Positions 1 through 64,000 of a DNA stretch of 64,000 nucleotides are shown here, piece after piece. The notes beneath the pieces were generated by a model that saw nothing but the letters and a program-made list of their open reading frames with translations, was not told the origin of the DNA and did not search any database. The translations under genes were made by a program, and so were the position numbers. The DNA is from Kribbella sp. VKM Ac-2568 (GTDB lineage Bacteria; Actinomycetota; Actinomycetes; Propionibacteriales; Kribbellaceae), in assembly GCF_004345365.1 (NCBI RefSeq), contig NZ_SLVF01000002.1, forward strand, positions 620,001-684,000, given 5' to 3'. The first letter of the stretch is position 1, and every line of letters begins with the position of its first letter.

Positions 1-2862
1 GTGACGACCACCGTTCTCGCCATGACCATGGGCTCAGGCGCCAATGCCGCCGGCTCGCTGCCGAAGGCCGACCCGGACGCGCCCGCGGTCCAGGCCGAAC
101 CGAGCCAGCGAGAGACGAAGGGCTTCTACGACGCGCGCACGCCGAGCGCGCGTGCGACGTACGCACAAGCCGCCAAGACGATGGCCAAGGAGGGCGCTGC
201 CGCGGAGAAGTTCCGCGACTCGCTGGGCCCGCAGGGCATCGTCTCGGTGGACCCGGCGACCGGTACTCCGAAGCAGGTCGCCAAGCTCAACGGGTTCCTC
301 ACCGGACCGAGCAGCAAGCCGCCGGCGCGGATCGTCTTCGACTACATCCGGGCGCATCCCGAGATCTTCCGGCTGACCGAGAACGACCTGCGGACGCTGC
401 GGCTGCGCAAGGACTACCGCGACGTGGCCGGGTCCCACCACCTCTCCTGGGAGCAGTGGGTGAACGGCACCCCGCTCTTCGGCAACGGCATCATCGGGCA
501 CGTCACCAAGCGCGGTGAGCTGATCGCCATCATGGGCTCGCCGGTGCCGGGTCTGGCCGGGCTCGCCGCCCGGGCAGGTGCCGCTTCGGTGACCGCGGAC
601 AGCGCCCGCGCGGCTGCTGCCAAGGACGTCGGCGGCAAGGCGGCCGCGACCAGCGCGAAGACCGTCGCCGACGGTAAGAAGTGGGGCAACGGCGATTACG
701 CCAAGCGGGTCTGGTTCTACACACAGGCCGGGCTGCGCATGGGCTGGGCGACCTACACCCAGGCCGGCGGCACGTTGATCTACAGCCATGTGATCGACGC
801 GTCGACCGGCAGTGTCCTGTACCGCCGGCCGCTGGTCGACCACGCCAACGGCGATGGCCTGGTGACGGACTACTACCCAGGCGCGGCCAAGGGCGGCACC
901 CAGCGGAAGGTCAACTTCTTCAAGGCCGGTTACCTGCAGAAGGGCGCCCAGACGCTCCAGGACGGTACATCGGTCAACGCGTTCGCCGACATCAACGACG
1001 ACGACCTGGCCAACACCGGTGAGACCGTCAAGGTGCCCGGCACGAGGACCACCGCGGAGTACCGGCTGGTGCCGTTCGCGAGCAACCCACAGTGCTCGCC
1101 CGCCTTCGTCTGCACCTGGGACCCGGCGACCGCGAACTCCTGGCGGACGAACCTGAACCAGGACGTGACCCAGGCGTTCTACCTTGCCAGCAACTTCCAC
1201 GACTACCTGCGGCGGTCGCCGATCGGGTTCACCGCCGCGGCGGGAAACTTCGAGACCACGGGCAGCGACCCGGTGCTGCTGAACGCGATCGACGGCGCGA
1301 ACACCCTCAACGGCCTGCCCGACGGCGGCCACGTCGACAACGCGAACATGAACACTCCGCCGGACGGCACCTCGCCGACCATGCAGATGTACCTGTTCCA
1401 CAACCCGGCCAACCCGGACGACCGGTTCGTGCCGACCAGTTCGGCGAACGACGCGAGCATCCTGTACCACGAGTACACCCACGGTCTGTCCAACCGGCTC
1501 GTGGTCGATGCCTCCGGCAACTCCACGCTGAACAGCGTGCAGGCCGGCGGCATGGGCGAGGGCTGGAGCGACTTCTACGCGATGGACAACCTGGTCGCCA
1601 AGGGCTTCCAGCCGAACAGCGGCCGGCGCGACGGCGAGGTCCGGGAAGGCACGTACACCGTGGCCGGCGGGCTGTTCCGCAAGGAGGCGATGGACTGCCG
1701 GGTCGGTTCGACCGCCTCGACCTGTGTCGCGCTCGACGGTACCCAGGGCGGTTACACCTTCGCCGACTTCCCGAACCTGGGCCTGCGTGGGCCTGAGGTG
1801 CACGACATCGGCGAGTTCTGGGCACAGGTGCTCTGGGACGTCCGGGAACGCTTCGGTCACACCAGGACGATCTCGCTGGTGACCCGGGCGATGGAGCTGT
1901 CCCCGCCCGACCCGTCGCTGCTGGACATGCGCAACGCGATCCTGCAGGCCGACCAGGTCGTCAACCGTGGCAAGGATGTCGCCACTCTCTGGCGGATCTT
2001 CGCGGCCCGCGGCATGGGCTGGTTCGCCGGCGTCGTCGACGCCGCCGATACGGTCCCGGCGGAGGACTTCCACGTGCCGCCGACCGGTGCCGGGGCCACC
2101 CTGCAGGGCACGGTGACGGACAAGCTCACCGGCGCGCCGGTACCGAACGCGCTGGTGTTCATCGCCGGGCACGACTCCGGCTACTCCGGTGACTACTCCG
2201 ACGTGACCGATGCCCAGGGCAAGTACTTGATCGACGGAGTGCTGCCGGGGACGTACCCGAAGCTGGTCGTGGCCGGCGGTCCCTACGAGATCCTGAACCA
2301 GGCTGTCACGGTCGCGCCCGGCGGTTCGACGGTCAACTTCGCACCACGCCGTGACTGGGCGGCCGCTGCCGGTGGAGGTTCGATCACGGCCTTCAACGGT
2401 CCGGACTTCGCGCCGGCCTGCACACCGCCGTACGCGATCGACCTGTCCCAGGGCACCGGCTGGGGCAGCACCACGGGCGACAACCAGGGCACGCCGACGA
2501 ACACCCCGATCCCGAAGTTCATCGTGGTGGCGCTGCCGTCGACCGTGAACATCACCACCTTCGCGGTCGACCCGACGCAGACCTGCGGCGATCCTGGCAG
2601 CGCGGCCACCGGCGGTTTCCGGATCGAGACGTCAGCCGACGGTACGACCTGGGCCACCGCGGCCGAGGGCACCTTCGGCGCGGCCAACCGCGGCCGGTAC
2701 AACGAGGTCACGCCGACCGGCGCCACCGCCGGCGTGAAGTTCGTCAAGTTCTGGATGCTCAGCCCACAGGTCCCGGACATCACCAACAACTGCCCGAACG
2801 GCCCGTTCGCCGGCTGCCAGTTCATGGACATGATGGAACTGGAGGTCTTCGGTACCCAGTAG
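1..2862 (+). CDS. Secreted M36 (fungalysin-type) zinc metallopeptidase, probably 5'-partial
   Basis: Extracellular zinc endopeptidase. The frame is open from base 1, and its first residues look like the tail of a signal peptide ending near GANAAGS, so the true start probably lies left of the window. An FTP-type propeptide lies around residues 95-190. The zinc site is HEYTH at 490-494 with the third ligand E520 in GEGWSDF, the usual fungalysin arrangement. After the catalytic domain comes a carboxypeptidase-regulatory-like beta domain (about 698-785), then a C-terminal discoidin-like beta-sandwich (about 795-953), probably for substrate or surface attachment. A strong hairpin follows the stop. 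Family assignment is secure; the substrate is unknown. Confidence 0.9.
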   Translation: MTTTVLAMTMGSGANAAGSLPKADPDAPAVQAEPSQRETKGFYDARTPSARATYAQAAKTMAKEGAAAEKFRDSLGPQGIVSVDPATGTPKQVAKLNGFLTGPSSKPPARIVFDYIRAHPEIFRLTENDLRTLRLRKDYRDVAGSHHLSWEQWVNGTPLFGNGIIGHVTKRGELIAIMGSPVPGLAGLAARAGAASVTADSARAAAAKDVGGKAAATSAKTVADGKKWGNGDYAKRVWFYTQAGLRMGWATYTQAGGTLIYSHVIDASTGSVLYRRPLVDHANGDGLVTDYYPGAAKGGTQRKVNFFKAGYLQKGAQTLQDGTSVNAFADINDDDLANTGETVKVPGTRTTAEYRLVPFASNPQCSPAFVCTWDPATANSWRTNLNQDVTQAFYLASNFHDYLRRSPIGFTAAAGNFETTGSDPVLLNAIDGANTLNGLPDGGHVDNANMNTPPDGTSPTMQMYLFHNPANPDDRFVPTSSANDASILYHEYTHGLSNRLVVDASGNSTLNSVQAGGMGEGWSDFYAMDNLVAKGFQPNSGRRDGEVREGTYTVAGGLFRKEAMDCRVGSTASTCVALDGTQGGYTFADFPNLGLRGPEVHDIGEFWAQVLWDVRERFGHTRTISLVTRAMELSPPDPSLLDMRNAILQADQVVNRGKDVATLWRIFAARGMGWFAGVVDAADTVPAEDFHVPPTGAGATLQGTVTDKLTGAPVPNALVFIAGHDSGYSGDYSDVTDAQGKYLIDGVLPGTYPKLVVAGGPYEILNQAVTVAPGGSTVNFAPRRDWAAAAGGGSITAFNGPDFAPACTPPYAIDLSQGTGWGSTTGDNQGTPTNTPIPKFIVVALPSTVNITTFAVDPTQTCGDPGSAATGGFRIETSADGTTWATAAEGTFGAANRGRYNEVTPTGATAGVKFVKFWMLSPQVPDITNNCPNGPFAGCQFMDMMELEVFGTQ

Positions 2863-2872
2863 CCAGCTGCTC

Positions 2873-2901
2873 GGGGCCGGGAACCTCGGGTTCCCGGCCC
2901 C
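2873..2901 (+). terminator. Strong hairpin after the M36 protease
   Basis: A perfect 13-bp stem (GGGGCCGGGAACC and its complement) closes a 3-nt TCG loop, 11 nt after the protease stop codon. There is no clear U tract, which is common for actinobacterial terminators. Confidence 0.8.
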
Positions 2902-3085
2902 GATCCACGCTGCAGATCTCGCCACGACACGGATGACTACAGATGGTCACCCAGTGGATTGAGTAACGGCTCTATCGCTCACGGAGCGTGTCGCGTTACA
3001 GACCTTGCAACAAGCTGCAAATGACGTGCGCGCCTTGACCGCAAGGCTTGCTTTCCGGTGTCTGTCGGCCTCACAGTTCCCCCTC

Positions 3086-3871
3086 GTGAGGAAACGCTTG
3101 AGCGCCGTGAAGCCCAACCGGCGCCAGATTCTGCTGACCGGAGCGGTGGCCGTGGCCGGCACCACCGGCGCCATCGTCGCCGCCAGCCACAGCGACGCCG
3201 CCGACAGCGGCCCCTACGGCTCCGGAGTCATCGCGAACTGGCTGGTCCTCAGCAAAGCGATCTCGCCCGAGACCATCATCAAGACCGTCATCGCCAAGGA
3301 CGGCGTCTTCATGTTCGGCGACAGCATCGCCGTCCAGGACGGAAAGTCCCTCGCCATCCGCCTCGCCGGCCGCACCGGCGACAGCCTGGCCGTCCACAAC
3401 TGGTCCGGCCGCCCCACCACCCAAGCCGTCGACGCTCTCCAGGACTGGGCCACCAAGTACGGCATGCCACGCCGGATCCTGATGGCCACCGGCACCAACG
3501 ACGTCTTCAACCCACCCGTCGTCACCGCCCAGATCAACCGCACGATGAGCATCGTCGGCCCGAACCGGACTGTGGTCTGGGTCAACACCCAGATGTGCCG
3601 GACCGCCAGGACAGCAGCGATGCAAATCGCCGATCAGCGCAACAGCGCCTGGATCAACCTCCAGCTCGCCGACGCGCAACGCAGATACCCCAACCTGCGA
3701 ATCGTCCACTGGGCCGAATACCTCGCCGCCAAACCCACCCGCCTCACCGCGTACCTCAGCGATGGTGTCCACACCACCGTCCCGTACGGCCAAGACGCCC
3801 GCAACGAACTCATCACCCAAGCCCTCGCCGCCGCCAAACTCGCACTACCCCAGGCAAAGTCGAGCAAGTGA
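3086..3871 (+). CDS. Exported SGNH/GDSL-type hydrolase
   Basis: Probable secreted esterase/lipase-like hydrolase of the SGNH superfamily. Counting from the GTG at 3086, the nucleophile is S80 in FGDS, the GTND motif follows, and the Asp-His pair is D226 and H229 in DGVH. The N-terminus has twin arginines (NRRQ) before a hydrophobic stretch ending near SDAA, so Tat export is likely. The start is uncertain: the reading frame opens at 3005, but the signal peptide sits best behind GTG 3086, TTG 3098 (GAGGA six bases upstream) or GTG 3107. The substrate cannot be told from sequence. Confidence 0.75.
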   Translation: MRKRLSAVKPNRRQILLTGAVAVAGTTGAIVAASHSDAADSGPYGSGVIANWLVLSKAISPETIIKTVIAKDGVFMFGDSIAVQDGKSLAIRLAGRTGDSLAVHNWSGRPTTQAVDALQDWATKYGMPRRILMATGTNDVFNPPVVTAQINRTMSIVGPNRTVVWVNTQMCRTARTAAMQIADQRNSAWINLQLADAQRRYPNLRIVHWAEYLAAKPTRLTAYLSDGVHTTVPYGQDARNELITQALAAAKLALPQAKSSK

Positions 3872-3872
3872 T

Positions 3873-3904
3873 CTGACCGCCGACACCGCGGATCGGCGTG
3901 TCAG
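3873..3904. terminator. Hairpin between convergent genes
   Basis: CTGAC-CGCCGA pairs with TCGGCG-GTCAG with one bulged base and a 9-nt loop. It lies between the 3' ends of the SGNH hydrolase and the convergent 159-residue gene, so it could stop transcription in both directions. No U tract. Confidence 0.4.
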
Positions 3905-4380
3905 CTTCGGCGGAAGGGGCGAACGCGGCCGGCGAGGGCTGCCAGGCCGAGGAGAGTGGGGACTGCGAGCGCGACCGGGAGTGCACCGGCCGTGTCGAGG
4001 GTCTGTCGGGCGGACACGGTCAGATGAACTGGTGGCCCGGCGACCAGCGAGCCGTTCTGGGGAATCAAGACGATGTAGAGGGCGAAGTGCCCAGGGTTGA
4101 CTGCCTGGACCTCCCAGTCGAGTTGGGTCTCCGCGCCCGGAGGGACCGGCTTGGTGACCTCTGACGTCCAGTCCTCGAGGTCGACGTACACGCCGTCGAG
4201 GCTGGCGACGTTGAGGTGGGCGATCGCCGGCTCCTTCAGCTCCCCGGTGACGACCGATTCCAGCGACAGCGTCTGACCCGTGACGGCGGTCAGGCTGCTC
4301 TGGTTCATCGTGATGACGGGCGCTGGTGGTGCGGGTGGGACCGCGAGCAGCACGGTGGCGATGAGATTGAGCGGATTCAT
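3901..4380 (-). CDS. Small exported, C-terminally anchored protein, third gene of an ABC operon
   Basis: A 159-residue protein I do not recognise. It has a short N-terminal hydrophobic segment (signal peptide or anchor), a middle that reads like an extracellular beta-sandwich (about 25-125), and a C-terminal transmembrane helix followed by RVRPFRRS, giving an outside-loop, cytoplasmic-tail topology. Its ATG overlaps the stop of the ABC permease (ATGA), so it is translationally coupled to the exporter. It could be an accessory subunit or the substrate-contact part of the transporter; this is inferred from position only. Confidence 0.7.
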   Translation of the reverse strand: MNPLNLIATVLLAVPPAPPAPVITMNQSSLTAVTGQTLSLESVVTGELKEPAIAHLNVASLDGVYVDLEDWTSEVTKPVPPGAETQLDWEVQAVNPGHFALYIVLIPQNGSLVAGPPVHLTVSARQTLDTAGALPVALAVPTLLGLAALAGRVRPFRRS

Positions 4381-5177
4381 TCGGACCCCACTCCTGCGGT
4401 CAGCTTGACGATGCGAGGACCGATCACGATCAGCAGGGCGCAGACCAGCACAGCCAGGACGGCCGGCGCGACCAGATAGCTGAGGTCGTGCGTCCAGGTG
4501 CGACGGCCGACCAGGACCTGGGAGACGTAGTGCAGTGCCGACCCGATCGGGTTGATGCGGACCAGTAGTTCACCGAAGCCTGTTCTCGGCAACGCGGGGA
4601 TCTGCGTCGGGGCGAACAGCACCAACAACAGCAGCAGACTGACCACCAGACTGGTCTTGTTCGAGTTCGTCAGGGCGCTGATCAACAACCCCAGGCCGGC
4701 CAGGCCCAAGGCCACCAACGTCCCGACGCACAAAGCCAGTACTGCGGCTTGCCCCGTCGCCGCGACACCGCGTCCGAGCACCCACAGGTAGGGAATGGCG
4801 ACGACCAAACAGGCCAACCACAGGGTCGTGGCCGCGACCAGCTTTCCGCCTACGATCCCCCGCCGTGAGACCGGCGTCAGGAGCAGCGCCTCGAAGGTAC
4901 CGCGTTCGCGTTCACCGCTGATCGCGTCCGCACTGACCACCAGCGTGAGCAGCACACCGACCGACAGAGCCACCTGCACGGTGAGGTTGACGGCCTCCCG
5001 CTGCTCGAGGAAGTTCATTGCGCGGTTCGTGGCCGCCAGGTAGGTCATCGCGCTGAGCAGCAGGCTGTACGCGAACACGAGCAGCGGACCGCGTCCCCCG
5101 ATCCAGAGGTCCCGGCTCTCCTGTTCGGCGACCACCAGCCAGCGGCTGCCCGGCGTACGGGTGTCGTCGAGCTTCAT
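4377..5177 (-). CDS. ABC-2 type transporter permease
   Basis: A 266-residue integral membrane subunit with about six hydrophobic segments. The motif SGERERGTFEALLLTPVSR, between the second and third segments, is typical of ABC-2/NatB-like permeases. The start is the ATG at 5177, which overlaps the ATPase stop (ATGA); a longer open frame to 5306 is not needed. It forms a three-gene operon with the ATPase upstream and the small anchored protein downstream. The substrate is unknown: drug, ion or lipid export are all possible. Confidence 0.85.
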   Translation of the reverse strand: MKLDDTRTPGSRWLVVAEQESRDLWIGGRGPLLVFAYSLLLSAMTYLAATNRAMNFLEQREAVNLTVQVALSVGVLLTLVVSADAISGERERGTFEALLLTPVSRRGIVGGKLVAATTLWLACLVVAIPYLWVLGRGVAATGQAAVLALCVGTLVALGLAGLGLLISALTNSNKTSLVVSLLLLLVLFAPTQIPALPRTGFGELLVRINPIGSALHYVSQVLVGRRTWTHDLSYLVAPAVLAVLVCALLIVIGPRIVKLTAGVGSE

Positions 5178-5905
5178 CGGTCGCTCCCCTCGGTGAGGCT
5201 GAGGAACGCATCGTTCAGGCTCTCCGCACCGACGGCCGCCTTGACCTCGGAGACCGTACCGGCGGCGCGAAGCCTGCCGCGATCCAGGATCAGGAGACTG
5301 CTGCACACCTGTTCGACCTCCGCCAGGGTGTGCGTGGACAAGACCACGGTGGCGCCACGTTCCCCGGCGATCAGAGCGACCGTGTTGAGGATTTCGCGTT
5401 GGCCGGCGGGGTCCAGCCCGAGAGTCGGCTCATCGAGGAACACGACGGTAGGGTCGTTGATCAAGGCCCGCGCGATGCCCAGTCTCTGCTTCATCCCGCG
5501 GCTGTAGGTCGAGATCAAGGCGCCGGCCCGATCACCGAGACCGACCTCCTTCAGCAAGCGTTGGGCGGCCATCGCGGACTCGGACCGACTCCGGCCGAAC
5601 AACCTCGCGGCGTACCTCAGGTACGCCGTGCCGCTCTGGCGCGCGGGATAGCCGGCGCTCTCGGGGAGAACACCGATGCGCGCCCGGATCCTCGCCGGCT
5701 CCCGGTCGGGTATCCCCGCCACAGTGAACGAACCGGCGGACGGCCGGAGGATCGTGGTGAGCAACCGGATTGTGGTCGTCTTCCCCGCGCCGTTGGGTCC
5801 GAGCAAACCGACGATGTCACCCTGCTCGGCCACGAAGCTCAGGCCCTCTACGGCGCTGCGCGGGCCGTAGCGTCTGCTCAGGCCGACTGCTTCGAGTGTG
5901 GGCAT
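5174..5905 (-). CDS. ABC transporter ATP-binding protein
   Basis: A 243-residue ATPase of the CcmA/NatA/DrrA class. Walker A is GPNGAGKT with K42, the signature is YSRGMKQRLG and Walker B is VVFLDEPTLGLDP. It energises the permease encoded next in the operon. It is transcribed divergently from the OmpR-type two-component pair, and the 99-bp spacer carries an ordered array of half-sites. The system may therefore be controlled by that regulator, as is common for such exporters. Confidence 0.9.
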   Translation of the reverse strand: MPTLEAVGLSRRYGPRSAVEGLSFVAEQGDIVGLLGPNGAGKTTTIRLLTTILRPSAGSFTVAGIPDREPARIRARIGVLPESAGYPARQSGTAYLRYAARLFGRSRSESAMAAQRLLKEVGLGDRAGALISTYSRGMKQRLGIARALINDPTVVFLDEPTLGLDPAGQREILNTVALIAGERGATVVLSTHTLAEVEQVCSSLLILDRGRLRAAGTVSEVKAAVGAESLNDAFLSLTEGSDR

Positions 5906-5928
5906 GGCCCGACGGTAGGACGACGGTC

Positions 5929-5967
5929 CTGAACCCCGGCTGAACGCCGGATTCAGCCCGCGTTCAG
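5929..5967. promoter_or_regulatory. Four-half-site operator between ABC operon and two-component genes
   Basis: CTGAAC at 5929 and 5940, then ATTCAG at 5951 and GTTCAG at 5962: four half-sites starting exactly 11 bp apart, the first two pointing one way and the last two the other. The 11-bp phasing of direct repeats is what OmpR/PhoB-family dimers bind. It lies between the divergent starts at 5905 and 6005, so it can serve both. Confidence 0.6.
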
Positions 5968-6004
5968 CGAGAATGGGTCAGGATCGCCGCAGAGGAGGTG
6001 CGGG

Positions 6005-6682
6005 ATGCGGGCGCTCGTGGTCGAGGACGAACTGCGGCTCGCCGCCGGTCTGCGCAACGGCCTCGAGGCGGAGGGCTTCGCCGTCGACGTGGCGCTCACC
6101 GGCACCGACGGACTCTGGCTGGCCCGCGAGCACAGCTACGACGTCCTGCTGCTGGATCTGATGCTGCCGGAGATCGACGGGTTCGAGATCTGCTCCACGC
6201 TGCGGACCGAACGCATCTGGACCCCGATCCTGATGCTGACGGCACGCGACGCGGACACCGACCAGGTCAAGGCACTCGACACCGGCGCGGACGACTATCT
6301 GACCAAGCCCTTCTCGTACGCCGTACTGGTCGCGAGGCTGCGAGCGCTGGTACGCCGAGGCGCTGTCGCACGGCCGGTCATCCTCGAGGCCGGCGATCTG
6401 CGGGTGGACCCAGCGGGCAGGCGGGCCTGGCGAGGCGAGGCCGAGCTGAACCTGACCACGCGTGAGCTGTCGGTGCTGGAATTCCTGATTCGCCGCCAGG
6501 GCGTGACGGTGTCGAAGCGGACGATCCTCGAACACGTCTGGGACTACGACTTCGAGGGCGATCCCAACATCGTCGAGGTCTACGTACGGCGCCTCCGCAA
6601 CAAGATCGACCGGCCATTCGGGCGATCGTCCATCGCGACACTGCGAGGCTCGGGCTACCGGCTGGCGGCCGATGGCGGATAG
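6005..6682 (+). CDS. OmpR/PhoB-family response regulator
   Basis: A 225-residue DNA-binding response regulator. The receiver domain (1-115) has acidic residues E7-D8, phospho-acceptor D51 in LLLDLMLP, and the conserved lysine in LTKPF. The C-terminal winged helix (about 130-223) ends with the family-typical GSGYRL. An AGGAGGT ribosome site lies just upstream of ATG 6005. It is co-transcribed with the kinase 6 bp downstream and is the likely binder of the half-site array at 5929-5967. Confidence 0.93.
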   Translation: MRALVVEDELRLAAGLRNGLEAEGFAVDVALTGTDGLWLAREHSYDVLLLDLMLPEIDGFEICSTLRTERIWTPILMLTARDADTDQVKALDTGADDYLTKPFSYAVLVARLRALVRRGAVARPVILEAGDLRVDPAGRRAWRGEAELNLTTRELSVLEFLIRRQGVTVSKRTILEHVWDYDFEGDPNIVEVYVRRLRNKIDRPFGRSSIATLRGSGYRLAADGG

Positions 6683-6688
6683 GGGGCG

Positions 6689-8002
6689 ATGGCAATGACG
6701 GTGCGAGTCCGGGTGACTCTTGCCGCGATACTCGTTGTCGGGCTGGCGCTGGTGGCTGGTGCCCTGATTCTGGTCGCACTGCTCGGGTCAGTGCTGACCG
6801 ATCAGGTCTGTGCAGATGCCCGGGAGAGTGCGACACAACTGAGCCTTGCCGCACCGCAGGAAGTGCGGGCCTCTGGCACCGAGTTGGTGCAGCTGGTCGA
6901 CCGATCCGGGGCAGTCATGGGCGCATCGGGAACACAGCGGCTCGCGGATCCAGGCACCCGATGCGTTGCGGTCGAGCCACCTGGGTACTCCGAGGACTTC
7001 GTCTTCGCCGCCGCCTCGATGCCGCAGGCGGACGGAGTACAGGTGATCGTGGGTCGGCCGCTGGTCGACGTCCTGGATTCCACCCGGTTCGTGCGGCGGG
7101 TCCTGCTGGTCGGGCTGCCGGTGATGCTAGCTGTCGTCGGGGGCGTCACGTGGATCGTGACCGGCCGGATGCTCGCACCGGTGTCGGCGATCCGGCGCGA
7201 GGTCGAGGAGATCTCCGCCGCCGAACTGCACCGCCGGGTGCCGGCGGTCCACAGCCGGGACGAGATCGGCAGACTGGCCGCGACGATGAACCGGATGCTC
7301 GACCGGCTCCAACAGGCACGGGACAGCCAACGACGGTTCGTCTCCGACGCCTCACACGAACTCCGCTCCCCCATCGCGTCCATCCGCCAGCACACCGAGG
7401 TCGCGCTCGCACACCCGGACCGATCCTCACTGGAAGAACTGGCCGGCACCGTGCTCGCCGAGGACCTCCGGATCCAGTGCCTGGTCGACGACTTACTGCT
7501 GCTGGCTCGCGCCGACGAACAGAACTTCTCCCTGCCGAGTTCTCCCGTAGACCTCGACGACCTGGTCCTGGCCGAGGCCTGTCGGTTGCGCACGGCCACG
7601 ACCCTCACCGTCGACACGTCGGCGGTCTCCGCCGGTCAGATCCTCGGCGACGAGAACTCGCTCCGCCGGATGATCCGCAACCTCGGGGACAACGCGGCCC
7701 GCTACGCCCGCCACCGGATCACCCTCACCCTGACCGAAACCGCCGACCAGGCGGTCCTCACGATCTCCGACGACGGACCCGGCATCCCCGTGGCCGATCG
7801 CGAACGGATCTTCGAGCGATTCGTCCGGCTCACCACAGCCCGCGACCGGGCGGACGGCGGAACCGGCCTCGGCCTGGCCATCGTCGCCGAAGTCGTCCGC
7901 CTACACGGCGGCACCGTCCAAGCCCGCAACCATCCTTCCGCCGGCGCCGAGTTCGAGATCCGACTGCCTAGCGCGGCCACACATCTCAAGCCGCTGCCCT
8001 GA
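6689..8002 (+). CDS. Two-component sensor histidine kinase (HAMP type)
   Basis: A 437-residue membrane sensor kinase. It has two transmembrane helices (about 8-32 and 137-158) around a roughly 100-residue extracellular sensor, then HAMP (about 160-212) and HisKA with phospho-acceptor H223 in SHELRSP. The ATPase domain carries an N box (RNLGDNAARYA), G1 DDGPGIP and G2 GTGLGLAIV. It is the cognate partner of the regulator 6 bp upstream. The signal is unknown; envelope stress or a transported compound is plausible given the adjacent ABC operon. Confidence 0.93.
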   Translation: MAMTVRVRVTLAAILVVGLALVAGALILVALLGSVLTDQVCADARESATQLSLAAPQEVRASGTELVQLVDRSGAVMGASGTQRLADPGTRCVAVEPPGYSEDFVFAAASMPQADGVQVIVGRPLVDVLDSTRFVRRVLLVGLPVMLAVVGGVTWIVTGRMLAPVSAIRREVEEISAAELHRRVPAVHSRDEIGRLAATMNRMLDRLQQARDSQRRFVSDASHELRSPIASIRQHTEVALAHPDRSSLEELAGTVLAEDLRIQCLVDDLLLLARADEQNFSLPSSPVDLDDLVLAEACRLRTATTLTVDTSAVSAGQILGDENSLRRMIRNLGDNAARYARHRITLTLTETADQAVLTISDDGPGIPVADRERIFERFVRLTTARDRADGGTGLGLAIVAEVVRLHGGTVQARNHPSAGAEFEIRLPSAATHLKPLP

Positions 8003-8019
8003 TGCCGGCGGGCCCGGCC

Positions 8020-11000
8020 TCAATGGTCGTGATCGTGGTCGTGGTCATGGTCCGGCGGTTCGATCGGCTCGGGGTCGTCGACGAACAGATTCCCCGGGAC
8101 GCCCGGCAGCTTCGGCCGGCGTACGACCGGCGTGCTCAGCTCGGGGATCGCCGCCCGCGCCTGCTCAGTCAGCTCCGCCACCAACTCCCGCCTTTCCTCC
8201 GGGTCGTCGACGGAGACCTCATCCGGCTCGGGTTCGGTGGTCGGCTGGTCGGGCGACGCCGCCGCCGCGAGTGCGTCGCGCAAGGCCTTGAGATCAAACC
8301 CGGCGCGGCTCAAGCGCTCCCGAACGGCAGCCGATCCGGGCAGCCTGCCCACCAGGTCGCGCAATCCGCCCAAGTCCTCCTGGCCGTCCCCATCCTTGCC
8401 GTCGAGCTCCGGCTCCCACGGCTTGTCACCGCCCTCCCAGACGCCGGCGGTCAGCACCTTCTCCCGGGAGAACGTCCCGTTGCCGGGACTGCGGCCGACG
8501 GCACGCAGCAGGAACTGGTACTGGCCGGCGAGCCTCAGCTGATAGTCCAGCGCGTACCTGCCCTCCCCGACTTCGGCAAGCTCCAGTTCCGCCGTCGACC
8601 CGTCGGGCATCCGGATCTCGACCCAGACCTTCGCCGCTGCGGTCAGTGGCAGGTCGTACTCCCTCAGCGATGCCACGATCGCGGCATCGGCACCTGGAAC
8701 GAAGCTCTTCTGCAGCAGCGCCGCATCCAGGCGGAGGTTCGAGTAGGTGTGGACCGACAGGTTGTACGGCACGGGCTGAGCCGCCCACTCGCGCAGCGCG
8801 CGCAGGAACGCCTGGATGGCCCGGTCGTCGCCCTCTTCCTCGAGTTCCTCCAGGACCTCCTGCGGGTCACGCAGCCGCAAGATCGCCTCCCAGCTGCCTC
8901 GGTGAGATCCAGCGGGGTCGGCGGTCAGCGCGGGCAACAACAGCCGGAAGTAGGCCACGTCCGGATCCACCACATAGCTGACGTTCGGTTCGGCGGCTGA
9001 GCTGTCACGAGTGATGACCGCGCCGCTCGGTGTGGTCAGGGTGAAGTCCAGCAACTGCGGCACCGGACACAGCGCCACGATGTCGACCGACAGGTCAGCC
9101 TCGGTCAGCGAGAACGAGTTGGTCTGCGCGCCCTGGTTCCACAGCAACTGGCCCGCTGGATCGACCACGGTCTGATTCAGCGTGGCGTCCTTGAGGATCT
9201 GGATGAAGTACTTGGCGAGCGTGAAACGCTCGGCGGCATTGTTCATTGCGCCGGTGATCAGCAGGTATCCGCCGCTGTTGCCGGAGAGTTGGCTGAGCAC
9301 CGGAGCACTCACCTGGCTGGGCAGGCCGAACCCGATGGCGAAGGTCGTCTGGTTGACCGTGCCGGGAGGCAACGAGCCCACCAGCGGAGCAGTGTTCTCG
9401 TTGCCATCGGTCAGAACCAGCACTGCCTTGTTCGGGTGGCTCGCACCTGGACCGTTGACCAGCGCAGTGCCGACCATGAGGCCGGCCCCGATGCTGGTCG
9501 CCCCGCGCGGATCCAGGTCGGGTCCAGTCAGCACAGTGCCCAGCCCCGCGGCCTTCGGTGACATCGTCAGGATCGCGTCCGCGACGTGGTCGAACCGGGC
9601 GATACCGATCTCGTCGTCGTCGTGCATCAGACTGTGCAGCACGCCTGTCGCGCTCTTCAGCAGCACGTTCTTGGTGAGGCCGCCGGTCACGACATCAGCC
9701 ATGCTGCCAGAGCGGTCCAGCACCAGCGCGATCGAGCTGCTGGTGGTGACGATGCTGCTGGCCACCAGCTCGACGTGGAACGTACCGACCACGAACGCAT
9801 CGCCGGGACTCGCCGCGTAGTAGCCCTCCTCGTCGATGACCGCCGCCTGCAGGTCGAGCGCTGCCACCTGCACATTCGCACCGACCGCGTGGAAGCGCAC
9901 CTCCACCTCGAGCGTCTCGAAGTCATTGGCCCGCTGGGGAATCACCAGGAAGTCGGGGCCGCCGACGACGCTGAAGTTGCCGGTCGGTGACGCTGTCAGG
10001 CCGAAGTACACCGGCCGGCAGCTGCGAACCCGGAACCGGATCTTGCGACCGACTGTGAGCCCGGCCGGTACGTCGGTGAACCCGACCGCTGGGCCTGACT
10101 CCAGCACGATGTCCGGCAGGTCGGTGTCGTACCAGGTGATCGACTTGTGGTCCAGCAGGTCGATCGGCCGGTCCAGGGTGGCGCCGCCGAAATACTCGGC
10201 GAGGCTGTCCATGTGGTCGCTCAGCCGCTTGAGGTGGGTGTGCCCGGCGGGTAGTGGCTGAGTGTCGAGCGGTAGGTAACGCGCTACGGCTGGGTATTTC
10301 TGCATCCAGACCGCCCAGAGCTCGTCCTCCTTGGCGTGGTTGAGGAAGAACACCGGGTCATTCGGCGACGTGCCGGGGAGCATGGATCCGCCGACCCACA
10401 CGTGCACCCGGTTGTGGGTGTTCGATCCCGGCTGCGGTCCGACCCAGCCCTCGACCAGATTCCGGAAGCTGTCACTGCCCGGCGTGGTTCGGTTCCATGG
10501 CGCGGCGTCGTAGGTGGTCTCGGTCAGAGCACCGCTCACCGCGGCTTCGACCGGCAGGACAGCCGCCCCGACGCCGAGCTCGCGCTGGAGCGAGGACAAG
10601 TTCGCGACGTGCTGGGGATTGTTGTCGTACGCGTCCGCGATCGCCAGATTCCATCCGTTGGCCTTTGCGAAGACGCCGTCGGCGACCACAGCGCCGGCGC
10701 CGGTCCCGTTGCCGCCGAGGAACTCGGTGAAGAACGGGTAGCCGCTGTCGGCCGGCGCCTTGTCGACGCTCCAGTTCCAGTAGGGCAGGCAGATGGTCGG
10801 GTCGCCCGAGACGGCCCGCAGATCCTGCTCGAAGCGCCGTAGGAACTCGCGGTGCCACGGGAAGAACATCGGTCCGCGGTGACCGGGGTGCGGCCCCGGG
10901 TCATTGCCCGGGTGTCCGGCCATCGACTGCTGGTGGACGTAGACGTAGTCGTCGTACCGATTCGCCTGGGTGTGTGGCGGCGCAAGCTGGCTGGGCGCCG

Positions 11001-11115
11001 CCTTCAGAGCGACCACGGCGTTGCGGAACCGCATCAGTTCGGTGGCCGGCCTGTCGGCCGGTGAGGCGGCGTTGTACTCCTCGATCAACTTCCTGACATT
11101 CCTGCGGCAATACAC
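8020..11115 (-). CDS. Tyrosinase-family copper protein fused to a von Willebrand A domain and a His-Asp tail
   Basis: A 1031-residue multidomain protein. Residues 1-320 are a tyrosinase-like di-copper domain: CuA ligands H61, H79 and H88, CuB ligands H234, H238 (HNRVH) and H260 in FFLNHAKEDELW, where the usual LHH is LNH. After a linker beta domain comes a vWA domain (about 460-640) with the MIDAS motif DRSGS near D467. A long beta-rich and acidic C-terminus ends in alternating Asp-His, a likely metal-binding tail. The start is GTG 11115 with AGGGGGA upstream. No signal peptide is obvious, so location is unclear. Phenol oxidation or a scaffolding role are possible. Confidence 0.85.
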   Translation of the reverse strand: MYCRRNVRKLIEEYNAASPADRPATELMRFRNAVVALKAAPSQLAPPHTQANRYDDYVYVHQQSMAGHPGNDPGPHPGHRGPMFFPWHREFLRRFEQDLRAVSGDPTICLPYWNWSVDKAPADSGYPFFTEFLGGNGTGAGAVVADGVFAKANGWNLAIADAYDNNPQHVANLSSLQRELGVGAAVLPVEAAVSGALTETTYDAAPWNRTTPGSDSFRNLVEGWVGPQPGSNTHNRVHVWVGGSMLPGTSPNDPVFFLNHAKEDELWAVWMQKYPAVARYLPLDTQPLPAGHTHLKRLSDHMDSLAEYFGGATLDRPIDLLDHKSITWYDTDLPDIVLESGPAVGFTDVPAGLTVGRKIRFRVRSCRPVYFGLTASPTGNFSVVGGPDFLVIPQRANDFETLEVEVRFHAVGANVQVAALDLQAAVIDEEGYYAASPGDAFVVGTFHVELVASSIVTTSSSIALVLDRSGSMADVVTGGLTKNVLLKSATGVLHSLMHDDDEIGIARFDHVADAILTMSPKAAGLGTVLTGPDLDPRGATSIGAGLMVGTALVNGPGASHPNKAVLVLTDGNENTAPLVGSLPPGTVNQTTFAIGFGLPSQVSAPVLSQLSGNSGGYLLITGAMNNAAERFTLAKYFIQILKDATLNQTVVDPAGQLLWNQGAQTNSFSLTEADLSVDIVALCPVPQLLDFTLTTPSGAVITRDSSAAEPNVSYVVDPDVAYFRLLLPALTADPAGSHRGSWEAILRLRDPQEVLEELEEEGDDRAIQAFLRALREWAAQPVPYNLSVHTYSNLRLDAALLQKSFVPGADAAIVASLREYDLPLTAAAKVWVEIRMPDGSTAELELAEVGEGRYALDYQLRLAGQYQFLLRAVGRSPGNGTFSREKVLTAGVWEGGDKPWEPELDGKDGDGQEDLGGLRDLVGRLPGSAAVRERLSRAGFDLKALRDALAAAASPDQPTTEPEPDEVSVDDPEERRELVAELTEQARAAIPELSTPVVRRPKLPGVPGNLFVDDPEPIEPPDHDHDHDHDH

Positions 11116-11292
11116 AACTCAGTCCCCCTGTTATCAGCAGCAGCCCTCGACGCGCAGCGGCCGACGGCCGCCTGCGCCTTGGACGAGACTCTGCGATGTC
11201 GATCGTTCCGCAGCCCCCTCTACCACCAGGAACCAGCGCAACATTCGGGCCATGACGTGTCAATACGCCACGAATCCGGGTTCCGTCCTGGT

Positions 11293-12198
11293 TCACGATC
11301 CCGTCAGCGATGTGGAGCGTTCGCCGTGGATCGCGACGCCGGCGACAACGAGTACCACGCCGAGGACCTCCTTGGCGTTGGGAATCTGGGTCAGAACCAC
11401 GACGCCTATGACGGTCGCGGTAGCTGGAAGCAGCGACACCATCAGGGCGTAAGTGGCACGCGGCAGACGGGCCATCGCCAGCTGGTCACTCACGTAAGGG
11501 ATGACCGAGGAACAGACTCCCACGCCGGCAGCCGCCACCAGCGCAGCCGGGTCCGCGAAAGCGGGTGCCGCCGCCGCGATCCCGATCGGCAGGGCAACGA
11601 CGGCAGCGATCAGCATCGACAACCCCAGGCCGTCGATACCGGATACCTGATCACTTCGCGCTACGCGGTGTCCAAGCACGATGTACAACGCGAACAGCAC
11701 CGCGTTGGCGGCGGCGAAAGCGAGCCCCAGCGGCTCGTCGACCAGCTGTACGTCGCTGACCAGGTAGACCCCGCCGACCGCACAGACCAGGGCCGTGACG
11801 TTCCGCCGGGTTCGGGCCGCCAGAGCAGCCAGGAATACGACAGGCAAGAACTCGATCGCGGCCACCGTCCCCAGCGGCAGCCGGTCCAAGGCGAGGTAGA
11901 ACACGCTGTTCATGACCGCCAGCACGGCCGCCCAGCCGACCAGCAACCGGCGGGTGGACCAACCAAGGCGCCGCCATACACGCCACGGCCGGCGCCAGAC
12001 CGCGAATACAGCAGCGGCCGTCGCGATCCGCAACCACGCAACGCCGAGCACATCAATCCGGACGAACAGCAGCACCGCGAACGCCGGTCCCAGATAGTGG
12101 AAGACGGCACTGACGACGAAGTAGGCATGCGGCGGCACCCGACGCGCAGCCCCCGACGTCGAGGGTGTATTGCGATCGCGCGCTACTGACTTCGGCAC
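11293..12198 (-). CDS. EamA/DMT-family exporter (RhtA-like)
   Basis: A 301-residue integral membrane protein with ten predicted helices in two repeated EamA halves. Segments such as PLGTVAAIEFLPVV and LFALYIVLGHRVA resemble the RhtA threonine/homoserine exporter branch. The start is uncertain: GTG 12198 has GGAGG but only one base of spacing, and GTG 12138 would remove a non-conserved N-terminal tail. The frame stays open upstream through the remnant of another gene, but that part is not membrane protein and should not be included. Probable metabolite efflux; substrate unknown. Confidence 0.8.
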   Translation of the reverse strand: MPKSVARDRNTPSTSGAARRVPPHAYFVVSAVFHYLGPAFAVLLFVRIDVLGVAWLRIATAAAVFAVWRRPWRVWRRLGWSTRRLLVGWAAVLAVMNSVFYLALDRLPLGTVAAIEFLPVVFLAALAARTRRNVTALVCAVGGVYLVSDVQLVDEPLGLAFAAANAVLFALYIVLGHRVARSDQVSGIDGLGLSMLIAAVVALPIGIAAAAPAFADPAALVAAAGVGVCSSVIPYVSDQLAMARLPRATYALMVSLLPATATVIGVVVLTQIPNAKEVLGVVLVVAGVAIHGERSTSLTGS

Positions 12199-12302
12199 GC
12201 CTCCATTCTCGGAAGAGCCACCTGGGCAACACCATGCAGAAACGAAACCGGATAGGCCTCCCAGATGCCCTATCAGGCACCTGAACCTTCCCGCAGGCTT
12301 CG

Positions 12303-12640
12303 GAACCGAAAGATCGAACCCGCGAGCGTCCTCCAGCCGCAGCTTGGCCTGGTCGCGGAAGAGTTCGTGTTCGGGGAGTTCGCCGCGAACGGTGGAGACG
12401 AGGAAGCCGTAACGGAGAAGACCGTTCAGGAAAGGCAGGACAGGCACGGTGAGCAACTGGCGGAACACGTCGTCCCCGAGGTATTGGAACACCCCAGAGT
12501 CCGGCGCCGCTGGCCGAGCTGCTCGTCGAGGGGAAGGCCGACGCCCGCCTGGCTGCCACTCCGTCGGTGCTGGAGGCAACGATCGAGCGCACCATGCTCC
12601 GCCGTCTTGTCCGGCTGGTCGAAGCGAGCCGCGTACCCAC
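12303..12640. pseudogene. Mosaic of unrecognised gene fragments behind the aldo/keto reductase
   Basis: Two coding-like pieces on opposite strands meet near 12,500. On the minus strand, about 12,300-12,492 gives VFQYLGDDVFRQLLTVPV and onward with good codon bias. On the plus strand, about 12,507-12,640 gives PLAELLVEGKADARLAATPS and onward, also with very high third-position GC. Neither has a plausible start or stop of its own, and I recognise neither family. They replace the expected C-terminus of the reductase, so this looks like a recombination scar. Confidence 0.45.
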
Positions 12641-13454
12641 TGGAGGGCGAGCTGGGCCAGGGACTGGCCGCGCTGCTGGGCGATCTCGTTGAGCGCGGTC
12701 GCCCGCTCGCGGTACAAGTCGTCGATCTGATCGGGCGAGAGGAAGCTGCTGTTCGCGGCTCGAGCACTCGCCGGGATGGTTCCGTCGAGGTACTTGTCGG
12801 TCAGCAGGCCCTGAGCCAAGGGGCTGTAGGCAACGAGTCCGAAGCCGTCCTCGGCCGCCAACTTGAGCAGCCCGGTGTGCTCGGGCCCGCGGTCGAAGAT
12901 CGAGTACCGCGGCTGGTGCACCAGCAGAGGCACCCCGGCCCCGCGCAGCAGCTCGGCCACGTCGTGCGCGCGCTCGGTCGGATAGTTGGACACGCCGACG
13001 TACAGAGCCTTGCCTTCTGGACCGCGCTCACCAGCGCGCCGACCGTCTCCTCCACCGGGGTGGAGAGGTCAGGTCGGTGGTGGTAGAAGATGTCGACGTA
13101 GTCGGTGCCGAGGTCGCGCAGGCTGTGCTCGAGTGAGACCAGCAGCGACTTGCGCGAACCACCTTTCAGGTAAGGGCTCGGACCGATCGGGTTGCCGGCC
13201 TTGGTCGTCAGGATCAGCTCGTCGCGGTAGGGCGCCAGGTCCGAGCGCAGTACGCGTCCGAAGACCTTCTCCGCGCCCCGGCGCGGAGGACCGTACCGAT
13301 TGGCGTTGTCGAAGTGCGTGACGCCCAGGTCGAAGGCGTGCAGCAGGATCTCGCGCTGCGTCTCGAACGGGTAGTCGGTGCCGAACTTCTGCCACAGCCC
13401 CAGCGACAACGCAGGCAGGTCGAGCCCGGAGTTCCCGGTCCGCCGATACTCCAA
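12637..13454 (-). pseudogene. Aldo/keto reductase (Gpr/YghZ-like), frameshifted and truncated
   Basis: Remnant of an NADPH-dependent aldo/keto reductase related to L-glyceraldehyde-3-phosphate reductase. It begins at TTG 13454 (LEYRRTGNSGLDLPALSLG) and carries the catalytic Asp/Tyr region (THFDNANRYGPP), Lys (TTKAG) and His (FYHHR). Near 13,023 one base is missing: the expected QKGKALYVGVSNY is split, and the second half continues in another frame. The protein then breaks off after LALQWV, some 60 residues short of normal. A sequencing error could explain the frameshift but not the lost C-terminus. It lies directly behind the first copy of the duplicated membrane gene. Confidence 0.8.
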
Positions 13455-13498
13455 CCGCTCGTACCGGTCGTCAACGGCGCGGTAGGCAGTCCCCCGAC

Positions 13499-14224
13499 TC
13501 AGCCGGCCTGGCGCCGTTGGTGGTCGGTCAGATAGGGAAATGGGTTGCCGGATGCTCGTGCGCCCGACGCCAGCCAGGCAGCGACTCCCTCCGGAGATCG
13601 CTGATGGAGCTCGTCGAGGTACTTCTGCCGCTGCTCGACGATCGAGAGGCGCTCCACCGCCGACCGAGCCTCCTCCAGCAGGAGGAAGCTCCGGCGCCAC
13701 GCGAGACACAAGGCGTCATCGTCGAGAGACTTGAGCTCTCCCATCGGCGCCGCCGCAGAGCTGTTCGGGGAGGGCTGGCCCGACGGTTCAGAGAGGTCAG
13801 GTATCGCCGACTGCGGCTCTACCCCGGGACGGTTGTCCCGAGCGAGCCGTCGAGCCCGAACGAGCGACGTGAGAGCAGGCGTGGTCCCAACCAGCATCAG
13901 CACGACCAGGACGCCGGCCAGTTGGCAGACCACGACCAGGCCCACGGCGGCCGGTGCGATCAGCCCGGCGGCGAGCGCGACACGAGCGATCCTGCGCACC
14001 GCGCGCCGCCCCTCCTCTGCCCAGATGGAGGTGGCGACAATGGCTGCCGACACGGCGACAAAGATCATGCTGGTGAGAGCCCACTGCAGACCCCAGTTGG
14101 TGATCACGCAGAAGAGTCCGGCCGCGGTGGCCAGATAGATACACCACGACCGCACGCGTCGGCTCACGCGGGAGGTATCGGGATCAGTCCCATCATTGCC
14201 ATCTGACCGCGTCGTCTCACTCAC
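13499..14224 (-). CDS. Membrane protein of unknown function, duplicate copy A
   Basis: A 241-residue protein, not recognised. A hydrophilic start with acidic and arginine-rich stretches is followed by four hydrophobic segments (about 28-120). The cytoplasmic C-terminal half contains a helical region (EEARSAVERLSIVEQRQKYL) and the motif RSPEGVAAWLASGARASGNP, which reads like a conserved short domain. It is a close paralogue of the gene at 16593-17324, same strand, with homology running through the coding region and into the 5' flank. Role unknown. Confidence 0.75.
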   Translation of the reverse strand: MSETTRSDGNDGTDPDTSRVSRRVRSWCIYLATAAGLFCVITNWGLQWALTSMIFVAVSAAIVATSIWAEEGRRAVRRIARVALAAGLIAPAAVGLVVVCQLAGVLVVLMLVGTTPALTSLVRARRLARDNRPGVEPQSAIPDLSEPSGQPSPNSSAAAPMGELKSLDDDALCLAWRRSFLLLEEARSAVERLSIVEQRQKYLDELHQRSPEGVAAWLASGARASGNPFPYLTDHQRRQAG

Positions 14225-14304
14225 GTTCTCAATCCCTACTCCGAGCTCAGAGCGTCAGGATGCACCGAACCGGCAGCGTCCGGCCTCCCCCCTGCGGGGT
14301 GAAA
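13499..14304 (-). repeat. Direct repeat copy A (membrane gene plus 5' flank)
   Basis: About 800 bp that matches 16593-17405 in the same orientation with scattered substitutions. The homology covers the whole gene and about 80 bp upstream (AGAGCGTCAGGATGCACC occurs in both), then stops. The repeat unit is therefore a gene with its promoter region. Confidence 0.85.
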
Positions 14305-14345
14305 CCGCGCCGAGGAATGTCCGAGGTGGCCGCTAGCCTCGCGGA

Positions 14346-14708
14346 ATGGCGCTTCGGTTGCGGCTCGGCCTGGTGTTTCATCCGACCATGCCTCCGGAGG
14401 CGGTGAGGCGTGACAGCACTGTCCGTGACCGAGCGTGTTCGGGTCGGGATCGGTCTGCTGCCTGTTCCGCTGCGCAACGTCACCCAAGCGGCGATGGAGA
14501 TAGCCACGATCGACCGGTTGTTCCCGGGGCGGTTCGTGGCCGGCATCGGGCACGGCGTCCAGACCTGGATGGAGCAGGCCGGAGTGGCCGGGGCGAGATC
14601 GCTCGCCGCGGGGTGACCGCGGTCGCTGTCCGGCCCTGCCGAGACGAGCCGGATTTCGACGCGTTTGCCCACTTCCTCGGCCAGGAGGTCCGCCCACTAC
14701 TGTCCTGA
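14346..14708 (+). pseudogene. LLM-class F420-dependent oxidoreductase, internally deleted remnant
   Basis: Three separate bits of a luciferase-like (F420-type) monooxygenase in the right order. The N-terminus is MALRLRLGLVFHPTMPPEAV from 14346. The middle is VTERVRVGIGLLPVPLRNV to GIGHGVQTWMEQ, from about 14410 in another frame. The C-terminus is EPDFDAFAHFLGQEVRPLLS, ending at 14708 back in the first frame. A normal member has about 280-300 residues; most of the TIM barrel is missing. The end overlaps the last bases of the convergent sigma-factor gene. No functional product is expected. Confidence 0.8.
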
Positions 14709-15644
14709 CGATGGCCGGATCAGGGCTTCGTGCTGTTCGATGCCGGCGGGGAGGCCGAACGCGGCGACGTGGTGGGCTCCGACGAAGGCGTTGCTCTCTA
14801 CGATCCTGCCGTTCTCGATCGTGAGGACGTCGACGACCAACGCCTCGTACCGATCGGTGCCGGGGCGACGGAGATAGCAGATCAGGGCGGGCCGGCCGTT
14901 GGCAGCGGACGGGAACGTGCGCCAGTCCAGAGGCCTCCCCAGGAATTCGGCCGCTGCGTCGATCCCGGCGACCGGTGGGTCCGGCGGCATGGTGATGCGC
15001 ACGTCTTCGGCCAGCAACTCCCGGAAGCTCGTGGGATCGGTAGCCGCGGCAAAGCGACGGAGGATTTCCTCGTCCTCGCTGGTCAGCACCGGCCTGCGCC
15101 ATTCACGGGAATCACCTGGCGCATAGTGACGAAGGGTCTTCCGGGCACGCTGGATCAGGCTGTTCACGGCAGGCACCTCGAGGCCGAGACCGTCGGCGAT
15201 CTCGGCCGGTGTCCAGCCGGAGACGTCACGCAGTACGAACGCCGCCCGCTGTCGTGGCGGCAGATACATCAGCGCGGCGATCAGCGCGAGTTCGACGGTC
15301 TCCCGTGCCACCAGCTCTGATGGCGGGTCCTCGCCCAGCAGCGCGTCGGGATAGGGGCCGATATCGGTGCACCACTCCATCGGGTCACCGACCGGTACTG
15401 TCCGTCGCGCCGCAGCCTTGCGGGTATCGAGGTAGACATTGGTGGCGATCCGGTAGAGCCAGGTCCTGATCGATGCCCTGCCCTCGTACTGCGTACGGGA
15501 GCGCCAGCCGCGCAGGAAGGTCTCCTGGACCAGGTCGTCCGCGTCCGCGACGTTCCCGGCGAGCCGGTAGCAGTGCGCATGCAACGGACGCCGGTGCTCC
15601 TCGAACGCGTCCCGGAACCACACCTCGTCCGCGGTGCTCGTCAT
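14697..15644 (-). CDS. ECF RNA polymerase sigma factor with C-terminal SnoaL-like domain (SigG group)
   Basis: A 315-residue sigma-70 family factor of the SigG/TIGR02960-like group. Sigma region 2 lies at about 10-80 (AHCYRLAGNVADADDLVQET, ASIRTWLYRIATN) and region 4 at about 125-185 (LPPRQRAAFVLRDVSGW and the following helix-turn-helix). A C-terminal NTF2/SnoaL-like fold (about 195-315) contains MPPDPPVAGI, as is usual for these anti-sigma-less ECF factors, where that domain tunes activity. The start is ATG 15644 behind GGGAGGACC. It is divergent from the DUF899 gene, a likely target. Confidence 0.9.
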   Translation of the reverse strand: MTSTADEVWFRDAFEEHRRPLHAHCYRLAGNVADADDLVQETFLRGWRSRTQYEGRASIRTWLYRIATNVYLDTRKAAARRTVPVGDPMEWCTDIGPYPDALLGEDPPSELVARETVELALIAALMYLPPRQRAAFVLRDVSGWTPAEIADGLGLEVPAVNSLIQRARKTLRHYAPGDSREWRRPVLTSEDEEILRRFAAATDPTSFRELLAEDVRITMPPDPPVAGIDAAAEFLGRPLDWRTFPSAANGRPALICYLRRPGTDRYEALVVDVLTIENGRIVESNAFVGAHHVAAFGLPAGIEQHEALIRPSSGQ

Positions 15645-15799
15645 GCGTTCAGGTCCTCCCGGATCATGGTGGTCGTCACCGTACCTACGCCGTACCGGAC
15701 GCCGTCGCGAAGAAAGTGCGATGACGATTCGCCGGGTCGCTCGTCGATATTCATAACACCCAGCGAGCCTGCACCGGCTCAGACCGACGAGGAGAACCC

Positions 15800-16549
15800 A
15801 TGACCGGAGCGACCGCATCGCCGCCGATCGTCGACCGTGAGACCTGGAGCCGTGAACGCCGGGCCCTCCTCGCCCGGGAGAAGGCCCACACCCGTGAGGG
15901 AGACGCGATCGCGGCGGCCCGGCGCCGGCTACCGATGGCCGAGGTCGACGCCTCGGCCACGCTGGTCGGCCAGAACGGGCCGGTATCGTTCCTGGACGTT
16001 TTCGACGGCCGCGACCAACTCATCGCGTACAAGCACATGTGGCACCACGGCGCGGGAATCGAAGGCCAGTGCGAGGGCTGCACCGCGAGCATCGTCGACG
16101 TGCACGACGTCAGCTACCTGAACCATCGCGGGGTGTCCTTCGCGGTCTTCTGCGAGGGGCCGTGGGAGGAGATCGCGCCGTTCCGCGAGTTCATGGGCTA
16201 CACCTTGCCGTGGTACTCGATGCTCGGGGTTGAAGATCGCGGCGTCGGCGCCGGGCTGATCGACGAACCGGGCTACCTCGCCTGCTACCTGCGTGACGGC
16301 GACCGGGTGTTCCTCACCAACGAGACGATCGGTCGCGGCGTCGAAACGGCGATGCTGCAGGCCCACCTGCTCGATCTGACGGTCTACGGCCGTCAAGAGG
16401 ACTGGGAGGACTCACCGGCCGGCTGGCCGCAGGATCGGACCGGCACCTGGTGGGAGAAAGACGGCCGCCCCGTCCCGCAATGGACCAGACCGGGCGCCGC
16501 ACCGTGCGACGAATCCACCGGCGCACCAGGTGGACACTGCTGCGAATGA
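15800..16549 (+). CDS. DUF899 thioredoxin-like protein
   Basis: A 249-residue protein of the DUF899 family, which has a thioredoxin-like fold. GQCEGCTASIVDVHDVSYLN carries the CxxC-like pair at about 93-96, and the segment up to GYTLPWYSML is the family hallmark. ATG 15800 has GAGGAGA upstream. DUF899 genes are often next to ECF sigma factors, as here (divergent, 155 bp apart). The biochemical activity is not established; a redox or peroxidase-like role is a guess. Confidence 0.85.
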   Translation: MTGATASPPIVDRETWSRERRALLAREKAHTREGDAIAAARRRLPMAEVDASATLVGQNGPVSFLDVFDGRDQLIAYKHMWHHGAGIEGQCEGCTASIVDVHDVSYLNHRGVSFAVFCEGPWEEIAPFREFMGYTLPWYSMLGVEDRGVGAGLIDEPGYLACYLRDGDRVFLTNETIGRGVETAMLQAHLLDLTVYGRQEDWEDSPAGWPQDRTGTWWEKDGRPVPQWTRPGAAPCDESTGAPGGHCCE

Positions 16550-16592
16550 GGTACGTCGAGCAGATAACTCTCGGGAGGTAGTGGCCCCTGGG

Positions 16593-17324
16593 TCAGCCGG
16601 GTTGGCGGCGCTGGCGGTCGGCCAGGTAGGGAAATGGGTTGCCGGATGCTCGTGCGCCGGACGCCAGCCAGGCGGCGATTCCCTCCGGAGATCGCTGCTG
16701 GAGCTCGTCGAGGTACTTCTGCCGCTGTTCGACGATGGAGAGGCGCGCTGCCGCCGACCGGGCCTCCTCCAGCAGGAGGAAGCTCCGGCGCCACGCCAGG
16801 CACAAGGCGTCATCGTCGAGAGAACTGAGCTCCCGCACCGGCTCCGCCGAAGAGCTTTTCAGAGAGGGTTGGCCCCACGGTGCGGGCAGGTCAGGTGTCG
16901 CCGACGACTCCGGCTGTACCACGGGAAGACTGCCCCGCGCGAGCCGTCGAGCCCGAACGAGCGACGTGAGAGCAGGCGTGGTCCCAGCCAACATCAGCAC
17001 GACCAGGACGCCGGCCAGCTTGCAGACCACGACCAGACCCAAGGCCGCAGGTGCGATCAGCCCGGCCGCGAACGCGACACGAGCAATCCTCGGCACCGCG
17101 CGCCGCCCGTCCTCTGCCCAGACCGTGGCGGCGACAAGAGCCGCCGACACTGCAACAAGGCTCACGCTGGTGAGAGCCCACTGCAGACCCCAGGTGGTGA
17201 TCGCGCAGAAGAGTCCGGCCGCGGTGGCCAGATAGATACACCACGACCGGACGCGCCGTCTCATGCCGCGGGAGGTGTCGGGACCAGTCCCATCAGTGCC
17301 ATCTGACCGCGTCGTCTCACTCAC
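16593..17324 (-). CDS. Membrane protein of unknown function, duplicate copy B
   Basis: A 243-residue paralogue of the gene at 13499-14224 with the same four hydrophobic segments and the same C-terminal motif, here RSPEGIAAWLASGARASGNP. The variable linker after the membrane part (about 138-165) carries most differences. It lies convergent to the DUF899 gene with a 43-bp gap. Both copies are intact, so both may be expressed. Function unknown. Confidence 0.75.
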   Translation of the reverse strand: MSETTRSDGTDGTGPDTSRGMRRRVRSWCIYLATAAGLFCAITTWGLQWALTSVSLVAVSAALVAATVWAEDGRRAVPRIARVAFAAGLIAPAALGLVVVCKLAGVLVVLMLAGTTPALTSLVRARRLARGSLPVVQPESSATPDLPAPWGQPSLKSSSAEPVRELSSLDDDALCLAWRRSFLLLEEARSAAARLSIVEQRQKYLDELQQRSPEGIAAWLASGARASGNPFPYLADRQRRQPG

Positions 17325-17405
17325 GTTCTCAGTCCCCTACTCCGAGCCCAGAGCGTCAGGATGCACCGAACCGGCAGCCTCTGGCCTCACCCATCCGGGA
17401 TGAAA
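16593..17405 (-). repeat. Direct repeat copy B (membrane gene plus 5' flank)
   Basis: Partner of the repeat at 13499-14304, same orientation, about 3.1 kb away. The two copies bracket the F420 monooxygenase remnant, the sigma factor and the DUF899 gene. Confidence 0.85.
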
Positions 17406-17445
17406 CCGGCCGGCCTCGGCCAGGGCCATGCTGCGTCCAGACGTT

Positions 17446-18069
17446 CTACGAGGTTGGGGCTGTAGCTGCCCTACTTCGCCTACTTCGCTCCCCGGCATCG
17501 AGTTCCGAAGCCAAGACTCGTAGGTCCCAGGCGGCGGTGCCGCGCCAGTTGAGCCTGAAGGCGGCAGCCATCAGCTCGTCGGGGTCGAAGGTGTGTCCTG
17601 CTCGGCGCAACTCCAGGAGCCCATCGGTCACCAGGGACCGGTCGCAGGGGTGCGTCAGGCCGGTACCGCTGTTGATCAGGTCGGTGAATGTCTCCATGGC
17701 TGCCCAGACGTCGGGATCATCGACGACTCGGTCCGGCACGGGGATGACAGCGCCCGCGAGCCGCTCGGGCCGGAACGCGCTGATCCAGGCCTTCAGGCCG
17801 GGGTGCGCGCCGACCACGACGATGGCTGTCGCCTGCCTGATCTCCTCCGCCTCCGCCAAGGACTTCAGATCCGGCGTACAGATGACAACCGGACCGGGGA
17901 CGACGCGGACCGTCCCCACGCTCAGATTCACCCCGGCCCACTGCCCCTGAGCCCGGGCGAGCGCCCATCCGAGAGCGGCGACGACACCATCCGCGAGACG
18001 GACCGAGGAGGCCACATAGGCGCGATCGAGCTGGCGCACCTCTTCGATCATCATCAGTCGCTCGCTCAC
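17446..18069 (-). CDS. Conserved hypothetical protein, second gene of a pair
   Basis: A 207-residue protein I do not recognise. It reads as soluble alpha/beta with no signal peptide or membrane segment, and the C-terminus is basic. GTG 18069 overlaps the stop of the 89-residue gene upstream (GTGA), so the two are coupled and probably act together. No catalytic motif is visible. Confidence 0.65.
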   Translation of the reverse strand: MSERLMMIEEVRQLDRAYVASSVRLADGVVAALGWALARAQGQWAGVNLSVGTVRVVPGPVVICTPDLKSLAEAEEIRQATAIVVVGAHPGLKAWISAFRPERLAGAVIPVPDRVVDDPDVWAAMETFTDLINSGTGLTHPCDRSLVTDGLLELRRAGHTFDPDELMAAAFRLNWRGTAAWDLRVLASELDAGERSRRSRAATAPTS

Positions 18070-18335
18070 TTGCTCTCATCGTTTCCCGGTTCAGGCTCGA
18101 CGGCGATCCATTCGGTCGGTGCCGACGTCGTCGCGTCCGGAACTCGGCGAATCTCGACGACTTCGATGCCCAGGGCCCGGAGTCGTGACAGCAGGCCATA
18201 GAGGGCCGACTGATCCGGGATGCCGTAGACGATGGTGTTCACCTGATCGACCGCCAGTGTCACGACGTGCAAGTCTCGAAGGTCTTGCTCCGGTACGGCG
18301 CCCGCCACGCGCAGCTCGTACGTCGTATCGACCAT
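18066..18335 (-). CDS. Small conserved hypothetical protein, first gene of a pair
   Basis: An 89-residue acidic protein starting at ATG 18335 (MVDTTYELRV). The core VTLAVDQVNTIVYGIPDQSALYGLL followed by RALGIEVVEIRRV reads as a compact beta-alpha-beta-beta unit. It overlaps the 207-residue gene by four bases. It is divergent from the large LuxR regulator, with about 250 bp between the starts. Function unknown; a regulatory or adaptor role is conceivable because of size and context. Confidence 0.65.
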   Translation of the reverse strand: MVDTTYELRVAGAVPEQDLRDLHVVTLAVDQVNTIVYGIPDQSALYGLLSRLRALGIEVVEIRRVPDATTSAPTEWIAVEPEPGNDESK

Positions 18336-18585
18336 CGAACCCACTCCGTCCCAACGTGTGCGTCGACGGTCGCAAGGACGACGTGACGCGGCTTCATCCC
18401 GGTGGGGTGAACTGCCTGGCACGATCCGGGCCGGCTGGACATATCGAGGTCGCACCGTCTCGAAATGTCTGGCTATCGGATGGGAACACTGGTCTTAATG
18501 GCGAATCCGTGGTGTCGTCTTAGTGCGGCTTCACTGTTGGCCCCTCCCCGAAGCGATCGGTGTCGCCGCGTCGCTAGGAGGGCAC

Positions 18586-21312
18586 GTGCCAGGCGATCCG
18601 CAAGCAAGAGGAGTGGAACCAGAACGTAGTAGACCGTGGGTACCGGTCGAAGAAGGTCTGCTGGGATCCGCAGCCCGGATCTCGCCGATCCCACCAGGAA
18701 CAGTGTTGCGGCGACGTCTTATCGAGCTTGTCAGTCAGGGGGTTCAGCGGCCGCTCACCGTGGTCAGTGCGCCGGCGGGATTCGGCAAGACGATGCTGCT
18801 GGAGTCGTGGGAAGCGCTGTCCAAGGGCCCGGACCTGATCAGCTGGATCGCGCTGAACGCCACCACCGATCAGCCTGCGGCCCTGCTGGAATCCGTCGTC
18901 GACGGCCTGCATCGCAGGAGCGCAACCCTGTCCGACGAACCGGTGCTGTTCGCACCCGAAGACCAACCAGGACAACCGACTCCCACGCATCTGGCCGTGG
19001 TCGAGCAGCAGCAGCTGGTCCTCGTGGTCGACTGCGGCGATCTCACGGTCACCCCTGCGTTCGGGCAGACCCTCCATCGCCTCGTCCACGGCAACGCAGG
19101 ACGAGTACGCATCGTGCTCCTGACGAGATCGGACCCACCTGTCCCCCTGCACCTCTACCGGCTGGCGGGCACCGTTGCCGAGATTCGCGCTGCCGATCTG
19201 GTCTTCACGACGGAAGAGGCCGGCGAGCTGATGCGGCTGCAGAACCTCGACCTGGCGCCCACGGATCTCGCAGTGCTCCTGGAGCGGACCGACGGCTGGC
19301 CCGCGGGCCTGATGTTCGCAGCCTTGACCCTGGCCGGGAAGACCGACCCGGCACGGGCCATCCGGGAATTCCGCGGCGACACCGGGAACGTCTCGGCCTA
19401 CCTCATGTCGGAGGTCCTCGACGCACAGCCGACGGCACTGCGGGAGTTCCTGCTCCGGACCTGCATCGTGGACGAGGTCCGACCGGCCCTGGCCAAAGCG
19501 CTGACAGGGCGCCCCTGTGACCGTCGCTCGCTGGAATTCATCGCCCACGGCAACTCTTTCATCCAACCCATTCCCGGGACCGATGAGTCCTACAGCTACC
19601 AGTCGCTGTTCCGCGAGTTCCTCCGCGCCCAACTGTTGTTCGAGCGGCCGACCCTCGCTCTGGCCCTGCACCACACCGCAGCCACCTGGTTCGCGCAGAA
19701 CGGTCAGCGGCTCGAGGCGATCCAGCACGCCATCACGGCTCGGCGGTGGCGCGATGCAGCCCGCTACCTGGTGGAAGATCTCGACTTCGCGGGACTCCTG
19801 GTCGGGCGCCAACGCCGGCTGCTGACAACGTTGTTCGCCGGCCTGCCCGATGACCTGGAGGGCGCCGAGGCCGCGATCGTGAGAGCGACCAGCGCGCTCG
19901 CCGAGTTCGACGTCGCCCGCTCGACGTCGGAGCTCCGCAGAGCACGCGACTGGCTGGACCATGACGTCTCCACCCCGGCCCGGGCATCCGAGCTCGCGAT
20001 CACGGTGCTGCAGGCGGTCTGCGCGAGCCTCGGAACGGACGTCAACGCCGGGCTGGACGCCGTACTGGCTGCCGAGGCCGCGCTGCGGGCAGCATCCGGG
20101 GAACCGGTCATCGCTCGCCCGGACCTGAGGCTGCTCATGGCCGGGTGCAAAGGCCGCGTCCTGCTCCAGCGCGGAGACTTCCCGGCCGCGCTGGCGGCCT
20201 TCACCGAAGGCGTCGCCATTGCAGAAACGGTGGGGGTGCACGAGGCGCTGGCCGATTTCCTGGGGATGTCCGCCCTGGTGGAGGCGGTCTGGGGACACCT
20301 TCGACGAGCCTCCGAGCTCGCCGCGCACGCGACCGCACTGGCGGAATCAGGCGCGCAGCCCGACGAGCCGCAGTCGGCCATCGTGGCGCAGGCCTGGATC
20401 AGTACCGACCGGGGTGAGCTGACCGAGGCCCAGGATCTGGTGCATCGCGCCGCTGAAGCAGCGCCGACCCACGACGCCCACGTCCTCGCCGCCGCGCTGG
20501 CTCTGATCAGGGCCAGACTGCTCCGGGGCGGAGGCGAGACCGACCTCGCCGGTGCCGAACTGCGGGCCGCGAGCAACAGCTACGGCAGCCGGCACGACGG
20601 CTGGCTCAACCAGTCCCTGATCGTCGACGAGGCCAAGACGCTGGTCGCGCAGCATCTGCCCCGCGAGGCCATCAAGGTGATCGAGCACTCCCCGGGACGC
20701 GACCAGGTCGGATCGCTCCTGGTACTGCGGCGAGCTGCCATCGAGGCCGGCGAGCGAAAGCCCCCTCTGCCCCGAGCTGCCACGCACCGCACCGTCCCGC
20801 TCGAAACGCAAGTGGACAGCTGGCTGGTCCAAGCCGCGGAATCACTCAGGACCGGCGACTCCGGCCGCGGCGGGCTCTGCCTGGAGCGTGCCCTACGGCT
20901 GGCTGCCCCCGAGCAACTGCGCCGTCCGTTCACAGAGGCGGCTCCGTCGGTACAACGGCTGCTCCAGCCCACTGGTGAGCTCGTGACGCGGCACCCATGG
21001 CTCCGCGCACCAGATCACCTACGCGCCCACGACCGAGCGATCGGACGCTCAGGTCATCAGCTGGGCCATGCGCCGGCCGACGTGGCTCGGGTTGTTCCCC
21101 TCACATGCAAGGAGCACGAGGTCCTGGAGTACCTGGCCGACCTGCTGACCACCGAGGAGATCGCCGCCACCATGTACGTCTCGGTCAACACGGTCCGCAG
21201 CCACGTCCGGAGCATCCTTCGCAAACTGAGCGCATCACGCCGCAACGAGGCCGTCCGCCGGGCGTGGGAGCTCGGGCTCCTGCCCGCACGCCAACCAGGT
21301 CTGACGCAGTAA
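18586..21312 (+). CDS. MalT-like LuxR-family (LAL) transcriptional regulator
   Basis: A 908-residue ATP-dependent regulator of the MalT/LAL class. The N-terminal STAND-type ATPase has Walker A APAGFGKT with K68 and a Walker-B-like VLVVDCGDL. A long helical-repeat sensor (about 370-800) follows, and a C-terminal LuxR helix-turn-helix occupies the last 65 residues (LTCKEHEVLEYLADLLTTEE onward). Start GTG 18586 is chosen because AGGAGGG lies four bases upstream; the frame is open from GTG 18523. No metabolic operon follows directly, so the regulated genes and inducer are unknown. Confidence 0.88.
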   Translation: MPGDPQARGVEPERSRPWVPVEEGLLGSAARISPIPPGTVLRRRLIELVSQGVQRPLTVVSAPAGFGKTMLLESWEALSKGPDLISWIALNATTDQPAALLESVVDGLHRRSATLSDEPVLFAPEDQPGQPTPTHLAVVEQQQLVLVVDCGDLTVTPAFGQTLHRLVHGNAGRVRIVLLTRSDPPVPLHLYRLAGTVAEIRAADLVFTTEEAGELMRLQNLDLAPTDLAVLLERTDGWPAGLMFAALTLAGKTDPARAIREFRGDTGNVSAYLMSEVLDAQPTALREFLLRTCIVDEVRPALAKALTGRPCDRRSLEFIAHGNSFIQPIPGTDESYSYQSLFREFLRAQLLFERPTLALALHHTAATWFAQNGQRLEAIQHAITARRWRDAARYLVEDLDFAGLLVGRQRRLLTTLFAGLPDDLEGAEAAIVRATSALAEFDVARSTSELRRARDWLDHDVSTPARASELAITVLQAVCASLGTDVNAGLDAVLAAEAALRAASGEPVIARPDLRLLMAGCKGRVLLQRGDFPAALAAFTEGVAIAETVGVHEALADFLGMSALVEAVWGHLRRASELAAHATALAESGAQPDEPQSAIVAQAWISTDRGELTEAQDLVHRAAEAAPTHDAHVLAAALALIRARLLRGGGETDLAGAELRAASNSYGSRHDGWLNQSLIVDEAKTLVAQHLPREAIKVIEHSPGRDQVGSLLVLRRAAIEAGERKPPLPRAATHRTVPLETQVDSWLVQAAESLRTGDSGRGGLCLERALRLAAPEQLRRPFTEAAPSVQRLLQPTGELVTRHPWLRAPDHLRAHDRAIGRSGHQLGHAPADVARVVPLTCKEHEVLEYLADLLTTEEIAATMYVSVNTVRSHVRSILRKLSASRRNEAVRRAWELGLLPARQPGLTQ

Positions 21313-21470
21313 TCGCCAAGCCTCGGACATCACTCGTGCCGAGGGCGCGATCCGCACCATCGATGCGTCTTCGGTCGCTCTCATCGAAGCCGGCCATAGC
21401 CTTGCCGGCAGGGTTCTCACCGAACCTGGTGCGACTGTGTCCATGACCGCTGACGAGAACGGAGCTGTTC

Positions 21471-22388
21471 GTGAGTGAGAGTGCCAAGCCCATCCTGTCC
21501 GACGACGTGGCGCAAGCTCTGACCGAAGGTCGTGCGGTCGTCGCGCTGGAGTCGACGATCTTCTCGACTCTCGGGCTGCCCGCCCCCGCGAACGCCGATG
21601 CACTCGAACTCTGCAAGCAAGCAGTCCTCGACCAGGGCGCCACACCGGCTGTGGCCGCGATCCTCGACGGCCGGCCACACGTCGGCCTCTCCTCAGACGA
21701 AGAGAAGAGAGTGCTGCAGGGCACGCGGAAGGTCGCAGAGCGCGATCTGTCGGTGGCGCAAGCGCAAGGATGGGATGTCGGCGTGACCACGGTCTCGGCC
21801 ACGGTGGCGCTGGCCCACGCAGCGGGCATCTCGGTCTTCGCCACCGGCGGCATCGGAGGCGTCCATCGCGGATCAGAACTCAGCGGGGACATCTCGGCTG
21901 ACCTCGACGCCATCGCCAACCACCCGGTCATCACCGTCTGCGCCGGCGCCAAGGCGTTCCTCGACCTGCCGCGAACACTGGAGTACCTCGAGACCGTCGG
22001 CGTCCCGGTCCTCGGCTGGCAGCACGACTGGTTCCCGGCCTTCTATACGCGGTCGAGTGGTTTGCCGATTCCTCACCGAGTCGACGACGAGCGAGTGGTC
22101 TGCGACGTTCTCCGCCTCCGCGCGCGGCCGGCCACCGGAGTCCTGCTGACCGTACCGATCCCCGTCGACGACGAGATCCCGGAGTCGCGAATCAACGCCG
22201 TACTCACCGCCGCGTTGGACTCGAGTGCTCGTGCGGGGGTCACCGGTCCAGCCGTCACGCCGTACGTCCTCGAACGGATCGAGAAGGAAACAGACGGGCA
22301 GAGCGTCCCCGCGAACCTCGCGCTAGCCCGCAACAACGCCGCCATCGCAGCCCGGGTGGCCGTCGCACTCGCGTCCCCCGCAGTCTGA
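21471..22388 (+). CDS. psuG: Pseudouridine-5'-phosphate glycosidase
   Basis: Cleaves pseudouridine 5'-phosphate to uracil and ribose 5-phosphate, in pseudouridine breakdown. It is 305 residues, the normal length. The conserved ALESTIFS segment carries E27, the central block VTTVSATVALAHAAGI is present, K161 in CAGAKAFLDLPRTLEYLE matches the catalytic lysine, and the substrate loop FPAFYTRSSG follows. GTG 21471 has CGGAGC upstream. The kinase gene (psuK) usually found beside it is not in the window, so pseudouridine phosphate must come from an unlinked kinase. Confidence 0.92.
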   Translation: MSESAKPILSDDVAQALTEGRAVVALESTIFSTLGLPAPANADALELCKQAVLDQGATPAVAAILDGRPHVGLSSDEEKRVLQGTRKVAERDLSVAQAQGWDVGVTTVSATVALAHAAGISVFATGGIGGVHRGSELSGDISADLDAIANHPVITVCAGAKAFLDLPRTLEYLETVGVPVLGWQHDWFPAFYTRSSGLPIPHRVDDERVVCDVLRLRARPATGVLLTVPIPVDDEIPESRINAVLTAALDSSARAGVTGPAVTPYVLERIEKETDGQSVPANLALARNNAAIAARVAVALASPAV

Positions 22389-22477
22389 CGCAGGTGTTCG
22401 CGCGGACGATCGATCGAGCCGACGGACGCGCGGTTGATCTTGCGTGAGTTCGACGACGGTCGTTTGGCAGCTGGGTC

Positions 22478-22490
22478 GGGACCTCTGTCC
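22478..22490. promoter_or_regulatory. Candidate DevR-type box (degenerate)
   Basis: GGGACCTCTGTCC, an interrupted palindrome 55 bp before the small membrane protein at 22545. It is the leftmost member of the recurring GGGAC-type sites and marks the left limit of the island. Confidence 0.4.
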
Positions 22491-22544
22491 ATAGCGAGCC
22501 CGGTGACGTCATCGCAGGCTTGAGGTAGGAGGAGGTGGGGTCTG

Positions 22545-22928
22545 ATGAGATTGAGGACAAGAGATGTCTTCGCGAGCATTCTGCTCGTCCTGGTCGCCAT
22601 CCCGTACGTCGGCTACCTCGTCAACGGTGAGATGCCCTTCGTCAAGGATGCAAGGGGAATGTCGGCCGTCGGCCTGGTCCTCGCCACTGTGGCATTCCTG
22701 GTGGTGTGGCGCGGCGACCGTCAGAACAAGGTCTGGTGGTTCACTGCTTTGGTTACGACGTCCCTGGCGCTTGGAGTGGTGGCTCTGGCTCTCGCCGAGA
22801 CGGCCGCGGCGGAGGCGATGTTGGGAGTCTTCATGGCCTCGATCCTGGTCGTCTGGGCGGTCGAAATGATCGATCGTGCGATCAATGGGGACGGTCTGAG
22901 ATCCGCCACGCCACCACGACACGGGTGA
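22545..22928 (+). CDS. Small integral membrane protein
   Basis: A 127-residue protein with four hydrophobic helices (about 9-27, 40-55, 63-85, 91-110) and a short polar C-terminus. GGAGGAGG lies upstream of ATG 22545. I do not recognise a family. It has a degenerate DevR-type box in front, so it may be the first gene of the island. Confidence 0.7.
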   Translation: MRLRTRDVFASILLVLVAIPYVGYLVNGEMPFVKDARGMSAVGLVLATVAFLVVWRGDRQNKVWWFTALVTTSLALGVVALALAETAAAEAMLGVFMASILVVWAVEMIDRAINGDGLRSATPPRHG

Positions 22929-23042
22929 GCCAGGATGAGGTTGAGGCGCAGGGATCAGCTGGCCACCGCTGGCATGCTCGAGATGCGGGACCGGCGGGCG
23001 CACCTCGCGGTCGCCGACGAAAGAACGCAAGGGAGATCTCTG

Positions 23043-23552
23043 ATGACCAGGAAGGTTCTCGTGGTCTATGCCACCAAGGCGGGGGCGACCGCAGGCATCG
23101 CCACTGCTATCGGCGCCGAGCTCCGCAGGGGCGGGCACGAGGTCGATGTCTGCGAGGCCACTGGGGTTGGCCCCATTGCCAAGTACGACGTTGTCATCGT
23201 CGGAAGTGCGATCTACATGAGGCGTTGGCGTCCGGAGGCGGTCGACTTCCTCCGCAAGCACGTCCACGAACTGCGGGACCGCCAGGTGTGGTTGTTCCAC
23301 AGTGGCCCGGTCGGACCGGACAAGGACCAGGCTCAGGCGATGCCGCGGAAGGTCGCACGGCTTGCCCGGAAGATCGGCGCTACTCCTGCGACCACGTTCG
23401 CCGGACGACTCGAACCGGAGACCGCGAAGGGCTTCCTCGCCAAGCACATCGCCCAGGGCAACCTGGCCGCGGATTCCCGCGAGTGGTTGCGGATCGCTGA
23501 CTGGGCGAACGACATCAGCAGTGCGATCTCAGCTGTCGAACACACTCCTTAG
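23043..23552 (+). CDS. Flavodoxin-domain protein (HemG-like)
   Basis: A 169-residue FMN protein of the flavodoxin/menaquinone-dependent protoporphyrinogen oxidase type. The N-terminal VVYATKAGATAGIA matches the phosphate-binding T/S-x-T-G-x-T loop of flavodoxins, and VVIVGSAIYMRRWRPEAV matches the HemG region. Start ATG 23043 with GGGAGA upstream; the frame is open further left, but those residues do not belong to the fold. Probably an electron carrier or oxidoreductase in the low-oxygen programme. Confidence 0.8.
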   Translation: MTRKVLVVYATKAGATAGIATAIGAELRRGGHEVDVCEATGVGPIAKYDVVIVGSAIYMRRWRPEAVDFLRKHVHELRDRQVWLFHSGPVGPDKDQAQAMPRKVARLARKIGATPATTFAGRLEPETAKGFLAKHIAQGNLAADSREWLRIADWANDISSAISAVEHTP

Positions 23553-23618
23553 CACCCAGTTCCAGATCGCATCGATCCGGTCGAGCCGCAGCAGCACGAG
23601 GAACGCCACCCGGTTCTG

Positions 23619-23655
23619 AGGCCGAAGTCTGGCCAGGCAGGGACTTTCGGCCCTG
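23619..23655. promoter_or_regulatory. Tandem DevR-type boxes before a universal stress protein gene
   Basis: GGGACTTTCGGCCCTG at 23640-23655 is a near-consensus copy. A weaker copy in the other orientation, AGGCCGAAGTCTG, begins at 23619, 21 bp (two helical turns) away. The USP gene starts 61 bp further right. Confidence 0.7.
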
Positions 23656-23716
23656 GGGCCCCGTTCGTCTCGGACGGACCGTAGAAGTGCGGCGACGATC
23701 GAGAGGCGGCTCTGCA

Positions 23717-24499
23717 ATGACGAACAGGTCCGTGGTGGTAGCCATCGACGGCTCGGCGACCGCCGAGCGAGCGATCAGCTGGGCGGCCGCTGAAGCCGCG
23801 TCGCTGGGGACTTCGCTGCGCCTCGTCCATGCCTTCGCCTGGCCGTTGGCCGCGGTACCGCGGTGCCGAAGGGAGATCGACCCCGGCCTGGCCGAGGTCG
23901 CGGACCTGGTGATCAGTCGATCCCGCGAGATCGCGCAGGAGCTCGAGCCGGACCTGGACGTCGAGGCCGGCCGGATACCAGGCTTCCTGACGCCTGTGAT
24001 GATCGAGGAGTCCCGGCACGCTCAACTGCTGGTGATCGGCAGCAGAGGGCTGACCGGAGCGCCCGGGACGATGACCTGCTCGACAGCGCTCGATCTCGCA
24101 GCCGCCGCCTACTGCCCGATCGTTGTGATCTGCCCCGACCACGGCCGTCGTGCCGGTGGTCCCGTGGTTGTCGGCCAGGACGGCTCCCCCGCCAGTACTG
24201 CGGCGTTGGCGCTGGGCACGGACTATGCGGAGCGGCACCACGCAGTACTACGGGTCGTCAACGACTGCAGGCCTGCCGAGGAACTGCTACGGCAATCCGC
24301 CGAAGCACAACTGATCGTCCTCGGCGCACGTGGCTGCGGTGGTTTCGAGGGACAACTGCTCGGCTCCGTGAGCCAGACGGTGTTGCATCAGGCGAGCTGC
24401 CCGGTGGCCGTCATGCCCACTGCGGCGATCAATCGGCAGATACCTGTCGGCGGACCACAGCCACTGGGCATCTTGAGTGCCGCAGCAGACTTTGGCTGA
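23717..24499 (+). CDS. Universal stress protein, two UspA domains
   Basis: A 260-residue tandem USP. Domain 1 (about 1-140) begins VVVAIDGSATAERAI and has the nucleotide loop VIGSRGLTGAPGTM. Domain 2 (about 148-240) is shorter, with VVGQDGSPAST and GARGCGGFEGQLLGSVSQTV. Preceded by a tandem DevR-type box. Such proteins bind ATP and restrain growth or protect cells in stasis. The last 71 bp overlap the 3' end of the next, convergent USP gene. Confidence 0.88.
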   Translation: MTNRSVVVAIDGSATAERAISWAAAEAASLGTSLRLVHAFAWPLAAVPRCRREIDPGLAEVADLVISRSREIAQELEPDLDVEAGRIPGFLTPVMIEESRHAQLLVIGSRGLTGAPGTMTCSTALDLAAAAYCPIVVICPDHGRRAGGPVVVGQDGSPASTAALALGTDYAERHHAVLRVVNDCRPAEELLRQSAEAQLIVLGARGCGGFEGQLLGSVSQTVLHQASCPVAVMPTAAINRQIPVGGPQPLGILSAAADFG

Positions 24500-25283
24500 C
24501 GGATCCGAGCAGCAGGCCGGTCACCCCGCCGCGTCCGCGTGAGCCGACGACCAGGAGCGACGTGTCATCGGTCAGCTCGGCCAACGCCGTGGCTGGGCGG
24601 CCTTCGATGACCTTGGTACGCACCGCCACCCCCGGATACTTGTCCGCGTAGGTACTGATGTTCTCGACCAACCAGTCCTGCAACAGCGCGCGCATCTCCG
24701 TGATCGGGGCGTCATGCCGCTCCTGCGGCTGCCAGCAGTAGGCCACAGTCAGCGGTGCGTCGTGGCGAGCCGCCTGCTCGAAGGCAAAGGCGACCGCATC
24801 CTCGGAGTCCGCGGAACCATCCATACCGACCAGGATCGGGCCGTTCCTCGCTTCACCGCGGACGACTACTACCGGGCAGGCCGCCTTGGCGGTCACGGTG
24901 CTGGCGACGGATCCCAGTACCGCTGCCGTCAGCTTGTTGTCGAACTTCGTGCCGACAACCACCATCTGAGCGTCGGCCGCTTCCGTGAGGATCGCGTCGA
25001 CCGCACCCTCGTGCACCAGCCAGCCGGATCCCGCCTGGTAGCCGAGCCGGTCGCGGACGAATTCGACCGCCGCATCCAGCTCCGCCTGGTACTGATCGAC
25101 GGGTGGCTCGGGGATGGATCCCTCAGCAGTCGCGGGCCATTCGCTCGCCTGGTTCAGGTAGGCACGCACCACTCGTACTGCGAGCCCTCCGGCCCGTGCC
25201 GCCTCGACGGCCCAGCGCAGCGCGATCTGGCTCTCCGATGTCCCGTCGACACCCACCACGACGCGCTTCGACGACTCCTGCAT
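24429..25283 (-). CDS. Universal stress protein, two UspA domains
   Basis: A 284-residue tandem USP starting at ATG 25283 with GGGAGC upstream. Domain 1 begins VVVGVDGTSESQIAL and domain 2 begins ILVGMDGSADSEDAV; the G-x2-G-x9-G-S/T loop of domain 2 is VVGSRGRGGVTGLLLGS. It shares 71 bp of 3' sequence with the convergent USP gene at 23717-24499. Its likely DevR-type box (25378) lies inside the end of the gene upstream, so it can be induced separately from the long operon on the same strand. Confidence 0.88.
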   Translation of the reverse strand: MQESSKRVVVGVDGTSESQIALRWAVEAARAGGLAVRVVRAYLNQASEWPATAEGSIPEPPVDQYQAELDAAVEFVRDRLGYQAGSGWLVHEGAVDAILTEAADAQMVVVGTKFDNKLTAAVLGSVASTVTAKAACPVVVVRGEARNGPILVGMDGSADSEDAVAFAFEQAARHDAPLTVAYCWQPQERHDAPITEMRALLQDWLVENISTYADKYPGVAVRTKVIEGRPATALAELTDDTSLLVVGSRGRGGVTGLLLGSVSQSLLRHSRCPVAVVRRQVSAD

Positions 25284-25362
25284 CACGTCAGCTCCCTCAT
25301 CGATTCGGCATTTCCCGGCACCCCCACCATGCCAAGCCGATCGCCGTTTGGGCAGGGTCGTG

Positions 25363-25818
25363 CTACCTCGATCGCCGGGGACCTTCGGCCGGCTCGTTGG
25401 CCACGACGACGCCACCGAAGACGGCCAGCCCGTGCACGTTCAGGATCGGCGCATCGGCCGGCAGCACCTTGTCCCCGCGGGTTCGGTCGTCGAACCCGCC
25501 GAAGATCGGCTTGCCGGACAGCGCCAGCCGCCATCGCTTCGGGACCAGGACCTCCACGCCGCCGAAGACAGCGACGGTGTCGACGGTCGCCTCGTCGTCG
25601 ATGTGAGCCTCCCGCAGGTCCAGAGTGACCGCGCCGAACACCGCCGTCGCATCGGCCCTGGTCAGATGCTGGGAGACATCCTTGGTTCTGGTCTCCCCGA
25701 ACAGCGCGACCGAGCTGCCCTCGCGGGCGCGGGCGCCGTACTTCCGGCAGAGACCGAACCCCAGGGCAATTCCGAGGATGACGCTCCAGGCGAGGACGAT
25801 CGGACGTAATCGCTTCAT
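25363..25818 (-). CDS. LiaF-like (DUF2154) surface protein, short form
   Basis: A 151-residue protein with one N-terminal transmembrane helix (about 7-24) and a C-terminal LiaF/cell-wall-active-antibiotic-response beta domain built of FGG repeats (AVFGAVTLDLREA, VAVFGGVEVLVP, GLAVFGGVVVANEP). It is a clear paralogue of the protein at 30343-31041 but lacks its first membrane segments. ATG 25818 has AAGGAGT upstream. It is the last gene of the six-gene pyruvate:ferredoxin oxidoreductase operon. The DUF2154 fold is known from membrane-stress systems; its role here is unknown. Confidence 0.8.
   Translation of the reverse strand: MKRLRPIVLAWSVILGIALGFGLCRKYGARAREGSSVALFGETRTKDVSQHLTRADATAVFGAVTLDLREAHIDDEATVDTVAVFGGVEVLVPKRWRLALSGKPIFGGFDDRTRGDKVLPADAPILNVHGLAVFGGVVVANEPAEGPRRSR
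25378..25392. promoter_or_regulatory. DevR-type box inside the 3' end of a coding region
   Basis: GGGACCTTCGGCCGG, 95 bp before the USP start at 25283 (minus strand). It lies within the final codons of the short LiaF-like gene, where it reads GPR near the C-terminus. Confidence 0.55.
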
Positions 25819-25829
25819 GGCTGACTCCT

Positions 25830-27467
25830 TCAGAGGCGTTCGGGGAACATCTCGATCGCGCCGCTCGGGCACTCGGCCGCACACAATCCGCAGCCCTTGC
25901 AGAAGTCGAGATCGATCTCGTACCGGCCCTGGCCGAGCTTGATCACGGCGTTGTCGGGGCACACGCTGAAGCAGTTGTCGCACTCGAGACAGTTGCCGCA
26001 CGACAGGCAGCGCCGAGCCTCGAACAACGCCGTCGACGCATCCAGCCCACCGGTCACCTCGTCGAAGGTGGTGATCCGCCGAGCGAGATCCAGTCTGGGC
26101 CGCACGGTGGCCGGCGCGTCCGCGTAGTACCAGGTGTTCAACCGGTCGTAGGTGGCGAGCTCATGACGGGCGGCCCGCTCGTCCGCAGTACCGCGGAGCC
26201 AGGCGTCGATGCTGCGCGCCGCCTTCTTGCCGTGACCGATGGCGACTGTGACTGTGCGGTCGGACGGCACCATGTCGCCGCCGGCGAACAAGCCTGGATG
26301 CCCGGTCATCAGGTCCTTGCCCACCTGTACGACACCGTCGGCGATCGTCACGTCCTCGAGGTTCTCGACCAGGGTGAGATCGGACAGCTGGCCGAGTGCG
26401 AGCACGACCGAGTCGGCGGCGAGTTCCTCGAACTCTCCGGTCGGCTGGGGGAAGCCTGTTTCGTCGAGCTTCATCTTCTCGATCTTGATCTGTCCGGCCC
26501 CGGCGTAGGCGATGGTCGACAGCCAGCGCATCCGGATGCCCTCCTCCAGAGCCTCCTTCACCTCGAGGTCGTGCGCGGGCATCCGGTCCCTGGTCCGCCG
26601 GTAGACCACCACAGCGTCGGTGGCGCCGAGGCGACGTGCTGTCCGGGCCACGTCCAGCGCGGTGTTGCCGCCGCCGTACACAGCCACCCGGCGGCCGAGC
26701 AGTGGCTGCTCGCCTTCCTCGAGGCCCGCCAGGACGGACACCGCGTCGAGGATGTGCGCGGAGTCGCCGGCCGGGATGTCTGCACGCCGGCCGACGTGAG
26801 CGCCGACAGCGAGGAACACAGCGTCGAAGGACGACAGCGCGACCTCGAGATCGGTGACGGTGGTGCCCAGCTCGAGCCGCACGCCCAGGTCGACGATCCG
26901 CTGGACCTCCGCATCGACCACGTCGCGTGGCAACCGGTACGCCGGGATGCCGTACCGCATCATGCCGCCCGCCTCCGGGCAACTGTCGCGAACAGTGACC
27001 TGATGCCCGAGCAGGGTGAGGTGATAGGCGACGGCCAGTCCCGACGGCCCGGCGCCGACGACCAGCACCTGCTTGCCGGTCGGCTCGGCCTCCACCGGCA
27101 CGGTCCAACCCTGCTTGATCGCCTCGTCGCCCAGGAACCTTTCGACCGAGTTGATGCCGACGGCCTCGTCCAGGGTGGCCCGGTTGCAGGCGGTCTCACA
27201 GGGCCGGTAGCAGACCCGGCCCATGATCGCGGGGAACGGATTGTCCGCCATGATCTGACGCCACGCGGCCTCGTAACCGGCCTCCTCGGCATGATGCAGC
27301 CACTGCTGGATGTTCTCGCCGGCAGGGCAGGCGTCGTTGCACGGCGGCAACCGGTCGACGTACGCCGGCACCTCGGTACGCCACGAACCCGTCTTGTTCG
27401 CCAGACTCGATCCGACGTCGAGCGTGATCGCGAACGGGAGCGGACCATGTTTGCTTGCCTCAGACAT
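25830..27467 (-). CDS. GltD-like NAD(P)H:ferredoxin oxidoreductase fused to a PorD-type 2[4Fe-4S] ferredoxin
   Basis: A 545-residue flavoprotein. The N-terminal cysteine-rich helical domain (about 40-110; [25 protein letters not shown]) binds Fe-S clusters as in glutamate synthase small subunits. Two Rossmann folds follow: the FAD site is [15 protein letters not shown] and the NAD(P) site is [15 protein letters not shown]. The C-terminal ferredoxin (about 480-545; [18 protein letters not shown] and [12 protein letters not shown]) supplies the delta-subunit function of pyruvate:ferredoxin oxidoreductase. It starts 5 bp after the beta-subunit gene. It probably links pyruvate oxidation to NAD(P)H. 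The fusion is well suited to a cell without hydrogenase. Confidence 0.88.
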
Positions 27468-27472
27468 CTAAC

Positions 27473-28486
27473 TCACCCCTCCATCGATCGACACCGCGGG
27501 TCGACCAGGCCGAAACTGCGGACGTTGCGGTCGGCCTCGGCCTGGATCCTGGCGATGACGTCCTCACGGGGCGCCGCGCCGAACAGATGGGCGTACCGGC
27601 CCTGCGGCTCGAGATAGTCGGACACCGGCCTGCGCCTGCGGATCTTCGAGACACCGACCACCTCGCCGTCCTCGGCCTCGAACACCGGGAAGATGCCGGT
27701 CTCGGTGGCCAGGCGGGCGATCTGGATGGTCTGGTTCGACGCGGTCCGCCAGCCCAACGGGCACGGGACCAGCACATGCAGGTACCGCGCGCCGCGGAAC
27801 TCCATGGCGCGTTTCGCCTTGTACTCCAGGTCGCGAAGGTCGGCCACCGTCGCGGTCGCGACGTACGGGATCCGGTGTGCCATCGCGATCAGCGGCAGGC
27901 TCTTGCCCTGACCGAAGTTGTTGCCCGGCTCGGGACCCACCGCAGGGGTGGTCGTGGTCGCAGCAGCGTGTGGGGTGGCTCCCGAGCGCTGGACGCCGGT
28001 GTTCATGTAGCCGCCGTTGTCGTAGCAGATGTAGAGCACGTCGTCGTTGCGCTCGAACATCCCTGACAAGCAGGCGAGGCCGATGTCGACCGTGCCGCCG
28101 TCACCGCCCTGCCCGACGACCCGTACGCCGGTACGGCCCTTGGCCTTGAGCGCGGCGGCGACACCGGTTGCGACAGCGGGCGCGTTGCCGAAGAGGGAGT
28201 GCAGCCATGGCACCTGCCAGGCTGTCTCCGGGTACGGCGTGGAGAACACCTCCAGGCAGCCGGTCGCGTTGACCGCGACCATCTGGTTGCCGGTGGCGCG
28301 CATCACCGCGTCGAGGGCATACCTCGCGCCGAGCGCCTCACCGCAACCCTGGCACGCGCGGTGCCCGGAGTTGAGCGAGTTCGTGCGCTGCGCGTCTGCC
28401 TGGACCGAACCCTGATCGGGATCCAGCAGTCGGTTGCCGGCCGCGTAGCTGCCGATCTGGTAGAACCTGACGCGTTGCTGTGTCAT
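27473..28486 (-). CDS. porB: Pyruvate:ferredoxin oxidoreductase beta subunit (TPP-binding)
   Basis: A 337-residue thiamine-diphosphate subunit. HRACQGCGEALGARY carries the Fe-S cysteine pair, GDGGTVDIGL to CYDNGGYMNTG is the TPP/Mg motif, and NATGCLEVFSTPYP matches PorB. With alpha, gamma and delta parts it converts pyruvate and CoA to acetyl-CoA, CO2 and reduced ferredoxin. It lies 12 bp after the alpha gene in the operon 31041 to 25363. An alternative 2-oxoacid substrate cannot be excluded from sequence. Confidence 0.9.
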   Translation of the reverse strand: MTQQRVRFYQIGSYAAGNRLLDPDQGSVQADAQRTNSLNSGHRACQGCGEALGARYALDAVMRATGNQMVAVNATGCLEVFSTPYPETAWQVPWLHSLFGNAPAVATGVAAALKAKGRTGVRVVGQGGDGGTVDIGLACLSGMFERNDDVLYICYDNGGYMNTGVQRSGATPHAAATTTTPAVGPEPGNNFGQGKSLPLIAMAHRIPYVATATVADLRDLEYKAKRAMEFRGARYLHVLVPCPLGWRTASNQTIQIARLATETGIFPVFEAEDGEVVGVSKIRRRRPVSDYLEPQGRYAHLFGAAPREDVIARIQAEADRNVRSFGLVDPRCRSMEG

Positions 28487-28498
28487 GGCCTTGTCCTC

Positions 28499-29752
28499 TC
28501 AGCCGATCCGCGATCCGACTGCGCCGAGGTCGCGCAGCAGGTTCTCTGCCGCAGGCCCCGAGCGACGGGTCGCCCTGGTCCGCTGGAGTTCGCGCTCGAC
28601 CAGCTCGCGGTTGAGGTCGAGGAACGTCAGCGGTTCCAGCCGATCGGCGACCGCATCGGCGAAGAGCCTCCGCAGCGACGCCTTGGTGATCGCCCGCCCG
28701 CCGAGACCGGCGATGACGGTGTAGCCGTGCAGCGAGATACCCGACAGCGCCATCCTCACGTTGGCCGCCACGATCCCGCCGATACCGACGGCGAGAGCCC
28801 GCTCCAGTACGACGACCCGCCGCGCGCCGGCCAGCGCAGTACGAACCGCATCCAGGGGGAAGGGCCGGAACGAGGTCAACCCCAGGGCGCCGATCTTCAC
28901 TCCCTCGTCGCGCAGTTCGTCGACGGTGTCCTTGATCGTTCCGAGCACCGAACCGAGGGCAACCACGATGGTCTCGGCGTCTTCACACCGGTACGGACGG
29001 ACCAGTCCGCCGGACTCGCGCCCGAACGCCACCCGGAAGCCCGCGGCGACGGCGGGGATCAACTCCAGGGCCTGCATCTGCTTGTCGTGGGCCAGATAAC
29101 GCACCTCGGTGAACGCGTCCGGTCCCACCATGGCGCCGATGGAGATCGGGTCGTCCGGATCGAGCAGTTGCCGCGGTTCGTACGGCGGCAGGAACGCGTC
29201 CACCTGCTCCGCCGACGGTACGTCGACCCGCTCGACCGCGTGGGTGAGGACGAACCCGTCCATGCACACCATCACCGGCAAGGACAGCTCCTCCGCGATC
29301 CTGAACGCCTGGATGTGGAGATCCAGCGCCTCCTGGTTCGTCTCGGCGTACAGCTGGATCCAGCCCGAGTCACGCTGCGACATCGAGTCGCTGTGGTCGT
29401 TCCAGATGTTGATCGGCGCTCCGATCGCACGATTGGCCACCGTCATCACGATCGGCAGGCCCAGTCCGGACGCGTTGTAGAGCGGCTCCGCCATGTAGAG
29501 CAGACCTTGACTCGCTGTCGCGGTGTAGGAGCGGGCGCCGGTCGCGGAGGCACCGATCGCCACCGACATCGCGGCGAACTCCGACTCCACGTTGACGAAC
29601 TCGCACGGCGCCAGCTCACCGGACTTCACCAGCGAGCTGAGCGCCTCGACGATGTGGGTCTGCGGCGAGATCGGATAGGCGCAGATCACCTCGGGCCGGC
29701 AGAGCGCGACCGCCTCCGCCACCCCACGCGAACCTTCAATTTGTTTGAGCAC
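28499..29752 (-). CDS. porA: Pyruvate:ferredoxin oxidoreductase alpha subunit
   Basis: A 417-residue pyrimidine-binding subunit. EVICAYPISPQTHIVEAL near residue 20 and the ATASQGLLYMAEPLYNASGL block are typical of PorA, and the C-terminal transketolase-like domain (about 260-370) follows. The start GTG 29752 lies inside the last codons of the gamma gene (17-bp overlap); the frame is open to 29824, but the family begins here. Translation is coupled to porG. Confidence 0.9.
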   Translation of the reverse strand: MLKQIEGSRGVAEAVALCRPEVICAYPISPQTHIVEALSSLVKSGELAPCEFVNVESEFAAMSVAIGASATGARSYTATASQGLLYMAEPLYNASGLGLPIVMTVANRAIGAPINIWNDHSDSMSQRDSGWIQLYAETNQEALDLHIQAFRIAEELSLPVMVCMDGFVLTHAVERVDVPSAEQVDAFLPPYEPRQLLDPDDPISIGAMVGPDAFTEVRYLAHDKQMQALELIPAVAAGFRVAFGRESGGLVRPYRCEDAETIVVALGSVLGTIKDTVDELRDEGVKIGALGLTSFRPFPLDAVRTALAGARRVVVLERALAVGIGGIVAANVRMALSGISLHGYTVIAGLGGRAITKASLRRLFADAVADRLEPLTFLDLNRELVERELQRTRATRRSGPAAENLLRDLGAVGSRIG

Positions 29753-30326
29753 GAGCCGGCTCTCCGATCTGTGAACGGACCTGGTGATACGCCGCGGTGG
29801 CCGCGGCGACGTTGCCAGCGGCAACGGTCCCGGTGAATCGTTCCTCGATGGCCCGCAGCACGGACGTGAGCTGTACCTGACCGGTGAGCGCCGCGAAGGC
29901 TCCCAGCAGTACTGCGCCCGGCAGTGGGCGACCCAGGTGCGTCAAGGCGAGCTCGGTGGCGGGCACGGTCACGACGCGGTCCGAGCCCAACTGCTGGACG
30001 AAGGCCCCCAGGCCCAGCTCTGTCAGACTGCGCGAGGTGTTGATCAGCAGATAGCCGCCCGGATCCAGGCCTTCGAAGACATCGACCTGGTGCAGCAGCG
30101 TCGCGTCCTGGATGATCACGGCATCGGGACGGGCAACCGGTTCGTGGGTCCGGATCGGACGGTCGTCGATCCGGCAGAAGCCGACGACAGGCGCGCCGGT
30201 GCGCTCGGACCCGAACGTCGGGAACGCCTGCGCCTGTCCTCCTTCGGCGAAAGCGGCGACTGACAGGAGCTCGGCGGTGGTCACCACCCCCTGACCGCCG
30301 CGCCCGTGGACTCGAACCTGGAACAT
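29736..30326 (-). CDS. porG: Pyruvate:ferredoxin oxidoreductase gamma subunit
   Basis: A 196-residue subunit. It opens with VRVHGRGGQGVVTTAELLSVA, the hallmark of the 2-oxoacid oxidoreductase gamma domain, followed by FPTFGSERTGAPVVGFCRI. Start ATG 30326 with GGAGAA upstream. Gene order gamma-alpha-beta-delta is as in archaeal and clostridial four-subunit enzymes, with the delta role taken by the fused downstream protein. It follows the long LiaF-like gene by 16 bp, so it is transcribed from the boxes at 31094-31146. Confidence 0.9.
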   Translation of the reverse strand: MFQVRVHGRGGQGVVTTAELLSVAAFAEGGQAQAFPTFGSERTGAPVVGFCRIDDRPIRTHEPVARPDAVIIQDATLLHQVDVFEGLDPGGYLLINTSRSLTELGLGAFVQQLGSDRVVTVPATELALTHLGRPLPGAVLLGAFAALTGQVQLTSVLRAIEERFTGTVAAGNVAAATAAYHQVRSQIGEPARAQTN

Positions 30327-30342
30327 GGCTTCTCCTCGATCC

Positions 30343-31041
30343 TCAGACAGTGCGCCGGCCGACGTGATCCTGCGGCTGGGTGCCGTCAGTGGGCTCGTTC
30401 GCCACCGTGACCCCACCGAAGATGGCGATCGCGTCGACGTTGAGGACCGGCGCGTCAGGTGGCAGGAAGCCGCCGGCCCGCGTCTTGTCGTCGAACCCGC
30501 CCAGGAACGGCGTACCGGTCATCGAGACCCGCCAGCCACGCGGTACCAGGATGTCGACGCCGCCGAACAGCGCGAAGGCGTCCACCGTCGCCGCGTCGTC
30601 GATCCGGGCCTCCCGCAGATCGAGGGTGACCCCGCCGAACACGGCTGTCGCATCGGCCTTCTTCAGGTGCTCGGAGCGATCTGTCACCTTCGTGCCGCCG
30701 AACATCGCGAACGAACTGTTGTCCCGGTCGCGCGGATTGCTGTAGCTGCGGCTCAGGCCGAACAACACAGCCAGGCCCAGCACGACGAGCAGGGCAGGGC
30801 CGAACAGATTGTCGTTCGTCCACGACTGCTGGTCCGCGAGCAGCACGAAGCCGAACGCGACGATGATCAACGGTCCGACGGAAACCCGGCGCCGGCCGAA
30901 CATCGCCACCACGCCCAGCCCGATCACGGCGATCGGCCACCAATCGGCCACCCCACCGGTGCCGACCCCGGTCGCTTCAAGGATCCCGATCACACCCAGG
31001 GCCAGCAGAACCAGCCCGATCCACATCCGTACAGGTGTCAT
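30343..31041 (-). CDS. LiaF-like (DUF2154) membrane protein, long form
   Basis: A 232-residue protein with four N-terminal hydrophobic helices (about 5-25, 31-48, 54-70, 78-96) and a C-terminal LiaF-type FGG-repeat domain (about 110-215). It is the first gene of the pyruvate:ferredoxin oxidoreductase operon, and its short paralogue (25363-25818) is the last. ATG 31041 has AAGGAGT upstream. LiaF-type proteins report on membrane stress. Why two flank a fermentative operon is unclear, and the identity of the fold is inferred from the repeats. Confidence 0.8.
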   Translation of the reverse strand: MTPVRMWIGLVLLALGVIGILEATGVGTGGVADWWPIAVIGLGVVAMFGRRRVSVGPLIIVAFGFVLLADQQSWTNDNLFGPALLVVLGLAVLFGLSRSYSNPRDRDNSSFAMFGGTKVTDRSEHLKKADATAVFGGVTLDLREARIDDAATVDAFALFGGVDILVPRGWRVSMTGTPFLGGFDDKTRAGGFLPPDAPVLNVDAIAIFGGVTVANEPTDGTQPQDHVGRRTV

Positions 31042-31093
31042 GACGAACTCCTTCCCTTCCCCTCCACGCTCCCGCCGCCCTCGCACCCTCGGC

Positions 31094-31146
31094 AGGGCCG
31101 AAGGTCCCGACCCACACAGTCCGGCCGACTCGGGACTTCCGGCCCT
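31094..31146. promoter_or_regulatory. Two DevR-type boxes in a divergent promoter
   Basis: AGGGCCGAAGGTCCC at 31094-31108 reads toward the Por operon and GGGACTTCCGGCCCT at 31132-31146 toward the hydrolase gene at 31202. The left box lies 53 bp from the start at 31041, the right box 56 bp from the start at 31202. Confidence 0.75.
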
Positions 31147-31201
31147 ACGCGGTCCCGGCCTCGAAGTACAGCTTGGTGATGAGTTGCGGAGGTGACCTGC
31201 C

Positions 31202-32314
31202 ATGGCGCAAGCCAGTGTTCGGAGGCTGGTACTGCGCGCCGGTCTGCTGTTCGCGGCCGGCTGCGTCCTTCTTGCCGTCGGAGTCGGGGTCGGCGTGCCG
31301 TATCTGGACAAGGCCGGGCTTCATCCCGTCACGGTCGTGGGCCTCGCCGTCCTGGCGACCGGTCTCGTATCGGTCGGCATCGGCGGCACCACCCTGGTGC
31401 GAGCGACCCGGAGCTGGCGCCGTGTCCTGGTACTACCTGCTCTGCTGGCCGCTCTGGTCATCGCGCTGCTGTCGCTCGGTCAGGCTGTTGCTGCCACGAA
31501 CGTGCCACCGACAGCGGTCGGGACGACCACTCCGGCTGATCGTGGCCTGCCCTTCAGCGAAGTCAGGTTCGCAACTACCGATGGGCTCGCCCTCGCCGGT
31601 TGGTACATCCCGTCGAGGAACCGCGCCGCCGTCGTACTGCTGCACGGGGCGGGATCAACCAGATCGAACGTCCTCGAGCATGCCGTCGTGCTGGCGCGCC
31701 ACGGGTACGGCGTACTCCTCTTCGATGCCCGGGGCCACGGTCGCAGCGAAGGCCGCGCGATGGACTTCGGCTGGTACGGCGACCAGGACGTCAGCGCGGC
31801 TGTGTCCTTCCTCCAGGCCCAGCCGGCCGTGAACGACGAGTTGATCGCCGCCCTCGGTCTGTCCATGGGAGGTGAGGAGGCGATCGGCGCCGCTGCTCAT
31901 GATCAGCGGATCCGGGCTGTCGTCGCCGAGGGTGCGACCAACCGGGTCAGCGCCGACAAGGCCTGGTTGTCGGACGAGTTCGGCTGGCGCGGCACACTGC
32001 AGGAAGGTATGGACCGGCTGACCTACGGCATCACCGACCTCCTCACCGCCGCTGATCAACCGATCGCACTGCGCGACGCCGTCGCGGCATCCGCGCCCCG
32101 CTCGGTTCTGCTCATAGCCGGTGGCGACCGAGCCGACGAGGGCCACGCGAACCACTACATCCAGTCCGCCTCCCCCGCCACGGTCGACCTGTGGATCGTC
32201 CCCGGCACCGGGCACACGGCCGCGCTCGACACCCACCCCGCCCAGTGGGAGCACCGCGTCACCGCCTACCTCGCCGACGCCCTCCACCTCGACGAGCAGG
32301 ACGGTCTGCGCTGA
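31202..32314 (+). CDS. Membrane-anchored alpha/beta hydrolase
   Basis: A 370-residue protein. Three hydrophobic helices at the N-terminus (about 8-32, 42-64, 72-96) anchor an alpha/beta hydrolase domain (about 120-365). The oxyanion region is VVLLHGAGSTRSN, the nucleophile motif is GLSMGGEEA, and the late His is in PGTGHTAALDTHP. ATG 31202 has GGAGGT upstream. Divergent from the Por operon and sharing its control region. Substrate unknown; ester or lipid turnover at the membrane is plausible. Confidence 0.82.
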   Translation: MAQASVRRLVLRAGLLFAAGCVLLAVGVGVGVPYLDKAGLHPVTVVGLAVLATGLVSVGIGGTTLVRATRSWRRVLVLPALLAALVIALLSLGQAVAATNVPPTAVGTTTPADRGLPFSEVRFATTDGLALAGWYIPSRNRAAVVLLHGAGSTRSNVLEHAVVLARHGYGVLLFDARGHGRSEGRAMDFGWYGDQDVSAAVSFLQAQPAVNDELIAALGLSMGGEEAIGAAAHDQRIRAVVAEGATNRVSADKAWLSDEFGWRGTLQEGMDRLTYGITDLLTAADQPIALRDAVAASAPRSVLLIAGGDRADEGHANHYIQSASPATVDLWIVPGTGHTAALDTHPAQWEHRVTAYLADALHLDEQDGLR

Positions 32315-32318
32315 CCGA

Positions 32319-32334
32319 GGGACGTTCGGCCCGG
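32319..32334. promoter_or_regulatory. DevR-type box before the XRE/flavin split-barrel gene
   Basis: GGGACGTTCGGCCCGG, 84 bp before ATG 32418 and only five bases after the hydrolase stop. Confidence 0.7.
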
Positions 32335-32417
32335 TGGCTGGAGGCGGATGGCTCTGCTCCTGGACGGTCTCGATCCGGTGTGATGGGTATCCGCGTACAC
32401 ACACCCGGAGGCGACCC

Positions 32418-33092
32418 ATGATGATCGAGAACGAGCGGACCGGCAGGGGTCCCGACGTGACCGGCGGTGACCTGGCCCGACGGGTTCGGCGGCGCCGTGG
32501 CGCGCTCGGTCTGAGTCGCGAGGAGGTGGCGACCCGGGCGCGGATGGAGCCGACCTACCTGGATCGTGTCGAGAGCGCGCCGGTGGCGATGACGGCGGGT
32601 GCGCTGATCCGGTTGGCTGACGCGCTCGACACCAGCGTCAGCGATCTGCTGGGGTCGCAGCCGAGCCGTCCTCCGGGCCACGGCCGCGCCGCGTTGCACC
32701 CGCTCCTGGACGACATGCGGGAGCAGGAGTGCCTGCAGCTGGTCGAGGCTGGTGGCGTCGGGCGGGTCGCCTTCGAGCTCGCCGGCCGGCTGAGCGTCGT
32801 ACCGGTCAACTTCGCGATCCACGATGGTTCAGTGGTCTTCCGTACTGCGCCGACGACGGCGATCGGGCGTTACGGCACCGGCCCGGTGGCCTTCGAGATC
32901 GACCGGATCGACGAAGGCATGCACGAGGGCTGGAGCGTCCTGATCTCAGGAACGGCCAGGCAGGCCGGGCCCGAGGAGTCAGAGAAGCTGCGCGAAGCAC
33001 TGACCGTCGAGCCGTGGGCCGGCGGAGAGCGTGAGGTCTACATCGTGATCACACCGGAGCAGATCCGTGGACACCGCATCCGCGCGTGGTGA
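32418..33092 (+). CDS. XRE-type helix-turn-helix fused to a pyridoxamine-5'-phosphate-oxidase-like domain
   Basis: A 224-residue two-domain protein. The N-terminal Cro/CI-type helix-turn-helix (about 18-75) contains LGLSREEVATRARMEPTYLD. The C-terminal FMN/F420-binding split barrel (about 90-224) contains VGRVAFELAGRLSVVPVNF. Start ATG 32418 behind GGAGGCGA. Such fusions may sense flavin or redox state and regulate genes. The barrel is paralogous to the stand-alone protein at 33906. A DevR-type box precedes it. Confidence 0.85.
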   Translation: MMIENERTGRGPDVTGGDLARRVRRRRGALGLSREEVATRARMEPTYLDRVESAPVAMTAGALIRLADALDTSVSDLLGSQPSRPPGHGRAALHPLLDDMREQECLQLVEAGGVGRVAFELAGRLSVVPVNFAIHDGSVVFRTAPTTAIGRYGTGPVAFEIDRIDEGMHEGWSVLISGTARQAGPEESEKLREALTVEPWAGGEREVYIVITPEQIRGHRIRAW

Positions 33093-33108
33093 AGGTCCGG
33101 CCTGGCTC

Positions 33109-33124
33109 AGGACCTTCGACCCTG
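33109..33124. promoter_or_regulatory. Orphan DevR-type box between two 3' ends
   Basis: AGGACCTTCGACCCTG lies in the 82-bp gap between the stop of the XRE/split-barrel gene and the stop of the DevR-like gene. No start codon of a convincing gene follows on either strand. Confidence 0.5.
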
Positions 33125-33174
33125 GTGCATCACCCAGCCGATCGGCAAGCCTGGTAGATCTGATGACGACTCAC

Positions 33175-33831
33175 TCAGCGCGGCGGACGTCCCTTGGTGC
33201 GTTCGACCGCGTAGACGGCCGCCTCGGTGCGGCGCTCCACCCCCAACTTGCGGAGCAGCCCGGACACGTAGTTCTTCACCGTCTTCTCCGCCAGGAACAT
33301 GAGCTGCGCGATCTGCCGGTTGGTCTTGCCCTCGGCGATCAGGTCGAGGATCTTGCGTTCCTGCTCGGTCAGCGACTTGTACCGGGGGTCGTCGTCCTCC
33401 TCGGCCGGATGCCGCAGCCGCTCCAGTACCGCGGTCGTCATCGCGGGGTCGAGCAACGACTCCCCCGCCGCCAGCCGCCGTACGGCGCCGACCAGGTCGG
33501 TACCGCTCACCTGCTTCAGCAGATAGCCGGACGCGCCGGCCATGATCGAGGTGAACAGAGCCTCGTCGTCGGAGAACGACGTCAGCATCAGGCACGCGGG
33601 CGGCTCGTCCATGGCCGACCGGATGTCCCGGCAGACCGTGATCCCATCGCCGTCGGGCAACCTCACGTCGAGCACGGCCACGTTCGGTCGCAGAGCGGGG
33701 ATCCGCGCGATCGCGTGCGCCGCTGTCGCCGCTTCGCCGACCACTTCGACGTCCGGCTCGTCCTCCAGCAGCTGTCGCAACCCACGGCGGACCAACTCGT
33801 GGTCGTCGAGCAAGAACACCTTGATCGTCAT
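33175..33831 (-). CDS. DevR/NarL-family response regulator, paralogue 1
   Basis: A 218-residue response regulator of the DevR(DosR)/OsdR type. The receiver has D9-D10 and phospho-acceptor D55 in VLDVRLPDGDG. The C-terminal LuxR helix-turn-helix has LTEQERKILDLIAEGKTNRQ and the recognition helix EKTVKNYVSGLLRKL. It is nearly the same protein as the one at 62087-62740. Probably phosphorylated by the DevS-like kinase at 38282 and expected to bind the recurring GGGAC-type boxes. Divergent from the split-barrel gene at 33906. Confidence 0.92.
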   Translation of the reverse strand: MTIKVFLLDDHELVRRGLRQLLEDEPDVEVVGEAATAAHAIARIPALRPNVAVLDVRLPDGDGITVCRDIRSAMDEPPACLMLTSFSDDEALFTSIMAGASGYLLKQVSGTDLVGAVRRLAAGESLLDPAMTTAVLERLRHPAEEDDDPRYKSLTEQERKILDLIAEGKTNRQIAQLMFLAEKTVKNYVSGLLRKLGVERRTEAAVYAVERTKGRPPR

Positions 33832-33905
33832 CTCGTGTCGCTCCCGGGGTCGCGGCCTGTGCTGGAGCCCAGACTAGACCGCAACTTCGTTCGGAAGGGG
33901 GAGCG

Positions 33906-34373
33906 ATGACTCCCACACCGCGCCGTTTCGACCACAGCGGGCTGCAGATCCTCGACGACGGCGAGTCGCTGGAGCTGCTCTCTTCCGTGCCGATCGGTCG
34001 TCTCGTCTTCACCAAGGGCGGGCTGCCCGCGGTACGGCTGGTGAACTTCGTGCTGGACGGAGACTCGCTCATCTTCGCGACGGCCGACGGCGACAAGTAC
34101 CGCGCTGCCGAGCGCGGTGACGTGGTCGCCTTCGAGGTGGACGCGGTGGACGAGGACAGGCATCTGGGCTGGACCGTGACGGCCGCCGGGCACCTCTCGG
34201 TGATCGATCCCGACGAGGCGGAGTCGCTCAGGCACGGGCTTCCGCTCCGTCCTTGGGCGCCACAGCACGACAGCTACCTGATCCGCCTCGGCATCGAGAC
34301 ATTGGAGGGACGCCGCCTGGTCCCCTGGGCCCAGCGCCCCCACGACCAGGCCGCCGGGAAAGGGGCGGGGTGA
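33906..34373 (+). CDS. Pyridoxamine-5'-phosphate-oxidase-family flavin protein
   Basis: A 155-residue FMN- or F420-binding split-barrel protein. The pattern IGRLVFTKGGLPAVRLVNFVLDGDS and DVVAFEVDAVDEDRHLGWTV is typical of the pyridox-oxidase-2 group found in DosR regulons. AAGGGGGAG lies upstream of ATG 33906. It is divergent from the DevR-like gene with 74 bp between the starts; only a poor box-like sequence is visible there. The reaction is unknown. Confidence 0.87.
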   Translation: MTPTPRRFDHSGLQILDDGESLELLSSVPIGRLVFTKGGLPAVRLVNFVLDGDSLIFATADGDKYRAAERGDVVAFEVDAVDEDRHLGWTVTAAGHLSVIDPDEAESLRHGLPLRPWAPQHDSYLIRLGIETLEGRRLVPWAQRPHDQAAGKGAG

Positions 34374-34436
34374 GCTCCGGCGGCTGAGCGGGAGGATCCA
34401 CCGCAAGCGATCTCGCCCCACCCGCTCAACGGGAGG

Positions 34437-34679
34437 TCACAGATCGAGTTCGTGCTCGCGGAGGCGGGCGCGGGCGTCGTCGAACTGTTCGCGGTCGATC
34501 TCTCCCGTCGCGTACCGTCGCTCCAGGATGTCCAGCGGTGACGGCAGTGGCCGGGCCGCAGGTCGCCTGGACCTGATGAGGTGCACGCCGAATGCGAGTG
34601 CGGCCGCCACTGCCAGGGACCAGATGGACAGGGCCAGGAAGATCCACAGGGCGTCCTGGCCCCCGCCGTTCATCATCAT
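34437..34679 (-). CDS. SHOCT-domain small membrane protein
   Basis: An 80-residue protein with one transmembrane helix (about 11-33) and a C-terminal SHOCT motif (about 48-76; LDILERRYATGEIDREQFDD). It is the last gene of a chain of overlapping genes: its ATG overlaps the stop of the flavodoxin gene (ATGA). SHOCT domains are short oligomerisation elements; the role here is unknown. Confidence 0.82.
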   Translation of the reverse strand: MMMNGGGQDALWIFLALSIWSLAVAAALAFGVHLIRSRRPAARPLPSPLDILERRYATGEIDREQFDDARARLREHELDL

Positions 34680-35245
34680 GTCGCCCTCCGCGGCTGTACT
34701 GCGGGGTCGGTCGAACCCGTCCCACGGGGTTCGAAGCGGGCCGCCAGACTCGCACCCCAGGCGCGAGCACGATCGAGCTCGCCTTCACTCAACGGCCCCG
34801 CCGAGTCCTCGACGTAGAAACTGACCGATTCCGCGACCACTCCGACACCTCGCCGGCGCAGTACCTTGGCGGCGGCCTTGGCCGCTGAGCCGGGCAGCTT
34901 CCGGACTTTGGTGACGCGGGTGTCGAAGGTCGCGAAGATCGCCGTCCCGTCGTCGGGAAGCAACCGGTCGAGCCATTCGCGGATACCGACCTGGCTCGGC
35001 ATCACCACTGTCCCTTGTGCCGATGCGCTTTCCCGCGTGCCCGGACGGCTCATGCTGAAGGCATGCGTCGGCCCACCGACGACGAGCAGATCGAGACTGT
35101 CGGGCAGCACCTCGGGGGCCCGATCGACCCTGACCACCTCCGCCTCGACCTTCGATCGAAGCCCTTCGCCGATCGCCTCGGCCACCTGCTCGGTATTGCC
35201 GAACATCGACTCGTACACGACCAGTGCCTGTGCATTCTCGGACAT
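34676..35245 (-). CDS. Flavodoxin-domain protein
   Basis: A 189-residue protein with flavodoxin-like FMN loop ALVVYESMFGNTEQVAEAI at the N-terminus and LLVVGGPTHAFSMSRPGTR as the second FMN-contact segment. Start ATG 35245, 2 bp after the upstream small gene. Probably an electron carrier or quinone reductase. It belongs to the USP-SulP-small protein-flavodoxin-SHOCT operon. Confidence 0.85.
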   Translation of the reverse strand: MSENAQALVVYESMFGNTEQVAEAIGEGLRSKVEAEVVRVDRAPEVLPDSLDLLVVGGPTHAFSMSRPGTRESASAQGTVVMPSQVGIREWLDRLLPDDGTAIFATFDTRVTKVRKLPGSAAKAAAKVLRRRGVGVVAESVSFYVEDSAGPLSEGELDRARAWGASLAARFEPRGTGSTDPAVQPRRAT

Positions 35246-35247
35246 GA

Positions 35248-35454
35248 CTACCCCTTGGAGGTCTGGTGATGGAATTCGGCGGACTCGGTCCGGCTGACGC
35301 GCAACCGGCGGACCACCGTCGGGCCGATGGCGACCCAGATCGGGATCAGCAGCCAGATCCGGCCGCTGGTGATGTCGTAGTCGGCCAGCAGCACCGACCA
35401 CGGCTTGTTCTCGACGAAGTGGCCGAGACCGAACTCGAACAGCAAGGTGGTCAC
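35248..35454 (-). CDS. Small membrane protein between SulP and flavodoxin genes
   Basis: A 68-residue protein with one hydrophobic helix (about 33-49) and a polar C-terminus. GTG 35454 overlaps the SulP stop (GTGA), and the stop lies 2 bp before the flavodoxin start. Not recognised; the coupling suggests a partner of the transporter or flavodoxin. Confidence 0.65.
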   Translation of the reverse strand: MTTLLFEFGLGHFVENKPWSVLLADYDITSGRIWLLIPIWVAIGPTVVRRLRVSRTESAEFHHQTSKG

Positions 35455-37151
35455 GAGGGTTGCTCCTTCAACTGGCCCGACTCCTGCCGGCCGAATTCCT
35501 GCCGGAAGGCTTCTACCGCGGTCGGCAGCGTCATGTAGACCCGGTCATCGCCGAGGCGCTCGAGGAAGCCCGCGGCAACGAGGTCGTCGCGAAGGTCCTG
35601 CTTGACCCTGGCCAGGGCGAGGACGATCCCTCGCCCGGCGAGCTCTTCGCGCAACGCGTCCAGGGCGTCCACCGCGGTGATGTCGACCTCGACGTTCGCC
35701 TCGGTGTTCAGCAGCAGCCAGCGGACCGGCTCGGGCGAGCTGTCGACCGCCGCCAGCGCCCGGCGGCGGAAGTCCTCGGCGTTCGCGAAGAAGAGCGGCG
35801 AGTCGTACCGATAGACGACGAGCCCCGGCACCGGGTGCGCCTCCGGATAGTCGTCCACGTCGTGCATACCGGCGATCCCTGGAACGATGCCGAGGATCCC
35901 ATCGTGCGGGCGGGCCACCCGGCGGAACAGGTCCAGGACTGAGAGAGCCACCGCCACCAGTACGCCGTACAGAACGCCAAGCGTGACGACGCCGACGCAA
36001 GTTGCCAGGGCGAGGATCAACTCGCTCCGGCGGAACCGGCCGATCCGCCGGAACTCGGCGAGATCCACCAGTCGTAGAGCGGCGTAGACAACCAGGGCAC
36101 CGAGGGCAGCGGTCGGGAACGTCGACAGCAACGGGCCGGCGACGAGCAGGGTGAGGATCACCATCGCGAGGGTCACCAGCGAGTACACCTGGCTCTTCGC
36201 TCCGGCCGCCGCTGCCACTGCCGTCCGGCTGCCGCTGCTGCTGACCGGAAATCCCTGGAGCGCTCCGGCGGTGAGGTTTGCAGTGCCGAGGGCAAGGAGT
36301 TCGGCGTCTGCGTCGATGCGCTCCTGATGCTTCGCGGCGAAGGCGCGTCCAGTCAGCACTGTGTCGGTGTAACCGACGAGCGCCACGCCCAACGCCGGCA
36401 GGATGAGCATCCGAAGGTCGGCGAGGCCGACCCCGGGCAGCATCGGGGCCGGCAGTCCTGAGGGAACGGTGCCGATCACGGCAACTCCGTGATCGTCCAG
36501 GCCGGCGAGAGCGGTGACCACAGCCGCAAGCGCCATCACCAGCAGCGGTGCGGGAAGTTGTGGTTTCCAGTGTGCCGATGCCAGCAACAGTGCGAGGACG
36601 ACAGCTGACAGTACGACGGTCGGCAGGTGCCAGGAGCCGATCTGGCGAGCGGCGTCCAGCAACTCGGCAGGCGGGCTGTCCCCTTCGACAGCGGTGCCGG
36701 TCATCCGGCCGAGTTGCCCGGCGATCATGAGCACCGCGATGCCCGCGAGATAACCGACCAGCACCGGTCTCGACAGGAGGTCGGCGAGGAACCCGAGCCT
36801 GACCAGCCAGGCCACGAGGCAGATGACTCCCACCATCAGCGCCAGCGCTGATGCCAGCACCACGTAGCGCTTCGGATCTCCACCGGCCACCGCACCGACG
36901 GTGCTGGCCGTCATCAGTGCCGTCGTGGACTCAGGACCGACGGACAACAGTCGGGAGGACCCCAGCACGGCGTACACGGCCAGCGGCCCGAGGACTGCCC
37001 ACAGACCGGTCACCGCCGGCAGCCCCGCCAGCTGGGCATAAGCCATGGCCTGCGGAACCAAGTAGGCGGCCACCGTCACGCCGGCGATCACGTCGGCACG
37101 TAGCCAGCTCGGCTGGTAGTTCCGCAGGCCGTTGAGGCCAGGCGCGATCAT
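35451..37151 (-). CDS. SulP-family anion transporter with STAS domain
   Basis: A 566-residue transporter. The Sulfate_transp membrane domain occupies about residues 10-410, starting NYQPSWLRADVIAGVTVAAY and containing SVGPESTTALM and FPVSSSGSRTAVA. A cytoplasmic STAS domain follows (about 440-550). Substrates of the family include sulfate, bicarbonate and dicarboxylates, and the choice is not visible here. It starts 6 bp after the USP gene and shares that promoter, with a DevR-type box at 38191. In mycobacterial and streptomycete low-oxygen regulons SulP genes are also seen. Confidence 0.9.
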   Translation of the reverse strand: MIAPGLNGLRNYQPSWLRADVIAGVTVAAYLVPQAMAYAQLAGLPAVTGLWAVLGPLAVYAVLGSSRLLSVGPESTTALMTASTVGAVAGGDPKRYVVLASALALMVGVICLVAWLVRLGFLADLLSRPVLVGYLAGIAVLMIAGQLGRMTGTAVEGDSPPAELLDAARQIGSWHLPTVVLSAVVLALLLASAHWKPQLPAPLLVMALAAVVTALAGLDDHGVAVIGTVPSGLPAPMLPGVGLADLRMLILPALGVALVGYTDTVLTGRAFAAKHQERIDADAELLALGTANLTAGALQGFPVSSSGSRTAVAAAAGAKSQVYSLVTLAMVILTLLVAGPLLSTFPTAALGALVVYAALRLVDLAEFRRIGRFRRSELILALATCVGVVTLGVLYGVLVAVALSVLDLFRRVARPHDGILGIVPGIAGMHDVDDYPEAHPVPGLVVYRYDSPLFFANAEDFRRRALAAVDSSPEPVRWLLLNTEANVEVDITAVDALDALREELAGRGIVLALARVKQDLRDDLVAAGFLERLGDDRVYMTLPTAVEAFRQEFGRQESGQLKEQPS

Positions 37152-37157
37152 GGGCGA

Positions 37158-38090
37158 TCAGTACGTCGGTACTACGACGTCGGTGGCAGGGTGGACCTGG
37201 CGAGCACGCTGATCGCGTTCCTTCGCGGTCACGTGATGCGGCACGATCGCGACCGGACAAGCCATCGCGGCAACAGCACGACGCGTGACGGGATCGCCGA
37301 CCGGCAACAGCCCAGCGCGGGCACCAAGGACGACCAGGCCGACCTCGGCGCCTTCGTGCACCAGCGCCTCCACCACCGGGCGGGCGGTCAGGAAGCGAGT
37401 CACCTTGACCTGGGGGTATTCGTCAGTCCAGCCTGCCAGCGTTTCGGAGACGGTCAGGTCCGCCCGCCGGACCCAGGAGTTCTCGACCCCGGCGCGGTCC
37501 GGGTCGTGCCGCGGTGCGTGCTGTGCGTGCACCACGGTCAGGTCGCCCTCGCGGTCCGCGGCGGTCCGGAAGGCGAACTCGACCGCCTCCAGCGACAGCG
37601 GCGTCCCATCGATGCCTACGGCAACCCTTCGGTCGATCACGGATGGTTTCCAGGTCAGCGGGACGACGATCACCGGGCAGCCGGTTCGTGCGGTCAGGAA
37701 GATGTTGCCCTGCGCGGCGACGAGCCGGTGCGGGCCCCGGGTGCGGCTTCGGCCGACCACGAGAAGACGAGCATGCCGGGCGACCTGCGGCAGGACCTTC
37801 AGCCGCGACCCTTCCTCCGACACCGCCGTGACCGCCAAGCCGTAGCCGTAGTGATGCCGCACGTGCGCGACGGCCACCCGGAGGCTCGCGTCGGCGAACT
37901 CCGCGGGAGGCTTCGGCTGGTAGCCCGGCGTCATCGCGTTGAACGAGCTGTGCGCCTGATACGGCGCGGCGATCACCAGCTCGGCGCCCGAACGGATCGC
38001 CTCCAGCGCGGCGTAGTCCACGATGTGGAGCGCTTCGGCGCTGCCGTCGACCTCGACCACCACCGGTCCAGTCCTTGCCCAGGTACCCAT
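37158..38090 (-). CDS. Universal stress protein, two UspA domains
   Basis: A 310-residue tandem USP. Domain 1 begins VVVEVDGSAEALHIV and has VVGRSRTRGPHRLVAAQGN. Domain 2 begins VAVGIDGTPLSLEAV and ends VTRRAVAAMACPVAIVP. The nucleotide loops are less canonical than in the other copies, so ATP binding is less certain. First gene of the five-gene operon down to 34437. Divergent from the DevS-like kinase and sharing the box at 38191. Confidence 0.87.
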   Translation of the reverse strand: MGTWARTGPVVVEVDGSAEALHIVDYAALEAIRSGAELVIAAPYQAHSSFNAMTPGYQPKPPAEFADASLRVAVAHVRHHYGYGLAVTAVSEEGSRLKVLPQVARHARLLVVGRSRTRGPHRLVAAQGNIFLTARTGCPVIVVPLTWKPSVIDRRVAVGIDGTPLSLEAVEFAFRTAADREGDLTVVHAQHAPRHDPDRAGVENSWVRRADLTVSETLAGWTDEYPQVKVTRFLTARPVVEALVHEGAEVGLVVLGARAGLLPVGDPVTRRAVAAMACPVAIVPHHVTAKERDQRARQVHPATDVVVPTY

Positions 38091-38190
38091 GTCGATCCTC
38101 CAGTTCTCTTACCTGGAGCGTCTCGCGCGGCCGCGGCGCGGCGTCAGTGCCGTCGGGCATCGCTAGACAGGACCGACGACAGCAGCCCAC

Positions 38191-38205
38191 GGGACCTTCG
38201 GCCCG
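38191..38205. promoter_or_regulatory. DevR-type box between USP-SulP operon and sensor kinase
   Basis: GGGACCTTCGGCCCG, near consensus, 101 bp from the USP start (38090) and 77 bp from the kinase start (38282). It would make the kinase autoregulated by its own regulator. Confidence 0.72.
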
Positions 38206-38281
38206 CGGCCCGAATACGCTGGTCACTCCCAGCGATCAAGCCCAGTTCCCAACCGCTCATCGCCGCCGTACGGTAGGTCGC

Positions 38282-40039
38282 ATGGATGGACGAGCAGGGG
38301 ATCACGCAGGGTCGTGGGACGAAGGTGCCCTCGAGTTCGACGGGCTGTCCAGAGTCCGGCTCGACGCCCTGCTGCAGGAGCTGCTCGGCCGGGTCGACGA
38401 GATCATGGACTCCCAGGAGCGTCTGCGCGCCCTGCTGGACGCGGTCATCGGCATCGGCGCCGACCTGGACCTGAACAGCACGCTCGACCGCATCGTCACG
38501 GCCGCGTGTGACCTGGTCGGCGCGCGCTACGGCGCTCTCGGAGTGGTCGGCCCCGACGGCAAGCGGCTCGTTCGCTTCATCACCCATGGCGTCACCGCCG
38601 AGCAGATCGCCGCGATCGGTCCGTACCCTGAAGGTCACGGCATCCTCGGTCTGCTGATCGACCACCCGACGCCCTTGCGGCTGACCGATCTCGCCAAGCA
38701 CCCGCGATCGTTCGGCTTCCCGCCCAACCACCCTCCGATGGGCAGCTTCCTCGGTGTTCCGATCCGTACCCGCGACCATGCCTTCGGCAACCTGTACCTG
38801 ACCGAGAAGGCGGAGGGCGCCGCTTTCACCGAGGACGACGAACGGACCGTGGCCGCACTCGCGACCGCGGCCGGCGTCGTGATCGACAACGCCCGGCTGT
38901 ACGCCGACACCGAGCGCCGCCGTCGCTGGCACGAGGTGACCGCCGAGATCACCCAGCTGATGCTGACCGACTTCGATCCCCAGCAGGCGCTGCAACTCAT
39001 CGCGACCCGGGCACGCGAGGTGTCCGGCTCGGTTCTCGGTGCCGTCCTGCTGCTGGGCGACGGCGAGCTCGTCATCGAGGTGATCGACGGACCGCCGGGC
39101 TTCACGCAGTACATCGGCCGCCGGATTCCCGCCGACTGGCCGATCCTGAGCGACGTCCTGAACGGCGACGAGCAGGTGGTGGTCGAGAACCTGGCACAGC
39201 TCGCCAAAGAGACCGGCCAGCTCAGCGATGTGCCCGAGCTCGAGGAACTGGGCCGCACGATTCTCGCGCCGCTCCCCGCGGGGCCGCGCAGTACGGGCGG
39301 GATCCTGATGGTGGCGGCGGCCCAGGGGACCGTTCTGGGAGTGACCGTCGGGACCGACCTGGTCCGGATGTTCGCCAACCAGGCGACGCTGGCTCTGGAC
39401 CGCGCACAAGCGCAGCGGGATCAATCCGTGCTGGCGGTGCTGGAGGATCGCGACCGGATCGCCAGGGATCTGCACGACCTGGTCATCCAGCGGCTGTTCG
39501 CCACCGGTCTGCAGCTGCAGGGCATGCACAGGATGGTTCGGCCGGAGGTTCAGCAGCGGATCAGCCGGGCGGTCGAGGACATCGACGCCACCATCCGCGA
39601 CCTGCGGGCGGCGATCTTCGAGCTGCACCACCAGCCCGACAAGAAGTCGTTCCGGGCGGACGTCCAGGCGCTGGTCGAGGAGTACACCTCGGCGCTCGGA
39701 TTCCGTCCCGAGCTGAGCTGCACCGGTCCGCTCGACAGCACCGTGCCGGCCTCCGTGCGACCGCAGATCCTGGCCGCGATCCGGGAATCGTTGTCGAACG
39801 TGGTCCGCCACGCCCAGGCCTCGACCGTCAAGGTCGAGGTGATGGTCACCGGTCAGGACGTCACCGCACGCGTCTCCGACGACGGGATCGGCATCAGCTC
39901 CACGGACCGGCGAAGCGGCCTGCGCAATCTGGAGGAACGCGCGGCCGCACTAGGTGGTGCCGTGCGGCTGGAGCCCAACCAGCCGCACGGCACCGTGCTG
40001 GAGTTGCGCGCGCCCCTCATCAACGCGCCCTCCAGCTGA
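38282..40039 (+). CDS. DevS/OsdK-like GAF-domain sensor histidine kinase
   Basis: A 585-residue soluble kinase. It has two GAF domains (about 60-205 and 230-370), HisKA_3 with phospho-acceptor H398 in DRIARDLHDLVIQRLF, and an HATPase domain (about 490-580; SDDGIGI, GLRNLEERAAALGG). GAF-1 contains GFPPNHPPMGSFLGVPIR and the following FGNLYLTEK, as in DevS/DosT, where this domain binds haem and senses oxygen or NO. Whether haem binds here cannot be read from sequence. Start ATG 38282. It is the only such kinase in the window and must serve one or both DevR-like regulators. Confidence 0.9.
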   Translation: MDGRAGDHAGSWDEGALEFDGLSRVRLDALLQELLGRVDEIMDSQERLRALLDAVIGIGADLDLNSTLDRIVTAACDLVGARYGALGVVGPDGKRLVRFITHGVTAEQIAAIGPYPEGHGILGLLIDHPTPLRLTDLAKHPRSFGFPPNHPPMGSFLGVPIRTRDHAFGNLYLTEKAEGAAFTEDDERTVAALATAAGVVIDNARLYADTERRRRWHEVTAEITQLMLTDFDPQQALQLIATRAREVSGSVLGAVLLLGDGELVIEVIDGPPGFTQYIGRRIPADWPILSDVLNGDEQVVVENLAQLAKETGQLSDVPELEELGRTILAPLPAGPRSTGGILMVAAAQGTVLGVTVGTDLVRMFANQATLALDRAQAQRDQSVLAVLEDRDRIARDLHDLVIQRLFATGLQLQGMHRMVRPEVQQRISRAVEDIDATIRDLRAAIFELHHQPDKKSFRADVQALVEEYTSALGFRPELSCTGPLDSTVPASVRPQILAAIRESLSNVVRHAQASTVKVEVMVTGQDVTARVSDDGIGISSTDRRSGLRNLEERAAALGGAVRLEPNQPHGTVLELRAPLINAPSS

Positions 40040-40918
40040 TCAGGCATCGTCCGTCGACACTGGGACGACCGTCACCGGACAGGTCGCGTGCTGCAAGACC
40101 CCCCGGGCTACCGACCCGAGCAGTGCGGTGGCGAAATGCCGCCGCCGACGGTGGCCGACCACGACGAGCTGCGCATCGGCCGACTCCGCGGCCGCGACGA
40201 TGCCATCCACCGGGTGACCGCGTCTGACCTCCACCTCAATCTCGATCTCCGGGTACTTCTGCCGCCACTGGTCCGCGATCGTGTCGCAGTGACGCCGTGC
40301 GGTCTGGTTCCACTCGTCGCTGACGCCGGCGACGTTCATCGCGTCCCAGCTGTAGATGGACGGCAGATCCCACACGTGAACCATTCGCACCGGCGCGTGC
40401 CGTTCGGTCGCCGCAGTCAGCGCGAATTCGATCGCCGCGCCCGGCTCCCCCGAGTCGTCCAGTGCGACGACGACCGGTCCGCAGTGATCGCCGGACTTCC
40501 ACCCCTCCGGCACGACGACGACGGGAACCGTGGCTTGGATCGCCGCGGCCTCCGAGGTCGAACCGATCAGCAGCCGCTTGAACTTGCCCATCCCCCGCCG
40601 GCCGACGACCAGCAGCTCGCCCTTGGCGGCCAGCTCGGTCAATGTCGTAGCCGGTGGGCCGACCACCAGGTCGGCGCCGTGATCCAGGAGGTCGTCCTGG
40701 CTCTTCATCTTCTGCTGGACCTCTTGGACCAGGTCCGTGGCGGCGTCATCGATGACGGTGGGTTGCCAGTACGGCGAGTGCCTCAGCTTCTCCTCGATCA
40801 CGTGCACCGCCCGGAGCGGGACCCTGCGGAACAGAGATTCCTGCAGAGCCCACTCCAGTGCACCCGTGTCACGCCAGGAGCCGTCGACGCCTACGTGGAT
40901 GACGGGTTCTCTGCTCAT
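40040..40918 (-). CDS. Universal stress protein, two UspA domains
   Basis: A 292-residue tandem USP starting at ATG 40918. Domain 1 has VGVDGSWRDTGALEWAL and VVGRRGMGKFKRLLIGSTSEA; domain 2 has VVVALDDSGEPGAAI and VVGHRRRRHFATALLGSVARGV. Second gene of a pair with the DoxX gene (4-bp gap). Its stop codon directly abuts the stop of the convergent kinase gene with no spacer. Confidence 0.88.
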   Translation of the reverse strand: MSREPVIHVGVDGSWRDTGALEWALQESLFRRVPLRAVHVIEEKLRHSPYWQPTVIDDAATDLVQEVQQKMKSQDDLLDHGADLVVGPPATTLTELAAKGELLVVGRRGMGKFKRLLIGSTSEAAAIQATVPVVVVPEGWKSGDHCGPVVVALDDSGEPGAAIEFALTAATERHAPVRMVHVWDLPSIYSWDAMNVAGVSDEWNQTARRHCDTIADQWRQKYPEIEIEVEVRRGHPVDGIVAAAESADAQLVVVGHRRRRHFATALLGSVARGVLQHATCPVTVVPVSTDDA

Positions 40919-40922
40919 GGTG

Positions 40923-41483
40923 TCACCGCAGCCAGGGGTACTGACGGACGATGGACAGCCGCGACCACTGCTGACCGAATCCCCAGACGTTGCCGGCAGC
41001 AACGAGTGCGAGAGTGATCAGGGTGATGGCGCCGATGATGTGGTCGTCGAGCACCGGGTTGTTCTCCGGAGGCAGGACGGCACTCCACATCATCAGGTAG
41101 AGCACGGTGCCGGAGACGGCCGCGATGCGCATCCCGATCCCGAAGGTGAGGGCGAGGCCGATGCCGACCAGCGCGATCATGAACAGCGGGGTGACCCAGA
41201 AGTCGCCGACCAGGGAGTGGTAGAAGTCCTCGAACGGGCCGGCTGCTCCCTTGCCGAGGAATCCTGCCGTCGGGTCGCCGCCATCGATCCAGCCCTTGCC
41301 GGACGGGGTCGCGTAGCCGAGACCGAACACCTTGTCCACGAAGGCCCACAGGAACGTCAGGCCGTATGCGATCCGGAGAACTGCCAGCGCACGACCGGCG
41401 GCCGTGCTGATCCGCGGCTGCAGATCGCGGTCGGGCTCCATCACAGGAGTCGGAACGTTGCGCCGCTGCGGTGTGGTGGTCAT
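40923..41483 (-). CDS. DoxX-family membrane protein
   Basis: A 186-residue membrane protein with four helices (about 35-52, 90-112, 117-138, 148-168) of the DoxX/SURF4-like type, related to quinol-oxidase subunits and redox membrane complexes. AGGAAAG lies upstream of ATG 41483. Operon with a USP gene and divergent from a nitroreductase; a degenerate box lies between them. Its precise role in Actinobacteria is not settled. Confidence 0.82.
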   Translation of the reverse strand: MTTTPQRRNVPTPVMEPDRDLQPRISTAAGRALAVLRIAYGLTFLWAFVDKVFGLGYATPSGKGWIDGGDPTAGFLGKGAAGPFEDFYHSLVGDFWVTPLFMIALVGIGLALTFGIGMRIAAVSGTVLYLMMWSAVLPPENNPVLDDHIIGAITLITLALVAAGNVWGFGQQWSRLSIVRQYPWLR

Positions 41484-41588
41484 GGTCTTTCCTTTCGTTT
41501 GAGGTGTCACCTTGATGCTGGTGCCGCGAGGCAGCCGAGCGGCAGAGCCTGTGGTCACGTGCGGAGGTGCCGAACGGCCCCTGTGATC

Positions 41589-41602
41589 GGGACCGATGCC
41601 TG
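41589..41602. promoter_or_regulatory. Weak DevR-type box in the DoxX/nitroreductase divergent promoter
   Basis: GGGACCGATGCCTG, matching the left half-site well and the right half poorly. Ninety bp before ATG 41679 and 106 bp before ATG 41483. Confidence 0.35.
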
Positions 41603-41678
41603 CTGCGGGTCAGAGGCGGATCCCTGAGGCTGGGAGTGCGGCAGCTGTTGCCGCCCTAGCAGGTCGAGGAGGCCCCCC

Positions 41679-42659
41679 ATGAACGACGACCAGCTGTCCA
41701 TGGAAGAGATCGATGTCCTGCTCAAGGCCGCGGTGGCGGCACCGAGCATGCACAACACACAGCCGTGGCGCTTCGAGGTGAACGGTCACGTGATCGACGT
41801 GTTCGTGGACGGCTCCCGTTCGTTGCCGGCCGAGGATCCCACCGGTCGGGCGATGCGAATCGCTACCGGTGCCGCGACGCTCAACCTGCGCTGCGCCGCC
41901 GCTTCGATGGGCTACACCAGCTGGTTCGGCCTCGCGCCGGATCGGAACGACCCCGACCTGGTTGCGCGTATCGTCCTCGCGCCGACTGACGACCCGGACA
42001 AGGATCTTCTCGGCCTGTCGACTCAGATCCCCCGCCGGCACACCAGCCGCGAGCCGCTCCGGCCTGTGCAGCTGACCAGCGCCGACCAGGTCAGCTTGAG
42101 CCGGGCAGCGATGGCAGAGGGAGCCGAGCTCAGCTGGCTGCCGGCGCCCGGCGTCAAGGCCGTGCTGGACCTGCTGCTCGACACCGACCTCCGCGAGATC
42201 GGCGACTGGCACCGCCGCGCCGAACGCGCCCACTGGGTGGGCGGCGATCGAACGGCGGACGGCATACCGAGCTCTGTGCTCGGGCCCCGATCCAGCAGCT
42301 ATCCATCGCCGGTACGCGATATGGCCACCCGGCCCGCGGATCAGACCCGGCCCACCACCAGGTTCGAGACCGAACCTGCGCTGGCCGTGCTGTCCACCGG
42401 TGGAGACACCCGGGCTGACCAGGTAGCCGCCGGCATCGCGCTCGAGCGGGTCCTGCTGACCGCGACCCGCGATGGCCTGAAGGCCTCCTTCCTGAACCAG
42501 CCGCTCGAGTTCGACGATCTTCGCCGGACCGTTCAGCAGACCACCGGCAAGCCGGGTTTCGCCCAGATGGTGATCCGCTTCGGACACAGCACGGTGACCG
42601 CCACGACGCCGCGGCGCCCGGTCGAGGCCGTTGTTCACACCCGGACCGAGGAGCCCTGA
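41679..42659 (+). CDS. Acg-type FMN-binding nitroreductase, copy 1
   Basis: A 326-residue protein of the Acg/Rv3131 group: two nitroreductase-like halves forming an intramolecular dimer around FMN. The motif APSMHNTQPWRFEV near residue 20, RRHTSREPL and LLTATRDGLKASFLNQPLE are group hallmarks. Mycobacterial Acg lacks an active-site lid and may store flavin rather than reduce a substrate; the same may hold here. GGAGG lies upstream of ATG 41679. It overlaps the next gene (TGATG) and heads a four-member chain. Confidence 0.9.
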   Translation: MNDDQLSMEEIDVLLKAAVAAPSMHNTQPWRFEVNGHVIDVFVDGSRSLPAEDPTGRAMRIATGAATLNLRCAAASMGYTSWFGLAPDRNDPDLVARIVLAPTDDPDKDLLGLSTQIPRRHTSREPLRPVQLTSADQVSLSRAAMAEGAELSWLPAPGVKAVLDLLLDTDLREIGDWHRRAERAHWVGGDRTADGIPSSVLGPRSSSYPSPVRDMATRPADQTRPTTRFETEPALAVLSTGGDTRADQVAAGIALERVLLTATRDGLKASFLNQPLEFDDLRRTVQQTTGKPGFAQMVIRFGHSTVTATTPRRPVEAVVHTRTEEP

Positions 42660-43150
42660 TGACCGACATCCGTGTCCTGCAGGCAGAGATCGCGCGCTGG
42701 GAGAAGGATCTTGCCGCTCTCGAGGAAGAGCGCACGGCCGAGGGGTGGACCGAACCGGAGAGACTGCTCTTCACCGTACAGCGCACGATCGGGACCTATC
42801 GCCGCCAGGTTCTCCCCCGGATCACCGCCGAGCGTGCCCTGATGCTGCCCGCCATGCCGGACAGCCGGGCGGCCGAGGCGTTGACCGAATACAGCGCGAT
42901 CGTCGCCGACGAGATCAATCAGCTCGTCGATCGGCTCGATGAGCTCAGAAGGGAGCTGGTCCGCTTCGGCCAGACCGCTCAGCTCCAGCTCCAGGCAACG
43001 GAGACGCTCGCGGGCCTGCGCGCGCTGGGCCGGGTGGTCCTTCGCTTCGGCCAGGAGGTCGAGATCCCGAGCCTGATGGCGCGGCTGACGCCCGAGCAGT
43101 CCGATCAGCTGACCACGGCCGTCCACGCGTACGAGAAGGACCTCCGATGA
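42659..43150 (+). CDS. Helical (coiled-coil) protein of unknown function
   Basis: A 163-residue, mostly helical, charged protein with heptad-like stretches (about 5-25 and 85-120). No membrane segment or signal is present and I recognise no family. It overlaps the nitroreductase stop by one base (TGATG), and its own stop overlaps the next ATG (ATGA), so translation is tightly coupled to the Acg-type genes on both sides. Confidence 0.7.
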   Translation: MTDIRVLQAEIARWEKDLAALEEERTAEGWTEPERLLFTVQRTIGTYRRQVLPRITAERALMLPAMPDSRAAEALTEYSAIVADEINQLVDRLDELRRELVRFGQTAQLQLQATETLAGLRALGRVVLRFGQEVEIPSLMARLTPEQSDQLTTAVHAYEKDLR

Positions 43151-43290
43151 CGAGCGCGGAGCCGCCCGAAACCGTGTACGTCGTTCACGGCGAGGCCGAT
43201 GCCAGGCAGGCTCTGGTCGACCGCATCAGCACCGAGCTCGACTGGCTCGCAGTCGCGCCACAGCACCTGGAAAGAGTCGGATCATGGTAA
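43147..43290 (+). pseudogene. C-terminal remnant of an RNase-J/CPSF-like metallo-beta-lactamase protein
   Basis: A 47-codon open frame from ATG 43147. The sequence TVYVVHGEADARQALVDRI to WLAVAPQHLERV matches the extreme C-terminus of MBL-fold RNA-processing hydrolases (RMMBL domain), which are frequent DosR-regulon members of about 450 residues. The catalytic domain is absent. It still has ATGA overlap with the upstream gene, and the next gene starts inside its last codons. Either a deletion scar that kept coupling, or a retained mini-protein. Confidence 0.6.
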
Positions 43291-44264
43291 TTCATCGCGA
43301 ACCTCTGCTCACCGCGGACGAGGTCGGCATCCTGGTCAGTTCCGCCGCCACCGCGCCGTCGATGCACAACACCCAGCCATGGCGCTTCGAGGTCAGCGGC
43401 CGGGTCGTGGACGTGATCCTCGACGAGGACCGTTCCCTGCCCGCCGAGGACCAGGCCGGCCGGATGATCCTGATCGGGCTCGGCGCGGCGACCTTCAACC
43501 TGCGGGTGGCCGCGGCGATGCTCGGCCACGACACCACCTTCGCCACCCGTCCGGATCCCGATCGGCCCGAGATCGTCGCCCGGGTGTTCCTGGGCGTACG
43601 ACAGTCGCCGATGCCACCGCTGGGCTCTCTCTACGGCGAGCTGCGGCGTCGGCACACCTATCGCGGACCGATGGTCGCGATCGATGTCCAGGCGCGAGTT
43701 CTGTCACTGATCAGTAGTGCGGCCCGGGCCGAGGGGGCCGACCTGTGCTGGCTGGACCCCAGCTCCACCAGGGACTTGGTACAGATCCTGCGGGAGGCCG
43801 ACGAGCTCGACCTGCACGACGAGGACCGGCTGACCGAGCGAGGCCGCTGGATCGGCGGCGACCGCTTGGAGGACGGGGTGCCCGAGAGTGCACTCGGGCC
43901 GATTCCCGCCAAGCCGGCGGCGTTCCGCGACCTCTCCGCGGGCTTCGACGACCCGCAGCGCAGTGTCGGCGTCTTCGAGCTCGAGCCGAGGATCGCGGTC
44001 CTCAACACCGGGGAGAACCGGCCGTCCGAATGGCTGCGCGCGGGGATGGCACTGCAACACGCGCTCCTGACGGCGACGTCGTACGGTCTGGTCGCGTCGT
44101 TCCTCAACCAAGCACTGGAGTACGCCGACCTGAGGTCACGCGTTCAGAGCCTGGTCGACCGGAACGCCCGGCCGCAGATGATCATCCGGATCGGCTTCCC
44201 CGCCATGATGGGTGCGGCTACCCCCCGGAGACCCTGGCAGCAGACCTTGGCGGAATGGGAGTGA
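43284..44264 (+). CDS. Acg-type FMN-binding nitroreductase, copy 2
   Basis: A 326-residue Acg-type protein with APSMHNTQPWRFEV, RRHTYRGPM and LLTATSYGLVASFLNQALE. Closest in architecture to the copy at 41679, from which it is separated by the helical protein and the RNase remnant. ATG 43284 lies inside the final codons of that remnant. No box precedes it, so it depends on transcription from the first copy. Confidence 0.9.
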   Translation: MVIHREPLLTADEVGILVSSAATAPSMHNTQPWRFEVSGRVVDVILDEDRSLPAEDQAGRMILIGLGAATFNLRVAAAMLGHDTTFATRPDPDRPEIVARVFLGVRQSPMPPLGSLYGELRRRHTYRGPMVAIDVQARVLSLISSAARAEGADLCWLDPSSTRDLVQILREADELDLHDEDRLTERGRWIGGDRLEDGVPESALGPIPAKPAAFRDLSAGFDDPQRSVGVFELEPRIAVLNTGENRPSEWLRAGMALQHALLTATSYGLVASFLNQALEYADLRSRVQSLVDRNARPQMIIRIGFPAMMGAATPRRPWQQTLAEWE

Positions 44265-44595
44265 CACAGGCGGGCGACTTCTCGTTCACTGCTGGTGGCG
44301 GGTCCCCGAACGCTTCTCACCACTGCCTCTTCGGTCCGGGTCGAGGACGACCGGCCCGCCGGGAAACGGGCTTCCGTCTTGATGACGGCGGATCTCGTGG
44401 CCTCGGCCACTGTCTGGTGTCCCGTTCCCGGCGAGCCGGTCGGCTCCTCTGCACTTCCAGCATCGGGCGGGACCCATCGGATGTTCAGGGCCGAAGGTCC
44501 CGAACTCGTGGGACGGTGGACCGAGAGCATCCAGGCCCTGCGCGAGGTGACCTTGGGCCCTGGAGCGGATCCGCGACGGCCACCAGAGTCGAACC
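44265..44595. other. Non-coding control region before the HAD-GH65 operon
   Basis: A 331-bp stretch with no convincing gene; open frames here lack typical codon bias. It holds the DevR-type boxes listed at 44487 and 44547 and a half-match GGGACCCATCGG at 44469. The first 200 bp show nothing I can name. Confidence 0.6.
44487..44562. promoter_or_regulatory. Two DevR-type boxes before the membrane-HAD/GH65 operon
   Basis: AGGGCCGAAGGTCCC at 44487-44501 is a perfect copy of the inverted consensus. GTGACCTTGGGCCCTG at 44547-44562 is a weaker direct copy 60 bp further, 33 bp before ATG 44596. Confidence 0.7.
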
Positions 44596-45966
44596 ATGAA
44601 GAACTCTCCGACCCCTGGACCGGTGACGCTGAGACCTTCACCGACTGCCCGGCGAACCGCCCTGGTGACCGAGACGCTGGCGTACCTGGGCGGCGTCGTG
44701 GTCCTGGTCGGCGCGGGCCTGATCGCCGCGCGGTACTGGCCCGACCTGCACGAGACCACTCGGCTCGGCATCGCCGGCGTGGCCGCCGCCGTACTGCTCT
44801 GCGCCGCGCTCGCAGTACCCACCGACAAGCCCGCGGGCCGTCGGATGAGGACAGTGATCTGGCTGCTCTCGACCGCCGCGGCAAGCCTGTTCTTCGGACT
44901 CCTCGGCGGTGAGGTACTCGGCTGGCGCGCCATCGACACCACCCTGCTCATCGGCGTCGGCACCGCCTTGTACTCCGCGGCGCTGTGGCTCTGGAGTGGG
45001 CGCGCTGCGGCACTGCAACTAGCCTTCCTCACGGCGACGCTGGTCAGCGCGGGAGCGATCGGTGCCCACCTCGAACAGCCGTACTGGCCCGGCCTGGCGG
45101 TCTGGTTCGCAGCGCTGGAGTGGCTCCTGCTGGGGCACAGCGAGATCGTGCCCTCCCGCCGACCGACGCAGGTGGCAGCATCCATCGGTCTCCTCGTGGG
45201 CATCGGCCTGACGCTGCCGCAGGACATCGGCATCCTGCTGGGCCTGGCCACCATCGCCGGCTTGCTCATCTACGCGGTCCAGATCTGGGACCTGCTGCTG
45301 ATCCTGATCGGCATTGCCGGTGCTCTGCAGATCCTGCCCATCGCGGTCACCCAGTGGTTCCCCGGTCGGCCGGCCGCACCGATCGCGTTGCTGATCGGGG
45401 GCGCCGCCCTGGTCGGCGCCGCGATCGCGATAGCTCGCACATCCGACGCCCGGCCCTCAGACGCCGGATCCGGAGAAAGTCCGACGATCGATGCCGGCCG
45501 GTACGACGCCGTGGTGTTCGACCTGGACGCGGTCGTCACCGACGACGGCAGGCATACCTTCCCAGAAACCCTCGCCCTGATCGATCGGCTCACCGCCGCG
45601 GGCCTGACGTACGCGGTGACCTCAGCGAGCAGCACAGCTGCCGAGGTTCTGATCGCCGCGGGCCTGCAGGATCTCTTCGACATCCGTGTGGACGGCCGCG
45701 TCGCCGAGGAGCTGGGCCTCCCGGAGAAACCGGATCCCGCGGTGCCCCTGGTCGCTGCACACCGCCTCGGGGTCACCCCGTTGCGGACGGTCGTGGTGGA
45801 GATCGGGCCGGCCGGCGTCGAGGCGGGCCGGAACGGTGGTTTCGGCCTCGTGATCGGGGTGGACCGTTCGGGCCAAGCCGCCGGGCTCGCTGGGCACGGA
45901 GCGGACCTGGTCGTCCGAGACCTCGCCGAGATCGCTGTCACCCCTGACCGCGAGCCGGCCCGATGA
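44596..45966 (+). CDS. Multi-span membrane protein fused to a HAD (beta-phosphoglucomutase-like) domain
   Basis: A 456-residue fusion. Residues 25-285 carry about eight to ten hydrophobic helices resembling DUF2157-type membrane domains. Residues 300-450 are a HAD fold with motif I VVFDLDAVVTDDG, a threonine/serine motif II (VTSASS) and a lysine in EKPDP. The stop overlaps the GH65 start (ATGA). GH65 phosphorylases release beta-glucose 1-phosphate, and beta-phosphoglucomutase is their normal partner, so a membrane-tethered phosphoglucomutase or phosphatase is a fair guess. Usual bPGM has DLDGV; here Gly is Ala. Confidence 0.75.
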   Translation: MKNSPTPGPVTLRPSPTARRTALVTETLAYLGGVVVLVGAGLIAARYWPDLHETTRLGIAGVAAAVLLCAALAVPTDKPAGRRMRTVIWLLSTAAASLFFGLLGGEVLGWRAIDTTLLIGVGTALYSAALWLWSGRAAALQLAFLTATLVSAGAIGAHLEQPYWPGLAVWFAALEWLLLGHSEIVPSRRPTQVAASIGLLVGIGLTLPQDIGILLGLATIAGLLIYAVQIWDLLLILIGIAGALQILPIAVTQWFPGRPAAPIALLIGGAALVGAAIAIARTSDARPSDAGSGESPTIDAGRYDAVVFDLDAVVTDDGRHTFPETLALIDRLTAAGLTYAVTSASSTAAEVLIAAGLQDLFDIRVDGRVAEELGLPEKPDPAVPLVAAHRLGVTPLRTVVVEIGPAGVEAGRNGGFGLVIGVDRSGQAAGLAGHGADLVVRDLAEIAVTPDREPAR

Positions 45967-48359
45967 ACGAGTGGATGCTGCGCTTCGACGACTACGACCC
46001 GGCCGACGAGCGCCGACGCGAGGCTCTGTGCACGGTCGGCAACGGGTACTTCGCCACCCGCGGCGCCTGGGCCGGTTCCCGGGCCAGTGACCATCACTAC
46101 CCGGGCAGCTATGTCGCCGGCCTGTACAACCGGCTCTGCGACGGGATCGACGGCCGCACGGTCGAGAACGAGAGTCTCGTCAACGTCCCCGACTGGCTGC
46201 CGCTCGAGGTCGCGATCGACGACGGCGAGTGGCTCACCCCGGACAACTCGCAGGTGCTCGACCACCAGCTGGAGCTCGACCTGCGCCGCGGCGTGCTGAC
46301 CCGGCGTTTCCGCCTTCGCGTTGCCCAGGGCAACATCGTTGCCGGGGTCGAACGACGATTGGTGAGCATGGCCGATGCCCACCTGGCAGCTCAGAGCCTC
46401 GCCGTCACCGCCGAGAACTGGTCCGGAGTACTACGGATCCGGACCGGCGTGGACGGCTCGGTCACCAACGGCGGCGTCGACCGGTACCAGAAGCTGTCCG
46501 GCCGGCATCTCGTGGAGATCGAGCCTGCCGCGCAAGACGGAGCGACCGCACTTGTGGTCGCCAGGACGAGTCAATCGTCCGTGCGCATCGCGGTCGCCAA
46601 TCGCACTGCCGTCTTCCACAACGGAACACCTTGTGAGGGCGGGTGGACGAACTCGGTCGACGCCACGACGGCGTACCACGAGGTCGCTGTCGCGGTACAA
46701 CCCGGTGACGTCGTCAGTGCTGACAAAGTCGCGGTCATCCACACGTCGAGGGATGTGGCGATCTCGGAACCGCTTCAGGCATGCCTTGCCGCCCTGCCCG
46801 ACCTACCCGCGTTCGACCGACTTCTCGAGCCGCATGTCCTCGCCTGGTCCCACCTGTGGCGGAAATTCGCGCTCGACCTGGAGGAACCTGCCGACGGCAC
46901 GCCGGCGGCAGTGCGGCTGAACCTGTTCCATCTGCTGCAGTCCGTGTCGCCGCACAGCGCGGACACCGACGCCGGCGTACCGGCCCGCGGTCTGCACGGA
47001 GAGGCTTATCGGGGCCACGTCTTCTGGGACGAGCTGTTCGTCTTTCCCGTTCTGACCTTGCGGATGCCGGCCTTGACCCGGGCACTGCTGCGTTATCGGC
47101 ACCGCCGCCTCCCGGCCGCGCGCCGGGCGGCCGCAGCGGCCGGCCTCCCCGGCGCCATGTATCCGTGGCAGTCCGGCAGCGACGGCCGCGAGGAGAGCCA
47201 GACCCTGCACCAGAACCCGCTGTCAGGACGCTGGACTCGTGACGCCACCTACCTGCAGCGCCATGTGGGCCTGGCCGTCGCCTACACCATGTGGCAGTAC
47301 GTCGAGGCGACCGGCGACGAGGAGTTCCTCGCCGAGCACGGCGCCGAGGTCATCCTCGAGGTGGCCAGGTTCTTCGCCGGTCTCGCGAGTTACGACCAGG
47401 CTCGGGACCGCTATGTGATCAAGGGAGTCGTCGGGCCCGACGAATTCCACACCGGGTATCCCGAGCGGCCCGACGCGGGCATCGACAACAATGCCTACAC
47501 CAACGTCATGGCGGTGTGGCTGTTCCGCCGTGCGGCCGAGGTGCTCGAGCGACTGCCCGGCCGGCGGCGGACGGAGCTCACCGAGTCGATCGGGCTGCGG
47601 CCGCAGGAACTGAGCCGGTGGGAGGAGCTCACCCGGCGGATGTACGTACCGTTCCACGACGGCGTGATCAGCCAGTTCGAGGGCTACGCCGACCTCGACG
47701 AACTCGACTGGGACCGCTACCGCCGCAAGTACGGCGATCTCCGGCGGCTGGACCGGATCCTCGAGGCCGAGGGACTTGCGGTGACGGCCTACCAGGTGTC
47801 GAAGCAGGCCGACGTGCTGATGTTGCTGTACCTGCTGCCTCGCCAGGAACTGTACGAACTGCTGGCCACGCTCGGGTATCCGACCAGGGCCGACACGATC
47901 CGCCGGACCGTGAGGTACTACCTCCCCCGCACCTGCCACGGCTCCTCGCTCAGTGCCGTCGTCCATGCCTGGGGTCTCACCTCGCTCAACGCCGACCGGG
48001 CACTGGAGTTCCTGGCGCAAGCGCTGCACAGCGATTCCGGCGATCCAGCTCAGACCGGGACGACCGCGGAGGGGATCCACCTGGCCGCGATGGCCGGCAG
48101 CGTCGATCTGGTCCAGCGATGCTTCACCGGCCTCACCCTGTCCGGTGACGAGCTGAGATTCGCGCCACGGTGGCCGGTCAGCCTGGGCCGGATGCGGATG
48201 AATCTGCGGTACCGCGGGCATCACCTCACCGTGCGGGTCTCGGCCGACGGTCTCGCCGTCTCCGCCGACGCCGGCAGCGCCGATCCGATCAGGGTGCGCT
48301 GCCACGGCACGACGAAATCTCTGGCCGCCGGCCGGACCGTGGAGTGGCCGGCGCGCTGA
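45963..48359 (+). CDS. Glycoside hydrolase family 65 protein (disaccharide phosphorylase type)
   Basis: A 798-residue GH65 enzyme. The N-terminal beta-sandwich (about 5-270) has TVGNGYFATRGAW. The (alpha/alpha)6 catalytic barrel (about 320-690) has general acid E494 in GVVGPDEFHTGY, and the phosphate/sugar-binding segments KQADVLMLLYLLP and SLSAVVHAW follow. Family members phosphorolyse trehalose, maltose or kojibiose to beta-glucose 1-phosphate; specificity cannot be assigned. It overlaps the HAD fusion gene by four bases. It gives ATP-sparing entry of storage sugar into glycolysis, which suits a low-energy programme. Confidence 0.9.
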   Translation: MNEWMLRFDDYDPADERRREALCTVGNGYFATRGAWAGSRASDHHYPGSYVAGLYNRLCDGIDGRTVENESLVNVPDWLPLEVAIDDGEWLTPDNSQVLDHQLELDLRRGVLTRRFRLRVAQGNIVAGVERRLVSMADAHLAAQSLAVTAENWSGVLRIRTGVDGSVTNGGVDRYQKLSGRHLVEIEPAAQDGATALVVARTSQSSVRIAVANRTAVFHNGTPCEGGWTNSVDATTAYHEVAVAVQPGDVVSADKVAVIHTSRDVAISEPLQACLAALPDLPAFDRLLEPHVLAWSHLWRKFALDLEEPADGTPAAVRLNLFHLLQSVSPHSADTDAGVPARGLHGEAYRGHVFWDELFVFPVLTLRMPALTRALLRYRHRRLPAARRAAAAAGLPGAMYPWQSGSDGREESQTLHQNPLSGRWTRDATYLQRHVGLAVAYTMWQYVEATGDEEFLAEHGAEVILEVARFFAGLASYDQARDRYVIKGVVGPDEFHTGYPERPDAGIDNNAYTNVMAVWLFRRAAEVLERLPGRRRTELTESIGLRPQELSRWEELTRRMYVPFHDGVISQFEGYADLDELDWDRYRRKYGDLRRLDRILEAEGLAVTAYQVSKQADVLMLLYLLPRQELYELLATLGYPTRADTIRRTVRYYLPRTCHGSSLSAVVHAWGLTSLNADRALEFLAQALHSDSGDPAQTGTTAEGIHLAAMAGSVDLVQRCFTGLTLSGDELRFAPRWPVSLGRMRMNLRYRGHHLTVRVSADGLAVSADAGSADPIRVRCHGTTKSLAAGRTVEWPAR

Positions 48360-48397
48360 GGCCCGAAGGGCCCGCGACGACGGGACCAACAGCCCTG
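48360..48397. promoter_or_regulatory. Paired DevR-type boxes before a universal stress protein gene
   Basis: GGCCCGAAGGGCCC at 48360-48373 and GGGACCAACAGCCCTG at 48382-48397, starts 22 bp apart. Sixty bp before ATG 48457. The first may instead act as a terminator hairpin for the GH65 gene that ends at 48359. Confidence 0.5.
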
Positions 48398-48456
48398 CCC
48401 CGCGTGGCGGCGTGGAGACACAGTCGGAGTAGATCATCCAGCTCCGAGGAGGAACC

Positions 48457-49332
48457 ATGTCGTCACAGACCGCCCCGGTAGTCGTCGGGTACGACGGCTC
48501 GCAGGGAAGCACCGCAGCGTTGCGCTGGGCCACGGCCGAAGCCGTTCGCGAGCACGCGCCGCTGCGAATCGTCGAGGCCTTCGAGCTGGAGGTCGTGAGC
48601 CGCCCCTCGCCCGGAAAGGTCGTACCACTGGCGGCGCTCAGGAGCGTACGTGAGCGCGGACTCGAAGCGTTGGCGGATGGCATCCGGCTGCAGTACCCCC
48701 GGCTCGACGTACAGACCCTGCTGCTCGAGGGCACTCCGGCCGCATCCCTGATCGAGGAGACGGCGCAGGCACGGCTGGTCGTGCTGGGCACCCGCGGCCT
48801 CGGCGGGTTCAGCGGGGCCGTCCTCGGTTCGGTAGCCGTCCAGGTCAGCGCCCACGCGCACAGCCCGGTCGTGATCGTGCCTGCGGACCCGCGGCCGAGC
48901 GCGCACACCACACCCACCGTGGTCCTCGGTGTCGACGGCTCGAAGGTGTCCGCGCGGGCGACCGACTTCGCGTTCGAGCAGGCCGAGGCGTTCGGCGCCC
49001 GCCTGGTGGTGGTGCACGCCTGGCGCAGCCCGTTCTCGACCTACGAGCACGGCAAGGGCGAGCTCGTGTTCGACAAGGCCGAAGTGCGGAAGGCGGCCGA
49101 GCTCCTGGTCGCCGAAGCGCTCGCAGGACCGCTCGCGGACTATCCCGACACCGAGGTCGACGTCCGGCTCGTCCCGGGCCACCCCGCCCGCGCGCTCCTG
49201 CAGGCCGCCGAAGGCGCGGACCTGGTAGTGGTGGGCTCACGCGGTCGGGGCGGTTTCACCGGCCTGCTGCTGGGCTCCACCGGCCAGCACGTCCTGCACC
49301 ACGCCCCCTGCCCGGTGGCCATCGTCCGCTGA
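48457..49332 (+). CDS. Universal stress protein, two UspA domains
   Basis: A 291-residue tandem USP. Domain 1 has VVVGYDGSQGSTAAL and VLGTRGLGGFSGAVLGSVAVQV; domain 2 has VVLGVDGSKVSARAT and VVGSRGRGGFTGLLLGSTGQHV, both with complete nucleotide loops. AGGAGGA lies upstream of ATG 48457. It stands alone, convergent to an ABC-exporter remnant. Confidence 0.9.
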   Translation: MSSQTAPVVVGYDGSQGSTAALRWATAEAVREHAPLRIVEAFELEVVSRPSPGKVVPLAALRSVRERGLEALADGIRLQYPRLDVQTLLLEGTPAASLIEETAQARLVVLGTRGLGGFSGAVLGSVAVQVSAHAHSPVVIVPADPRPSAHTTPTVVLGVDGSKVSARATDFAFEQAEAFGARLVVVHAWRSPFSTYEHGKGELVFDKAEVRKAAELLVAEALAGPLADYPDTEVDVRLVPGHPARALLQAAEGADLVVVGSRGRGGFTGLLLGSTGQHVLHHAPCPVAIVR

Positions 49333-49354
49333 CCGATCCGCTGCGCTGCACCGC

Positions 49355-49817
49355 TCAGGCAACAAGCCGGCGGTGCAGCCGAGCGGACGCAGCCACCAGC
49401 AGCCCGGCCGCGAAGAGCACGAGCACGGAAAGCGGTACGGCGATGTCGCCGACGGTCCCATCCTTGGACAGCACGGTGATCCAGGCATCCACAGCCCAAG
49501 CGTGCGGCGTGACGTGACCGAGAGCGCGGACACCGGCGGGCACGATCTCGAGCGGCCCCGACCCCCGACGGACCGACTGGCCGGCCGGCGATCACGCAGC
49601 CGCCGTGGTCGGCCCGCAGGAGGCCGCAGACCAGCCTGATCGTGGTGGTCTTCCCCGCCCCGTTGGGACCGAGCAGGCCGTAGGTCTCGCCCGGCGCCAC
49701 CGTGAAGCTGACGTCGTCCACTGCCACCCGATCCCCGAACCGCTTCTCCAGCCCGGTGACAGTCAGCACCTGCTCGGTCGCGACCAAGACCGGGCGCGCC
49801 TGGTTCGCCAGTGTCAT
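49355..49817 (-). pseudogene. Collapsed ABC exporter: ATPase N-terminus joined to permease C-terminus
   Basis: From ATG 49817 (behind GGGGAC) the frame encodes the first 80 residues of a DrrA-type ATPase, including Walker A GPNGAGKT, and ends its homology near IAGRPV. From about 49570 a different frame encodes the last 65 residues of an ABC-2 permease (PLEIVPAGVRALGHVTPHAW to RLHRRLVA), stopping at 49355. Signature motif, Walker B and most of the permease are gone. A single internal deletion of about 1.5 kb would explain this. Confidence 0.85.
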
Positions 49818-49940
49818 CTCGGTCCCCTCACATTCGTCCGACAGTTCCAGCGTCACTGTCCGGCTAGGCAGCCAACCAGGGCTCTAGGACTCTTCGGGTG
49901 GAGGCCTTCGGACCTAGGCCGCCAGGCTGATTCAGGAGTC

Positions 49941-49956
49941 GGGACCTTTGGCCCTG
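49941..49956. promoter_or_regulatory. DevR-type box before the GyrI-like gene
   Basis: GGGACCTTTGGCCCTG, one base off consensus, 55 bp before ATG 50012. A weaker sequence, AGGCCTTCGGACCTAG, lies about 38 bp upstream. Confidence 0.68.
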
Positions 49957-50011
49957 CTGGGAGACGGACCGAGGCTGTGTGCTGGAAGCGTCGGACAGAG
50001 GAGACGAACTC

Positions 50012-50494
50012 ATGCACACGGCCCTGATTGAGACCCGGACTCTCGCTGCACAACCCACCGCCGTTCGGCGCGCAGTACTTGAATCCACGAAGCTGACCGA
50101 TTGGCTGCCCGTCGCTCTGGTCGAGATCGCCGAGGCCCTTCGCCTCCGCGGGAACGCACCGAACGGCTTCCCGTTCGCCCGGTACCACTCGACGACCACC
50201 GGCCTGATTGCGGTCGAAGCCGGTTTCCCGATGCCGACGCGGGTGCTGACCGATGGCCTCGTGCAGGCTTCCAGCCTCCTCGCCGGGCCTGTCGCGGTAA
50301 CGATGTACGTCGGCCCGTACGACCGGATCGGCACCGCGCACGACCTGGTCCGCGACTGGCTCCGCCGGCGCGGCGCCTCTCCTGATACCGAAGGCTGGGA
50401 GGTCTACCACCACCCGCCGATCGGGGACCCCGACAACTGGCGCACCGAGATCGTGCAGCCTTATCGGCTGACTACCCCAACAACACGTCGCTGA
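50012..50494 (+). CDS. GyrI-like small-molecule-binding domain protein
   Basis: A 160-residue stand-alone effector-binding domain of the GyrI/AraC-C-terminal (SHS2) type. VEAGFPMPTRVLTDG and VAVTMYVGPYDRIGTAHDLV match the family, and WEVYHHPPIGDPDNWRTEI is the usual C-terminal signature with the acidic residue that contacts cationic ligands. GAGGAGA lies upstream of ATG 50012. No DNA-binding domain, so it probably binds or processes a ligand. Its end overlaps the convergent nitroreductase by 23 bp. Confidence 0.82.
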   Translation: MHTALIETRTLAAQPTAVRRAVLESTKLTDWLPVALVEIAEALRLRGNAPNGFPFARYHSTTTGLIAVEAGFPMPTRVLTDGLVQASSLLAGPVAVTMYVGPYDRIGTAHDLVRDWLRRRGASPDTEGWEVYHHPPIGDPDNWRTEIVQPYRLTTPTTRR

Positions 50495-51434
50495 TCGGGC
50501 GCCGCGGTGTTGGTGGGACCGGCGGGCCGTACCCGAAGCGAATGACAGATTGGGGGCGCGTCCAGCTCCCGAGCGGATCGTGGACGAGCCAGCGCAAGGT
50601 GTCGTGCTCGATGGCCTGGTTGAGCAGCGAGGTGGACAGTCCGTTCGCCGTTGCCTCCAGCAACACTCGCTGCATCGCCTGACCGGCTCGCAACCACTCC
50701 GCCGGACCATCCCGGCGAGTCGCCAGGATGGCCAGCTGCGGCTCCTCCTCGAACGTCGCCATCGGCCGGCCCGAGTCGGCCGGCGTCGCTGCCATCTCCC
50801 TGGCCGGCGAGTCCGGCGACGTGGCCCGCGGGCCCAGGGCGGTCGACGGGATCCCGTCCACCGTCCGGTCGCCACCCACCCACAGCCTCCGTTCCTCGGA
50901 ACGAGCGGCGTTCCGATCATCCTCGAGATCCGCGTCGTTCGTGGCCAGGTACAACCATTTCAGCCGGGCGCGGTCGCCGATCCACTGCAGCTCGGCCCCT
51001 TCGAGCCTCGAGCTGAGGTCGAGCAGTCGCCGCACCTCGTCCGGTACTCGCCGATCCTGATACGGCTGCCGGTTCGTCCGCCGCACCTGCAAGTACGGCG
51101 CCAACCGGTAGAGCTCCTCGGTCTCCGCCCCTGCCCCGACGAGCTCGACCTCCGCGACCAGATCCGGTCGCGCGCGATCGAGGACGCTCCGCACCTCGCT
51201 GCCGTAAGCCAGGTGGGCCGCCTCGACCCGGAGGTTGAAGACGGCCGCACCCAGGGACACGTGGAGCATCCGGCGATCCGGATCCTCCGCGGGCAGCTCC
51301 CGCGCACGGTCACGATGGACCTCGATCACGCAGCCGTCGAAGCGGAACCTCCACGGCTGCGTGTTGTGCATCGAGGGCGCCGCGACGGCTGCCCGGAGCA
51401 GCTCGTCACGGTCACGCCGCGTCGGTGGCAGCAT
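50472..51434 (-). CDS. Acg-type FMN-binding nitroreductase, copy 3
   Basis: A 320-residue Acg-type protein with APSMHNTQPWRFRF, RRTNRQPYQ and LLEATANGLSTSLLNQAIE. It is the most divergent of the three copies. It follows the alcohol dehydrogenase gene by 4 bp and is probably transcribed with it from the box at 52594. Its 3' end overlaps the GyrI-like gene. Confidence 0.88.
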   Translation of the reverse strand: MLPPTRRDRDELLRAAVAAPSMHNTQPWRFRFDGCVIEVHRDRARELPAEDPDRRMLHVSLGAAVFNLRVEAAHLAYGSEVRSVLDRARPDLVAEVELVGAGAETEELYRLAPYLQVRRTNRQPYQDRRVPDEVRRLLDLSSRLEGAELQWIGDRARLKWLYLATNDADLEDDRNAARSEERRLWVGGDRTVDGIPSTALGPRATSPDSPAREMAATPADSGRPMATFEEEPQLAILATRRDGPAEWLRAGQAMQRVLLEATANGLSTSLLNQAIEHDTLRWLVHDPLGSWTRPQSVIRFGYGPPVPPTPRRPISDVLLG

Positions 51435-51438
51435 GGCC

Positions 51439-52500
51439 TCAGGCCTCGAGGTCCTTGGACTCGTCGCTGAACAGAGCCACCTTCAACGCGCCGGTCTCGC
51501 CGGCCCGCGAGAACACGTCGTACGCGTCCTGCATCTCGTCGAGGCCGTAGCGGTGGGTGATCAGACCCGGCATCGCCAGCCGGCCGGCGGCCAGCATCGA
51601 CAGCAGCCGGGGCGTGGTGGAGGTGTCCACCAGACCGGTCGTGATGGTGACATCCTTGATCCAGAGCTCCTCCAGGTGCAGCGTTGCCGGCGCACCATGG
51701 ACACCCACGTTCGCCACCCGGCCACACGGCCGGATCACCTGGGCGCACAGCTCGAAGGTCGCGGGCACGCCGACCGCCTCGATCGCCACGTCAGCGCCGA
51801 GACCACCGGTCAGATCCTTGATCGTGGCGACGACGTCGTCATCCGGCCCGAACACCAGATCCGCACCGTGATCCAGCGCAGCCTTCTGACGCGCCGGAGC
51901 GGAGTCGATCACGATCACGCTGGACGGACTGAAGAGCTTGCTGGTCGTGATCGCCGCGAGTCCGATCGGTCCGGCACCGACGATGACGACGGTGTCGCCC
52001 GGTGAGACCTGGCCGGCCAGGGTGCCGACCTCGTACGACGTCGGCAGGATGTCGGCCAGCAACAGCGCCGACTCGTTGCTCACGTTGTCCGGCAACTTGT
52101 AGACCGACCGGTCGGCGAACGGCACCCGGACCTGCTCGGCCTGGGTTCCGTCGATCAGGTGCCCGAGGATCCAGCCACCGCCGCCGAGACATTGACCGTA
52201 GCGGCCCTGCCGGCAGTACTCGCACCGGCCGCAGGAGGTGATGCAAGAGATCAGCACCCGGTCACCGGGCGTGACGCCACGGACGCCGTCACCGACCTCG
52301 GTGATGGTACCGACGGCCTCGTGGCCGAGAATCCGGCCGTGCTCGACGGTCGGTACGTCGCCCTTCAGGATGTGCAGGTCTGTGCCGCAGATGGTGACGG
52401 CATCGACGCGCACGATCGCGTCCTCGGGGTCCTGGATCACCGGGTCGGGCATCTCTCGCCAGCTCCGCTGTCCGGGTCCGTTGTAGACAAGCGCCTTCAT
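51439..52500 (-). CDS. Zinc-dependent alcohol dehydrogenase (MDR family)
   Basis: A 353-residue medium-chain dehydrogenase. Catalytic zinc ligands are C38 and H60 with E61 (LGHEAVG), the structural zinc is C90, C93, C96 and C104, and the Rossmann motif is VVIVGAGPIGLAAI. Start ATG 52500; the longer open frame upstream is not needed. Plausibly reduces acetaldehyde or another aldehyde to regenerate NAD+ when respiration is limited. Threonine or sugar alcohol dehydrogenase activity cannot be excluded. First gene of a pair with Acg copy 3. Confidence 0.9.
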   Translation of the reverse strand: MKALVYNGPGQRSWREMPDPVIQDPEDAIVRVDAVTICGTDLHILKGDVPTVEHGRILGHEAVGTITEVGDGVRGVTPGDRVLISCITSCGRCEYCRQGRYGQCLGGGGWILGHLIDGTQAEQVRVPFADRSVYKLPDNVSNESALLLADILPTSYEVGTLAGQVSPGDTVVIVGAGPIGLAAITTSKLFSPSSVIVIDSAPARQKAALDHGADLVFGPDDDVVATIKDLTGGLGADVAIEAVGVPATFELCAQVIRPCGRVANVGVHGAPATLHLEELWIKDVTITTGLVDTSTTPRLLSMLAAGRLAMPGLITHRYGLDEMQDAYDVFSRAGETGALKVALFSDESKDLEA

Positions 52501-52593
52501 GGTCGGTCGACCTCCATGGCTCGAAGTTCTCTGTCCCCTCGACCCTCCGTCACCGGGCAGCCGCCGGGCAGGGCAGAAACGCACTTCCTGGGC

Positions 52594-52611
52594 GGGACCT
52601 TCGTCGGGTCC
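52594..52611. promoter_or_regulatory. DevR-type box in the ADH/USP divergent promoter
   Basis: GGGACCTTCGTCGGGTCC: the left half is perfect and the right half is displaced by one or two bases. Ninety-four bp from the ADH start and 82 bp from the USP start at 52693. Confidence 0.55.
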
Positions 52612-52692
52612 GCGAGGGTCGTTGCACCCTGGCGGCACGTCCGCACCGGCGACTGGACTGGACAGAGAACTGCTTAGCGAGAGGTTCCTGCC

Positions 52693-53565
52693 ATGTGCGC
52701 ACAACACCGCCCGACGATCGTGGTCGGGATCGACGAATCACGGGACGGCCTGCTCGCACTCGACTGGGCGGTCGATCTCGCCGCACGCCGCGGCTGGACG
52801 ATCCGCGCGATCCATGTCCTCGACGAGACCCGGCCCACTCATCCGCTGCCGGCCACCTCCGGCCCTGACGACGGCACCGAGGCCCTGGAGGACGCGGCCG
52901 ACGAGCTCGAGCGGCTGGGCTTCACCGACGCGACGCTGGACCTCCGCCTCGGCCATCCCGCCGAGATCCTGCTGGCGGCATCCACCGACGCCGCACTCCT
53001 GGTGATCGGGCGGCGCGGCGCCGGTGGGTTCGCCGAACTGGTCGTCGGCTCCGTCTCGCAGGTCTGTGCCGCCTGCGCCCAGACCGCGCTGGTCGTCGTA
53101 CCGGACACCTGGAAGCCGGGCGAGCACGAGTTCGGACTCGTCGCGGTGGGCGTGGACGGATCTCCTTCCGGCCAGGCAGCTCTCGGCTTCGCGTTCGAGG
53201 CGGCCGCCGAGCGCGGGGCCGAACTGCTGCTGATCCACGTACCCGACGTGCCCGAGTCGTTCCCCCGGCCTGGTCTGTGGACCGACCCGGACGACGCCCC
53301 CTGGCACCGCGACGCTCGAAGGCTGGTCGGCGAAGCCCTGGCGGGCTGGCCCGACAAGCACCCCGACGTCGTCTTCCGGACCCACTACGACCCGGGCCAC
53401 CCGGTGCAGGTCCTCGCCAAGCAGTCCGAGTACGCCGACCTGGTGGTCGTCGGCGGGCTCGGCCGTTCGGAGTTCACTCCGCTGCGTCTCGGGTCGGTCT
53501 CCCGCGGCCTGCTTCACCACACTGCCTGCCCGGTCGCCATCGTGCACAGCGAGGTGACGGTGTGA
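52693..53565 (+). CDS. Universal stress protein, two UspA domains
   Basis: A 290-residue tandem USP. Domain 1 has VVGIDESRDGLLAL and VIGRRGAGGFAELVVGSVSQV; domain 2 has VAVGVDGSPSGQAAL and VVGGLGRSEFTPLRLGSVSRGL. GAGAGG lies upstream of ATG 52693. Its stop overlaps the GTG of the P-type ATPase fragment (GTGA), so a USP-cation ATPase operon once stood here, as in other DosR-type regulons. Confidence 0.9.
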   Translation: MCAQHRPTIVVGIDESRDGLLALDWAVDLAARRGWTIRAIHVLDETRPTHPLPATSGPDDGTEALEDAADELERLGFTDATLDLRLGHPAEILLAASTDAALLVIGRRGAGGFAELVVGSVSQVCAACAQTALVVVPDTWKPGEHEFGLVAVGVDGSPSGQAALGFAFEAAAERGAELLLIHVPDVPESFPRPGLWTDPDDAPWHRDARRLVGEALAGWPDKHPDVVFRTHYDPGHPVQVLAKQSEYADLVVVGGLGRSEFTPLRLGSVSRGLLHHTACPVAIVHSEVTV

Positions 53566-53873
53566 CCGTCACCGCGCCCATGGCGCGGGCCGGCTCCGGA
53601 CTGTCGGAGTCACAGGCTGTCAGCTCGCTCGAGCAGCACGGACCGAATGCGATCCCGGAGGTTCCGCCGGCCGGCCCGTTGGTGCGAATCATCGCCCAAC
53701 TCAAGGACCCGATGATCCTGCTGCTCCTCGGCGCAGCCGTCCTCACCGCGACTCTGCGGGACTTCACCGACCTCACGGTGATCCTCGTGGTGGTCACGCT
53801 GAACACCGCCGTCGGTGTGATCCAGGAACTGCGGGCCGAGCACGCCCTGGCAGCCTTGCGCCGGCTTGGTCGT
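53562..53873 (+). pseudogene. N-terminal fragment of a P-type cation ATPase
   Basis: GTG 53562 opens about 103 residues of a Ca/Mg-type P-ATPase. The N-terminal cytoplasmic domain (SGLSESQAVSSLEQHGPNAI) is followed by the first membrane pair (IIAQLKDPMILLLLGAAVLT, LTVILVVVTLNTAVGVIQE) and ends at HALAALRRL. The actuator, phosphorylation site (DKTG) and remaining helices are missing. The frame then runs meaninglessly into the antisense of the next gene. Probably deleted together with intervening DNA up to the convergent gene. Confidence 0.85.
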
Positions 53874-53881
53874 GCTGCGGA

Positions 53882-56623
53882 TCAGCGAAGGTGGCGGGAG
53901 TACCAGTCCGGCTCGGCGGTCGCGGGGGTGAGGTGGACCTTGACGTCGACCGCGAAAGCTCCGGTCGGCGCGGCGATCAGCGGATTGATGTCGAGCTCTG
54001 CGATCTCGGGGACGGATTCGGCCAGCCAGGCGATCCGGTGCAGGACATCCAGTACCGCGGGTTCGTCGGCCGGGGCGGCTCCGCGATAGCCGGCGAGCAA
54101 CGGGGCACACCGCAGCGAACGAACCATCTCCCCCGCGTCCAGGTCCGTCAGAGGAAGGCCGCGCCAGCGGCGATCGGCGAGCAGATCGGTGAGAACTCCG
54201 CCACTGCCGGTCATCAGAACGGGACCGAAGAGGGGATCGCGGACCAGACCCGCCACCAGCTCCACACCGGGAGCCGCCATGGCCTGCACGATCATGTGGG
54301 TGTCGCCTACTGCCAGCGTGATCTCGCGATAGGCCTGCTCGAGCTCCTCCGCGTCGGGGATGCCGATCCGGACCCCGCCGACATCCGTCTTGTGCACAAC
54401 ACCGGGTGCGGCGGTCTTCAGGACCAGCGGGTAGCCGACTCGCTCGCCGGCAGCCAGTACCGCTTCGAGACCAGAAGCGGCCAAGGCCGGCACCACTGCT
54501 ATCCCCGCGCACTGCATGAGTTGCTCGGCGTGCTTCGCGTCGAGCCAACCGTCGTCACTCTGCCGAGCCAGGAAGTGCCGGACGATCGCCCGTGCGCCGT
54601 CGAAGTCGACTCCGGAGATCGCCGGGACGATTCCCTGGGGACGAGTGCGCCACTCGGAGTACCTCATCGCGTGGCCCAGCGCCCGGACAGCTGTCTCCGG
54701 GAAGGGAAACACCGGCAGCGCGGAGCCATCCGCGAGCACGATCTGCGGCTCGGCGTTCGGCGCACCGAGGCAGGTGACCACCACGGGGATGGTCGAGTCC
54801 GCAGCAGCCCTGGCGATCGCGGCGTACGTCTCGCCGACATCACCGGCGCGGGTTGCCGCGTAGGTCACCAGCACGGCGTCCGCCTCGCCGCTCTCGAGGA
54901 TGACGCGGATGGCGTGCTCGAGGATGGCGGGCGTCGCCGCGGCGCCGAGGTCGACCGGGTTCCCCGCGCCCACCGCTCCGGTGTCATCGGTCAACTCCGC
55001 CGCCGTCACCGCGCTGAACTCCGGTACGTCGATGTCCAGCGCGCTGGCCGCGTCTGCGGCCAGCACTCCTGCGCCGCCCGCGTTGCCGACGATCGCCAGG
55101 CGGCCGCCGCGCGGGAGCGGGCGGCCGGACAGAACCCGCGCGGCGTCGACCAGTTCTTCCAGGGTCTCCATCCGCAGCACCCCCGACTGCGCGAACAACG
55201 CGTCGACGGCGGTGTCGGGAGTCGCTGCCGCGGCGGTGTGCGAGGCACCCGCCCGGCGGCCACCGCTCGACCTGCCACCCTTCACCACCAGCACTGGCTT
55301 GGTCCGTCCCACCAGCCGGGCCAGCCGGCCGAACTTGCGCGGATTGCCGAACGACTCCAGGTAGAGACCGATCACGTCGGTGTGCGGTTCGTGCCACCAG
55401 TGCAGCAGCAGGTCGTTGCCACTGACATCGACTTTGTTGCCCAGGGAGACGAACTCGGAGATGCCCAGCCCGGCACGGCTGGCGTGGTCGAGCACCGCGA
55501 TCCCGACGGCGCCCGACTGCGCGGCCAGGGCGAGCGAACCGGGCAACGGACGGACGTTGGCGAAAGTGGCGTCGAGCCTGATCTCCGGTGCCGTGTTCAC
55601 GATGCCCAGACAGTTGGGGCCGATCAGCCTCAAGCTGTGGCGCCGGGCAAGCTTCAGCAGGTCGCGCTGGGCCTGCCGCCCATCAGCCCCGAGTTCGGAG
55701 AACCCCGACGTCAGGATCACCGCGCCGCCCACACCCGCGAGACCGCAGGCCTCCACGACCGCTGGTACGGCCGCGGACGGAACGGCGATGACCGCCAGAT
55801 CCACCGGCCCCGGAACGTCCGCGATCGACGGGTAGGCGGGGGTCTCACCGATCCGGTCCGCGTGCGGATTGACCGCGAAGAGGTGCCCGGTGAACTCGCC
55901 ATCGACGAGATTCATCAGAACCTCGTGCCCGATCCCGCCGGCCTCGCGACCGGCGCCGATCACCGCCACGGAGCGTGGAGCGAGCAGCGGCTTCAAGGAG
56001 CGCTCCTCTGCGGCGCGTTCCCGCTCGGCCATCCGGTCCAGGGTGCGAGCGGCGTAGGCGGTGTCCATCGACAACTCGACCAATCCACTGCCCAGTTGGT
56101 GAACCTCGGTGAAGCCCGAATCCATGAAGACCCGCAGCATGGGGCCGTTCTCGGCGAGTGTGTCCGCGTGCAGATGGCGAATGCCCCGTTCACGGGCGAC
56201 GGCGGCCAACTGCTCCAGCAGCAGCGTGCCGATCCCGCGTCCGTGCACCGCGTCGTCGACCAGGAAGGCCATCTCCGCCTCGTCCGTGCGCATCGGTTCG
56301 TAGCTGGCCACACCGACGACCTCACCGTCGACCTCGGCCACCAGGGCGACATGCCCGTCCAGTGGATCGGCAGTCGTCAGATGATGCGTGTGCTGGTCGG
56401 CCGCATAGCGACTCAGGGCGAAGAACCGCAGGTAGATCGTGCGGTCCGAGACCCGGTGGTTGAGCTCGTCGAGCGCCTGCTCGTCATCCGCCCGCACCGG
56501 ACGGATGTGTACGACGGAGCCGTCAGCAGCGAGGGTGTCCCACCCGGCGACCGCGGCCGTAGTGCCGGTCGCGAACTGGTGGTCACCACCGGCAACGTGC
56601 TCGGTGTGCTCGGACGTGGTCAT
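53882..56623 (-). CDS. GNAT acetyltransferase fused to an ADP-forming acyl-CoA synthetase (Pat-like)
   Basis: A 913-residue protein. The N-terminal GNAT domain (about 35-205) has the acetyl-CoA loop DDAVHGRGIGTLLLEQL. The CoA-binding domain (about 220-350) has VAVIGAGREAGGIG, two succinyl-CoA-ligase-like domains follow (about 355-660; ALAAQSGAVGIAVLDHASR, ASHTAAA), and an ATP-grasp domain closes it (about 690-905; KTAAPGVVHKTDVGGVRIGI). The family includes protein lysine acetyltransferases that silence acetyl-CoA synthetase. The domain order here (GNAT first) resembles the streptomycete form. It probably adjusts acyl-CoA metabolism or protein acetylation at low oxygen. Divergent from the ABC operon with shared boxes. 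Confidence 0.88.
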   Translation of the reverse strand: MTTSEHTEHVAGGDHQFATGTTAAVAGWDTLAADGSVVHIRPVRADDEQALDELNHRVSDRTIYLRFFALSRYAADQHTHHLTTADPLDGHVALVAEVDGEVVGVASYEPMRTDEAEMAFLVDDAVHGRGIGTLLLEQLAAVARERGIRHLHADTLAENGPMLRVFMDSGFTEVHQLGSGLVELSMDTAYAARTLDRMAERERAAEERSLKPLLAPRSVAVIGAGREAGGIGHEVLMNLVDGEFTGHLFAVNPHADRIGETPAYPSIADVPGPVDLAVIAVPSAAVPAVVEACGLAGVGGAVILTSGFSELGADGRQAQRDLLKLARRHSLRLIGPNCLGIVNTAPEIRLDATFANVRPLPGSLALAAQSGAVGIAVLDHASRAGLGISEFVSLGNKVDVSGNDLLLHWWHEPHTDVIGLYLESFGNPRKFGRLARLVGRTKPVLVVKGGRSSGGRRAGASHTAAAATPDTAVDALFAQSGVLRMETLEELVDAARVLSGRPLPRGGRLAIVGNAGGAGVLAADAASALDIDVPEFSAVTAAELTDDTGAVGAGNPVDLGAAATPAILEHAIRVILESGEADAVLVTYAATRAGDVGETYAAIARAAADSTIPVVVTCLGAPNAEPQIVLADGSALPVFPFPETAVRALGHAMRYSEWRTRPQGIVPAISGVDFDGARAIVRHFLARQSDDGWLDAKHAEQLMQCAGIAVVPALAASGLEAVLAAGERVGYPLVLKTAAPGVVHKTDVGGVRIGIPDAEELEQAYREITLAVGDTHMIVQAMAAPGVELVAGLVRDPLFGPVLMTGSGGVLTDLLADRRWRGLPLTDLDAGEMVRSLRCAPLLAGYRGAAPADEPAVLDVLHRIAWLAESVPEIAELDINPLIAAPTGAFAVDVKVHLTPATAEPDWYSRHLR

Positions 56624-56694
56624 CTTCGGTCGTCCTCTCGGACTCGGGGTTATCCGGCCACCCCCAGTTCAGCCTGTGAGAGGCCTCCTCAGGC

Positions 56695-56733
56695 AGGGCC
56701 GGAGGGACATCCAGCGCCGGACCTTCGGCCCTG
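56695..56733. promoter_or_regulatory. Two DevR-type boxes in the Pat-like/ABC divergent promoter
   Basis: GGACCTTCGGCCCTG at 56719-56733 is near consensus. AGGGCCGGAGGGAC at 56695-56708 is an inverted, weaker copy. They lie 72 bp from the Pat-like start (56623) and 68 bp from ATG 56802. Confidence 0.7.
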
Positions 56734-56801
56734 TTTGCCGCGGGTGCCCGCTCGTACGTTCAGGCTGAGGCTCAGTGACGATCCCGCGAGAGGAGCCGGT
56801 G

Positions 56802-57695
56802 ATGGATGCCGCGATCAGGACCGAGGGGCTGTCGAAGAACTACCGATCGCATCGCGCCCTGCGCGAACTGAACCTGGAGGTTCCCCGCGGCGTCGTGTTC
56901 GGGTACCTGGGTCCGAACGGCGCGGGCAAGACCACCACGATCCGGATCCTGGCTGGGCTCATCTCCCCCACCTCGGGCACCGCGACAGTGCTGGGCAACG
57001 ACGTGGTCGACCGCTGCGAGGACGTTCAGCGTCACCTCGGCTACCTGCCGGGTGAATTCGTCGGCTATCCGGACCTGACCGGCGCCCAGTACCTGCGGTA
57101 CCTGGCCCATCTGCGCGGTGGCGTCGACTGGTCCGAGGTCGAACGGCTGGCGAAGCGGTTCGAGCTGGATCTGGGCAAGCGGTTCAAGACGCTGTCCCAC
57201 GGCAACAAGCAGAAGCTCGGCATCGTCCAGGCGTTCATGCACCGGCCGGAACTGCTGATCCTCGACGAACCGACCTCAGGTCTGGACCCGATCATGCAGC
57301 GCGAGTTCCTGGCCCTGCTGCGGGAGACCCGGGCCGACGGCCGGACCGTCTTCCTGTCCTCGCACATCCTGTCGGACGTCGAGGCTGTCGCCGACACAGT
57401 CGCCATCCTCCGCAGCGGTGAACTGGTCATCACCCAGTCCGTCGACGCGCTGCGAGAGCAGGCGTTGCGCCGGCTGGAGCTGACCTTCTCCGGCCCACCG
57501 CCGGTCGACCAGCTCAAGCGGGCAGCTGGTGTCCAGGAGATCAACTGGGACGGCAGCGGCACCGTCCAGGTGGAGGTCGCCGGCTCAACCGCCGAGCTGC
57601 TCCGGATCGCCGCACCTCACCAGATCATCAACGTGATCAGCCACGACGCCGACCTGGAAGCGATCTTCCTCGACTACTACACAGCAAGGAGCTGA
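56802..57695 (+). CDS. ABC transporter ATP-binding protein
   Basis: A 297-residue ATPase. Walker A is GPNGAGKT with K43, the signature is LSHGNKQKLG (a variant of LSGGQ) and Walker B is LLILDEPTSGLDP. The C-terminal extension of about 80 residues is typical of NatA/BcrA-type exporters. ATG 56802 has GAGGAG upstream; an in-frame GTG at 56775 is less likely. It pairs with the permease 5 bp downstream. Substrate unknown. Confidence 0.9.
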   Translation: MDAAIRTEGLSKNYRSHRALRELNLEVPRGVVFGYLGPNGAGKTTTIRILAGLISPTSGTATVLGNDVVDRCEDVQRHLGYLPGEFVGYPDLTGAQYLRYLAHLRGGVDWSEVERLAKRFELDLGKRFKTLSHGNKQKLGIVQAFMHRPELLILDEPTSGLDPIMQREFLALLRETRADGRTVFLSSHILSDVEAVADTVAILRSGELVITQSVDALREQALRRLELTFSGPPPVDQLKRAAGVQEINWDGSGTVQVEVAGSTAELLRIAAPHQIINVISHDADLEAIFLDYYTARS

Positions 57696-57700
57696 GTTCG

Positions 57701-58498
57701 GTGTTCCGCAACGTGTTCTGGAAGACACTGTACGACCAGCGCCGAGGCCTGGCCGGCTGGTCCGCGGCCATCCTGATCCTGGTCGGCCTCGAGTCCGCCC
57801 TCTGGCCGTCGATGCGCGAGATGACCGATCTGCAGGAGATCTACTCCAAGCTCCCCGAGGAACTCGGCAAGCTCTTCGATCTGCAGTCGATGACGACCGG
57901 ACCGGGGTTCCTGAACGCCGAGCTGTTCACCTTGCTTCTTCCGGCGCTGTTCCTGGTCTATGGCATCGGGCACGGTGCGAAGTCGGTTGCGGGCGAGGAG
58001 GAGGACGGGACCCTCGACCTGCTCCTGGTCATGCCTATCACCGGTGCAAGGATCGTGGTGCAGAAGGCATTGGCGCTGTTCACCTGCCTGTTCACGCTCG
58101 GACTGGCCTTGTTCGTCGCCACCACCAGCATGAGTCTCGTCTTCGACGTCGGCATCAGTGCCGGCCAGGCGGCCAGCGGCTCACTGGCCATGACCCTGCT
58201 CGGCGCGGAGTACGGCGCTCTCGCCCTGGCCGTCGGCGCGATCTTCGGCCGGAGGTCGACCGCCATCGGTGTCGCGTCGGCGGCGGCCACAGCCGCCTAC
58301 GTGCTGTATGCGGCCGGGCTCATGGTCGACGCTGTCGAGCCGTGGCGACCGCTGTCCCCCTTCGACCAGGCCCTGACCGGCGGACCACTCGGAGCCGGGC
58401 TGCCCGCGGCCTACCTCTGGCTGGTCGGCGGCGCCGCGGCGCTGGTCCTGATCGCCATGCCGGCCCTCGACGGCCGCGACATCGCTGCCCACAACTAG
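57701..58498 (+). CDS. ABC-2 type transporter permease
   Basis: A 265-residue membrane subunit with six hydrophobic segments. The motif VAGEEEDGTLDLLLVMPITGAR is typical of ABC-2 permeases. GTG 57701 has AAGGAG upstream. It forms one exporter with the ATPase upstream and is followed by the DUF1579-like gene in the same direction, all behind the boxes at 56695-56733. Confidence 0.87.
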   Translation: MFRNVFWKTLYDQRRGLAGWSAAILILVGLESALWPSMREMTDLQEIYSKLPEELGKLFDLQSMTTGPGFLNAELFTLLLPALFLVYGIGHGAKSVAGEEEDGTLDLLLVMPITGARIVVQKALALFTCLFTLGLALFVATTSMSLVFDVGISAGQAASGSLAMTLLGAEYGALALAVGAIFGRRSTAIGVASAAATAAYVLYAAGLMVDAVEPWRPLSPFDQALTGGPLGAGLPAAYLWLVGGAAALVLIAMPALDGRDIAAHN

Positions 58499-58513
58499 TT
58501 CTGGATGGGAATC

Positions 58514-59038
58514 ATGAGCACGCTCACCGACACCGTACCGAAGCCCATCACCCCGGGTGCCGAGATGGACGCCCTTGCCCGCTTCCACCGCGACGTGCGC
58601 TGGGACGGCGTGATCAGAGCCGGCGGCATGGGCCCGGGCAGTCCCCGGATGACAGCAACGGGTCACGGACATCACCGATCCATCCAGGACGGCCGCTGGA
58701 TCATGGGCGACTACGAGCAGGACCAGTACCTGCCGAACGGCACCTTCGTGCTGCGCTGGCAGTTGCACTGGGTGGCGGGCTGGGATCCGGCCGCCCAGGA
58801 GTACCGGGCCACCATCGCCGACTGCTACGGGCACACCGACGTGCTCCGTGGCTGGATCGACGGAGATCTGCTGACCTTCCAGACCATCGACGACCACGCG
58901 CCGGTCCGCATCCGCCTCTTCTGGCACGTGGAACAACCCGACCGCATCATCTGGCGCAACGAGGTCTCCGTGCACCAAGGTCCCTTCGAACTCATCGAAC
59001 GCTACGTCTGCCGGCCAATCGACCAGGGCTCCGGCTGA
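58514..59038 (+). CDS. DUF1579-like protein
   Basis: A 174-residue soluble protein, probably a lipocalin-like beta barrel of the DUF1579 type. GPGSPRMTATGHGHHRSIQD, WIMGDYEQDQYLPNGTF and YRATIADCYGHTDVLRGWID fit strands of that fold. Start uncertain: ATG 58514 or ATG 58505, neither with a strong ribosome site. Likely co-transcribed with the ABC genes. Biological role unknown. Confidence 0.7.
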   Translation: MSTLTDTVPKPITPGAEMDALARFHRDVRWDGVIRAGGMGPGSPRMTATGHGHHRSIQDGRWIMGDYEQDQYLPNGTFVLRWQLHWVAGWDPAAQEYRATIADCYGHTDVLRGWIDGDLLTFQTIDDHAPVRIRLFWHVEQPDRIIWRNEVSVHQGPFELIERYVCRPIDQGSG

Positions 59039-59041
59039 TCG

Positions 59042-59057
59042 AGGACTTTCGGCCCTG
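59042..59057. promoter_or_regulatory. DevR-type box before pyruvate phosphate dikinase
   Basis: AGGACTTTCGGCCCTG, 46 bp before ATG 59104, starting four bases after the previous stop. Confidence 0.7.
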
Positions 59058-59103
59058 CTCCCGCGGGCTGTTCACGACCAGGCTGGAGCTGGAGGGAACT
59101 CAT

Positions 59104-61818
59104 ATGACCACGATGCCGCAGACCGACCGCTACGTCTTCGACTTTGCCGAGGGCAACAAGGACCTGAAGGACCTGCTGGGAGGCAAGGGCGCCAACCTTG
59201 CCGAGATGACCCGGCTCGGGCTACCGGTCCCACCTGGCTTCACCATCGCGACCACGGCGTGCCGGACCTACCTGAGCACCGGAGACGCACCCACTGGGCT
59301 GAGCCAGGAGATCGGCGAACACCTGAACAGGCTGGAACAAGTGATCGGCCGGAAGCTGGGTGATCCCGATGACCCGCTGCTGGTATCCGTACGATCCGGC
59401 GGGAAGTTCTCGATGCCCGGGATGATGGAGACGATCCTCGACATCGGGCTGAACGACCAGTCTGTCCAGGGCCTGGCGAAACGCTCCGGCGACGACCACT
59501 TCGCTTGGGACTCGTATCGACGGCTGCTGCAGATGTACGCCCGCACCGTGCTCGAAGTACCCGACGAGCTGCTGCAAGCCGCCCTCTCACCCGGCTACGC
59601 CGAGTGGGGCGTCAGCACGCCCGAGCAACTGCCGGCCGCTGCCATCGAACGAGCCTGCGGCGCGCTGCAGGAGGTCATCGCCGAGTACTCCGGCCGCCCG
59701 TTCCCACAGGATCCGCTGGAGCAGCTGGACCTCGCCGTACGCGCGGTCTTCCGCTCGTGGGCAACGCCGCGGGCCACGCTCTACCGGCGGCAGGAGCACA
59801 TCCCCGATGATCTCGGCACTGCAGTCAACGTGATGGGCATGGTCTTCGGCAACCGCGGCCTGGACAGCGGCACTGGCGTGGCCTTCACCCGCGATCCGGG
59901 CTCGGGAGAGCCTGGCGTCTACGGCGACTACCTCCAGGATGCCCAGGGCGAGGATGTCGTGGCCGGCGTCCGCAACACCGTCCCCCTCGCCGAGCTGGAG
60001 TCGATCGACCCGCGCAGCTACGCGCAACTGCTGACGGCCATGGCGACGCTCGAGCAGCACTACCGCGACCTGTGCGACATCGAGTTCACCATCGAGCACG
60101 GCCGGCTGTGGATCCTGCAGACGCGGGTGGGAAAGCGCACCGCCGCGGCCGCGTTCCGCATCGCCGTCCAGCTCGTCGACGAAGGCGTCATCACGCTCGA
60201 CGACGCACTCATGCGTGTCACCGGCGACCAGCTCGGTCGGCTGATGTTCCCGCGCTTCGACAGCCGGCACGACGTCCCGGTCATCGCACGCGGTGTCGGC
60301 GCCTCGCCCGGCGCGGCGGTGGGGGTTGCGGCCTTCGACTCGGTGGCGGCTCAGCGGCTGGCGAGCTCGGGGCGAAATGTGATCCTGGTCCGGCGCGAGA
60401 CCAGCCCCGACGATCTGCCGGGCATGGTCGCGTCCACCGGGATCCTGACCACTCGCGGCGGGAAGACCTCCCATGCCGCCGTCGTTGCCCGCGGCATGGG
60501 TAAGACCTGCGTCTGCGGCGTCGACAGCCTGGTCGTCGATCCCGTCGCACGCCGCGCGGTGGCACCGGGCGATGTGGTCATCGAGGAAGGCGACGTGCTG
60601 TCGCTGGACGGGCTGACGGGCTTCGTGTACCGCGGCGACGTCCCCGTCGTCGCATCGCCGGTGGTCGAGTACTTCGAGGGCCGCGTCGCTCTGGCCGACG
60701 CGGACGACCTGGTTCGCGCCGTCGACCGTGTGCTCCGGCACGCGGACGTTCGCCGTACGCTCGGTGTGCACGCCAACGCGGACACTCCGGGGGATGCGCA
60801 ACGCGCACGTCGGTTCGGTGCCGAGGGCATCGGTTTGTGCCGTACCGAGCACATGTTCCTCGGCGATCGCCGGCGGCTGGTCGAACGGCTCATCCTGGCC
60901 GAGGGCCCGACGGAGCAGGAGGCGGCTTTCGACGAGCTGCTGCCGCTGCAGCGCGCTGACTTCGTCGGGATCTTCCAGGCGATGGACGGCCTGCCGGTGA
61001 CCGTCCGGCTGATCGACCCGCCACTGCATGAGTTCCTCCCCGACTTCACCGAGTTGTCCGTCCAGGTCGCCCTCGACCGGGCAGCGGGCCGACCCGATGA
61101 GGAGGCGGAACGACTGCTGGCCGCAGTACGCCGGACGCACGAGAGCAACCCGATGCTCGGCCTGCGCGGAGTTCGGCTCGGCATCGCCATTCCTGGACTC
61201 TTCGCCATGCAGACGCGCGCGATCGCGGAGGCGGCCGCGATCGTGACAGCGGAAGGCGGGACGGTCCGGCCCGAGATCATGGTGCCGCTGGTGGCAAGTG
61301 AGCAGGAGATGCGCCTGGTACGGCATGAGATCGAGAGCGTGCTGGCCAAGGTTGCCGAGGAGACCGGCGGCGCCGTCCCAGCGCGCATCGGGACCATGAT
61401 CGAGGTGCCCCGCGCAGCTCTCCAGGCAGGTCCGATCGCCCGCTGCGCCGACTTCTTCTCCTTCGGCACGAACGACCTCACCCAGCTGACCTGGGCCTTC
61501 AGTCGCGACGACGTCGAGGCATCCTTCTTCCCCCGCTACCTCGACGCGGATGTGTTCGCTGTCTCGCCGTTCGAGTCGCTGGACCGCACGGGCGTCGGCC
61601 GACTGGTCCAGCTCGCTGTGGAAGAGGGCCGGAATGCCAATCCGGACCTGCTGATCGGGGTTTGCGGCGAGCACGGCGGCGACCCGGACTCCATCGACTT
61701 CTTCGCGGCAGCCGGCCTGGACTACGTGTCCTGCTCACCGTTCCGGATCCCCGTCGCACGACTGGAAGCCGGCCGCGCAGCCACCTCGGCAGGCACCACC
61801 ACAAGTGACACCCGCTGA
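59104..61818 (+). CDS. ppdK: Pyruvate, phosphate dikinase
   Basis: A 904-residue enzyme interconverting pyruvate + ATP + Pi and phosphoenolpyruvate + AMP + PPi. The ATP-grasp domain (about 1-360) has GGKGANLAEMTRLGLPVPPG and SGGKFSMPGMMETILDIGLN. The swivelling domain has phospho-His H457 in GGKTSHAAVVARGMG, and the C-terminal TIM barrel has FSFGTNDLTQLTW and catalytic C854 in CGEHGGD. Start ATG 59104 with GGAGGGA upstream. In the low-oxygen setting it could run toward ATP from PPi or supply phosphoenolpyruvate. A DevR-type box lies directly in front. Confidence 0.94.
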   Translation: MTTMPQTDRYVFDFAEGNKDLKDLLGGKGANLAEMTRLGLPVPPGFTIATTACRTYLSTGDAPTGLSQEIGEHLNRLEQVIGRKLGDPDDPLLVSVRSGGKFSMPGMMETILDIGLNDQSVQGLAKRSGDDHFAWDSYRRLLQMYARTVLEVPDELLQAALSPGYAEWGVSTPEQLPAAAIERACGALQEVIAEYSGRPFPQDPLEQLDLAVRAVFRSWATPRATLYRRQEHIPDDLGTAVNVMGMVFGNRGLDSGTGVAFTRDPGSGEPGVYGDYLQDAQGEDVVAGVRNTVPLAELESIDPRSYAQLLTAMATLEQHYRDLCDIEFTIEHGRLWILQTRVGKRTAAAAFRIAVQLVDEGVITLDDALMRVTGDQLGRLMFPRFDSRHDVPVIARGVGASPGAAVGVAAFDSVAAQRLASSGRNVILVRRETSPDDLPGMVASTGILTTRGGKTSHAAVVARGMGKTCVCGVDSLVVDPVARRAVAPGDVVIEEGDVLSLDGLTGFVYRGDVPVVASPVVEYFEGRVALADADDLVRAVDRVLRHADVRRTLGVHANADTPGDAQRARRFGAEGIGLCRTEHMFLGDRRRLVERLILAEGPTEQEAAFDELLPLQRADFVGIFQAMDGLPVTVRLIDPPLHEFLPDFTELSVQVALDRAAGRPDEEAERLLAAVRRTHESNPMLGLRGVRLGIAIPGLFAMQTRAIAEAAAIVTAEGGTVRPEIMVPLVASEQEMRLVRHEIESVLAKVAEETGGAVPARIGTMIEVPRAALQAGPIARCADFFSFGTNDLTQLTWAFSRDDVEASFFPRYLDADVFAVSPFESLDRTGVGRLVQLAVEEGRNANPDLLIGVCGEHGGDPDSIDFFAAAGLDYVSCSPFRIPVARLEAGRAATSAGTTTSDTR

Positions 61819-61835
61819 GGCAGCCATCAAGCCAG

Positions 61836-61870
61836 GAGGCGCAGTCACCACCAGTAGGCGACTGCGCCTC
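61836..61870 (+). terminator. Hairpin after pyruvate phosphate dikinase
   Basis: GAGGCGCAGTC at 61836-61846 pairs perfectly with GACTGCGCCTC at 61860-61870 (11 bp, 13-nt loop), 17 bp after the ppdK stop. No U tract. Confidence 0.65.
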
Positions 61871-61943
61871 GATGTGACACCGTCTGCGCCATCCAGATCA
61901 GCAAGTCGGGTGGATGGCTGGGGTCAGGGTCCCGACCCCACAC

Positions 61944-61979
61944 TGCCGAAGGTCCCTCAACCGCGGGACTCATGCCCAC
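61944..61979. promoter_or_regulatory. Paired DevR-type boxes before the second DevR-like gene
   Basis: TGCCGAAGGTCCCT at 61944-61957 (inverted orientation) and GGGACTCATGCCCAC at 61965-61979 (degenerate), starts 21 bp apart. About 108 bp before ATG 62087, suggesting autoregulation. Confidence 0.5.
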
Positions 61980-62086
61980 TGTGCTGGTCGTCGCCGGCTG
62001 GCGATGCTTGAACCGCCCGGACGATGCGGGTGGCTTTGGTGGCGCACGCCGGGAGGCGTGGGTGGAACGGATGCGGAGGAATCGGG

Positions 62087-62740
62087 ATGACGATCAAGGT
62101 GTTCCTGCTCGACGACCACGAGGTGGTCCGGCTCGGACTGCGCCAACTGCTCGAGAGTGAACCCGACATCGAGGTCATCGGTGATACCGGGACCGCCGCC
62201 GGTGCGACCGTGCAGATCCCCGCTCTGCAACCCGACGTGGCAGTCCTGGACGTCAGGCTCCCGGACGGCGACGGCGTCACCGTCTGCCGGGACATCCGGT
62301 CTGCCATGGACAACCCGCCGGCCTGCCTGATGCTCACGTCATTCTCCGACGACGAGGCGTTGTTCACCGCGATCATGGCCGGAGCGGCCGGCTACCTGCT
62401 CAAGCAGGTCAGCGGAACCGACCTGGTCGGCGCGGTACGACGCCTGGCGACCGGTGAGTCGCTGCTCGATCCGGCGCTGACGATGGCCGTGCTGGAACGA
62501 CTGCGGAATCCGGTCGAGGACGAGGACCCGCTCTACAAGTCGCTCACCGAGCAGGAGCGCAGGATTCTCGACCTGATCGCCGAGGGCAAGACCAACCGGC
62601 AGATCGCCCAGGTCATGTTCCTGGCCGAGAAAACCGTCAAGAACTACGTGTCGGGACTCCTGCGCAAGCTGAACCTGGAACGGCGCACCGAGGCCGCGGT
62701 CTACGCCATCGAGCGGACCAGGACCATTCACCCGCGTTGA
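62087..62740 (+). CDS. DevR/NarL-family response regulator, paralogue 2
   Basis: A 217-residue response regulator nearly identical in layout to that at 33175-33831. D9-D10, phospho-acceptor D55 in VLDVRLPDGDG, YLLKQVSGTDLVGAVRRLA and the recognition helix EKTVKNYVSGLLRKL are shared. Start ATG 62087 behind GGAGGA. Differences cluster in the middle of the receiver (about 33-50) and the linker (about 145-152), while the DNA-binding helix is conserved, so both should bind the same sites. No kinase adjoins it. Confidence 0.92.
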   Translation: MTIKVFLLDDHEVVRLGLRQLLESEPDIEVIGDTGTAAGATVQIPALQPDVAVLDVRLPDGDGVTVCRDIRSAMDNPPACLMLTSFSDDEALFTAIMAGAAGYLLKQVSGTDLVGAVRRLATGESLLDPALTMAVLERLRNPVEDEDPLYKSLTEQERRILDLIAEGKTNRQIAQVMFLAEKTVKNYVSGLLRKLNLERRTEAAVYAIERTRTIHPR

Positions 62741-62787
62741 CCCCGGATGCGGCGGAGCTTCTTGGCGATGGCATCCACTGTGAGAAC

Positions 62788-62824
62788 GGACCTACGGCCC
62801 GGCCGAACGGACCTTCGGCCCTGG
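62788..62824. promoter_or_regulatory. Tandem DevR-type boxes before phosphoketolase
   Basis: GGACCTACGGCCCGG at 62788 and GGACCTTCGGCCCTGG at 62809: same orientation, exactly 21 bp apart, so on the same face of the helix. Sixty bp before ATG 62884. Confidence 0.75.
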
Positions 62825-62883
62825 TAACGCCGCTGTCGTGACCGGCAGGGTTGAACAACACGTGGCGATCCCGAGGAGCGAAT

Positions 62884-64000
62884 ATGCATCAGATCACCGA
62901 CAAGCCGCTGACGGCCGACGAGGTCCTGGATCTCGACGCCTATTGGCGTGCGGCGAACTACTTGTCCGTCGGACAGATCTACCTACTGAGCAACGCACTG
63001 CTGACCGAACCGCTACGGCCGGAGCACATCAAGCCCAGACTGCTGGGCCACTGGGGCACCACCCCCGGCCTCAACATGCTCTACGCGCACCTCAACCGGG
63101 CGATCAAGCAACGCGACCTGAACATGATGTACGTGATCGGGCCCGGGCACGGTGGTCCGGCGATCGCCGCGAACACCTGGCTCGAAGGCAGCTACAGCGA
63201 CACCTACCCCGACGTACCGCGGGACGAGCACGGGATGAACCACCTGTTCCGCCAGTTCTCCTTCCCCGGCGGTATCCCGAGTCACGTGGCTCCCGAGCTG
63301 CCCGGCTCCATCCACGAGGGCGGTGAACTCGGCTACTCCCTCAGCCACGCGTACGGCGCCGTCCTGGACAACCCGGATCTGGTGGTCGCGTGCGTGGTCG
63401 GTGACGGTGAAGCCGAGACCGGTCCGCTGGCGGCGTCCTGGCATTCGAACAAGTTCATCGACCCGCGGACCGACGGCGCCGTGCTGCCGATCCTGCACCT
63501 CAACGGCTACAAGATCGCCAACCCGACGATCCTCGCCCGGATCGGCGACGCCGAGCTCACCAGCCTCCTCGAGGGCTACGGCTACCGGCCGTACCTGGTT
63601 GACGGCTCCGATCCCGAACTCGTCCACCAGGCTCTCGCGGCGACGCTCGACCAGGTGCTCGACGAGATCGCCGAGATCCAGGCCGAGGCCAACGCCGAAC
63701 CGGATGCTCCCCGACCGACCTGGCCGATGATCGTACTGCGCACGCCGAAGGGCTGGACTGGTCCGCGGACGGTCGACGGAGTTCAGGTCGAGGGCACGTG
63801 GCGTGCGCACCAGGTGCCGCTGTCAGGTGTTCGTACCTCCCCAGAACACCTTGCGATGCTGGAGGACTGGCTTCGCGGCTACCGGCCGGAAGAACTCTTC
63901 GACGAAGCCGGTCGGCCGACTCCCCAACTGCTTGACCAGGTTCCCGAAGGTCAGCATCGGATGGGCTCCAACCTGCACGCGAACGGTGGCCTGCTCTCGC
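62884..64000 (+). CDS. xfp: Phosphoketolase (D-xylulose/fructose-6-phosphate), 3'-partial
   Basis: The first 372 residues of an approximately 790-residue thiamine-diphosphate enzyme that splits xylulose 5-phosphate or fructose 6-phosphate with phosphate to acetyl phosphate. [38 protein letters not shown] and the TPP motif [11 protein letters not shown] are all typical. Start ATG 62884 behind GAGGAGCG. The gene runs off the right edge. Acetyl phosphate from this enzyme gives ATP through acetate kinase without oxygen. Tandem DevR-type boxes precede it. Confidence 0.94.

What the first reader, a model, noticed from the sequence alone, without database searches (positions are those of the whole stretch)
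44596..48359. Membrane-tethered HAD enzyme coupled to a GH65 phosphorylase under a DevR-type box
The HAD domain normally encoded as a soluble beta-phosphoglucomutase is attached to a multi-span membrane domain and overlaps the GH65 gene. This could channel beta-glucose 1-phosphate at the membrane, or sense it, and use storage disaccharide phosphorolytically when oxygen is short.
Basis: inference. Interest (0 to 1): 0.6.

Follow-up and report, generated by a model that had tools for sequence, protein, structure and literature searches.

The report
Membrane-bound, cap-less HAD beside GH65
In a soil actinobacterium's low-oxygen gene island, a sugar-phosphate enzyme that normally accompanies a trehalose-phosphate-splitting enzyme has lost the part that grips its substrate and has been welded to a membrane domain, so it is more likely a membrane-anchored accessory or sensor than a working enzyme.

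Summary
One continuous ORF (44596-45966) encodes ten predicted membrane helices (DUF2157-like) followed by a HAD core; it overlaps a GH65 gene (45963-48359) by 4 bp, and a DevR/OsdR-type box lies at 44488-44501. The reading "HAD enzyme" is weak. The core lacks the whole cap domain of beta-phosphoglucomutase (beta-PGM) and the motif-IV aspartate (Glu402-Ile403). In two other Kribbella genomes (one is K. monticola) a homologous promoter and the same start site drive an intact soluble HAD before the orthologous GH65; here the chimera takes that place. Cap-less HAD modules recur: 23 of 24 (Kribbella and mycobacterial OtsB1-type) have lost at least one of four catalytic residues, against 2 of 34 cap-bearing relatives. 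The module still shows purifying selection (Ka/Ks about 0.25). The GH65 carries five of six positions of the trehalose-6-phosphate (T6P) phosphorylase signature and belongs with the GH65 of OtsB1-type proteins; OtsB1 (Rv2006) is a DosR-regulon protein of unknown function. Most likely: an oxygen-controlled T6P phosphorylase with a membrane-anchored pseudo-HAD accessory or sensor. No activity, binding or expression was tested, and this exact operon was seen in one genome.

The parts
44374..44563 (+). Promoter block homologous to the promoters of the intact beta-PGM-type HAD genes in G037 (L034) and K. monticola (L039)
   Evidence: blastn 77.2% over 193 columns (E 8e-32) and 74.1% over 197 (E 1e-30); weaker in G005/L040 (71% over 83, E 4e-4); alignment A5
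44488..44501 (+). DevR/OsdR-type box GGGCCGAAGGTCCC
   Evidence: pattern also met at the same place in L034 and L039, and missed by one base in L040; with two flanking bases it matches the predicted S. coelicolor OsdR consensus at 12 of 16 positions and the listed SCO2347 site at 15 of 16
44547..44560 (+). Second near-box GTGACCTTGGGCCC (7 of 8 core positions)
   Evidence: identical in L034 and L039, one change in L040
44596..45966 (+). Chimeric ORF, 456 aa: DUF2157-like membrane domain plus cap-less HAD core
44596..45462 (+). Membrane domain (residues 1-289), ten predicted helices, N-in/C-in
   Evidence: AlphaFold2 pLDDT 89.7 when folded alone; topology; stand-alone homologues L037 and L038 pass the DUF2157 cut-off
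45481..45951 (+). Cap-less HAD core (residues 296-452)
   Evidence: PF00702 profile positions 89-191 only; structural match to Rv3400 (8h5s) Z 24.9, rmsd 1.5 over 150 residues
45520..45528 (+). Motif I Asp309-Leu-Asp311 (kept)
   Evidence: Sequence, alignments
45727..45729 (+). Motif III Lys378 (kept)
   Evidence: Sequence
45799..45804 (+). Motif IV Glu402-Ile403; the intact HADs have Glu-Asp
45963..48359 (+). GH65, trehalose-6-phosphate-phosphorylase-like, 798 aa
   Evidence: PF03632/PF03636/PF03633 over cut-off; best solved relative 9lb6, named trehalose-6-phosphate hydrolase, 473.9 bits; motif S-Q-G-Q-D-E
48457..49332 (+). Universal stress protein, conserved downstream neighbour
   Evidence: Usp PF00582; next to the orthologous GH65 in L034 and L039
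33175..33831 (-). DevR-like response regulator (receiver plus LuxR-type HTH), candidate regulator
38282..40039 (+). DevS-like GAF histidine kinase, candidate sensor
62087..62740 (+). Second DevR-like response regulator

Best explanation
The two genes are a hypoxia-island operon. The GH65 enzyme most likely interconverts trehalose 6-phosphate plus phosphate with beta-glucose 1-phosphate plus glucose 6-phosphate. Its customary partner, a soluble beta-PGM, has been replaced behind a homologous promoter and at the same start site by a chimera of ten membrane helices and a cap-less HAD core facing the cytosol. The core has probably lost mutase and phosphatase activity and acts as an accessory or sensing domain (pseudoenzyme) that holds or tunes GH65, or another trehalose-phosphate enzyme, at the membrane. 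Shown from sequence or computation: fusion, cap loss, loss of the motif-IV Asp, promoter homology, motif class, continuing purifying selection. Inferred: loss of activity, hypoxic induction, T6P as substrate, the accessory role. The beta-PGM step could be supplied by the HAD gene beside the other GH65 on contig C1.
For: Cap absent in the profile match and in the model. The intact soluble HAD sits in the same slot in G037 and K. monticola, with a homologous promoter and the start codon in the same alignment column. Motif tally: 32 of 34 cap-bearing HADs keep D, D, K and D; 1 of 24 valid cap-less modules (L040) does (two of the 26 rows classed cap-less were dropped as mis-parsed, see full report). 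Cap-less modules are joined to different partners: membrane domain (window, L033, L036), flavodoxin (L043), T6P phosphatase and GH65 in mycobacteria. Ka/Ks 0.25 for the window module against L034; six neighbour genes give 0.08-0.33 (ratios mine). Precedent: the extra N-terminal domain of M. tuberculosis OtsB2, whose removal costs 70% of activity (PMC11046441 passages); that structure (5gvx) is the second-best sequence match and Foldseek match of the window protein. GH65 motif S-Q-G-Q-D-E against D-Q-G-Q-D-E for the T6P phosphorylase tested by De Beul et al.. OtsA and OtsB family matches are present, so T6P can probably be made.
Against: Both motif-I aspartates and the motif-III lysine are kept, so residual chemistry is possible, and L040 keeps all four residues despite cap loss. 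The GH65-coupled chimera was seen in one genome only. Six of nine Kribbella T6P-type GH65 genes have no HAD in the 1.5 kb flanks held, so GH65 does not seem to need it. 5gvx, the precedent, is not among the 50 rows shown by the second structural aligner. Position 64 of the GH65 motif is Ser, not Asp, positions 416 and 585 depend on gap placement, the phosphate-site Lys is Arg, and the depositors of 9lb6 call it a hydrolase. No test of GH65-HAD contact was possible.
Confidence: 0.55

Rival explanations
1. One reading: the membrane-tethered HAD is an active beta-PGM or sugar phosphatase that channels beta-glucose 1-phosphate released by GH65 at the membrane.
For: Operon overlap with GH65; motif I D-x-D and the motif-III Lys are kept; beta-PGM ancestry; cytosolic side predicted.
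Against: Cap domain absent; motif-IV Asp replaced by Ile; beta-PGM model cut-offs not met; relatives of the chimera lose further residues, with L036 lacking even the nucleophile.
Confidence: 0.12
2. Accident on the way to decay: a recombination joined a DUF2157-type gene to the remains of the operon HAD, the product has no function, and only GH65 downstream matters.
For: The GH65-coupled fusion was found in one genome; the window HAD branch is long (0.40 against 0.04-0.05 for L034 and L039); six of nine Kribbella GH65 genes of this type have no HAD beside them.
Against: Open frame with steady GC3 throughout; Ka/Ks 0.25, within the range of six neighbours; membrane-HAD chimeras are also present in G003 and G037 and other fusions in G005 and G027.
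Confidence: 0.2
3. The GH65 is a trehalose (or kojibiose) phosphorylase, so the operon mobilises free storage disaccharide.
For: GH65 is multi-specific as a family; Ser where the tested T6P phosphorylase has Asp could weaken 6-phosphate binding (inference).
Against: Kojibiose enzymes carry EEAPxx, maltose enzymes KV[MF]NES and a tested trehalose enzyme TRIGPP; the window has S-Q-G-Q-D-E. The other GH65 of this genome (L001) carries T and R at the first two positions, as in the trehalose type. The best solved relative is named a T6P enzyme.
Confidence: 0.13

Closest known systems
OtsB1-type proteins (M. tuberculosis Rv2006 and relatives)
   Same: GH65 of the same group (50-54% identity to 21 Mycobacteriaceae loci), a HAD of beta-PGM origin that is cap-less in 18 of those 21 by the script, and DosR-regulon listing for Rv2006 (tables seen in passages). 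Rv2006 itself was not fetched; its layout is from the review passage (length 1327 aa) and recall.
   Different: OtsB1-type loci have a T6P phosphatase domain between HAD and GH65 (tested in two mycobacterial loci) and mostly one long frame, with no membrane domain noted; here there is no phosphatase domain, GH65 is separate and the HAD is on a DUF2157-like domain.
Soluble beta-PGM-type HAD plus GH65 operon of Kribbella monticola (L039/L061) and G037 (L034)
   Same: Homologous promoter with a box, same start position, overlap with GH65 and downstream Usp; GH65 78% identical.
   Different: HAD is complete (252 aa, cap, DLDG...K...ED) and has no membrane part.
OtsB2 N-terminal accessory domain (PDB 5gvx)
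   Same: Sequence match to the window module (50.1 bits) and Foldseek rank 2; also attached to a trehalose-phosphate enzyme.
   Different: N-terminal to a phosphatase, not on a membrane domain; the sequence match covers window residues 383-452 only; not in the 50 rows.
Rv3400 beta-PGM-type HAD (PDB 8h5s)
   Same: Best structural match to the module core: Z 24.9, 150 residues, rmsd 1.5, 41% identity.
   Different: Rv3400 has a cap-sized insert between the two aligned parts and keeps motif IV Glu-Asp (alignment).
DUF2157 membrane domain (LiaF-type, put in a sensory domain in PMC11237479, one passage seen)
   Same: Membrane part scores as a weak DUF2157 match; two close stand-alone homologues pass the cut-off.
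   Different: Ten helices in the model, and the fusion lacks the first about 30 profile positions of DUF2157.

Membership tests
Beta-phosphoglucomutase (TIGR01990 / TIGR02009) | Curated score cut-off | tested here: not met
   51.9 against 189.4 and 63.3 against 153.35 bits
Beta-phosphoglucomutase (TIGR01990 / TIGR02009) | Helical cap between motifs I and II | tested here: not met
   Nine residues from the motif-I Asp to the core start, against 86-101 in 29 cap-bearing rows (one search prints 89-104, counted from three residues earlier); no cap in the model
Beta-phosphoglucomutase (TIGR01990 / TIGR02009) | Motif I D-x-D and motif III Lys | tested here: met
   Asp309, Asp311, Lys378
Beta-phosphoglucomutase (TIGR01990 / TIGR02009) | Motif IV acidic pair | tested here: not met
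   Glu402-Ile403
Beta-phosphoglucomutase (TIGR01990 / TIGR02009) | Mutase activity | not testable with these tools
   Needs an assay
GH65 | N-terminal, catalytic and C-terminal domains; general acid Glu | tested here: met
   PF03636, PF03632, PF03633 over cut-off; Glu494
T6P phosphorylase subgroup of GH65 | Six-position motif D-Q-G-Q-D-E (positions 64, 392, 394, 402, 416, 585) | tested here: inconclusive
   S-Q-G-Q-D-E; position 64 differs, 416 and 585 depend on gap placement
T6P phosphorylase subgroup of GH65 | Phosphate site Ser, Ser, His, Lys; not the hydrolase set | tested here: inconclusive
   Ser661, Ser662 and His706 present; the position I matched to Lys is Arg350
T6P phosphorylase subgroup of GH65 | Activity on T6P plus phosphate | not testable with these tools
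   Needs an assay
OtsB1 (Rv2006-type) three-domain protein | HAD, T6P phosphatase and GH65 in one chain | tested here: not met
   No PF02358 in either protein; two separate ORFs; the only PF02358 match of the genome is on C5
DUF2157 (PF09925) | Curated score cut-off | tested here: not met
   24.2 against 32.4 bits; of four stand-alone homologues tested, L037 40.1 and L038 43.9 pass, L041 25.5 and L042 30.8 do not
DevR/DosR/OsdR regulon | Recognition box in the promoter, conserved in relatives | tested here: met
DevR/DosR/OsdR regulon | Binding by the regulator and induction at low oxygen | not testable with these tools
   Needs gel shift and expression data

The most novel reading that the evidence does not exclude
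Actinomycetota have repeatedly turned the beta-PGM partner of a T6P-phosphorylase-type GH65 into a cap-less pseudo-HAD module that travels between dormancy proteins (T6P phosphatase, flavodoxin, DUF2157-like membrane domain). In this Kribbella it has become a membrane-anchored receptor that reads a sugar phosphate (beta-glucose 1-phosphate or T6P) and adjusts GH65 or the membrane when oxygen runs out.
Probability: 0.2. Interest if true: 0.7.

Novelty: new variant of a known kind. Interest (0 to 1): 0.48.

Why it matters
OtsB1 (Rv2006) is listed in the DosR regulon, and a 2024 review calls its function unknown (PMC11046441 passage). The Kribbella operon splits related parts into separate genes, with an intact-HAD version (K. 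monticola) and a cap-less membrane version (this genome) behind homologous promoters. That makes a natural pair in soil bacteria for asking what the GH65 does and whether the HAD is needed as an enzyme. If the GH65 runs in the synthetic direction, beta-PGM + GH65 + T6P phosphatase would make trehalose from glucose 6-phosphate without a nucleotide sugar, an economy that would suit low-energy conditions (inference).

Tried and rejected
Rejected: assembly or frameshift artefact (steady GC3 and frame score). Rejected: a widespread membrane-HAD fusion. Full-length matches were found in G000, G003 and G037 among 38 genus genomes, in the same three of 391 order genomes at E <= 1e-26 (a fourth row that ran to query residue 322, G259/L051, proved to stop right after the membrane part), and in G000 alone of 394 class genomes at E <= 1e-33. 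Searches scored only 4 first-look candidates per genome and used strict cut-offs, so weaker fusions could be missed.

Considered and set aside: that co-occurrence shows a functional tie between the membrane protein and GH65. 7 of 9 GH65 genomes and 0 of 29 others have the membrane domain (Fisher p 2.9e-6; the G005 stub not counted), but all nine lie among the 11 of 38 genomes that carry the oxidoreductase gene of the same island, so island membership explains most of it. The DevR-like regulator itself is in 27 of 38.

Not settled: whether the five Kribbella cap-less modules share one origin. The tree puts the window core next to the intact L034/L039 (99/71), but one clade is not rejected (AU p 0.168). 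Both 'cap lost in place, then fused' and 'older chimera, then recombination with the operon HAD' fit.

Led nowhere: genome-contig scan with the chimera alignment (30 stretches, none confirmed); search for a remnant of the neighbouring 203-aa gene in the window (best E 0.077 and elsewhere); first mixed alignment A3, wrong because some loci were read on the wrong strand, replaced by A4. The structure search of the membrane part returned ESX-3/ESX-5 chains first (Z 16.2-17.6, rmsd 7.2-9.0 A, next unrelated row 12.4; one such row, Z 18.3 and rmsd 4.5, with the whole model); for helices with such rmsd it is only a lead.

Literature: (T6P phosphorylase + beta-phosphoglucomutase + T6P phosphatase; DUF2157 + haloacid dehalogenase) found no paper in the held library; subscription papers are mostly missing, so this does not show absence from print.
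Full report
WHERE IT IS. The window is positions 620001-684000 of contig C2 of an 8.9 Mb genome. The genus is Kribbella: genome G014 of the same genus carries a 225,179-base contig of the same length, and with the GH65 at the same place, as the named Kribbella monticola record NZ_QFXK01000004.1. Roughly 21-64 kb of the window looks like a dormancy (DosR/OsdR-like) island: universal stress proteins, Acg-type nitroreductases (NF047509 259.7 bits against 199 for the one tested), two DevR-like regulators, a DevS-like GAF kinase, pyruvate phosphate dikinase and a CoA-ligase/acetyltransferase.

WHAT IS THERE. ORF 44596-45966 encodes 456 aa; GH65 45963-48359 encodes 798 aa; they overlap by ATGA. GC3 stays at 0.82-0.89 along the fusion ORF. 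AlphaFold2 predicts ten helices (16-285) and a HAD Rossmann core (297-450), mean pLDDT 85.1. Loop charges favour both ends in the cytosol. The membrane domain is DUF2157-like: 24.2 bits, below the cut-off of 32.4; of four stand-alone homologues tested two pass it (40.1 and 43.9) and two do not (25.5 and 30.8). The three chimeras start at profile position 31-35, the four stand-alone proteins at 1-2.

THE HAD HAS LOST ITS CAP. Pfam matches only profile positions 89-191 of 191. In the sequence, motif I (DLDAVVTD) runs straight into the motif-II helix (DGRHTFPETLAL), where K. monticola and G037 have a full cap. Motif I Asp309/Asp311 and Lys378 remain; motif IV is Glu402-Ile403 instead of Glu-Asp. 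The best fold match is Rv3400 (8h5s; Z 24.9, rmsd 1.5 over 150 residues; Foldseek E 6.3e-7). OtsB2 (5gvx) is second in Foldseek (E 3.5e-6) but not among the 50 rows shown.

THE SAME SLOT ELSEWHERE. One search covered 38 Kribbella genomes with the chimera. In G037 (L034) and K. monticola (L039) a complete 252-aa HAD overlaps an orthologous GH65 (78% identity), followed by the same Usp. Window DNA 44374-44563 aligns with the promoters of those HADs (77.2% over 193 columns, E 8e-32; 74.1% over 197, E 1e-30), and the start codons fall in the same alignment column. So the chimera sits behind a homologous promoter at the old start site. G005 (L040) has a short hydrophobic stub plus cap-less HAD behind a more distantly related promoter, without GH65. 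G003 (L033) and G037 (L036) hold membrane-HAD chimeras not next to GH65, and G027 (L043) a flavodoxin-HAD chimera. Nine of 38 Kribbella genomes have this type of GH65 at E <= 1e-150: two with an intact HAD next to it, one (the window) with the chimera, six with no HAD hit in the 1.5 kb flanks held.

HOW GENERAL THE DECAY IS. A HAD was found near GH65 in 54 of 80. In 45 of those 54 the gap between HAD match and GH65 is 748-1,090 bp (my count); four of four gaps tested hold a T6P phosphatase domain, PF02358 (L067, L072, L078, L103). In 20 of 21 Mycobacteriaceae loci the HAD match lies in an open frame of 1,217-1,398 codons (L092 shows 71), as expected for the one-chain OtsB1 layout. One search sorted 82 HAD rows: 34 with a cap, of which 32 keep all four catalytic residues (K. 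monticola counted twice, as L039 and L061); 26 classed as cap-less; 22 not sorted (20 are Kribbella HADs of the other type on which the script's motif-I pattern failed, plus L119 and L139). I dropped two of the 26: L108, where no motif I was aligned, and L014, a 251-aa HAD mis-parsed by the script. Of the remaining 24 (18 Mycobacteriaceae, 1 unplaced actinomycete, 5 Kribbella), one (L040) keeps all four residues. Results against a clean rule: mycobacterial L072 keeps cap and residues, L104 keeps the cap but has lost residues, and archaeal L101 keeps the cap without an aligned Lys.

IS IT STILL MAINTAINED? Nei-Gojobori values for the window HAD core against L034 are Ka 0.219, Ks 0.885 (ratio 0.25). 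Neighbours, window against L034: GH65 0.20, Usp48457 0.22, Acg 0.33, the 42659 ORF 0.17, alcohol dehydrogenase 0.08, Usp52693 0.25; the intact HAD pair L034-L039 0.11 (ratios mine). So the module is less constrained than the intact pair but within the range of its neighbours; Ks is high and the method simple. The tree (60 rows) gives the seven Kribbella HADs of this type one clade (98/94) with the window next to the intact pair (99/71); a single cap-less clade is not rejected (AU p 0.168).

THE GH65. De Beul et al. 2021 (PMC8537180; abstract, results section, figure legends and tables read, passages elsewhere) define six specificity positions; their tested T6P phosphorylase has DQGQDE, trehalose phosphorylase TRIGPP and kojibiose phosphorylase EEAPWS, and maltose enzymes have KV[MF]NES. 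I mapped the positions by hand through the printed alignment to 3wiq. The window has S-Q-G-Q-D-E; position 416 as Asp assumes an ungapped reading (the printed alignment pairs a Trp), and 585 lies near a gap. Of 86 GH65 rows (80 loci, five Kribbella, L001), 59 read [DS]QGQDE at the mapped columns (26 with D, 33 with S; count mine). The other GH65 of this genome (L001, C1) has T and R at the first two positions, as in the trehalose type. Phosphate-site residues (PMC8626586 passages) are Ser, Ser and His, with Arg where I expect the Lys; 67 of the other rows have Thr for the second Ser or differ otherwise, so this site varies in the group. The best solved relative, 9lb6, is named trehalose-6-phosphate hydrolase by its depositors, so hydrolysis is not excluded. 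The genome has one OtsA-family and one OtsB-family match and a 250-codon frame with a HAD match (80.2 bits) just before the C1 GH65.

REGULATION. The box pattern is not enriched in the window as a whole (9 against 6.1) but sits in intergenic DNA (7 of 9, p 1.6e-6; 7 against a shuffled mean of 0.60, 0 of 300). Gene calls are from a home-made codon scorer. In 11 further Kribbella stretches, 16 of 25 sites are intergenic against 1.6 expected; L040 has none. A consensus AGGGCCGATCGGCCCT was predicted for OsdR of S. coelicolor and several predicted sites were bound in gel shifts (PMC5069765 passages); the window site AGGGCCGAAGGTCCCG matches 12 of 16, and 15 of 16 against the listed SCO2347 site. 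A second near-box is identical in three promoters and has one change in L040. Rv2006 (otsB1) is listed as a DosR-regulon gene (PMC4090907 and PMC2867773 passages).

MECHANISM. Most likely GH65 interconverts T6P + Pi and beta-glucose 1-phosphate + glucose 6-phosphate under low oxygen, and the HAD core is a non-catalytic cytosolic module on a membrane anchor. The nearest tested precedent is the extra N-terminal domain of OtsB2, whose removal costs 70% of activity (PMC11046441 passage); part of it matches the window module by sequence. DUF2157 has been put in a membrane sensory domain of LiaF-type proteins (PMC11237479 passage). What the module binds or contacts is unknown.

SCORE. The parts are known; the combination (cap-less HAD on a membrane domain at a T6P-type GH65 operon) and its recurrence across dormancy proteins are a new variant. 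Interest 0.48: a useful lead on OtsB1-type systems, limited by one genome for the exact operon and by no biochemical test.

Noticed in passing
L043 969-1967: In Kribbella genome G027 a Flavodoxin_5 domain is fused to a cap-less HAD module, next to a DevR-like gene.
   Followed up: partly
L067-L139 (mycobacterial loci): HAD domains of OtsB1-type loci are cap-less with eroded motifs in 18 of 21 Mycobacteriaceae rows; L072 and L104 keep a cap and L139 was not sorted.
   Followed up: partly
33175-33831 and 62087-62740: Two DevR-like regulators 84% identical in one island.
   Followed up: no
13499-14167 and 16593-17324, minus strand: Two ORFs share a stretch near the N-terminus (RRVRSWCIYLATAAGLFC), a likely duplication.
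   Followed up: no
44596-45462: The predicted membrane domain matches chains of ESX-3/ESX-5 complexes best (Z 16.2-17.6, rmsd 7.2-9.0 A), above the next row (12.4); I take them for EccD (recalled). Possibly a shared fold.
   Followed up: partly
31095-31108 and 31132-31145: A pair of DevR-type boxes before an alpha/beta-hydrolase gene at 31202; one 14-mer is identical to the box at 44488.
   Followed up: no
L001 523-2889 (contig C1): Second GH65 of this genome, trehalose-phosphorylase-like at the first two motif positions, directly behind a HAD match.
   Followed up: partly
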